38,326 nt of DNA from Candidatus Uhrbacteria bacterium. GTDB taxonomy: Bacteria; Patescibacteriota; Patescibacteriia; 2-12-FULL-60-25. Positions 1 to 38,326 of the stretch are shown one piece after another (position 1 is the stretch's first letter; each line of letters starts with the position of its first letter). The translations under genes were made by a program, and so were the position numbers. The stretch lies in the NCBI GenBank assembly GCA_903918235.1, contig CAIXDN010000081.1, forward strand, positions 1 to 38,326. The letters run 5' to 3'. A model generated the notes under the pieces. The model worked only from the letters and a program-made list of their open reading frames with translations, did not search any database and was not told the origin of the DNA.

Positions 1-389
1 ACAACACCCAATATCTGCATCGCCGAAACAGCTTCTTTGAAAATCAACCATCCTGTTAATGAAGCTAAAACAATTGTACCCCCATAAATCAAAGGCACAA
101 CATATGCTAAACCGCCTTTTTCAAAAATCTTTATCAGCAAAACCGAGAATACGGCTATTGCCACTCCGGCCATCACAGAATAAAACATCCCGGATCCTGT
201 CGTAGCCATCAGCTTTGCGCCCTTAGAAAACTTATAAAAACCATAAACAACGAGAGGAATGAGCGCGCCCAGCCCATTAAAAATAACCGCACTCAAATTT
301 GAGTCAATCTTATTTCCTGCCTGAGCAACAAAAATATCAAAAAGCGTATACAAAACAATCGCAAGAACAATCAATATAGCAAGAGACAT
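1..389 (-). CDS. EamA/DMT-like half-size membrane transporter (3' end truncated by window edge)
   Basis: Own reading of the minus strand: MSLAILIVLAIVLYTLFDIFVAQAGNKIDSNLSAVIFNGLGALIPLVVYGFYKFSK...AYVVPLIYGGTIVLASLTGWLIFKEAVSAMQILGVV; open to the window edge; hydrophobic, EamA-like 'IFKEAVSAMQILGV' ending. Confidence 0.75.
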   Translation of the reverse strand, partial: MSLAILIVLAIVLYTLFDIFVAQAGNKIDSNLSAVIFNGLGALIPLVVYGFYKFSKGAKLMATTGSGMFYSVMAGVAIAVFSVLLIKIFEKGGLAYVVPLIYGGTIVLASLTGWLIFKEAVSAMQILGV

Positions 390-465
390 AAATCACATAA
401 CAGCGTACATCAGTCATAAATAGCTCACAAGCAAATACTCTGACTGCGCCAAGTGAGCCGTACGC

Positions 466-493
466 AAAAGCCACAGCTTTCGCTGCGGCTTTT
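466..493 (-). terminator. Intrinsic terminator downstream of tRNA-Arg
   Basis: Minus strand AAAAGCCGCAGC-GAAA-GCTGTGGCTTTT: 12-bp stem (one G-U) with a GAAA tetraloop and U-tract. Confidence 0.75.
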
Positions 494-496
494 ACA

Positions 497-572
497 TGGT
501 GCCCCGGGTTGGAATCGAACCAACATATCACGGCTTAGAAGTCCGGCGCTCTATCCGTTGAGCTACCAGGGC
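497..572 (-). tRNA. tRNA-Arg (UCU anticodon)
   Basis: Minus strand GCCCTGGTAGCTCAACGGATAGAGCGCCGGACTTCTAAGCCGTGATATGTTGGTTCGATTCCAACCCGGGGCACCA; 7-bp acceptor, 5-bp T stem, encoded CCA, loop CTTCTAA. Anticodon stem is imperfect. Confidence 0.88.
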
Positions 573-618
573 ATACGCCAAAAACTACCCGAATCTTCCT
601 CATCTGTCGATAGCCCCT

Positions 619-1545
619 TTACTCCTTCATCGTCTTTCCATGAAAAGCCTTGTGAACATCTTTTAACTGCTTGTTCGAAATATGCGTATAAATCTGCGTT
701 GTCGTAATAGAAGCGTGACCAAGCATCGTCTGCACGCTACGCAGATCCGCACCATTGATCAATAAATCCGTCGCAAATGAGTGGCGCAGGGTATGCGGAG
801 AAACTTTCTTTGGAATACCTGCCACAACAGAATAACGATACACGAGGCGTTCAATAGAACGAGGCGTTAATGAACCGATCGCTTTCACGCTCGCCTTTGC
901 GCGATCATGTCTTATAAAAATATACGGCGCATCATCCTTCCGCATGCCAAGATATTTCTTTAACGCATATCTCGCCTGTTGAGATAAAAAAGCAATACGG
1001 TTCTTATCGCCTTTACCACGCACCGTAAACTCCTCACGATCAAGATTAATTTGGCTAATCTTTAAACTAGCCAACTCCGAAACACGTAGCCCTGTAGAAA
1101 AAAATAATTCCAGAATCGCCTTATCACGCGCTTTTACAATCGGTTGCGCATCTGTTTTTTCCGGAGCTTCAAGCATACGAGGTAAATCACTCGCATCAAG
1201 ATACGAAACATCGCGGCTCCCCTGCTTTGCTAAATCAATCTTGTCCGAGGTCATCGTTTCAATATCTCGCTTATTCAAAAATTTCAAAAAAGAACGCAAC
1301 GCAATCAAATGATAATTCTGTGTCGATTTATTCATGGTTGCACCAGCACGTCCCGGAGCACGATTTAAAAACAAACGATATTCATGAATCATTTCTTGAT
1401 TCACGGCATCTGTATCTGGGTCTTTTCCCCAATCAATAAACCGTCGCAAATAAAAATCATAATTTCGAATCGTGAGCGGCGATCGACCTTTCTCAATCTC
1501 AAGATGCTCAAGATACGTCCGTAAATGGGAAGAAAGCTTAGACAT
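619..1545 (-). CDS. xerC: Tyrosine recombinase XerC/XerD family
   Basis: ORF 619..1581, likely start MSKLSSHLRTYLEHLE; HTLRHSFATDLL, LGHASITTTQIYTH catalytic motifs (R-HxxR-H-Y). Confidence 0.9.
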   Translation of the reverse strand: MSKLSSHLRTYLEHLEIEKGRSPLTIRNYDFYLRRFIDWGKDPDTDAVNQEMIHEYRLFLNRAPGRAGATMNKSTQNYHLIALRSFLKFLNKRDIETMTSDKIDLAKQGSRDVSYLDASDLPRMLEAPEKTDAQPIVKARDKAILELFFSTGLRVSELASLKISQINLDREEFTVRGKGDKNRIAFLSQQARYALKKYLGMRKDDAPYIFIRHDRAKASVKAIGSLTPRSIERLVYRYSVVAGIPKKVSPHTLRHSFATDLLINGADLRSVQTMLGHASITTTQIYTHISNKQLKDVHKAFHGKTMKE

Positions 1546-1585
1546 GAATACGATTGTGACATGTTTTTCAAAGCGTCGCAAAAAG

Positions 1586-1613
1586 TTGACAAATACAACA
1601 AATCAAGTAAAAA
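1586..1613 (+). promoter_or_regulatory. Sigma70-like promoter (TTGACA-16-TAAAAA)
   Basis: TTGACA at 1586, TAAAAA at 1608, followed by GGAGG SD and ATG at 1629. Confidence 0.55.
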
Positions 1614-1628
1614 AGCATGGAGGTTTCC

Positions 1629-2198
1629 ATGGAAATTGACGACAAGTCCCTCACGCTCTTTCTAATTGAATGCATGACGCGCTCATTCGAGCATGGGATT
1701 CAACCCCACGGAAAACCGCTTGTACCCGGAACAACGCAACGCGGACTAAAAAATGGTTCAATGACTTATCTGGAAATATCTTCCGGTACAGTGCAGACCC
1801 ATCGAGTAGAAGTCCTTATCTACAGCGAAGGCAATCGTGGTCCAGTCTTTGGCATGAACATCGTGTCAAAACTTGAGATCGAAGCCATTCAAAAAAGTGC
1901 GCTTGTCTACACAGACATTCAAAACGTTCTTCATACAGCACGCATGAATGGCTTCAAACGAACGCATGAAAAAATTCTGGCAAACAGTGCCTTCAGTCTC
2001 TTTGACATTCCACACTACCACGAACCCGCACCCGTCATGAAAGGCGGCGTGTCAGGCTCGCTCCATTACAAAGAAACAATCGACGACTCCCTCGACTTCT
2101 TTGGTGGCGGAGAAGAGATCTGCTTCCATCCAGATGGAGTCGGTAGACATCACAAACTCGTCTTCCGATCTCAAATCCAAGGCTGCCGTATCATCTAA
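1629..2198 (+). CDS. Hypothetical protein (~189 aa)
   Basis: ORF with GGAGGTTTCC-ATG start; own promoter and terminator; weak resemblance to DUF5680-type '..GMN..' proteins. Confidence 0.7.
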   Translation: MEIDDKSLTLFLIECMTRSFEHGIQPHGKPLVPGTTQRGLKNGSMTYLEISSGTVQTHRVEVLIYSEGNRGPVFGMNIVSKLEIEAIQKSALVYTDIQNVLHTARMNGFKRTHEKILANSAFSLFDIPHYHEPAPVMKGGVSGSLHYKETIDDSLDFFGGGEEICFHPDGVGRHHKLVFRSQIQGCRII

Positions 2199-2206
2199 CA
2201 GCTCTC

Positions 2207-2235
2207 AACCCTCCCTTGCGCTCAAGGGAGGGTTT
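2207..2235 (+). terminator. Intrinsic terminator
   Basis: AACCCTCCCTTG-CGCT-CAAGGGAGGGTTT. Confidence 0.7.
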
Positions 2236-2264
2236 GCGTTTAAATCGTGTTACCATCAAATCAA

Positions 2265-3671
2265 ATGCGTCGACTTGATCTCTCATTTGCCGCGCTATTA
2301 CTCCCTTTGGACTTTATAGCGCTCATGTTAGCCGCGATTTCTGCTTATTCGCTGCGTTTTTCGCGTTACTTTACCGAGCTACGCCCCATCATCACAAGCA
2401 TCCCTTTTCCAAGCTACCTAGTCTCCTCAGCGCTATTTGCGAGTATCTGGATGTTTTTCTTTGCCCTAGCCGGCCTCTACGCATTAAGCCCTCGTCGCGC
2501 CTGGTCCATGCTCGGCCGAGTATTCCTCGCCTCAACAGCCGGCATCATGGTCATCATCGCAAGCGTCTTTTTTACACGCGCGTTAGATACATCGCGCTTT
2601 GTAATTGCCGCCGTCTGGGGACTCGCGATTTTCTATGTCAGCATCGGACGCCTTCTCCTCCGACGAATACGTCGCGCCCTACTGAGAGCGCATATCGGTC
2701 ATCGTCAAATCGCTCTGGTCGGATCTTCAGAAGCAGCGTATAAAATCGCAGAAATGTATAAAGCTCAACCCGAGCTTGGTCTCACGATTAAAAAAATATT
2801 TACACACTGGAACGAGGAAGCAAAAAAAGAACTCACAAATCTCGCACATCAAAGAGACATCGATACTGTACTCCTTGCTGAACCAGAGCTCGACCGTAGT
2901 GCCGCCCTCGACCTCATCACGCTTGCAGAAGAAAACAACCTCGATTTTCGCTACTTAGCGGACCTCTTCTCTGCAAGTTTTACGAACGTAGAAATTGATA
3001 CCATCGGCGGTATTCCGATTATTGAAGTAAAACGTACGCCACTCGATGGTTGGGGCCGCATTTTTAAACGGCTCTTTGATCTCATCACCGCCTCGATCCT
3101 CATCTTGATTCTCTCCCCAATCATGATCATCACGACGATCGCCATCTTGATCGACTCGCGTGGCCCAATACTCTATCGCCTCGATGATGACACGCCTCCA
3201 GAACGCATCGGAGAACGCGGACGCCCATTCCGATATTTTAAATTCCGTTCCATGTTTCCTCGTACACATGGCATGCGCTATGAAGAGTTAAAACATCTTG
3301 ATGTACGTGAAGGCCCACTTGTAAAAATCAAAGACGATCCTCGCATCACACGCATTGGCACCTATATCCGCAAATGGTCTGTCGATGAACTCCCAGAGCT
3401 CTTTTCCGTACTCCTTGGAAAAATGAGTCTCGTTGGTCCTCGCCCCCATCTACCAGAAGAAGTAAAACAATATAAACCCCATCATCGTCGAGTACTCGCC
3501 ATCAAACCCGGCGTCACTGGCATGGCGCAAATCTCCGGTCGCTCCGACCTGTCCTTTGAAGAAGAGGTGCGACTTGACTCTTGGTATATCGAGCACTGGT
3601 CACCCGCTCTCGACCTTTATATCTTGCTCAAAACCCCAGGCGCTGTATTCCGTAAACGAGGCGCCCACTAA
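2265..3671 (+). CDS. Undecaprenyl-phosphate sugar phosphotransferase (exopolysaccharide biosynthesis polyprenyl glycosylphosphotransferase)
   Basis: N-terminal TM helices; 'KRLFDLITASILILILSPIMI', 'YRLDDDTPPERIGERGRPFRYFKFRSM', 'SVDELPELFSVLLGKMSLVGPRPHLPEEV' are bacterial sugar transferase motifs. Confidence 0.92.
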   Translation: MRRLDLSFAALLLPLDFIALMLAAISAYSLRFSRYFTELRPIITSIPFPSYLVSSALFASIWMFFFALAGLYALSPRRAWSMLGRVFLASTAGIMVIIASVFFTRALDTSRFVIAAVWGLAIFYVSIGRLLLRRIRRALLRAHIGHRQIALVGSSEAAYKIAEMYKAQPELGLTIKKIFTHWNEEAKKELTNLAHQRDIDTVLLAEPELDRSAALDLITLAEENNLDFRYLADLFSASFTNVEIDTIGGIPIIEVKRTPLDGWGRIFKRLFDLITASILILILSPIMIITTIAILIDSRGPILYRLDDDTPPERIGERGRPFRYFKFRSMFPRTHGMRYEELKHLDVREGPLVKIKDDPRITRIGTYIRKWSVDELPELFSVLLGKMSLVGPRPHLPEEVKQYKPHHRRVLAIKPGVTGMAQISGRSDLSFEEEVRLDSWYIEHWSPALDLYILLKTPGAVFRKRGAH

Positions 3672-3751
3672 ACCCTTGACGCAAAACATGAGACAGACGC
3701 ATGCGCCATGCGTACAATTTTGGCATGACCGTGGTACCGGAACCAATTCGT

Positions 3752-4870
3752 ATGGAAACACGCAATGAGCCCAAGCGCATCGCGCTGGTTCATGATTATC
3801 TCGTCCAAGACGGCGGAGCTGAGCGCGTCCTACTCGCCTTTCACGAACTCTTTCCACGTGCCCCAATCTTTACCCTCTTCCACGATCCAGAGCGCACCCA
3901 CATCGGATTCAAAGACGCCGACATCCGACCAAGTAAACTCAATCGCCTTCCTTTTGCGAAACGTCACTATCAATGGTATTTGCCCCTCATGCCCGAGGCC
4001 GTAGAATCCATAGACTTATCCGGCTACGATCTCGTTCTCTCTTCCTCCTCAAACTTTGCTAAAGGCGTGATCGCAACCCCAGAGTCACTAAACATCTGTT
4101 ACTTGCATACACCAACACGCTTCCTGTGGCAGGAGCGTTTAGGTTATGTAAACGATATTCCACAGCCATACATTATTAAACGACTACTTCCTGCGTATCT
4201 CCATCACTTACGTCAATGGGATCAACTCGCAGCCATGCGTCCCGACCTCCTCATCACCAACAGCCGCACATCGCAAATGCGCATCAAACGATTCTACGCA
4301 CGTGATGCAGAAATTATCGCTCCTCCTGTAGACGTTAATCGTATTCCTCTTTCCACAAAACCCGGAACCTATTGGCTCACCGGTGGCCGTCTTGTTGCCT
4401 ACAAACGCTTTGATCTCGTCGTACGCGCTTTTGCGAAACTCAATCTTCCTCTAAAAATTTTTGGCGTTGGTCCGGAATTAGAAAAACTCAGAAAACTCGC
4501 CGGATCAAAAACAGAGTTTCTCGGCCATATCACCGATGAAACAAAAATCCAGCTCTTTCGAGAAGCGATCGCATTCTTACACCCACAAATCGAAGATTTT
4601 GGCATCACGGCTGTAGAAGCAATGGCAGCCGGTCGGCCGATCATCGCCTTTGGTCAGGGTGGTGCCGCAGAAACGGTGATGGATGGAGTCACGGGAACAT
4701 TTATCGAAATGCAAACCTGGGAAGATATCGGAAACGCCGCCATTCGATTTGATCCCTCACGTTACGATCCACGAAAAATCCGCCTTCATGCGGAAACTTT
4801 TGGGAAAGACGCATTCCAAAAACGTCTCAAAGAACGTATCGGAATCGCATGGGCAAACCGCGCGATATGA
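3752..4870 (+). CDS. Glycosyltransferase family 4 protein
   Basis: ORF 3701..4870 (start uncertain); 'HDYLVQDGGAERVLLAFHELFP', 'FLHPQIEDFGITAVEAMAAGRPIIAFGQGGAAETV'. Confidence 0.92.
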   Translation: METRNEPKRIALVHDYLVQDGGAERVLLAFHELFPRAPIFTLFHDPERTHIGFKDADIRPSKLNRLPFAKRHYQWYLPLMPEAVESIDLSGYDLVLSSSSNFAKGVIATPESLNICYLHTPTRFLWQERLGYVNDIPQPYIIKRLLPAYLHHLRQWDQLAAMRPDLLITNSRTSQMRIKRFYARDAEIIAPPVDVNRIPLSTKPGTYWLTGGRLVAYKRFDLVVRAFAKLNLPLKIFGVGPELEKLRKLAGSKTEFLGHITDETKIQLFREAIAFLHPQIEDFGITAVEAMAAGRPIIAFGQGGAAETVMDGVTGTFIEMQTWEDIGNAAIRFDPSRYDPRKIRLHAETFGKDAFQKRLKERIGIAWANRAI

Positions 4871-5856
4871 ACATCCTTTTTGATGGACGCCCCCTCGCCG
4901 ATAAAAATTCCGGAGGAGTAAAGCGTGTGGCTTCTGGCATCGTAGAAGCTCTTAAAAAACAAAACGAATCCATCACCGTTATAACAACTGGCACAAAACG
5001 CCTTCCCAGCTCCGATCAACATCTAGGGCTACCAAACAAATTCATTTCACTCGTACTCTGGCTACATCTCACAAGCCTCGATCGCTTATTCAAACACAAC
5101 GCCGATCTCTTGCTACTCCCAAATATTGGTTGGCTCGGAACACCAAAAATTCCATATGCACTCATTGTGCACGATCTTTCTTTCCTCATTGAACCAAAGT
5201 GGTTCTCATGGAAATCGCGCATCTGGCACTATCTTATTAACACAAAAAAACAAATCCAAAACGCAAAAATACTTTTTGCCGTTTCAGAACACACAAAGCG
5301 TGATCTCATCCGCCTCCTAAACATCTCTCCATCCCACATTGTCGTCATCCCCCTCGGTCTGGATTCCAAGTTTCAAGCTTCAAGCTTCAAGCTTCAAGCC
5401 CCACCGCCCTATCTCCTCGCACTCGGTGCAAAAGACCCACGAAAAAATGCTGCGCTCTCTCACACGGTCGCAAAAGAAACAGGCCTTGAACTTAAACTCA
5501 TTGGCGATAAAAATCTTGGCCGAGTCACGGATAAACAACTTGCGGAACTCTACGCTCACGCCACTGTCTTCCTTTACCCGAGCTGGTACGAAGGCTTTGG
5601 CCTCCCACTCCACGAAGCCGCAATGTATGAAACACCTTGCATCGCATCTACCGCCGGCGCGCTTCCAGAAACAGCGCCACAAGGAACCATCTTTGCTTCA
5701 CCAGCAAAACCACAGCATTGGATTCAGGCGATAAAAACCATCCAAAAAAATCCATCACTCTACAAAACAACAACCACGCTCTCCAACTGGGAACCAGCAG
5801 CAAGACAAATTATTCGTTCCCTTGAAGGCCTTCCGATTCCTCCGCATCAAGCGTAA
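4867..5856 (+). CDS. Glycosyltransferase family 4 protein
   Basis: MNILFDGRPLADKNSGGVKRV...; 'FLYPSWYEGFGLPLHEAAMYETPCIASTAGALPE'; overlaps upstream GT stop. Confidence 0.92.
   Translation: MNILFDGRPLADKNSGGVKRVASGIVEALKKQNESITVITTGTKRLPSSDQHLGLPNKFISLVLWLHLTSLDRLFKHNADLLLLPNIGWLGTPKIPYALIVHDLSFLIEPKWFSWKSRIWHYLINTKKQIQNAKILFAVSEHTKRDLIRLLNISPSHIVVIPLGLDSKFQASSFKLQAPPPYLLALGAKDPRKNAALSHTVAKETGLELKLIGDKNLGRVTDKQLAELYAHATVFLYPSWYEGFGLPLHEAAMYETPCIASTAGALPETAPQGTIFASPAKPQHWIQAIKTIQKNPSLYKTTTTLSNWEPAARQIIRSLEGLPIPPHQA
5372..5400 (+). repeat. Tandem heptanucleotide (TTCAAGC)x4 inside glycosyltransferase CDS
   Basis: ttcaagc|ttcaagc|ttcaagc|ttcaagc read directly from sequence. Confidence 0.95.
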
Positions 5857-6487
5857 TTTCTGCATCCAACAATTCAAGCGGAAGAAGATCCCCGCCAAAA
5901 TAAAGCCGATCTTCAAAACGCTCAAGTGTATCCAATAATCGATCGCGTGTAAGCGCATCACTTTTGGTTGCCTGCTCACGTAATCGCTTTAAACGTTTTT
6001 TAATCGCTTGAAGCTCTACCAGCATTTCTTCAATCATCAAATCCATCGCCTCACGATGCGTTTCCCAAAGATGATAACGCACCTCATCTCGCAACATCGT
6101 AATTTCAACCTCTTGATCCGGTCCAATCGCATATTGTGCATCCGTCGTCTTTAACGTCTCATCCAATGTCGTCGTCCCCGCAGATTGTCGTAACCGCTTT
6201 AATAGCAATGCCGTCGCCGGTCGCGTCTGCTCCAAAATTGCCTCCCATTCCAACTCAGAACCAACCGTCGTAATAAACTGCAGAAGCGCACGTCTCGCCG
6301 GCCAAGTCACCGCACCAATATTTTTTGCCGCTTCTGCTAAACGCTCTCGTGAAACATGCTCCTTTGCATGCACAGCGTCGATAAACTGTTGATAAGGTTT
6401 CCGATCTTTCTCCGCCAAAAAATCAATCACGGATTCCATAAAATCCGCCACCGCAATCACATCATGCAAGTTCAAATAGCGCTCCAT
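5810..6487 (-). CDS. Hypothetical protein (predominantly helical, ~225 aa)
   Basis: ORF 5810..6505, likely start MERYLNLHDVIAVADF; 3' end overlaps the convergent GT by 47 bp. Confidence 0.75.
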   Translation of the reverse strand: MERYLNLHDVIAVADFMESVIDFLAEKDRKPYQQFIDAVHAKEHVSRERLAEAAKNIGAVTWPARRALLQFITTVGSELEWEAILEQTRPATALLLKRLRQSAGTTTLDETLKTTDAQYAIGPDQEVEITMLRDEVRYHLWETHREAMDLMIEEMLVELQAIKKRLKRLREQATKSDALTRDRLLDTLERFEDRLYFGGDLLPLELLDAEITLDAEESEGLQGNE

Positions 6488-6512
6488 ATAAACATAGGAT
6501 ACCACGCTAGGA

Positions 6513-6595
6513 TAACCCCTCTAAATCTCCCCTTCGCTGAAGGGAGACTTCCCATCAGAACCCTCCTTCGTAGAAGGGAGGGGCAGGGGTGGGTT
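6513..6595. repeat. Intergenic palindromic repeat (double hairpin, AACCCC...GGGGTGGGTT ends)
   Basis: CTCCCCTTC-GCT-GAAGGGAG followed by CCCTCCTTC-GTA-GAAGGGAGGGGCAGGGGTGGGTT; related copy at 24979-25019. Confidence 0.85.
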
Positions 6596-6624
6596 ATGAT
6601 CCCACGGAACGAGGTCGAGGCCCC

Positions 6625-6653
6625 TTGACCATATCCCCATTTTTCCGTACAAT
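6625..6653 (+). promoter_or_regulatory. Sigma70-like promoter for S1 gene (TTGACC-17-TACAAT)
   Basis: TTGACC 6625-6630, 17-bp spacer, TACAAT 6648-6653. Confidence 0.7.
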
Positions 6654-6767
6654 TCCGCCCGACTGTTACCTTCATTCATTATCTGGTCCGGGCCCATTTA
6701 GCCACGGCAGATACCCTCAAGAGGAAGACTTCTTGGGCTTATAACGAAACCAGTCAAAATAATTATT

Positions 6768-7865
6768 ATGGACGTAAAAGTGACATCAACTCTTGCAGAA
6801 CTCCTCGAGTCAATACCAGTGGCATTTCCACAAATCGGTGAAACAATCAAAGGAACCGTCATCTCAGTTGGTCGCAATGAAGTACGTATCGACGTCGGCG
6901 GTCTCGCCGTTGGTTTGATCCGCGGTCCAGAAATGGACAAGCATGCAGACCTTCGCGTCGGTGACGATGTAGAGGCCTCCGTCATCGGTCTCGACAACGA
7001 ATTCGGTGAACTCGAGCTCTCCCTCAAAGGAGCTGGTCGCAAGCGCTCATGGGACAAGATCAAAGAATTGCTCACCGCTGGAACAGTTCTTAACGTCAAA
7101 GTCTTGGATGCAAACAAAGGCGGTCTCATTACTCGTGTAGAAGGCGTTCCAGCTTTCGTCCCTGTCTCCCAACTCTCCCCTACCAACTACCCACGCGTAG
7201 CCGGTGGCGAGAAAAACAAGATCCAGGAAAAATTGAAGCAGCTCGTCGGTCAAATGATCGATGTCAAAATTCTCGACGTAAACGAGGAAGAAGAAAAAGT
7301 CGTTGTTTCCGAAAAAGCCGTTTGGGAAACCAAGCAGGAATCGATCCTTTCCAAATTCAAGGTCGGCGACAACGTAGAAGGTGACATCACCGCCGTCACA
7401 GACTTCGGTGCCTTCGTTCGCTTTGATACCAACCTCGAAGGTTTGGTACACATCTCAGAAATCGCCTGGCAGCGCATCGACCATCCTCGCGATGTTCTCA
7501 AGATCGGCGACCATGTCCGCGCTGAGATCATTAACATCGAAGGTTCAAAGATCTTCCTTTCGATGAAAAAGCTCGTCGACGATCCATGGAAGTCCGTCGC
7601 CAAGAAGTATGAGATCAACCAGTGGGTCAAAGGACGCGTTCTCAAGATCAACCCATTCGGATTGTTCGTTGAACTCGACCCAGACATCCACGGTCTCGCC
7701 CACATCAGCGAATTGGCCGCAAAGCCAGTCAAAGATGTCAACGAGATTGCTCGTGTCGGTGACGAATTCGAATTCCGCGTCATCACCATCGACGCAGAAG
7801 CCCACCGCCTCGGTCTCTCACTTCGCAAATTAAAGGAAGATGAGAAGGAAGAAGTAAAAGCATAA
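6768..7865 (+). CDS. rpsA: 30S ribosomal protein S1 (four S1 RNA-binding domains)
   Basis: Repeated S1 motifs e.g. 'GDNVEGDITAVTDFGAFVRFDTNLEGLVHISEIAW', 'GRVLKINPFGLFVELDPDIHGLAHISELA'. Confidence 0.93.
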   Translation: MDVKVTSTLAELLESIPVAFPQIGETIKGTVISVGRNEVRIDVGGLAVGLIRGPEMDKHADLRVGDDVEASVIGLDNEFGELELSLKGAGRKRSWDKIKELLTAGTVLNVKVLDANKGGLITRVEGVPAFVPVSQLSPTNYPRVAGGEKNKIQEKLKQLVGQMIDVKILDVNEEEEKVVVSEKAVWETKQESILSKFKVGDNVEGDITAVTDFGAFVRFDTNLEGLVHISEIAWQRIDHPRDVLKIGDHVRAEIINIEGSKIFLSMKKLVDDPWKSVAKKYEINQWVKGRVLKINPFGLFVELDPDIHGLAHISELAAKPVKDVNEIARVGDEFEFRVITIDAEAHRLGLSLRKLKEDEKEEVKA

Positions 7866-7871
7866 ACGAAG

Positions 7872-7903
7872 AACACCCGCACCAGAAATGGTGCGGGTGT
7901 TTT
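7872..7903 (+). terminator. Intrinsic terminator of rpsA
   Basis: ACACCCGCACCA-GAAA-TGGTGCGGGTGT-TTT. Confidence 0.9.
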
Positions 7904-7922
7904 AGACAGGAAAAGATTTGCT

Positions 7923-8408
7923 TCAGCGTATCTCGCGGAAAGCCACAAAGGTCCAATGGTCTCGCCAGCTACGACGGACATCGTGACCCAAAGTCAGCTT
8001 GCGACGAGTATCATCGTGAACATAGCTCGTGGCATAAAGCCGACCATCACGACGGAAAAGCTTTTCGCTCCGAGGAATCGAGGCAAAATAACCCTTCGGA
8101 TTATACTTGGCAACCCAAGCGACAAAAGTCGCCGTGCTCCCAAAAAAACCATCCGAAAAGTACTCATACACCTCGACAGAAGGAACGACCTCACAGTCAG
8201 GCTTCCAAAGTCGAACCTCAAAAGCCTTCCCCTGTTCATCCATCATGAAATTCCACTTGGCGAGATCCTCGTCAAGATACGTAAGTCGGAGCTCACGTTT
8301 GGCATACTTGATAAGATCATTCGGAGAAAGTACAGGAACCTGGACAAGATCCCCTTCTTTACAGAAGGAATACGTATGCGAGCGGCTTATGATGTCACTT
8401 TGATCCAT
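7923..8408 (-). CDS. Hypothetical protein (161 aa)
   Basis: ORF with SD AAAGAGGATAGCC-ATG and upstream TTGACA-17-TATTTT promoter. Confidence 0.75.
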   Translation of the reverse strand: MDQSDIISRSHTYSFCKEGDLVQVPVLSPNDLIKYAKRELRLTYLDEDLAKWNFMMDEQGKAFEVRLWKPDCEVVPSVEVYEYFSDGFFGSTATFVAWVAKYNPKGYFASIPRSEKLFRRDGRLYATSYVHDDTRRKLTLGHDVRRSWRDHWTFVAFREIR

Positions 8409-8479
8409 GGCTATCCTCTTTGTTCTTGCGGAGAGAATACTCTGAAAATCTTTACGTTAAAAAGAACGATAGAAAATAA

Positions 8480-8508
8480 AAAATATCGCAATACAGCCTT
8501 GTTGTCAA
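8480..8508 (-). promoter_or_regulatory. Sigma70-like promoter (TTGACA-17-TATTTT)
   Basis: Minus strand TTGACA ACAAGGCTGTATTGCGA TATTTT. Confidence 0.7.
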
Positions 8509-8534
8509 TCCTTGAATACAACCAAAAACAGAAA

Positions 8535-8561
8535 CCCCGCTCATCCTTTCGGAGAGCGGGG
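8535..8561 (-). terminator. Intrinsic terminator
   Basis: CCCCGCTC...GAGCGGGG, minus strand followed by TTTCTGTTTTT. Confidence 0.75.
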
Positions 8562-8573
8562 CCAGACAGTAAT

Positions 8574-9164
8574 CTAAGATCTTACATTACGGACAAGAAG
8601 CAAGCGGGAGCTACCACCGATACCAACTTTACTCCAGTAATCGAGCAAGGTACGGCCAGGATAATGCATATAGAGCACTGACACGAACCGGTGGCCGTCG
8701 CCAAGACCAAGCACCGTCGAACCAAGAGCGTAGATATGGGTCTTGAGCTGGGGTTCCGGCAGAGTGCGTGAGAACTCGACAGCTTCCGATTCAATGGCGA
8801 ATCGATAACCGAGATAATCGAGATGCTCGGCAAGAGCATCCACGATCTTCTCAAACGACTCAAATTGAAACTGTGCCGGCACCTCAGCGATCAAGAATTC
8901 CCGCTCGCCAGGGGTCTCGTCGATAGAAGCGCAAGACTTGTGACGGATCGACTTACGAGCCGCGGAGAAGACATCAGTGTCCGTCTCACAAGGAAGGATG
9001 GCATAGGTCACATGAAGACGATAATGCTTCAAGTCAGTCAACGACGGCGGCACGACATCCGGACGCTTTTCGATCAGCGCCTGAACGAACGCGCTATCGT
9101 AAACGCCCCGCGCAATCATACTAACCAGTTCCGAAACCTGACCGACCGATGCTTTCTGCGCCAT
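8574..9164 (-). CDS. Hypothetical protein (196 aa)
   Basis: SD GGAGGATAGAATC before ATG (MAQKASVGQV...); own terminator. Confidence 0.75.
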   Translation of the reverse strand: MAQKASVGQVSELVSMIARGVYDSAFVQALIEKRPDVVPPSLTDLKHYRLHVTYAILPCETDTDVFSAARKSIRHKSCASIDETPGEREFLIAEVPAQFQFESFEKIVDALAEHLDYLGYRFAIESEAVEFSRTLPEPQLKTHIYALGSTVLGLGDGHRFVSVLYMHYPGRTLLDYWSKVGIGGSSRLLLVRNVRS

Positions 9165-9367
9165 GATTCTATCCTCCATGTCCCTTCAAGCAATCCCATC
9201 TATGCTCAGGAACCATTCCTGCTCATAAACGGCTACCAAAAGAGCCATTTCTGTTATCAACTTAGCGAATAACTAAATAGACAACAGATAAGAAAGGATG
9301 ACAGAAATAAGCCCTTTTGTCAACCATAGACAATTAAGCGTTTTTCGTTTAATCTCAGCAAATCCTT

Positions 9368-11227
9368 ATGAATTCGACTCTTCGCAATGTATTGTTAATC
9401 AGTGGCGCTTTGATACTCATCATCATTGCCCTCGCAAGCATCAATCTTGAATCAGACAAAACCCTCGACCAGGCAACCTTCGCGACCCGCATCGACAAGG
9501 GTCAAGTCTCAGAAATTACTATCCGAGGCAACCGCATGGAAGTAACTCTATCCGACAAATCCAAAGTCTTTGTCGATAAAGAGGAACAAATCTCAGTTCC
9601 AGAACTTTTGTCGAATTACGGCATTGATCCAGAAAAGGCACGCAACATTGTGACAACGGTAAAAGAGCCATCAGGCTTTACCTACTGGGGCGGCATCCTT
9701 TTGCAATCCCTGATTCCACTTGTCCTCGTCTTTGCATTGATGATGTTCTTCTTCCGCCAAGTCCAAGGACAGAACAATCGCGCGATGTCCTTTGGGCAAT
9801 CTCCCGCTCGTGAAAACAACAAGAACCAAGAAAAAATCACCTTTGCAAACGTCGCTGGCGTACGTGAAGCAAAACAAGAACTCTCTGAAGTCGTAGAATT
9901 CTTAAAAAGTCCAGAGAAATTTGCAAAGCTCGGCGCCAAGATTCCTAAGGGCGTCTTGCTCATGGGCGGTCCAGGCACCGGAAAGACATTACTCGCCCGC
10001 GCCGTTGCAGGCGAGGCGGACGTTCCATTCCTCCACATATCTGGTTCCGAATTCGTAGAAATGTTTGTCGGTGTTGGTGCCTCGCGTGTACGTGATCTTT
10101 TTGCAAAAGCAAAAAAAACAGCCCCATGTATCATCTTTATTGACGAAATCGATGCCGTTGGTCGCCAACGCGGATCCGGTGTAGGCGGTTCTCACGATGA
10201 ACGTGAACAAACCTTAAACCAAATCCTCGTCGAGATGGATGGCTTTGAACCAAACCTCGGTGTTATCGTTGTTGCCGCCACCAACCGTCCAGACGTCCTC
10301 GATCCAGCGCTACTCCGCCCGGGGCGCTTTGACCGTCGCGTCGTTCTCGATCCACCAGATATCCGCGACCGCGAAGAAATTTTAAACATCCACGCAAAAA
10401 ACAAACCGCTCACAAAAGAAGTCAACATCAAACGTCTTGCCGAGCGCACGCCAGGATTTAGCGGTGCCGATCTCATGAACCTCATGAACGAAGCAGCTAT
10501 TACCGCCGCACGTCGCAACCAAACAGAGATCACCATGACCGATCTACTCGAGTCCATTGAAAAGGTCATGCTCGGTCCAGAACGTCGCAGCCACTTGATG
10601 AATGAAGAAGAGCGCAAAGTCACCGCCTACCATGAAGCCGGTCACGCCCTCGTCGCCCACGTCTCCCCTTTTGCCGATCCAGTCCAAAAAGTCTCCATCA
10701 TCAGCCGTGGTCGCGCCGCCGGTTACACCATCAAACTTCCAACAGAAGATCGCATGATGCGCCGCCGTCAGGAATACGTAGAAGATATCGCCATGACCCT
10801 CGGAGGATTTGCCGCAGAAAAAATCGTCTTTGGCGATTTGACCACCGGCGCCTCCAATGACATGCAACAAGCAACAAGACTCGCTCGCAACATGGTCACT
10901 CAGTGGGGCATGAGCGATGTCCTTGGCCCACGCGCTTACGGTCAACGTGAAGACGGCATGTACCTCGGCCGTGAGATGCACGAAACCCGCGACTACTCAG
11001 AAGACAAGGCCGTCCTCATCGACAAAGAAATCGACGCCTTAATCAAACAAGGCCTCGAGACTGCCACCAAAATTATCACCGACCACCGCGCCGCCATGGA
11101 CCGCATCGCAGATCACCTCATCACAAATGAAATCATCGAACGCGATGACTTTGAAAAAGTCGTCGGTTTCCCTCCAGCTAATCCAAAAGCAAAGTTCAAG
11201 AAAGAAGGGACAGAAATCGTCAGTTAA
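9368..11227 (+). CDS. ftsH: ATP-dependent zinc metalloprotease FtsH
   Basis: [41 protein letters not shown] zinc motif, two N-terminal TM helices. Confidence 0.98.
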
Positions 11228-11229
11228 TC

Positions 11230-11254
11230 GTAGGGGCGCATGGTAATGCGCCCC
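11230..11254. repeat. Palindromic GTAGGGGC-type repeat, copy 1
   Basis: GTAGGGGCGCATGGTAATGCGCCCC. Confidence 0.88.
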
Positions 11255-11303
11255 TTTCGTTTTATCATCCATTTAGTATCACGCGGATGTATTACAGTGG
11301 GAC

Positions 11304-11327
11304 GGGCGTATTACCATACGCCCCTAC
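11304..11327. repeat. Palindromic GTAGGGGC-type repeat, copy 2 (inverted relative to copy 1)
   Basis: GGGCGTATTACCATACGCCCCTAC; reverse complement GTAGGGGCGTATGGTAATACGCCC. Confidence 0.88.
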
Positions 11328-11463
11328 ATTTCTTTCTGTATCATTCTCCCAATCGTCTGGGCTGTTTTGGATATATTGTCGAACGGCAAATTCAAAATTT
11401 ACTCGTCGGAGGCGTTCTCATTTCCATAAGAATCAAAAAAAATGGTATTCTAGTAACAATCCT

Positions 11464-12477
11464 ATGATCCGTAAAAATAAAACAAATTCAGAAGAACATT
11501 TGTATCGCGTAATTGTTCCAGAAGCATTTCGGATTGCTTGGGCAAGAAGATATGTCTGGCCACTCGCACTATTCGCCGGCGTCTTGTTTACCGGAGGTAT
11601 TTACGATGTGCTCCTTTCAACATTCCGTGAAGCAGAGAGTGCAAGCATCGCCGTAACCACAGGAGGTATTCCTCCAGCCCTCGTTCTATTCTGGAAAGGA
11701 ATAACAACAGCATCAAACGCCATTTCCGTCCTAGGCCTCATACAAAGCGTAACAGTCGCAGTCCTTATCGTTGCAACAGTTGTCGGCATCTCCATTATTT
11801 CGCAAGGAGCACTAATTTTTGGCATTGGCGGAAAAACAGGCAATCGAGCGCCTCTCTTTACAGAGTCACTCGCCGTTGGCGCGCACTACGCTTGGCGCAT
11901 CTTTGCACTAAACGCGATCACGCTATCTCTGGCCTGGCTCGCAAAATTCCTCTTTATTATTCCTTACGGACTTTCACAAACAAATCCAACCGCAAGCCTT
12001 CAGATCCTCACCATAATCGGCTCGAGCATTTTCGCATTCATTACAATCGCTCTTGCTGCCATACATTTCTTTGCTCTCAGCGCGATTATCCTAGAAGATG
12101 CGCACATCACACAAGCTCTTGAACAGGCCTTAAAGTTACTAAAAAAAGGATGGCTAAATGTGTTAGAGATTGGCTCTGTTCTTCTTCTTGTTGGAGCCGG
12201 ATTACTCATAGCTGGACTCATCGCATTTGTTCTCATGGCGCTCCCAATGATCCTCCTGATGGCCGTCGCTGCCGTCATGAATATCAACATTGGTGTCTAT
12301 ATCGGATTTATACTATTCACCCTACTATTTTTAAGCACCTCACTCATTGCTGGTATGCTTGCTGTCACGTTTCAATACGCAGCCTGGCATCAACTATACG
12401 TACGACTGGGCAAAGGAGAAGCCATACCAAAAATTCATCGCCTTTGGTTTTCACTGACCCGATCCTCACAAGCATAG
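11464..12477 (+). CDS. Multi-pass integral membrane protein, unknown function
   Basis: ORF 11287..12477; likely start MIRKNKTNSEEHLYRV; many hydrophobic helices. Confidence 0.75.
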   Translation: MIRKNKTNSEEHLYRVIVPEAFRIAWARRYVWPLALFAGVLFTGGIYDVLLSTFREAESASIAVTTGGIPPALVLFWKGITTASNAISVLGLIQSVTVAVLIVATVVGISIISQGALIFGIGGKTGNRAPLFTESLAVGAHYAWRIFALNAITLSLAWLAKFLFIIPYGLSQTNPTASLQILTIIGSSIFAFITIALAAIHFFALSAIILEDAHITQALEQALKLLKKGWLNVLEIGSVLLLVGAGLLIAGLIAFVLMALPMILLMAVAAVMNINIGVYIGFILFTLLFLSTSLIAGMLAVTFQYAAWHQLYVRLGKGEAIPKIHRLWFSLTRSSQA

Positions 12478-12480
12478 TCT

Positions 12481-14277
12481 ATGCCCCCTAAAGCGTCCTC
12501 CATTGAAGACCTCCTGAAACAGGCAAAACCTGTCGGAGGCGCTTCAACAGCTTCAACTACCAAATCAAGCTCAACATCTCCTGCGCCAAAAGCACCGTCA
12601 GGTATCACGACAAAGCTGGAGGAAAAAATAGAGGAAATTAAACAAGGTGAAAAAGAAAAAAGAGCGCAAGAAAAAGCCGCTCAACTCAATCTCCCCTACA
12701 TCTCGCTCCGTGGGTTTCCCATGGCTCCAGAAGCACTTTCCCTCATCACAAAAGACATCGCAGCAACAATTCGTGTTATTCCATTCTTTCTTGTTGGCGA
12801 TGAAGTACGTCTCGCAACAACAGAACCAGGAAAAGAAGTAGAAAAACTCGCAGAACGCATAAAAAAAGAGCGCCAAGCAAACGTTCAAACCTACATTGTC
12901 TCTGATGACAGTTTTGACTACGGCCTCAAACTCTACGATAAGCTTCCAACGCCAAAGGAAGTTATCTATGGCTATCGCATAGAAGAAGCTGACCTCGCAA
13001 AATACGAAAAAGAAATTTCAAATTTTGACGATCTTCAAAAAAAGATCGGCGAGGTAAACACCACCGACATTATCACCCTCATGTTTGGCGCCGCTCTCAA
13101 AATTGGCACATCCGACGTCCACGTAGAAGCCGAGGAAGACGATGTAAAAATCCGATTTCGTATCGATGGAAAACTCCGCAACGCAGCAACGCTTCCAAGA
13201 ACCGCATGGAAACAAATTATCGGTCGATTCAAACTGCTCGCTGGTGTAAAAATTAACGTCGAGGACATCCCGCAAGACGGACGCATCACCATCTACCTCA
13301 CGAATGAAAAAATCGATATTCGTGTCAGCTTTTTACCAACCGCTTTTGGTGAATCCGTCGTCATGCGTATCTTGCGTCCAAAGGCCATCGCCTTGGAATT
13401 TGATAGCCTCGGTATTCGTGGTAAAGCGCTCGCAGATTTGCAACGTGAAATTGAAAAACCAAATGGCATGATCATCACAACCGGGCCAACAGGTTCCGGT
13501 AAAACAACAACGCTCTATGCCATTCTCAAAAAGCTCAATGAACCAACAGAAAAAATCATCACTCTAGAAGATCCGATAGAATACAAACTCAAAGGCATAA
13601 ACCAAAGCCAAATCGACCATAGCCGTGACTACGATTTTGCAAAAGGCCTTCGTTCAATCCTCCGCCAAGACCCAGACATCGTCATGGTTGGTGAAATCCG
13701 CGACTCAGAAACAGCGGAAATCGCCATTCAGGCCGCTCTCACAGGTCACCTAGTCGTATCGACAATCCACACAAACTCCGCCGCCGGTGCCATTCCTCGT
13801 TTTATGTCGATGGGCGTAAAACCATTCCTGCTTGCACCAGCGCTCAATGCCGTGATCGGCCAACGTCTTGTCCGCCGATTAAAAACCGACATGGCACGCC
13901 CTGCAAAACTCTCTGCGGCAAAGCTCAATCAAGTAAAAAAAATCCTGGGCGCTATTCCAAAAAATTCTGGGTTCTCTGTTGATCTAGAAAAGCTCAACTT
14001 CATGGAACCAGATCCAGCAAAAATCACCCCAACCGATGATGGATATAAAGGACGTGTCGGTATCTACGAAATCTTCACCATGACAAATGAGATAGAAGAA
14101 GAGATTCTCAAAAAAGAAGTTTCAGAAGCTCGCATTGCAGAAATGGCAACAGCTGCCGGCATGATCAATATGGCACAAGATGGCCTCCTAAAAGCCCTAG
14201 ATGGCCTCACAAGCGTCGATGAGGTCCTCGCAGTCGCTAATACTGATTCAGAGCTCACAGAACCATCAACAACATAA
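12481..14277 (+). CDS. pilB: GspE/PulE/PilB family type IV pilus/type II secretion ATPase
   Basis: GPTGSGKTTTLYAIL (Walker A), LRSILRQDPDIVMVGEIRDSETAEIAIQAALTGHLVVSTIHTN. Confidence 0.93.
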   Translation: MPPKASSIEDLLKQAKPVGGASTASTTKSSSTSPAPKAPSGITTKLEEKIEEIKQGEKEKRAQEKAAQLNLPYISLRGFPMAPEALSLITKDIAATIRVIPFFLVGDEVRLATTEPGKEVEKLAERIKKERQANVQTYIVSDDSFDYGLKLYDKLPTPKEVIYGYRIEEADLAKYEKEISNFDDLQKKIGEVNTTDIITLMFGAALKIGTSDVHVEAEEDDVKIRFRIDGKLRNAATLPRTAWKQIIGRFKLLAGVKINVEDIPQDGRITIYLTNEKIDIRVSFLPTAFGESVVMRILRPKAIALEFDSLGIRGKALADLQREIEKPNGMIITTGPTGSGKTTTLYAILKKLNEPTEKIITLEDPIEYKLKGINQSQIDHSRDYDFAKGLRSILRQDPDIVMVGEIRDSETAEIAIQAALTGHLVVSTIHTNSAAGAIPRFMSMGVKPFLLAPALNAVIGQRLVRRLKTDMARPAKLSAAKLNQVKKILGAIPKNSGFSVDLEKLNFMEPDPAKITPTDDGYKGRVGIYEIFTMTNEIEEEILKKEVSEARIAEMATAAGMINMAQDGLLKALDGLTSVDEVLAVANTDSELTEPSTT

Positions 14278-14280
14278 ACA

Positions 14281-14315
14281 AAGCCTCTCCCGGATCATCC
14301 CAGGAGAGGCTTTTT
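14281..14315. terminator. Terminator between convergent genes
   Basis: AAGCCTCTCC...GGAGAGGCTT-TTT. Confidence 0.8.
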
Positions 14316-14316
14316 G

Positions 14317-15138
14317 TTAGATCAGATAGACGTCGGTAAGAACCGGTTTTTTATCAGACAGTGAAACGGCGTATACGGTTCCAGGCGAAAAGCTCAAACC
14401 GATATCGGGGAGATGACAGTCCTGTCCCATTAAAGACAGTAAGATGAACAGCGCCCAATCAGCCTTACAGAGTACACGTTTTGGAGCAAAAAGCTCTTTA
14501 TCTAGCAGCTCCCGCAAAAACCAAATGGCGGCAATACTAGGCTGGGCGACCGACTGCCCCAATTCAGGCAAAAAGTTACTTCCAGTCTTTTGCTTGTAAA
14601 AAGGAACATGCTGGGTGTCCATCCAGACAGCAGGGACATGATATCCATTATGCCCGATCCAAGAAGTGACCAGCGCCGGCGCAGGAGAACATCCATCCGA
14701 GATACAGATCTCGAGACTCTCCCCTCGCCTATCGATGATCCTAGGAGGTGTAACCATGGGCTCGGTACAAACATCAACAACAACCAATCGGTGAAGATAT
14801 TCCAATTGTTTATCCGTAGGCACAAGGACCGTCGTCACAATGCACTGATGATTGAGAACGGCGATAGCACCACGAGATTCATCGTAGTAATAGTGCCCCC
14901 AATGACTAGGTGCACGACGACTCCGATCCCCTCCAAGAATAACCGCCGCACTCTTCACAAACAGGGCACACTCATCCGTCTCAAGGAGACGGCCATGCTC
15001 CACGATATCCAAAACGTTAGCGCGAACACGGCAAATCTCTGATTCCTCAAGGACAAGAGAAAAAATGCTTTGTTCGACACGCTCGAGATAGCGTTGAATC
15101 GCATGATAAGAAACGATCGGCTGCCGCTTGGCTTTCAA
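14317..15138 (-). CDS. Hypothetical protein; N-terminal half tentatively DUF4258-like
   Basis: ORF 14317..15186; GGGAGG SD precedes a TTG (MKAKRQPIVSYHAIQRYLERVEQ...); 'HAxxRxxxR ... IVTTV' pattern. Confidence 0.7.
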   Translation of the reverse strand: MKAKRQPIVSYHAIQRYLERVEQSIFSLVLEESEICRVRANVLDIVEHGRLLETDECALFVKSAAVILGGDRSRRAPSHWGHYYYDESRGAIAVLNHQCIVTTVLVPTDKQLEYLHRLVVVDVCTEPMVTPPRIIDRRGESLEICISDGCSPAPALVTSWIGHNGYHVPAVWMDTQHVPFYKQKTGSNFLPELGQSVAQPSIAAIWFLRELLDKELFAPKRVLCKADWALFILLSLMGQDCHLPDIGLSFSPGTVYAVSLSDKKPVLTDVYLI

Positions 15139-15176
15139 AGAAACCTCCCATCGAAGAAAAGACTCCGATATAATCC

Positions 15177-15205
15177 GATATAACAAAATATAGAAGCTGG
15201 GTCAA
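15177..15205 (-). promoter_or_regulatory. Sigma70-like promoter (TTGACC-17-TATATC)
   Basis: Minus strand TTGACC CAGCTTCTATATTTTGT TATATC. Confidence 0.6.
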
Positions 15206-15208
15206 GAG

Positions 15209-15652
15209 CTATGCTGTAAAAAGAACCGATACACGACGGACTCCATCCCCAGGATCCACATCAATTTTTACATCAATACAAGCCAGTCCATCTAACAAAT
15301 GACCCAAATTCTCGGCCCATTCAACCGCAAGAGCCGTATCCCCTCCAGCCAGTTCTTCATCCAGCCCCAAGACATGTGCATCAGATACCGATTCTAAACG
15401 ATACGCGTCAATATGAATGAGACGAGCAAGACCAAAGATTGTAGGGGGAAAAGAATAGCTTCGCATTAAAGAAAACGTAGGACTTTTTGGAATACGCTTA
15501 ACTCCCAAGCGCTGAGCGAGCGCCTGCACAAGCGTCGTCTTTCCAGCACCAAGCGGCCCTGTGAGCCGGATCGCCATTCCAGGATGCAACGGCTCAAGGA
15601 TCGCACGAGCAACAACATCCCAGTCTTCAACACGAGAAACAATAAACTTCAT
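15209..15652 (-). CDS. tsaE: tRNA threonylcarbamoyladenosine biosynthesis ATPase TsaE
   Basis: LTGPLGAGKTTLVQALAQRLG, SPTFSLMRSY, HIDAYRLE, VEWAENLG. Confidence 0.95.
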   Translation of the reverse strand: MKFIVSRVEDWDVVARAILEPLHPGMAIRLTGPLGAGKTTLVQALAQRLGVKRIPKSPTFSLMRSYSFPPTIFGLARLIHIDAYRLESVSDAHVLGLDEELAGGDTALAVEWAENLGHLLDGLACIDVKIDVDPGDGVRRVSVLFTA

Positions 15653-16683
15653 AGACTTCGTTCAGGATCAGCATCCAACTTTTTCCAATCACTCTTCTTC
15701 CCGCGCCAAAGATTCCAAGCACCAGCTGCCGCAATCATCGCCGCATTATCCGTAATGTATTTTCGATCCGATGGCAAAAATGCCACTACCGGTAACTCCT
15801 GCTCTAGTCGATGAGCAAGCTGTGTACGCAACGCTTCATTCGCAGAAACACCACCGACTAACAAAACGCCACAAACCTTAAATTTCTTTGCTGCACGTGT
15901 TGTTTTATCAATGAGTACATCAATAATAGCCTGCTGTGTTGAAGCGGCTAAATCTCGCTTTGCTTGTTCTTGTCTTTCTGTTGGCCCCTTCATCCATGGC
16001 TCCCATGCAAGACGCACAGCTGTCTTCAGCCCACTAAAACTAAAATCAAAAGACGGATCTTTCATCATCGGTCTCGGCAACAAAAACATTTCTGCATTTC
16101 CTTCCAGAGCAAGCTTTGCAATCTGCGGACCACCCGGATAAGGCAACCCCATCAACTTTGCCGTCTTATCAAATGCTTCCCCTGCCGCATCATCACGCGT
16201 CTCACCGATAATACGATATTTCGCAAAATCCTTCATCAAAACCAATTCTGTATGCCCGCCAGAAACAACAAGCGCAAGCAACGGAAATTTCCATCGTTTT
16301 CGATTCTCCGGATTCAACCATGCAGAAGCTAAATGCCCCTCCAAATGGTTCACACCAACAATGGGCTTGCCCGACAGCCATGCCAATACCCTCGCTGCCT
16401 CAATCCCCACACGCAAAGCCGTCGCAAGCCCCGGCCCCGATGTAACAGCAATCGCATCAAAAGCCATACCACCGCCTAAGGCCTGCGTAATCAAAGAAAC
16501 CGTCTCAGGAACATGCGATCGAGCAGCAACCTCAGGAACAACTCCCCCATATTTTTGATGAATAGGAATCTGAGAAGAAACAAGATCCTGCTCAACAGTC
16601 ACCGATGTTTTTGACACCAATAAAACCGAGACAGCCGTCTCATCACAGCTCGTCTCAATTCCGAGAATGCGCAAGGACTTCAT
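15649..16683 (-). CDS. tsaD: tRNA N6-adenosine threonylcarbamoyltransferase TsaD
   Basis: LGIETSCDETAVSVL, GVNHLEGHLASAWL, VSGGHTELVLM, FSFSGLKTAV, GGVSANEALR; 4-bp overlap with tsaE. Confidence 0.97.
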   Translation of the reverse strand: MKSLRILGIETSCDETAVSVLLVSKTSVTVEQDLVSSQIPIHQKYGGVVPEVAARSHVPETVSLITQALGGGMAFDAIAVTSGPGLATALRVGIEAARVLAWLSGKPIVGVNHLEGHLASAWLNPENRKRWKFPLLALVVSGGHTELVLMKDFAKYRIIGETRDDAAGEAFDKTAKLMGLPYPGGPQIAKLALEGNAEMFLLPRPMMKDPSFDFSFSGLKTAVRLAWEPWMKGPTERQEQAKRDLAASTQQAIIDVLIDKTTRAAKKFKVCGVLLVGGVSANEALRTQLAHRLEQELPVVAFLPSDRKYITDNAAMIAAAGAWNLWRGKKSDWKKLDADPERSL

Positions 16684-16705
16684 ATCAGGTAGAATGGAGG
16701 AAATT

Positions 16706-17122
16706 ATGTGGATTGTCTACGGTCTCCTTGCGGCAGTCACCGCCGCTCTCATGACGATAACAGGAAAGATTGGACTAAAATCCATTGATCCAACGCTCGC
16801 AACAGCCATGCGCAGCATGTTTATGTTTCTCTTTATGGTCGCCACAGTCCTCGCTTCAGGCAAAGTTCAAGCCATTGCAAAAATCCAAACAAAAGACTGG
16901 GGCGTGATCGCTCTTGCCGGTGTCTTTGGCGCCGCATCCTGGCTCTTTTACTTCCTCGGCCTAAAAGCTACCACCGCCTCCAAACTCGCCGCCCTTGACC
17001 GTTTAAGCCTCCCAATGATCATTTTATTCTCTATAATATTTCTTGCAGAAAAAATCTCCTGGCAACTGATCGCAGGAGGTATTATGGTAACAGTTGGTGC
17101 CATACTCATCGTGATCGCATAA
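16706..17122 (+). CDS. EamA/DMT-like half-size transporter (138 aa)
   Basis: GGAGG SD then ATG; MWIVYGLLAAVTAALMTITGKIGLKSIDPTLATAMR...ITAGGIMVTVGAILIVIA-type EamA repeat. Confidence 0.88.
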   Translation: MWIVYGLLAAVTAALMTITGKIGLKSIDPTLATAMRSMFMFLFMVATVLASGKVQAIAKIQTKDWGVIALAGVFGAASWLFYFLGLKATTASKLAALDRLSLPMIILFSIIFLAEKISWQLIAGGIMVTVGAILIVIA

Positions 17123-17152
17123 CATTACTTATCCACCAATAACCACCTACTT

Positions 17153-17698
17153 ATGTCTCACCTTCAACCAGGCGACCGCGTACCAGAGGTTATCTTTAAA
17201 ACCCGTGTACGCGATGAAGCTCTAAAAAGTGACAATCCCTATCGCTGGCAAGATCTTTCAACAAACGAGATTTTTGCCGGAAAAAAGATCGTCCTTTTTG
17301 CCCTACCAGGCGCATTCACTCCAACCTGCTCCACACGCCACGCCCCAGGCTACGATGCAACCTATAACGACTTCAAAAATCTCGGCATCGATGAAGTCAT
17401 CTGTCTTTCCGTAAACGATGCCTTTGTCATGTTCAAATGGCACCTTGATGTAAAAACAGAAAACCTCTTTATGCTCCCCGACGGCAACGGAGACTTTACT
17501 CGAGCGATGGGCATGATGGTAGAAAAAACGAACCTCGGATTTGGAAATCGCTCCTGGCGCTACAGCATGTATGTAGAAGATGGCATCATTAAAAAAATGT
17601 TTGTTGAAGAAAAAATAATGAACAATAGCCCAACAGACCCATTCGAAATCTCCGACGCACAAACCATGCTCAACGCCCTCAAAGAACAAAACACATAA
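17153..17698 (+). CDS. Peroxiredoxin (Prx5-like)
   Basis: 'KKIVLFALPGAFTPTCSTRHAPGY' catalytic motif. Confidence 0.93.
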   Translation: MSHLQPGDRVPEVIFKTRVRDEALKSDNPYRWQDLSTNEIFAGKKIVLFALPGAFTPTCSTRHAPGYDATYNDFKNLGIDEVICLSVNDAFVMFKWHLDVKTENLFMLPDGNGDFTRAMGMMVEKTNLGFGNRSWRYSMYVEDGIIKKMFVEEKIMNNSPTDPFEISDAQTMLNALKEQNT

Positions 17699-17710
17699 AG
17701 AAAGAACATA

Positions 17711-17744
17711 AAAAAATACCCCAACGCATGTCGGGGTATTTTTT
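17711..17744. terminator. Symmetric intrinsic terminator after peroxiredoxin
   Basis: AAAAAATACCCC-AACGCATGTC-GGGGTATTTTTT. Confidence 0.88.
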
Positions 17745-17885
17745 ATGGTAGCCCCGAAGAAACTCGTGTCGAACTATCTGCGCCTCGGGGTCGATTTTCT
17801 CCCCATCATCAAAACCTGTAGCGAGGAGATTTTCGCCTTCCTCTCACGTGAGCCAACCCGCCCCCAGCTTGCCGTTACGTATTGA
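17745..17885 (+). other. 46-codon open frame at left element end, possible displaced recombinase C-terminal tail
   Basis: ATGGTAGCCCCGAAG... = MVAPKKLVSNYLRLGVDFLPIIKTCSEEIFAFLSREPTRPQLAVTY*; same phase as MVAP in the recombinase ORF at 20691. Confidence 0.4.
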
Positions 17886-17905
17886 GGGACGTGCTATAGA
17901 CCCAT

Positions 17906-18097
17906 ATGAACCTCTCACAAAAAGACAATCTCACTGACATCGCCCAGAGCTTGCCTACAGCACCTCCGCCATCGAGCAATACGAAGCCCGGAACGGTGGT
18001 CGCAAGTAATGGAACGCGCGTAACCTTGGGAGCGCAAGGCGTGACAAAGCCCGCTTCATCCCTTCCTCAGAGAGGCACGAACCCTCGTACGAAGTAA
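17906..18097 (+). CDS. Small hypothetical protein (63 aa)
   Basis: ORF preceded by extended -10 (TGCTATAGA, 17892-17900). Confidence 0.4.
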   Translation: MNLSQKDNLTDIAQSLPTAPPPSSNTKPGTVVASNGTRVTLGAQGVTKPASSLPQRGTNPRTK

Positions 18098-18127
18098 GGT
18101 GGAGGGGGTTTCCCCTTTCTTGTTTGT

Positions 18128-18493
18128 ATGACCGAGCTTGCCGTCAAAGAACAGTTTGTTGAGCTTCGTGGTAGCGGCTTGAGTTTTGCGTCGATTGCCG
18201 AAAAGCTGAACATTTCAAAAACAACCCTGATTCAGTGGAGCAAGATTTATCAAGCCGACATCTGTAACCTCAAACAGGTTCACGCCGAGGCTCTACGTGA
18301 GCGTTTTCGTCTGACCTCAGAACGTCGTGCCTCCATCTTTGCCAAGCAACTCGACACGATTGAGAGAGAGCTTGCCAAGCGGGACTACGCGACCCTCTCG
18401 ACTGAGAAGCTCTTTGACATGTCCTTGAGGCTCCACAGCGAGCTTGGAGCGACGGAGGCACCGGCTCAACCAACGTGCAAGGTCAAAGCGTAA
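18128..18493 (+). CDS. Helix-turn-helix protein (transposase/terminase small subunit-like HTH)
   Basis: 'VKEQFVELRGSGLSFASIAEKLNISKTTLIQWSKIY'. Confidence 0.7.
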   Translation: MTELAVKEQFVELRGSGLSFASIAEKLNISKTTLIQWSKIYQADICNLKQVHAEALRERFRLTSERRASIFAKQLDTIERELAKRDYATLSTEKLFDMSLRLHSELGATEAPAQPTCKVKA

Positions 18494-18588
18494 CATCTTA
18501 TGAAAAGCAAGAGCGCACCCGGACGGCGAGAGCGCGAGCATCGTCTGTGAGGACGGTGCGCTCAATGCCGCGCGGATGCGCAGAAGGG

Positions 18589-18942
18589 TCAGGAGGGGGT
18601 CTGGGGGCTCCCGATGAGGACGACGATCGCGCCAAAGACGGCCGCGATCCCGCAAAACATCCCAACCAGGGGGACGTTCACTGGCTCGCCGTTGATGGCG
18701 TTCATCTGGATGCAGATGAGGGCCATCGTCGTGCCGATCCCCACGGCGACCGCGGGCGGGATGATCTTGGCCTTGAATGGCCAGCTGGACCTGACGATCC
18801 CTGCCCCTATCAGGGCTCCGATCGTCATAATGAGCCATCCCCACCACAGGGGTTGCTCGTCTACGCCTGCGCAGTACGCGCCAGCAAGCGCCGCGCCAGC
18901 AAGCGCCGCGAGAAACGAAATCGAGAACTTGATCTTATTCAT
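18589..18942 (-). CDS. Small membrane protein (117 aa, ~4 TM)
   Basis: AGGAGG SD before ATG; MNKIKFSISFLAALAGAALAGAYCAG...; hydrophobic segments. Confidence 0.65.
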   Translation of the reverse strand: MNKIKFSISFLAALAGAALAGAYCAGVDEQPLWWGWLIMTIGALIGAGIVRSSWPFKAKIIPPAVAVGIGTTMALICIQMNAINGEPVNVPLVGMFCGIAAVFGAIVVLIGSPQTPS

Positions 18943-18963
18943 GGAACCTCCTGTTCAGCTGAT

Positions 18964-18982
18964 GTGACATTCCCTGTCACAT
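18964..18982. promoter_or_regulatory. Perfect inverted repeat (candidate operator) in divergent intergenic region
   Basis: TGTGACA-TTCCC-TGTCACA. Confidence 0.5.
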
Positions 18983-19077
18983 GGGGTCAGTTTTGACAAT
19001 CCAATGTATCACAAAAAGACGGTTCTGTCAACCGTCTTGGTGGCTAAAAGCCTTGATTTAGCGCAAAATGTCTCTAT

Positions 19078-20732
19078 ATGGACACCTCAAACAACGCCTT
19101 CATGGCCGCAAGCCTCGTTGGGCGCCTCCAAGAGAGCTTTGGAATTGGCGGAGATAACCGAGCGGCTGAGCTTGACTTCACCCGTCTCCGCTACGTCATA
19201 TACGCACGCAAGAGCACGGACAGTAGGAGAAGCAGGAGCGGAGTATCCCCGACCAGCTCCACGCTTGTAGAGAGCTTGCAGACCGTTTGGGCGTGAAGGT
19301 GGTTGACCGAATCCACGAGGAACAATCAGCCAAACTCTCGGACAAGCGACCGAAGTTCCGGGAAATGTTGGACGGCATCATCATCTGGTCTCCCGACCGT
19401 CTCGCCCGCAACATGAAAGAGGCGGGAGAAATCATCGACCTCCTCGACCGTGGCATTATCAAAGACCTCAAGTTCTCAAACAACTTTGTGTTTACCAACG
19501 AGCCATCAGGCAAGATGCTCCTCGGGATTAGCTTCGTCATAGCCAAGCAATACAGCGACCAGCACGGCCAGAACGTGAACCGTGCTATTCGTCGCAAGAC
19601 TTCCGAGGGGAAGTACGCGGGGAGTCACACGAAGCACGGTTACTACAAAGACAAAAACCACTTTCTCCAACCTGACGGCGACAACTTTGCCCTTATCTCC
19701 GAGGTCTTTACCATGCGCCTACGCAAAGCCTCTCTCAAAGAGATTGCCACGTGGCTTCGTGAGAAGGGCTACCCACTCAAAACACCGCACACGACACCCA
19801 AGAAGCTCAAAATCAGCGTAAAGTTTATTTCTAACCTTCTTCGTGACCCCGTGTATGCGGGAGCGATGGTCTTTGGAAAGCAGGTCATCAATCTATTCCA
19901 ATTCGAGAACTACGACTTCGTTCCTGCGGTCTCCGTAGAAGACTTCGATAAGTTGTGTAAGCAAGACGGCATCACCAAGGGCTTCACGCTCACCAACCTC
20001 GTCAAAAAACAGGACATCCAAGCTAACCTCATGCGCGAGATGATAACGTGCGCGGGCTGTAACAAATACCTCCATCCGAACATCACCAAAAAGCCAAAAA
20101 CGAGCTATCTCAACTATCGTTGTACAACTCCGACCTGCGTGCGCTTCAACAAGTCCGTGCGTACCAAGGTTATTTTGGCCGCCGTCTACGACTTCCTGAA
20201 CAAACATCCGTTTGCCAACAAGAAAGCGTATGACCGCTACGTCCCCGAGATGGAGCGCATCATCAAAGAACGGAACAAAGAGACCGAAAGTCTCCTGCGC
20301 TCGCTCAACGTCCAGCTACGAAACCTTGCGGAACACATCACGGGCACAAAAAGAGAGATACAGGAGGAGGAAGATACGACGCTCAAAAAGGAGTATAAGC
20401 GTGACCTCAAAGAACAGCTTGAAAAAGCCGCGAAATTGGAGACTCAAATCAAGAAGTTGAAGCAAGCGCGTGAACGAGCAAACGACGTAATCCTCACCTA
20501 CGAAAGTTTCATCGAGCTTTTCCAAAACTTGGCTCAACGTATACAAAATATCGAGAGTATGGCTCATCTGGACTTCATCATCAAAAAACTGTTCTCGAAC
20601 TTTGTGACGGATGGCAAAAAAGTGCTTCAAATAACACAAAACTCTCCTTTCGGAGAGCTCTGTGGGACACTGAATCCTTTGGATTCGGTGATGGTAGCTC
20701 CAAGGGGAGTCGAACCCCTGTTAACGGCTTGA
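19078..20732 (+). pseudogene. Serine recombinase (resolvase/large serine recombinase) with apparent 1-nt frameshift
   Basis: Frame 1 encodes 'RLRYVIYARKSTDS', frame 3 continues 'EKQERSIPDQLHACRELADRLGVKVVDRIHEEQSAK...IIWSPDRLARN...'; zinc-ribbon 'CAGCNKYLHPN...YRCTTPTC'; the junction near 19224 lacks one nt. Confidence 0.85.
20668..20690. repeat. Inverted repeat abutting right attachment core
   Basis: CACTGAATCC-TTT-GGATTCGGTG directly before ATGGTAGC. Confidence 0.7.
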
Positions 20733-20766
20733 AAAGCCGCTGTCCTAACCGTTAGACGATGGAGCC
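20692..20766 (-). tRNA. tRNA-Glu (UUC anticodon)
   Basis: Minus strand GGCTCCATCGTCTAACGGTTAGGACAGCGGCTTTTCAAGCCGTTAACAGGGGTTCGACTCCCCTTGGAGCTACCA; loop TTTTCAA, encoded CCA. Confidence 0.95.
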
Positions 20767-20828
20767 TAACGCGAAGTAGATTAGGCAATTTTTAGGTCAA
20801 AGTCAAGGATTCGCGTTATCATAGCGCT

Positions 20829-23384
20829 ATGCCGACTCCTTCACAAACAAAATCCTATTGGAATCTCTCACCAGAAGAGACATTTCAAGCCCTAAAAAGC
20901 ACCCAAGAAGGCCTTTCCAACCAAGAAGCCGCTCTCAGGCTATCTTCCGGAAAAAACCGATTGCCGAGGCGCCATCCAGACGGAGCCATCCGATTATTTT
21001 TGAAACAACTCTCCAATCCCCTTTTGATAATACTTGTCGCTTCCGGCTTGATCACCATCGCATTACAACAATGGATTGAAACAATCATTATCAGTATTTC
21101 TATCATCGCAAATGCCTCCCTTGGTTTTTGGCAAGAATGGAAAGCGCAACATGTCCTAGAAGCACTAGAAGCCTATCTACAAACACAGGCACGTGTTCGC
21201 CGAGAAAATACTGTACATACGATCGATGCGATAAACCTCGTTCCAGGCGACGTCATCATCCTTTCACAAGGCGATCGTATCCCTGCTGATGCGCGCCTGA
21301 TCGGATCCCAGAATCTCATGGTCGATGAAAGCATTCTCACAGGAGAAGCGCAGGCGATAGAAAAAAATATCAAAACAATAAACAAATCAAGCGACCTCGC
21401 CGATCGTGAAGACATGGTCTATAGCGGAACAACGATCACAGAGGGTCTAGGTGAAGCCGTCATCACAACAACTGGTTCACACACAGAATTTGGTTCTATC
21501 GCAGAAATGGCAACACGCGGACAAGAGATTCCAACACCTCTTCAGCTAGAAGTAGCCCGTCTCTCGCGATGGATTGGTATCGGCGTCATCATTATTATTA
21601 TCGGACTATTTGCGCTTGGCATCTCCACGGGCCATGGCTGGATCGAGATGTTCCTACTGTCCGTTGCGATCGGCGTGTCTACCGTACCAGAAGGAATGCC
21701 AATTGCACTCACGGTAATTTTAGCAATCGGCGTTGAGCGTTTAGCCAGTCGACAAGGCATCGTGCGTCGATTGGTTGCTGCAGAAGCACTCGGCTCAACC
21801 ACGCTGATCCTCACGGACAAAACCGGCACACTCACACAAGCAAAAATGTCATTAGAGTCCATCCTTCCTGAATCCAACATAGACAACAAAATATTACTAT
21901 CCAAAGCCGTTCTAACATCACAAGTACTCATAGAAAACCCAGAAGAAATACCAGAAGAATGGAAACTCATCGGACGACCAATGGAGGTCGCGCTCGTACA
22001 AGGAGCAGCAAAACAACTGGCTCTTCTACCAGAGATTCTTTCAAGGTCAACTATTATTCAACGCATTCCTTTTGATTCAGCATATAAATTCTCAGGAGTC
22101 GTTATTGAACAAAATGGAAAACGAGAAGCCATCCTTGTGGGCGCACCAGATATCCTACTCTCCCTCGTCAATTTGCCAGAAGAACAGCGCAAGAAGAAAG
22201 AAATAGAAATATCCGATCGCGCCAATGAAGGCATTCGACTCCTCGGAGTCGCTGTAATGGATCTTGATGGAAAAAAGACGCTTCCACACCCAAAAAATAT
22301 CACAGGCGGATTTCAATTTGCTGGACTTCTCGGCTTTCGCGATCCATTACGTCCTCAAGTCATAGAAGCGATTCACGATATCGGTCAATCAGGAGTTCGT
22401 ACACGTATTGTCACTGGCGATCATCCAGGAACAGCGACCGCCATCGCTCGTGAAATCGGACTCATCGGACCAGATGAAAAAGCCATTCATGGAAAAGACA
22501 TCCAATCATTAAGTGAAAGAGATCTTCGGGCCACGCGTGTCTTTGCACGAGTAACTCCAGCTCAAAAATTAGAGCTCGTAGAACGCTACCGAAGCATCGG
22601 AGAGATCGTCGCCGTAACAGGCGATGGCGTAAACGACGCTCCAGCACTCCGTTCCGCAGATATCGGTGTCGCGATGGGCTCTGGCACTGACGTCTCAAAA
22701 GATGCAGCTGACCTCGTAATTCTTGACGATAACTTTACCACCATCGTCGCGGCGATACAGGAAGGCCGTCATATTATTAGTAATATTCGTAAAGCAGTCG
22801 CCTACGCACTCATTAATGCATTTGGAGAATTTGCGCTTGTAACCGGGGCTTTTATAATTGGTATTCACCTGCCAATAAACACATTACAAATACTGTTTAT
22901 CAATATTTTTACAGATTCCATTCCTGCGATTGCTTTTGCCTTTGAGAAAAATGGAGTGCATAACAAACGCAATACAGCGAGCATTTTATCAAGGGGTATG
23001 CGCGTCCTCATCATAGTTGGAGGACTTTGTGGAAGCAGTATTCTATTCTTGACACATCTCCTACTGCTTCGTGTGATTTCTGATCCAATCACAGCAAGAA
23101 CCATAACGTATATTGCACTTGCTCTTTCCACGTTATTCACGGCACTCGCATTACGCAGTCTTAAAAAACCAATATGGCGAATAAACCCAAAAGACAACGT
23201 AGTCATGTCAATCGGTGTTGGAATAGGCATAGCCATGATTCTCTTCAGCGTATATCTACCAATAGGCAACCAAGTTCTTGAAACAAACCCGCTCTCTATC
23301 CAATGGATTCTCATCGCCTTTGCCATCAGCATCGTCACAATTGTTCCGATAGAAATCACAAAATGGATACAAAGCCGTCAATGA
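20829..23384 (+). CDS. Cation-transporting P-type ATPase (P2A, Ca2+-ATPase-like)
   Basis: 'ILTDKTGTLTQ' phosphorylation motif, 'STVPEGMPIALTV', 'TGDGVNDAPALRSADIGVAMG'. Confidence 0.96.
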   Translation: MPTPSQTKSYWNLSPEETFQALKSTQEGLSNQEAALRLSSGKNRLPRRHPDGAIRLFLKQLSNPLLIILVASGLITIALQQWIETIIISISIIANASLGFWQEWKAQHVLEALEAYLQTQARVRRENTVHTIDAINLVPGDVIILSQGDRIPADARLIGSQNLMVDESILTGEAQAIEKNIKTINKSSDLADREDMVYSGTTITEGLGEAVITTTGSHTEFGSIAEMATRGQEIPTPLQLEVARLSRWIGIGVIIIIIGLFALGISTGHGWIEMFLLSVAIGVSTVPEGMPIALTVILAIGVERLASRQGIVRRLVAAEALGSTTLILTDKTGTLTQAKMSLESILPESNIDNKILLSKAVLTSQVLIENPEEIPEEWKLIGRPMEVALVQGAAKQLALLPEILSRSTIIQRIPFDSAYKFSGVVIEQNGKREAILVGAPDILLSLVNLPEEQRKKKEIEISDRANEGIRLLGVAVMDLDGKKTLPHPKNITGGFQFAGLLGFRDPLRPQVIEAIHDIGQSGVRTRIVTGDHPGTATAIAREIGLIGPDEKAIHGKDIQSLSERDLRATRVFARVTPAQKLELVERYRSIGEIVAVTGDGVNDAPALRSADIGVAMGSGTDVSKDAADLVILDDNFTTIVAAIQEGRHIISNIRKAVAYALINAFGEFALVTGAFIIGIHLPINTLQILFINIFTDSIPAIAFAFEKNGVHNKRNTASILSRGMRVLIIVGGLCGSSILFLTHLLLLRVISDPITARTITYIALALSTLFTALALRSLKKPIWRINPKDNVVMSIGVGIGIAMILFSVYLPIGNQVLETNPLSIQWILIAFAISIVTIVPIEITKWIQSRQ

Positions 23385-23417
23385 AATACAAACTGTCATA
23401 ATCAGAGACATGCCCCG

Positions 23418-23456
23418 TTGACAAGAATGAAAATAGAGAGTATTTTATTTCATTCT
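23418..23456 (+). promoter_or_regulatory. Promoter TTGACA-17-TATTTT with overlapping inverted-repeat operator
   Basis: TTGACA 23418-23423, TATTTT 23441-23446; AGAATGAAA (23424-23432) / TTTCATTCT (23448-23456). Confidence 0.7.
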
Positions 23457-23464
23457 CTCAACAC

Positions 23465-24256
23465 ATGTTGTCTAAACGCCATCCGACGCTGTATCGCGTC
23501 GCAGTCAAATACCACCAAACCCGCCGCCAAATGCATTAGCTGCGGGATCGTTCACTTGCCAGGACCCAATCGACAGACCTCTTACCTGTTCGCCTATTCA
23601 AACATCAATCACCTCTTTTGCGAAAGCTAGGGACCGTGGATATGCGTTTACAGCAAAACAAAATCGTGAACCTTAAACTAGCAGCCGCCTGTATAAATGG
23701 AACGTTCATTCGTCCAGGTGAAACACTTTCGTTATGGAAACTGATAGGGAAACCCACAGCAAAACGAGGGTTTACAGAAGGTTTACTCATCGCTCAAGGA
23801 AAGCCAACAAGCGGTATCGGAGGCGGACTCTGTCAAATGGCCAATCTATTGCATTGGATGTTTTTACATTCTCCCCTCATCATCACAGAACGACATCATC
23901 ATTCAATCGATCTTTTTCCTGATTCTGGGCGCACGCTTCCATTTGGAACAGGTGCAACAATCTTTTATAATTACGTAGACTTACAGGTAAAAAATCCAAC
24001 AAAACACACATTGCAACTCCATGTCTGGGTTGATGATGAATTTCTTAAAGGAGAAATTTTAAGCGATTCCAATACACCATTTCGTTATTCCATTATTGAG
24101 CGTGAGCATGCCTTTGAACGTGACAAAAATAACCAGTTCTGGCGTAAAAATAAAATCTATCGAGAAACTCGCTCCACGCAAACCGGCCAAGTCCTGGGCG
24201 AAGAACTCATCATGAACAATCGAGCTCGCGTCGCATATGAACCGACGATAGGTTAA
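23465..24256 (+). pseudogene. VanW family protein interrupted by in-frame TAG
   Basis: MLSKRHPTLYRVAVKYHQTRRQMH*LRDRSLARTQSTDLLPVRLFKHQSPLLRKLGTVDMRLQQNKIVNLKLAAACINGTFIRPGETLSLWKLIGKPT...GGGLCQMANLLHWM...ERHHHSID. Confidence 0.82.
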
Positions 24257-24939
24257 CGTTTCCGCCACTCCTCAATCATTTTATGATTACCAGAAAGCAA
24301 AACTTCTGGCACATCCCAACTCTTCTTTTTAGTTAAAAGATATTTTTCCGGTCTCGTATACTGCGGATATTCTACTTCCCCCTCAACCGTATGCGATTCT
24401 TGATCAAGAGAGGCTTTTTGACCCAAAACAAAGGGACGCAACCGTGCAGCCGCATCAGCCATCACCATAGCCGGTAGCTCCCCGCCCGTAAGGACATACG
24501 GACCAATGGAAAGCTCCTCATCAGCAAGATGCTCGGCAATACGTTCATCCATTCCTTCATAACGTCCACACAAAAACACAAGACGATCATATTTGGATAA
24601 TCGCATCGCCTCTTGTTGCGTAAACATTGTTCCTTTTGCGCTCGTCACAATCACACGCGCCTTGTTTGATGCTGCCGTCTTCTTTCCATCTTTTGTCCGC
24701 AACTTCAATGCAACAAGCGCCTCATGAAAAGGCGCAATCTTCATCAACATTCCAGGCCCTCCCCCAAATGGCTTATCATCAACCGTGTGATGATTGTCAT
24801 GCGTCCAATCTCTCAATTGATGGACATGAATCGACAAAGCCTTCGCCTTTTCTCCACGCCCTAAAATCGATCCATGCATATAAGGATCAACCATCTCCGG
24901 AAAGATAGTCACGATATCAATACGCAAAGGCTTTTTCAT
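24253..24939 (-). CDS. trmD: tRNA (guanine-N1)-methyltransferase TrmD
   Basis: MKKPLRIDIVTIFPEMVDPYMHGSILGRG..., 'FLCGRYEGMDERIAEHLADEELSIGPYVLTGGELPAMVMADA'. Confidence 0.97.
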   Translation of the reverse strand: MKKPLRIDIVTIFPEMVDPYMHGSILGRGEKAKALSIHVHQLRDWTHDNHHTVDDKPFGGGPGMLMKIAPFHEALVALKLRTKDGKKTAASNKARVIVTSAKGTMFTQQEAMRLSKYDRLVFLCGRYEGMDERIAEHLADEELSIGPYVLTGGELPAMVMADAAARLRPFVLGQKASLDQESHTVEGEVEYPQYTRPEKYLLTKKKSWDVPEVLLSGNHKMIEEWRKR

Positions 24940-24978
24940 AAAACAAGATTGCCACGTCCTGCTTGAAACCACAAACCA

Positions 24979-25019
24979 AAACCCCTCTCCTTACAAAGGA
25001 GAGGGGTAGGGATGAGGTT
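24979..25019. repeat. Palindromic intergenic repeat (AACCCCTCTCCTT...AGGAGAGGGGTAGGGATGAGGTT)
   Basis: CCCCTCTCCTT-ACA-AAGGAGAGGGG; shares right arm with 6513-6595 element; overlaps stop of KH gene. Confidence 0.88.
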
Positions 25020-25410
25020 AGATTCCAAGATCTGCCAAATCTTCATCCGACACGAGACCGGCATCTCCATGAACTCGTGGCTTAGAAGAGACATCTTCCG
25101 AAGCCATCGATTCATTCATCATAACACCCTTCTTTTCCTGATGCTGACGACGCATTTCCTCTGGCTCGTAAATCAACATACTGACACGAGCGTCATCCTT
25201 TGCACCAACGATCTTAAGCAAAATGCGAAGTGCACGAGCCGTCTGACCCTGGCGGCCGATGATATAACCCATGTCTTCTGGGTTGACGTGTAACGTGATC
25301 TTTACACCACGATCGTCAATTTCACGGGTGGTTTTAACATCCTCAGGATGATTAACCAAAGATTTCACCACGTATTCAAGAAACTGCTGGTCTTTTTGCA
25401 TTTCCTCCAT
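25018..25410 (-). CDS. khpA: KH domain RNA-binding protein (KhpA/YlqC-like)
   Basis: 'MGYIIGRQGQTARALRILLKIVGAKDDARVSMLI' KH GxxG motif. Confidence 0.9.
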   Translation of the reverse strand: MEEMQKDQQFLEYVVKSLVNHPEDVKTTREIDDRGVKITLHVNPEDMGYIIGRQGQTARALRILLKIVGAKDDARVSMLIYEPEEMRRQHQEKKGVMMNESMASEDVSSKPRVHGDAGLVSDEDLADLGI

Positions 25411-25610
25411 AATCGGCTAGATAAAATATGAATATGCCCGTGAATGGGGCTAGGAAATCTTAACATGACGCCAGAATAATGGCCAATCCATGCCTCGTAA
25501 TCAGCAGATCTACGGGGTTGACCATTTTATGGCTTTCCTATAAGCTTTTGCGCATGCTCTCAGGGTACCCTTCTGGCGAAGGCTGCCATATTATTCACTA
25601 CTCACTATCC

Positions 25611-25928
25611 ATGTTAACCATCCGTCTCACCCGTATCGGAAAGAAAAAGCAACCAGCTTACCGCTTTATCGTATCGGAAAAAGCTCGTGACCCTTGGGGA
25701 AAAGCCCTTGAGATTCTCGGCGCCTACAACCCTCTCACAAACCCAGCCACAATCAGCATCGAGAGAGAGCGTGTCGAGTATTGGATCAGCAAAGGTGCTC
25801 AAACATCTGACACCGTACGCAATATCTTCATCGATCAAGGCATTCTAAAGGGCAGCAAGGTAAAGCTTGCCGGCCTCTCAATCCGCCGCAAAGCAAAGCT
25901 CGAGAAAGAAAAAGCCGCCGCAAAATAA
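25611..25928 (+). CDS. rpsP: 30S ribosomal protein S16
   Basis: MLTIRLTRIGKKKQPAYRFIVSEKARDPWGKALEILGAYNP... Confidence 0.96.
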   Translation: MLTIRLTRIGKKKQPAYRFIVSEKARDPWGKALEILGAYNPLTNPATISIERERVEYWISKGAQTSDTVRNIFIDQGILKGSKVKLAGLSIRRKAKLEKEKAAAK

Positions 25929-25932
25929 GAAC

Positions 25933-25970
25933 AAAAATCCCGTCCCGATAACCATTGGGACGGGATTTTT
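25933..25970 (+). terminator. Intrinsic terminator of rpsP
   Basis: AAAAATCCCGTCCC-N10-GGGACGGGATTTTT. Confidence 0.9.
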
Positions 25971-25985
25971 CTATCCCAGAAGACC

Positions 25986-26014
25986 TTGACAAATAACCAA
26001 ATATGCGTTAATAA
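25986..26014 (+). promoter_or_regulatory. Sigma70-like promoter (TTGACA-17-TAATAA)
   Basis: TTGACA at 25986, TAATAA at 26009. Confidence 0.65.
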
Positions 26015-26040
26015 TTTAATTGCTAACAAGCGAGGTTCGT

Positions 26041-26622
26041 ATGTTTCGCTTTTGGATTCCAATGGGTAAGGTCGGGATCGCCCTTCCTATGCGTCAGCAC
26101 AGTCGTCTACTGGAAACATGTTTCCGCGGTACCGAAGTCAGGGAAGCGGGTAATTTCAAACAATGGCCGAGTTTTGCTCTGATGATGCGCGATCAAAAGC
26201 TCACAGAGAGGCTCTCTGAAATTATCGACGATGTCCTACGAGAAAAAGGACTGCCGACACGCAATCAGAATTACACGGAAATCATCAGTGTACAGCTCGA
26301 TGAACCCGTCGGATGGACATCGACCATTCCTTGCGAGCAAGTTCAAGACATGCCAAGTGAGCGTCGTCCACTAAACAAGCAGTCCGAAGCGCTTTTCATT
26401 GCAGATAAGTCAGTGCTTGCGCCACTAACAAACATCGTAACATTCGTCGCAGAATTCAGAGTCGACCTCATGGGCAGCCTCGATGCGCTCATCTTGATTC
26501 ACTCGCTGTACCCAGGGCCAAGCGTCGGTCCCCTCGTCGGGAATATGACAGAAGCAACCGGCCTCATGTGGTTTGACTTCCATCATCCTGGTGGCAATCA
26601 CCTCATGAACCTCGAACTCTAA
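26041..26622 (+). CDS. Hypothetical protein (193 aa)
   Basis: MFRFWIPMGKVGIALPMRQHSRLLE...; own promoter and terminator. Confidence 0.72.
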   Translation: MFRFWIPMGKVGIALPMRQHSRLLETCFRGTEVREAGNFKQWPSFALMMRDQKLTERLSEIIDDVLREKGLPTRNQNYTEIISVQLDEPVGWTSTIPCEQVQDMPSERRPLNKQSEALFIADKSVLAPLTNIVTFVAEFRVDLMGSLDALILIHSLYPGPSVGPLVGNMTEATGLMWFDFHHPGGNHLMNLEL

Positions 26623-26636
26623 ACCAATACTACGCT

Positions 26637-26662
26637 AGCGGTCCGACCCTCGTCGGACCGCT
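26637..26662 (+). terminator. Intrinsic terminator
   Basis: AGCGGTCCGAC-CCTC-GTCGGACCGCT followed by ATTTCGTTTT. Confidence 0.85.
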
Positions 26663-26670
26663 ATTTCGTT

Positions 26671-28896
26671 TTAAGATCTTCTCAATTTTTCCACGTCCGC
26701 AAAATCCACAGAAAGCAACTGCGATACGCCATCATCACCCATCGTCACGCCATACAAAACAGAAGCCTGCATCATGGTCGCGCGATTATGCGTAACAACA
26801 ACAAACTGCGTTTTATCTGCAAGCGTTCCAATAATCTCCGCATATTTACGCGAGTTGCTTTCATCAAGCGCCGCATCAACCTCATCAAGTACCACAAAGG
26901 GAGATGGATTCGTCGCCATAATTGCACAAATCAATGCGATAGAAGTAAGCGCACGCTCTCCACCGGAAAGAAGAGAAATATTCTTAAAGCGTTTGCCTGG
27001 AGGCGTTGCCTGAATATCAACTCCAGCAACCTCTCCTGCTTCCGGCTCCCAAAGAACGGTACCATCTTCATCTAATTCTGGCTCCGACTGTATTTCTACA
27101 AGAGAAGCATCCCCACCATCAAAAAGCTTTTTAAAATAAGAAGAGAATTCATAATTCAACTTCGTGAAAGCCGTTGCACTTCTCGTACGAATAGTCGCAT
27201 CCAGCTCATCCACAACAAGATCCAATGCTTGAATCCCTGCTCGCAAATCCTCAACCTGCTTAGACAAAAATTCAAAACGCTCTTTCGTTTCACCGTGCTC
27301 CTTTATCGTCTCCGGATCAATTCCTCCAATCCACTCTAACTGCGACCGTAGCTTCTGCATCTTCCCAGAGGTATCAGCACTCAATACTTCCAATGCCACA
27401 TTACGATCTCCACCTTCTAATAATTTGCCTTCAAGCTCAGGCGCATGCAAGCGCAAATCCGCCAACAACCCATCACGTCGCGTCTCTAAGCGCGCAAGCT
27501 CAACAGAAGCATCACCCGCACGTCGCTCAGAAGCCTGAGCCTCTGCACGCTTCTGCGATAGCTCGTGCTGCGTTTTAAAAATATGCGAACGCTTCTCGTC
27601 TTCCCCGCGATTCCAACCTTCGAGCTCGATATTCGCCTGCATAACACGCTCCGCTAAATGCGTATAAGCATTCGCGATCTCCTTTAGTTCCGCCTCAATC
27701 TGCGGATCAATAGCAACCGTGTTCTGCCCAGGCTCCGGTGCAGGACGTTGCAATTTGCCGGCAAGATCAACACTCAAGGTATGCAATGCTTCAACAAACA
27801 TTCTCACCTTAGCAATATCTAGACGCTCCTGATTTAATTCGGTCATCAATTCTTCATGCGCAAAACGCATGCTTTCAATCGCTTCAATAATCTTTGAGAG
27901 CGGTAATGGCGACCATGGTTTTTCCGCACGTACAGCAGCAACAGCTTTCTGCGTTTCTAATGATAGTTCACGTTCTCGTAATCCAGATTTTTCCAAAGCA
28001 AGCGCATCAAGTTTTACACGCAGTTCTTTAAAACCATCACCTCTTGGGGTCGCTCGTTCCATCTGCGCCAACTCAGCCTCCAATGTATTCGCTATCTCAA
28101 CAAGCTTCACTTGCTCCGATCGTGCAACGTCAAATCTAGTCGTCGCCGACACAATACCTCGCTCAATCTGAATCCACTCGGACCCATAATACGCAAATTC
28201 CAAAGCCTGAAGCTCCGCCTGCAATGTCTCGCGCTCCGCCAATCGCCTCACCTGCCGATCAAGTGTCGCCAGTCTCGGTCCGATCTCATTCAAAATTGAT
28301 TCCGTTTGAGCAAGATTCTTTTTGCTGTCATCAATTTTATTTAATGCGCTTTGACGCTTCAATTGAAATGACTTTAAACCAAACGCTTCATCAAAAAATT
28401 CTTTACGCTCCGTTGGTGTTGAAACAAGAACGTGATCAATCATTCCTTGTCCGATAACAGAATAGGTTCTTTGACCAATCCCAGCCTGAGCAAGCAAAAG
28501 CGTCACATCCTGCAAACGCGCACTCTGCCGATTCACTTCATACTCCGACTGCCCATCTCGATACAACCGACGCGTCACTGCAATCTCACCCAAATCCAAA
28601 CCCGTTCGATCCTCCCCTTCATTTTCAAGAACCATCGTCACCTCTGCAAAACCACTTCTTGACCGTTTATCTGATCCAGAAAAAATAACATCTTCCGATT
28701 TTTTTCCACGCAACAATTTCAAACTCTGCTCACCCATAACCCAACGGATCGCATCCGCAGCGTTCGACTTTCCGGAGCCATTAGGCCCAACAATCGCCGT
28801 TACTCCTCGTCGACCAGAGGCCACAGGCTTAAATTCAAGCACCGTCTTTTGAGCAAAGGTCTTAAACCCCTGAATTTCCAGCCGTTTAAGATACAT
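26671..28896 (-). CDS. smc: SMC-family chromosome segregation ATPase, unusually short (741 aa)
   Basis: MYLKRLEIQGFKTFAQKTVLEF, IVGPNGSGKSNAADAIRWVMGEQS, ISLLSGGERALTSIALICAI, PFVVLDEVDAALDESNS. Confidence 0.93.
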   Translation of the reverse strand: MYLKRLEIQGFKTFAQKTVLEFKPVASGRRGVTAIVGPNGSGKSNAADAIRWVMGEQSLKLLRGKKSEDVIFSGSDKRSRSGFAEVTMVLENEGEDRTGLDLGEIAVTRRLYRDGQSEYEVNRQSARLQDVTLLLAQAGIGQRTYSVIGQGMIDHVLVSTPTERKEFFDEAFGLKSFQLKRQSALNKIDDSKKNLAQTESILNEIGPRLATLDRQVRRLAERETLQAELQALEFAYYGSEWIQIERGIVSATTRFDVARSEQVKLVEIANTLEAELAQMERATPRGDGFKELRVKLDALALEKSGLRERELSLETQKAVAAVRAEKPWSPLPLSKIIEAIESMRFAHEELMTELNQERLDIAKVRMFVEALHTLSVDLAGKLQRPAPEPGQNTVAIDPQIEAELKEIANAYTHLAERVMQANIELEGWNRGEDEKRSHIFKTQHELSQKRAEAQASERRAGDASVELARLETRRDGLLADLRLHAPELEGKLLEGGDRNVALEVLSADTSGKMQKLRSQLEWIGGIDPETIKEHGETKERFEFLSKQVEDLRAGIQALDLVVDELDATIRTRSATAFTKLNYEFSSYFKKLFDGGDASLVEIQSEPELDEDGTVLWEPEAGEVAGVDIQATPPGKRFKNISLLSGGERALTSIALICAIMATNPSPFVVLDEVDAALDESNSRKYAEIIGTLADKTQFVVVTHNRATMMQASVLYGVTMGDDGVSQLLSVDFADVEKLRRS

Positions 28897-28965
28897 AGAT
28901 AATCGCTAAGATTATAGCCGTTGAGGGTTGACGTTTCAAGTTTTAAGCTTCAAGATTCAAGACCT

Positions 28966-29313
28966 ATGTCCCTACGCGTTGAAGCTGGATTTGAACACCT
29001 AAAGGACGCCTTTGCCCGAGTTCTGGCAGAGGATGTTGAGTTTCCACTCGGAGTATTCGTAACAGTGCTCTCCGCAAAGATCACCGCTAGCACTGGCCAT
29101 GCTAAATTCGTCATGTCCGTCTTCCCAGAAGATATGAAAGACGAGGCCATTCGCACCCTCGAGGAATACGACCATGAAATCAAAGACGGCCTCGCCAAAC
29201 GCCTCCGCCTCCGCCGCATGCCACGCATCCACTACGCCTTCGACAACACAGAAGCAGAAGCCGCCATCATCGAAAACGACCTTTTAGAACTACGCAAAAA
29301 GGGCGAAGTCTAA
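28966..29313 (+). CDS. rbfA: Ribosome-binding factor A
   Basis: 'ASTGHAKFVMSVFPE...IKDGLAKRLRLRRMPRIHYAFDNTEAEA'; start at MSLRVEAGF. Confidence 0.85.
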   Translation: MSLRVEAGFEHLKDAFARVLAEDVEFPLGVFVTVLSAKITASTGHAKFVMSVFPEDMKDEAIRTLEEYDHEIKDGLAKRLRLRRMPRIHYAFDNTEAEAAIIENDLLELRKKGEV

Positions 29314-29357
29314 CCCTTGACGAAAGCCGTAAAACACGGTAGGTTGGCCCATTGCCT

Positions 29358-30323
29358 ATGAATAGCCTGCCCTTCAACGAACTGCTAAAAACCGTGGCAA
29401 AAAGCCAACGTATTTTAGTAGTTGGCGATGGCAGACCAGACGGTGATTCCCTCGGATCAAGTTCCGCATTCTATCTTTGGTTAAAACAGGAACAAAAAGA
29501 AACCGCACTCTTTTGCATAGCACCCGTCCCAAAAAACCTACGTTTTCTCGATGCGATCTACGATCAATCTGATAATGTATCACTTTTTGATAAACCTTGG
29601 GACATGGTTATAACCTTTGATACGAGCAGTCTCAAGCATTGCGGTATTCTCGATCTCCTTCCACGCATTCCCGGAAAACCCGTCATCGTCGATATCGATC
29701 ATCACAATACCAATGAACTCTTTGGTGATATCAACCTTGTCGATACAAAAGCAAGCTCTACCTGTGAAGTCGTTTTTCGATTTTTTGAAGCCAACAACAT
29801 CCCACTCGACCATCGCATGGCGACCTCTCTTCTAACAGGTCTCTGCACAGACACGGGTCACTTTTCCAATAGCGGAACAAACGCCATCGCGATGGAAGCC
29901 GCGAGCTCCTGCTTTGCCTCCGGCGCGCGTCATATAGACATTCTCAAAAATCTCGTTCGCAATAAAAGCATTTCTTCCTTAAAACTTTGGGGCATTGCTC
30001 TTGAGCGCCTTCATTACGTTCCAGAATATGACATGGTTGTCACTTGGTTTAAAAGCGAAGATCTAGACGGAATGCCAGAAACCGATGGCGCCGTAGAAGG
30101 CGTTTCCAACTTCCTCAACTCCGCATGTTCTAGCGCTGACATCATCATGGTCCTCCGTGAAAAAAGCGACGGCATCATCAAAGGATCGCTCCGCAGTCTC
30201 AAATGCGACATCTCCCGCCTCGCCCAACAACTCGGCGGTGGCGGCCACAAACGCGCCTCCGGTTTTGCGGTAAAGGGAAAAATCGAAGTAACAAACGGAA
30301 TACCTAAAATTATAAAAATCTAG
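29358..30323 (+). CDS. nrnA: DHH family phosphoesterase (NrnA-like oligoribonuclease/pAp phosphatase)
   Basis: 'GDGRPDGDSLGSS', 'VIVDIDHHNTN', 'GLCTDTGHFSNSGT', C-terminal 'LGGGGHKRASGFAV'. Confidence 0.92.
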   Translation: MNSLPFNELLKTVAKSQRILVVGDGRPDGDSLGSSSAFYLWLKQEQKETALFCIAPVPKNLRFLDAIYDQSDNVSLFDKPWDMVITFDTSSLKHCGILDLLPRIPGKPVIVDIDHHNTNELFGDINLVDTKASSTCEVVFRFFEANNIPLDHRMATSLLTGLCTDTGHFSNSGTNAIAMEAASSCFASGARHIDILKNLVRNKSISSLKLWGIALERLHYVPEYDMVVTWFKSEDLDGMPETDGAVEGVSNFLNSACSSADIIMVLREKSDGIIKGSLRSLKCDISRLAQQLGGGGHKRASGFAVKGKIEVTNGIPKIIKI

Positions 30324-30370
30324 CACTCTATCCACTTGACTGCTAAATCAAGTCTGCTATCCTTCTATCT

Positions 30371-30955
30371 ATGAAGAACAACTATCTCATCCCAACCGTC
30401 ATAGAAAAAACCCCACAAGGTGAACGCGCTTATGATATTTACTCGCGTCTCTTAAAGGATCGTATCATCATGCTCGGCACAGCCATTGATGATGATGTCG
30501 CTAATGTTATCGTAGCGCAGCTCTTATTCCTAGAATCCCAGGACAAAGAAAAAGACATCAAGCTCTACATCAACTCCCCCGGTGGATCCGTCACAGCGGG
30601 CCTCGCCATCTACGATACGATGCAACTAATCAAACCAGCTGTATCAACGATCTGTATCGGTATGGCAGCCTCCATGGGAGCCGTTCTCCTCGCCGGTGGC
30701 GCAAAAGGTAAACGCTTCGTCCTTCCAAACTCAGAAGTAATGATCCATCAAGTTCTCGGCGGATTCCAAGGCCAAGCCACGGACATCAAAATCCACGCAG
30801 AACGCATCCTCCAAACCAAATCCAACCTAAACAAAATCCTCTCCAAGCACACGGGCCAACCTCTTAAAAAAATCGAAGAAGACACCGAGCGCGACAACTT
30901 CATGGAAGCCGGTGCAGCCGTAAAATACGGATTGGTTGATAAAATTATCTCATAA
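30371..30955 (+). CDS. clpP: ATP-dependent Clp protease proteolytic subunit
   Basis: [32 protein letters not shown]..., '[19 protein letters not shown]', '[14 protein letters not shown]', 'MIHQVLGG'. Confidence 0.98.
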
Positions 30956-30960
30956 ATAAA

Positions 30961-31000
30961 AAAATCGTAGGGGCAATTCATGAATTGCCCCTACGATTTT
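30961..31000. terminator. Perfect 40-bp palindrome, GTAGGGGC family, acting as bidirectional terminator
   Basis: AAAATCGTAGGGGCAATTCATGAATTGCCCCTACGATTTT between convergent clpP and 31016 gene. Confidence 0.9.
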
Positions 31001-31015
31001 TTTTGTAGAAACAAA

Positions 31016-31753
31016 TTACTCTGCTTCTTTCTTAGGGAAAACGATTCCAAAATACGGAGAAAGAACCTTATCAACCGAAATCTTTTGATCTTCAAGACTC
31101 GTAGAACCGTCAGATCCATAAAAAACCAATCCATTTGTTGCTCTAACAGCCGCTACAGAATAACCCGATCGATAAGCAGCATAAAAACCAAGGTCACTTA
31201 CATACAAAGGTACCTCATTTCCAAGCGGAGCCATCTCAATCGACTGGGTATTCTTCAAAATCTGCTCACGATATTCCTTAGCATCTTGAAGAATATCAGC
31301 CTCAGAAGAAGCATACTGCTCAAAAGCAACAATCTGACGGGCAGAAGCAGCTAACATCTTCGCTGGGTCATCAACAATCTTTGCTTCATCTGCAGAATGC
31401 TTTGCAAGAATCAGCCAAAGCCATTCTTCAGAAGAATCCTTGGCAAGCGAACCCGGACCCAATTTATGAGCCTTTTCTATTGCTGAATCCGCCTGCTCAG
31501 GCGAAAGACCGAATTGCTTAGCAACCGCGTAAACAGAATCTGGAAGTGTTCGTCTAAGTAACTCCGGATCAGTCCCTTGATTCAAGGCTCGATTTGCCAA
31601 CAACGCAAAATCAGCACTCTCTAACACCTTGCCTAATATATTTTCCTGATCACGATTGATCAAACGATCATCAACCAATTCAGAAATACCACTTTTTACA
31701 TCATCAATAGATGTGACCTTATCAGCTGTATTAACTGGACGCTCAATACTCAT
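31016..31753 (-). CDS. Hypothetical protein (245 aa)
   Basis: Long ORF MSIERPVNTADKVTSIDD..., no recognised domain. Confidence 0.75.
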   Translation of the reverse strand: MSIERPVNTADKVTSIDDVKSGISELVDDRLINRDQENILGKVLESADFALLANRALNQGTDPELLRRTLPDSVYAVAKQFGLSPEQADSAIEKAHKLGPGSLAKDSSEEWLWLILAKHSADEAKIVDDPAKMLAASARQIVAFEQYASSEADILQDAKEYREQILKNTQSIEMAPLGNEVPLYVSDLGFYAAYRSGYSVAAVRATNGLVFYGSDGSTSLEDQKISVDKVLSPYFGIVFPKKEAE

Positions 31754-31817
31754 AGAGTTATATTATATCATTTTTTTGACCTCATGACAAATAGAGCTAA
31801 CCTCACGAAAGAAACAT

Positions 31818-34196
31818 CTATTTATACACTCTCCTCAACTCCGTCCCCGTATAAAAGTGCGCCAAAATTTTATCATACGTCATTCCCCACTTCGCATCCA
31901 TCTGTAATGCACCGCTCGCCGACATACCTACACCATGTCCCCAGAGCGTTTTTCCAATATCATCAGGCACTGGCACAGAAACAAGCCAAGGATAATTTGA
32001 CTGCCCATACCAAACCTCTCCCCAAGAGCGCGTACGACCATCCGAACGGGAGAAATACGGCGTAAGCGCCAATTTCCCTTGATACGTCACAATCTGTCCT
32101 CGTGTCGCATCTACCGCAGCCACAATCGTTGGGCTTCGAGCCTCCTGGCCATAGCCTCGGTAGACCTGATCATATGTCGCATCCAAAATATAGAAATTTG
32201 ATGCATGTTTTGTTTGGCGCTGAACATGATACATCGCATACGTTCGAGCCGCGACAAGGAGTGTGCGCTGATACTGCATCGGACTCACATTAGAGGTCTC
32301 TGCAATCCCTTTCAAATACCATTCAATCGGCAACTCATTAATGACCCAAGCTTGGCTTGCCGTCGGCGACCAGCGGAGTTCAAGATGCGCACGGAACGTA
32401 TTATCATTCGCGCCCGGTAACCAAGAAACAGGACGGCTAAAATCACTCATCTCCATTGGCGACAAACCATCCTGAGCCTTTACCGTGTAATACAAAGACG
32501 ACTGCGCGGCCGGACAATCTCCAGCAATATGATAAAGCGAATTCACGCGATCATAAGTCACCGTCACAGATCTCCCCACAGGCAACTGACAAACAACGTT
32601 AGAGCCATTCCTAACATCAAGCGCGACATATTTAGCACGTACCGTCATCTTGTCATCCGTCGTGGCAAAAATGCCAACACGCATCATCGGCTCATTTGGC
32701 AAACTAGCGACATCTCCGTTTAGTGGCTGAGGGTTCAAACTCGGAATCGCATTAGGAGCTGGATTAGAAGGTGCTGGCTTTGTCGTCGTTTGTATCGGCT
32801 TTGCAGGAACAGGGTCTGGCTCAATATATCCATCCGCCGTAACGGTAATGGGAATCTCAATAACACCTCCATCAACCGTCTGATTATCCGCCAATAACTG
32901 AAAGCTTGCCTTATAATCACCTTTCTTCGCTGGAGCCTTAACCGTAAACGTAAGTAAACCCAGTTCTCCTGCTTTTGTAACGCCCTCAACCTTCACAGGG
33001 ACCGTCGGGTCCTTCCAAGATTCATCACGAACAACAGCATACTTCACACTTGAACTCAGTGCCGCTGTTACACCTTGAACCTGCAAACCTCGATTCCCCC
33101 AATCATGACTACCCGTATTTTTAAATCCAACGATCATTTGCATCCTGCCATTGCCAGAAGTCGTGATAGAAGGCGCAGATCGCAACATAAGCAATGCAGC
33201 ATAACCAGCATTCTTTGAGGCATCCGCTGTAGAAATTGTATCAGGCGCAGCCACAACATTCCTCGCAATGTATCCCCCTGTTGTCGGTACCTTAATATTC
33301 AAAAATACGCGACTATCCGCCATCCAAGCAACCTTCTCTGCAGCAAGAATAAACTCTTCACGATAATCGCCAGGTGTTTTTGCACGTAACTCAAGCCTAA
33401 AATGACCAATCCCTCCAGGCGCAACCTCCGACTCCACCATACGAGCTGCACGTGAACCAGACCAACTCGAATCCTGAAACGAGCTTACACGCTCCTTACT
33501 CCCACTCGTACCGCTTTCTACAGCGTACAAAGAAACAAATGCACCCGTATCACGCCTCCATGTCTCTGTTCCCGTATTTTTAAACGCAAGCTCTGGCATA
33601 ACATTTTGGTCCAATTCGATCTGCCAAGCAGAGGCGACGCCAGAAACATATTGAGCTGCATACTTCGTAGAACCAACGGGAACAGACGGTATCGTCGTCT
33701 GTACGACCGGTGCAGTAACCGCCACCGATGCATTCGCAACCGTCAGAGCCACCGGAAAACGGCCATTGGCAAGACGAACCAAATTCTCAACAACCAGAAC
33801 AAACTCTGTATGAACAGAACCAAGGGCTGTAGGCGCGATAATAGAAAAATGAAAGGTAGCCGACTCACCAGGCTTTACCCGATCCACCGGAAGTCGAGCA
33901 GCTCGCATACCACCCTCCCAATCCGATGTCGCTAATGGACTAACAATCTCAATCTTGCGAATAGGATCATAAGAATACAACGAAACAAAATTGGAACCAG
34001 TGCGCGTCCATGTGGCACTTCCAATATTCTTTGCAACAACCACCACCTCCCCACGAACACCGGGCGCCAATGTCTTTGGGCTACTAACAGAAATCAAAGA
34101 AACATTATAAGCTGCACGAGAAACAACCGCCTGCGCAAAAAAAGGCCACGGAATGGCTACAAGCATCGCAAGAAAGAGCTTCATGACCCGTTTCAT
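31818..34196 (-). CDS. Secreted SpoIID/LytB-domain protein with three N-terminal NBR1-Ig-like repeats
   Basis: Signal peptide; 'PIEWYLKGIAETSNVSPMQYQRTLLVAARTYA', 'WGHGVGMSASGALQMD'; three Ig-like repeats with 'KNTGTETWRRDTGAFVSLY' type motifs. Confidence 0.88.
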   Translation of the reverse strand: MKRVMKLFLAMLVAIPWPFFAQAVVSRAAYNVSLISVSSPKTLAPGVRGEVVVVAKNIGSATWTRTGSNFVSLYSYDPIRKIEIVSPLATSDWEGGMRAARLPVDRVKPGESATFHFSIIAPTALGSVHTEFVLVVENLVRLANGRFPVALTVANASVAVTAPVVQTTIPSVPVGSTKYAAQYVSGVASAWQIELDQNVMPELAFKNTGTETWRRDTGAFVSLYAVESGTSGSKERVSSFQDSSWSGSRAARMVESEVAPGGIGHFRLELRAKTPGDYREEFILAAEKVAWMADSRVFLNIKVPTTGGYIARNVVAAPDTISTADASKNAGYAALLMLRSAPSITTSGNGRMQMIVGFKNTGSHDWGNRGLQVQGVTAALSSSVKYAVVRDESWKDPTVPVKVEGVTKAGELGLLTFTVKAPAKKGDYKASFQLLADNQTVDGGVIEIPITVTADGYIEPDPVPAKPIQTTTKPAPSNPAPNAIPSLNPQPLNGDVASLPNEPMMRVGIFATTDDKMTVRAKYVALDVRNGSNVVCQLPVGRSVTVTYDRVNSLYHIAGDCPAAQSSLYYTVKAQDGLSPMEMSDFSRPVSWLPGANDNTFRAHLELRWSPTASQAWVINELPIEWYLKGIAETSNVSPMQYQRTLLVAARTYAMYHVQRQTKHASNFYILDATYDQVYRGYGQEARSPTIVAAVDATRGQIVTYQGKLALTPYFSRSDGRTRSWGEVWYGQSNYPWLVSVPVPDDIGKTLWGHGVGMSASGALQMDAKWGMTYDKILAHFYTGTELRRVYK

Positions 34197-34247
34197 ACTT
34201 TTATGATGGATTTTTGCTTACCCATCATCACGATACTACCATTTTTC

Positions 34248-34991
34248 TTAATCTTTTGCACCAACGATAATCAATAAATCCGCCAAACTCGCCTTCTCTC
34301 CCGCGAGAGATGTAACGACCTTTGCACCCGTAGCCTGAACAAGCTTTTCAAGAGTTTTTGGAATCGTTTTACCAGTCACATTATAAATTACTGTTGCTGA
34401 ATACGCCTTATCCTTTGCTTCTGCAGGCTCCAGGGCTTGAAAACCATCTGCTTTCAATACATCACTTAATGTTCGAGCTGCGCCAAGCGTGGCAGAACCA
34501 TTACGCACCTCAATCGTCACAGCTGGTTCCGTTCCAGATGGAGACGCCTGGACCGGAGCAGCTTGGGGCGTCGCACTTACAGGAATAACAACCAACAAAC
34601 GGTCCTTGCTCACAGAATACACAACCGCTTTATCCGACCAAACAAGCAGACGATCGCCATTCTCCGCGTCTCGATACAATGCAGGATTCTGTGGTCGTAG
34701 AATCGATATATCCTGCACCGTAGCAACCGTAGGCTGTTCATCCGCCTTTGTAGCAACAAGTTCACGGACACGTGCCACAACATCAGAAATTTGTTTTGGG
34801 TCAATTCCATCACGAACCTGCATCATCGATGAAATGTTTCTTGAAGAAACACCTTTAAAGACAAGAGAAAAAAAGCCAACACACAAAACTAAAAAAGCAA
34901 ACAAAACAAGTCCAATGACGATTTGTTTGCTTTTCGGTGATACTTCCTGTTCTATTTTTTTTGTTTTAGGTACTGGAGCAAGCTTGATCAT
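34248..34991 (-). CDS. Membrane-anchored LytR_C-like domain protein, paralog 1
   Basis: N-terminal TM; 'PALYRDAENGDRLLVWSDKAVVYSVSKDRL'; 'VTIEVRNGSATLGAARTLSDVLKADGFQ'. Confidence 0.8.
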   Translation of the reverse strand: MIKLAPVPKTKKIEQEVSPKSKQIVIGLVLFAFLVLCVGFFSLVFKGVSSRNISSMMQVRDGIDPKQISDVVARVRELVATKADEQPTVATVQDISILRPQNPALYRDAENGDRLLVWSDKAVVYSVSKDRLLVVIPVSATPQAAPVQASPSGTEPAVTIEVRNGSATLGAARTLSDVLKADGFQALEPAEAKDKAYSATVIYNVTGKTIPKTLEKLVQATGAKVVTSLAGEKASLADLLIIVGAKD

Positions 34992-35002
34992 AAAAGCAAG
35001 AA

Positions 35003-35701
35003 TTATTTCTTATACGTACTTGAGTCATTCTTACCCAGAATAATAAGGAAATCTGATGCAGAAGGAGCCTCGCCAGAAGCGGTAGAAGAAGCGATAGCAG
35101 TTCCATAGCCAGCAAGAACCTGCGATGAAGCCTTTAATACACGAGAACCCGTATTCATAACGAGCGTTGTTGGATAAACCCGTATTTTTGTTGTTGTGAT
35201 TGTACTTATCGTGAGTCCTTGTGAACGAAGTTTCTCTGCTAATAGCGACGTATTTCCTTCAGACCCTGAACCATTCCTGATTTCTACAGTCGCTTTCTCA
35301 GCGGAGACAACAGAGGGAATAGGTAGAGCGCCAGCCTGAAACGTAAGCACAGACTCAACCTCATCACGTGAAGGTGAATACAGGATCGCTTGATCCGACC
35401 ACACGATCAAACGATCGCCATTCTCAGCTTTCTTGTAAAACGCAGGACTTTGCTGTTTCGCAGAATCAACATCTGTAACAATGGCAACAAGAGGTGTTTC
35501 ATTAACATTCACAGGGACATGTGCTCGTATACGTGTTACAAGGCCCGCAATGTCTTCCTGCTTAGCAGCGGAGCCATTCTTCATTTGCGAGCTTTTCTTT
35601 TGCAAAAGAAAAGCGTATCCACCCAGAATTATAACCGCGCACAAAACGACTCCGCCAACCCAAATTGATTTTGAAGATTTTAATGTCATAAGACGAGTCA
35701 C
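35003..35701 (-). CDS. Membrane-anchored LytR_C-like domain protein, paralog 2
   Basis: 'PAFYKKAENGDRLIVWSDQAILYSPSRDEV'; 'VEIRNGSGSEGNTSLLAEKLRSQGL'. Confidence 0.8.
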   Translation of the reverse strand: MTRLMTLKSSKSIWVGGVVLCAVIILGGYAFLLQKKSSQMKNGSAAKQEDIAGLVTRIRAHVPVNVNETPLVAIVTDVDSAKQQSPAFYKKAENGDRLIVWSDQAILYSPSRDEVESVLTFQAGALPIPSVVSAEKATVEIRNGSGSEGNTSLLAEKLRSQGLTISTITTTKIRVYPTTLVMNTGSRVLKASSQVLAGYGTAIASSTASGEAPSASDFLIILGKNDSSTYKK

Positions 35702-35718
35702 AGTAAACCGATTCTACC

Positions 35719-36096
35719 CTACGGATTCGTTGAAGTCACATCGGCAGAAAAAGGGCCAATCTCAACAATTTTATTCTCAGTTGGCCGATACAGAATTGCC
35801 TGATGTGCTTGAGGATAAATAAGCACCTTATCCCCGATCTGAGCCTTAGCAAAAAAAGGCTGAGCTTTTAATTTTTCCGGATCCGCAACTGTCGCTATCG
35901 TTGGCTTTTCGCCTGTAGGCAATGCGATAATCTTAGCTACATCCGTAAGCAAACGATCAACACCTAGAGCGGCTCCAACAGCTGGCATTGGCTGAGCATA
36001 TCTTTCATAGTAAAAAAACGTAGTCCCAGCAAAAAAAAGCGTTGTGACTGATAAAACACCAATTGCAATATAAAACCAGGGAATAGACTTCTTCAT
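35719..36096 (-). CDS. Membrane-anchored short paralog lacking LytR_C domain, paralog 3
   Basis: MKKSIPWFYIAIGVLSV TM; 'KPTIATVADPEKLKAQPFFAKAQIGDKVLIYPQAHQAILYRPTENKIV'. Confidence 0.75.
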   Translation of the reverse strand: MKKSIPWFYIAIGVLSVTTLFFAGTTFFYYERYAQPMPAVGAALGVDRLLTDVAKIIALPTGEKPTIATVADPEKLKAQPFFAKAQIGDKVLIYPQAHQAILYRPTENKIVEIGPFSADVTSTNP

Positions 36097-36135
36097 TTTA
36101 CCGAGTCTGCCGGTTTTTATCATAACGAATATAAA

Positions 36136-38326
36136 TTACGGAGTAGCTGGTGCTACCGGATCTGGCGCTGGCGTAGGAGCTGGCTCGGGGGCTGGCGCTG
36201 GCGCAGGAACCACAACCGGTTCTACCACAGGCTCTACGATAGGCTCGACGACAGGCGCTGGAGCTGGCTCAGGAACAAGCTCAGGTGCAGGAACCACAAC
36301 CGGGTCTGCAGGAGGAATAACCTCTACAGCAGGAGCCTCAACAACTGGAGCAACTTCCGGAACAATAGCAGGCTCCGGGGCTGGTTGAGATACAACAACC
36401 GGCACAACTTCTTCTACGACACTTGGTGAACTGGACGAAGAAACTGTCGTCTTAACGTCCTTTACTGCCAAGGCGATCCAGTTAAAGCTCACATTTTCCG
36501 TAGCAGTCTTGTTCAAGAGAATCGTAAACCCATGAACAGACTTGTGCGTGATGGCAAAGGCATGATTCTCAGAGAAGTAGACGGCAAGACGATTGTTATA
36601 TGTGCTAGTCGTCTCATCAGTCTGATCAAAGGAAACGCTAGCGCTGATGACTGGCTGAGCAAGGTATTCTCGTTCAAATAGAACATCAACAGATGTATCA
36701 CCTTGACGCACGACAGCAAATCCAGCCGTATCTGCATTCACATAAGGTCGACCAAAGAAATACGTATCACCTGTAAAGGTTAAGAGTTCACCGATAGAAT
36801 GAATCTGATCTACAACAAGTCCACCGTGGAACACCGACTCTCCCTGAACAACCAATCCCCCATCAACACTCAAATCATCCAAATTCAACGTTCTTGGCAA
36901 AGCAACCGTGCTAGATGCTGACCATGCATCACGTAATGCACCAATCTGATTTTCAACATCAGTAAATCGTTGTTCGTATGAAAGCATCGTAGAAGAAGCA
37001 GCATCCAAGCTCAACAAAACGTTTTGCAAAGTAGATGAAGTCTGAAGAGCATCAAATGTAAGCGCATCCAACTGAGGGCTCTCTATAAAACCAGCAGAGA
37101 TGCTACTCGCATGAAGCATGCCAGCGACATTTAAACTCTGTGCTGTAAGCGTTGGTGTAACGATCTCTAAACCGGCAATAATCTTATCTGTCACAATAAG
37201 CGATTGTTGGTCCGTATCAGAGACGGGCCGTATTAAGAAGCCCGCAAGAACATCAGCTGAGGCAGAAGAAGAAACTGACGCAGGATTAAATGAGCCCTGA
37301 GAATACCCATTCTTCACAAACATGATCACACTACCGACACCTTCACCATCAAAAGAGGAAAGAGCCTGACCAATGGTTACGCCAGCCTTCATCGCTTTCA
37401 TCGCAACACCAGGAATATCAGAGGCTGTAAGGTAGTCACCGGACTTAATAGCGCCACTAGAAGCGGTGACGCGAACCGGAATGCGTCCAGATAAAGCCAC
37501 CATTACAGGCGAGCCTTCACCAGGAGTATCCCCAATAACCAAGCCAGGACGAGTAGAAACAACACCCAACACGCGAGCGTCATAAGCTCCATTACTGCGC
37601 AAGATCTGACCAGCTGCGGAAGAATCCAAACTCACAACTTCGCCAGGAGCAACCGTCTTATCCGCACTATAATATATTTCTGCCAAGTCAGCACCAAACT
37701 TAACTTCCTCTACCGTCATTTGGGAACTAGATGTCGTCGGAGCAGCTGATGCTGCCGACACACACAATCTATAGCCAGTAGCCGTTGTCGTAGCAGGAGA
37801 ATCAACAAAGCTGACAGTAATATTGCTTCCTTCCGCTGAATGCTGTCCGGTTGTGTTCACAACAGTCGTTCCAACCTGCACCCCAGCCGCACACGATACT
37901 CCACGACGGAGTTTAACAGACACAACTGATTGAACAGCATTTGCATTAATTTGCGTCGTTGCAACAACCCACATTTGATTTGTAACTAATGAAGGGGTAG
38001 TTGTAACGCTCACAAGTGATGTTTCTACCGCTGTCAACGTAACAGCCGTGGTTGAACTCGCATTTTTGACGTTAGGAACACCACTCGCCGCCTGACAATT
38101 TGTACCATCAGCAAGACAGACATTTTTGCCTCCAACGAAAAGTTGGCTAGTTGAAGCAACTCCTGAAACAAAAAGGTTTGTTGTCGTGGCATTCGTAGAT
38201 GTCGTATTCGTAAACACACCCGTCGATGCCGTTGTCGCACCAATCGGGGTGCCATCAATTGTACTGCCAGAAAGCGTAAGAACATTAGAAACGTTTGCGT
38301 CAGAAAGAGCTCCCGTGATAGATCCA
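36136..38326 (-). CDS. Large repetitive surface/fibre-like protein, N-terminus beyond window
   Basis: Frame stays open to window edge (...SITGALSDANVSNVLTLSGSTIDGTPIGATTASTGVFTNTTSTNATTTNLFVSG...); C-terminal Pro/Ala/Glu/Val-rich tail. Confidence 0.82.
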   Translation of the reverse strand, partial: GSITGALSDANVSNVLTLSGSTIDGTPIGATTASTGVFTNTTSTNATTTNLFVSGVASTSQLFVGGKNVCLADGTNCQAASGVPNVKNASSTTAVTLTAVETSLVSVTTTPSLVTNQMWVVATTQINANAVQSVVSVKLRRGVSCAAGVQVGTTVVNTTGQHSAEGSNITVSFVDSPATTTATGYRLCVSAASAAPTTSSSQMTVEEVKFGADLAEIYYSADKTVAPGEVVSLDSSAAGQILRSNGAYDARVLGVVSTRPGLVIGDTPGEGSPVMVALSGRIPVRVTASSGAIKSGDYLTASDIPGVAMKAMKAGVTIGQALSSFDGEGVGSVIMFVKNGYSQGSFNPASVSSSASADVLAGFLIRPVSDTDQQSLIVTDKIIAGLEIVTPTLTAQSLNVAGMLHASSISAGFIESPQLDALTFDALQTSSTLQNVLLSLDAASSTMLSYEQRFTDVENQIGALRDAWSASSTVALPRTLNLDDLSVDGGLVVQGESVFHGGLVVDQIHSIGELLTFTGDTYFFGRPYVNADTAGFAVVRQGDTSVDVLFEREYLAQPVISASVSFDQTDETTSTYNNRLAVYFSENHAFAITHKSVHGFTILLNKTATENVSFNWIALAVKDVKTTVSSSSSPSVVEEVVPVVVSQPAPEPAIVPEVAPVVEAPAVEVIPPADPVVVPAPELVPEPAPAPVVEPIVEPVVEPVVVPAPAPAPEPAPTPAPDPVAPATP

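Follow-up and report, generated by a model that had tools for sequence, protein, structure and literature searches.

Organization of the element and its insertion site

The window analyzed here is the whole stretch of 38,326 nt, in which an element of 2946 bp is inserted at the 3' end of a tRNA-Glu gene. The features of the locus are listed below with their coordinates in the window, their strand and, in brackets, the basis of each assignment.

17715-17744, no strand: host hairpin with a T-run, forming the left flank of the element (sequence)
17745-17752, + strand: left attachment core ATGGTAGC (the one repeat of the right core within the window)
17745-17885, + strand: orphan recombinase 3' end, termed the tail below, 46 codons plus stop (homologous in-phase frames in relatives and pN/pS, the window tail being outside the test set)
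17746-20691, + strand: complete element as integrated, 2946 bp from core to core (core repeat; 20 further elements compared)
17768-17775, + strand: GTCGAACT, putative zinc-domain motif of the attP arm, with GAAC at +26 from the core T (GAA(C/T) at +26 in 20/20 tabulated left arms)
17906-18097, + strand: 63-aa ORF (similar ORF after the tail in L165, compared by eye)
18128-18493, + strand: 121-aa helix-turn-helix protein (weak helix-turn-helix matches; homologous ORFs behind the tail in L008, L009 and L165)
18589-18942, - strand: 117-aa putative membrane protein, cargo of unknown function (ORF)
19078-20732, + strand: large serine recombinase gene, disrupted, with its 3' end reading into the tRNA (Resolvase and Recombinase Pfam domains; alignment to intact relatives)
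20642-20657, no strand: inverted repeat CTCTCCTTTCGGAGAG within the 3'-terminal coding part of the recombinase gene (similar repeats recur in relatives)
20691-20698, + strand: right attachment core ATGGTAGC (sequence)
20692-20766, - strand: tRNA-Glu (TTC), the attB host gene and, in the integrated state, source of the last recombinase codons (ARAGORN and Rfam)
20709-20716, + strand: GTCGAACC, tRNA T-loop motif at +21 and putative zinc-domain motif in attB (17/17 tabulated tRNAs)

Only two copies of the core ATGGTAGC are present in the window, one at 17745 and one at 20691. From its sequence, and from the layout of a hairpin followed by TGG at the empty sites L110, L113 and L166-L169, the hairpin at 17715-17744 is inferred to be the terminator that adjoins tRNA-Glu in the empty site. 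Family searches with the 63-aa ORF (17906-18097) and the 117-aa ORF (18589-18942) returned no match. The 121-aa helix-turn-helix protein might be a regulator or a directionality factor, and a small helix-turn-helix gene follows shortly after the tail in each Glu-type element inspected (the window, L008, L009 and L165). Besides, many relatives, L026, L008 and L012 among them, carry an inverted repeat approximately 20-50 bp before the core and within the recombinase coding sequence, one class of these repeats reading AAATCCACCAT...ATGGTGGATTT; a repeat at this position could serve as a protein-binding site or as a terminator.

Recombinase read-through and probable decay of the window copy

The recombinase ORF (19287-20732) reads through the 3' end of tRNA-Glu as VMVAPRGVEPLLTA, and its stop codon TGA (20730-20732) overlaps the anticodon of the tRNA. 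An earlier note, made from the sequence alone, had claimed this read-through with a stop taken from the anticodon region, as well as an 8-mer at 17745 and 20691 whose left copy opens a 46-codon frame in the same phase, and both claims held, the former on the strength of the sequence and the tRNA calls. The recombinase gene, however, is not intact: alignment to L008, L009 and L065 showed that 1 bp is missing near 19222 and about 24 bp near 19380, and the catalytic start YVIYARKSTD lies at 19078-19296 in a different frame from the recombinase ORF. The Recombinase domain is thus present in the window copy, whereas the catalytic domain is broken by both deletions. An assembly error as the source of these deletions is possible and cannot be excluded. 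Because the recombinase gene is disrupted, we consider the window copy to be probably an immobile, decayed relic.

Relatives and target genes

One scan of species genomes yielded 22 loci with related recombinases, all of them from Patescibacteria lineages or recorded only as bacteria, and whole-genome searches added more. The enzyme is a large serine recombinase (integrase), as shown by Pfam domains, a fold model and PDB matches: the Resolvase catalytic and Recombinase domains were identified in L008, L013 and L026, a zinc-ribbon model matched L008 and L013 only, and matches of the relatives to the CcrB/XisF models were weak and far below the cut-off. In most relatives, as in the window, the 3' end of the recombinase overlaps a tRNA gene, most commonly tRNA-Pro but also those for Glu, Val, Ser, Ala, Gln and others, so that their C-termini, e.g., GRGERTRTFDLTVPNRAR, are the antisense translation of the tRNA. 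The smallest elements of the family span 2.8 kb.

Several loci deviate from this layout. Relatives from Peregrinibacteria (L020:7313-7549 and L024:7467-7680) adjoin an apparent tRNA 3' end that is followed by a group I intron (RF00028), and their target therefore appears to be an intron-bearing tRNA. L009 has a normal left end, yet no tRNA is present at its right end (L009:7380-7503); this is unexplained, and the element may have inserted in tandem, undergone rearrangement or used a target other than a tRNA. In G629, one left flank leads into two different elements on two contigs (the second being L165, G629:C6), suggesting tandem copies or mixed strains. In addition, G373 and its congeners contain, at many places, a short repeated segment resembling a pilin-type N-terminus.

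A conserved recombinase tail at the left end

The 46-codon frame at 17745, which begins directly after the hairpin with its T-run, is a real coding sequence, as shown by homologous in-phase frames and by selection tests in relatives. Such homologous frames, in the phase of the recombinase, occupy the left ends in relatives from across Patescibacteria and at several tRNAs; k-mers missed many of these loci, and the left ends were located by the frame together with the core. Those of L008 and L009 comprise exactly 46 codons, align to the window frame without gaps and end in VTY, and the same length and gapless alignment hold for L065, L066, L067 and L165, which likewise end in VTY except for L165 (VRY), while L068 gave a more divergent match. 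Elements of the Pro, Val and Ser types likewise gained a tail in phase when their left and right cores were joined in silico, and classes of 53-54 residues (L018, L021, L025, L026 and L029) and of 42-46 residues (L012, L014, L016 and L017) were observed. Profiles built from 3, 5 and 4 tails matched loci outside their building sets, with E-values from 5e-28 to 2e-5 for the Glu type. For loci such as L010, L015, L020, L071 and L083, the core plus the GAAC motif sufficed to locate the left end, where the frame is again open for 46-51 codons; the tail of L079 has only 23 codons. For several relatives no left end was found, some of these searches being limited by short flanks. In a maximum-likelihood tree, tail-bearing elements are present in both deep branches, suggesting that this layout probably arose early in the history of the family.

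One might object that an 8-mer repeat with an incidental frame arose by chance, or that the frame stays open merely through conservation of the att arm at the DNA level, as the core has only 8 bp and the first dozen codons of the tail span the att arm and are also constrained as such. The selection tests were restricted to codons beyond this arm (codons 13-46 of five Glu-type tails, with the window tail left out). The pN/pS of the Glu-type tails was 0.47 in the predicted frame versus 1.43 and 1.41 in the other two, and that of five Pro-type tails was 0.42 versus 0.71 and 1.55. None of 500 column shuffles for either type gave a pN/pS as low as that observed, although this count is not an exact probability because pairs of tails share ancestry. 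Furthermore, the tails and the motif at +26 recur in every subfamily. The chance reading is refuted by these conservation tests and can be regarded as all but excluded.

Alternatively, the left frame could be an independent small gene with a start of its own, e.g., for a regulator, that is merely located at the end of the element. In favor of this, the window frame opens with ATG, and an ATG is found at codon 9 in L008, L009, L065 and L066, in L008 behind AGGAGG. However, 9 of the 23 tails contain no ATG, GTG or TTG within the first 22 codons, which disfavors a separate protein; in addition, the integrated frame sits directly behind a terminator-like hairpin, is always in the phase of the recombinase and is fused to a recombinase in a tandem pair. 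With many tails devoid of a nearby start codon, we rejected a stand-alone small protein as an explanation for the family and regard it as very unlikely.

Natural fusions and predicted structure

In L013/L081, two elements are arranged in tandem ahead of a single tRNA-Pro, and the recombinase of the first crosses the core without a stop into the left-end tail of the second, forming one ORF (L013:5755-7551). The recombinase of L066 also continues into the tail of another element, as far as the end of the contig. The natural L013 fusion was modeled from 18 sequences (mean pLDDT 77.6, pTM 0.35). The model contains the usual parts of a large serine recombinase, and its Foldseek matches were the SPbeta-type, phiC31, Bxb1 and Listeria integrases. 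The core falls within a linker (residues 543-552, pLDDT below 50) that leads from the zinc/coiled-coil domain to the tail, the latter being predicted with low confidence (pLDDT about 30-60) as two helices.

That joining the two cores gives a recombinase with a longer tail, as the earlier note had inferred, is supported by the relatives and by the tandem fusion, while the circle itself remains an inference. This reading would have been refuted if the left frame had lacked homologs or lain outside other copies of the element, or if unintegrated homologs of the recombinase ended before the tail. Neither is the case: homologs lie inside the other copies with the same end and the same phase, and the recombinases of L013/L081 and L066 run into the tail.

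Attachment sites, empty sites and the inferred circular form

For large serine recombinases, Rutherford and colleagues reported that the zinc-domain motif of attP is displaced by 5 bp relative to that of attB, away from the core (PMC3783163). The att sites of the present family satisfy this shift, as the GAAC of the tRNA T-loop is located at +21 from the T of TGG in 17/17 tRNAs, versus +26 for the GAA(C/T) motif in 20/20 tabulated left arms. GAAC is inferred to be part of the zinc-domain motif or contact.

Empty sites of the predicted form, in which the hairpin abuts the tRNA 3' end, were found in four congeners of two Pro-type hosts. This layout recurs with hairpin and tRNA-Glu in two relatives of the window, although the genes upstream differ. 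The exact empty site of the window, i.e., peroxiredoxin, terminator and tRNA-Glu in direct succession, was not found in same-genus genomes or in the window's own assembly; in the same-genus genomes G012 and G013, peroxiredoxin and tRNA-Glu occur in order, and these give no exact empty site because other genes lie between them. Likewise, a search of the window's own assembly for the circle junction, for which the earlier note had proposed to look in metagenomic reads, found none. Recombinase searches in plasmid, phage and viral-contig collections found no relatives, and hence no free circular form has been seen.

Proposed mechanism

Taken together, we consider it very likely that these are small Patescibacteria elements with the attP in the 3' end of their own recombinase gene and that integration exchanges the tail of the enzyme; the existence of the circle in cells and the effect of the tail on activity are inferred. 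The exchange itself is supported by sequence comparison, namely by the att architecture, conservation of the tail at the protein level, the in-frame tandem fusion and the empty sites of congeners. According to this model, the recombinase gene on the circle would cross the core into the conserved tail of 42-54 residues. Recombination with the tRNA 3' end would then sever the tail and leave its frame silent at the element's opposite end, and the integrated recombinase would end instead in residues from the antisense strand of the tRNA. An element beside another copy could also regain a tail for its recombinase.

As to the function of the exchange, we favor the inference that the tail fits the circle-form enzyme for integration between attP and attB, whereas the tail-less integrated enzyme may be inactive or may lean toward excision. 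Excision by serine integrases ordinarily depends on an additional protein, the directionality factor. The phiC31 integrase binds this factor less well when residues downstream of its coiled coil are substituted (PMC5814800). Because the tail follows the zinc domain and such post-coiled-coil residues of phiC31 affect this binding, a role of the tail in direction is plausible, although there are no activity data. A bolder reading, which is no more than possible, is a built-in directionality switch, with the circle enzyme integrating and the integrated enzyme biased to excision or dependent on a partner. The direction-switching tail proposed in the earlier note is shown by no evidence here.

A first alternative is that loss of the tail acts as a lock, i.e., that it inactivates the recombinase and fixes the insertion unless a complete copy acts in trans. 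This has an analogy in what has been proposed for the suicidal integrases of archaea (PMC8371274), and tandem arrays could provide the complete enzyme in trans. However, the loss is limited to 42-54 residues past the canonical domains, so that the catalytic, recombinase, zinc and coiled-coil parts stay joined, and elements unable to leave alone would need helpers. We are therefore inclined to doubt a lock, without dismissing it. A second alternative is that the tail governs protein stability, in which case integration would alter the level of the enzyme and not its direction. A precedent is the repressor of mycobacteriophage BPs, which loses a C-terminal degradation tag on integration (PMC4557955), and by our reading the tails often terminate in a short hydrophobic stretch (AVTY, FLL, AITL). 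Against this, tails of 42-54 residues are conserved along most of their length, which exceeds the need of a short tag, and this explanation appears unlikely to us. A tail adapted to the circle-form enzyme remains the preferred reading.

Loss of the tail on insertion suggests, by inference, a built-in on/off or direction switch, and if a directionality switch were true, recombination in an entire family of Patescibacterial elements would have its direction dictated by the state of the DNA itself. An enzyme that is rewritten by its own reaction can serve as a natural experiment on the C-terminal control of direction, and the family supplies integrase/tRNA pairs for organisms in which genetic tools are scarce. 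Caution is warranted with annotated C-termini of such recombinases, which represent tRNA read-through and not the full protein.

Comparison with known systems

In the literature searched, which was a limited library, we found no description of such an arrangement in Patescibacteria. The novelty suggested in the earlier note must nonetheless be tempered, as the two closest precedents, Mx8, where the exchange has been shown, and DsiB, where it has only been proposed, came earlier. In the Myxococcus phage Mx8, the attP core lies inside the coding sequence of the integrase, which acquires a new 3' end on integration (int to intX), and the altered enzyme is described in a review as active with changed specificity (PMC6070905). 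The Patescibacterial family is alike in the placement of the attP core within the integrase coding sequence and in the replacement of its 3' end on integration, for which the evidence here is comparative only. In contrast to the tyrosine integrase of Mx8, whose Int matches Pfam Phage_int_M above the cut-off and Phage_integrase below it, the Patescibacterial enzyme is a serine recombinase, and while Mx8 is a phage, the present elements are as small as 2.8 kb.

Archaeal suicidal (SSV-type) integrases likewise carry the attachment site in the integrase gene, which is split by integration (PMC8371274). Those are tyrosine recombinases in which the split parts the catalytic domain from the rest, whereas the Patescibacterial serine enzyme keeps its catalytic and DNA-binding parts and loses only the C-terminal tail. 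In mycobacteriophage BPs, the attP is also within a coding region and integration shortens the C-terminus (PMC4557955), but the truncated protein is a repressor and not a recombinase.

A serine recombinase is also found in the ssrA islands of Dehalococcoides, where the 3' end of the CcrB-like enzyme DsiB overlaps attL, as it does in the present family, and the authors of that work proposed that full function may be attained only on the circle or beside another island (PMC3146451). The target of DsiB is a tmRNA gene (ssrA) whereas the Patescibacterial targets are tRNA genes, and no conserved tail has been reported for DsiB, while the Patescibacterial family has one. What this family adds to the DsiB proposal is the conserved tail, the tandem fusion and the att-site evidence, by which an untested suggestion of 2011 gains comparative support from related recombinases.
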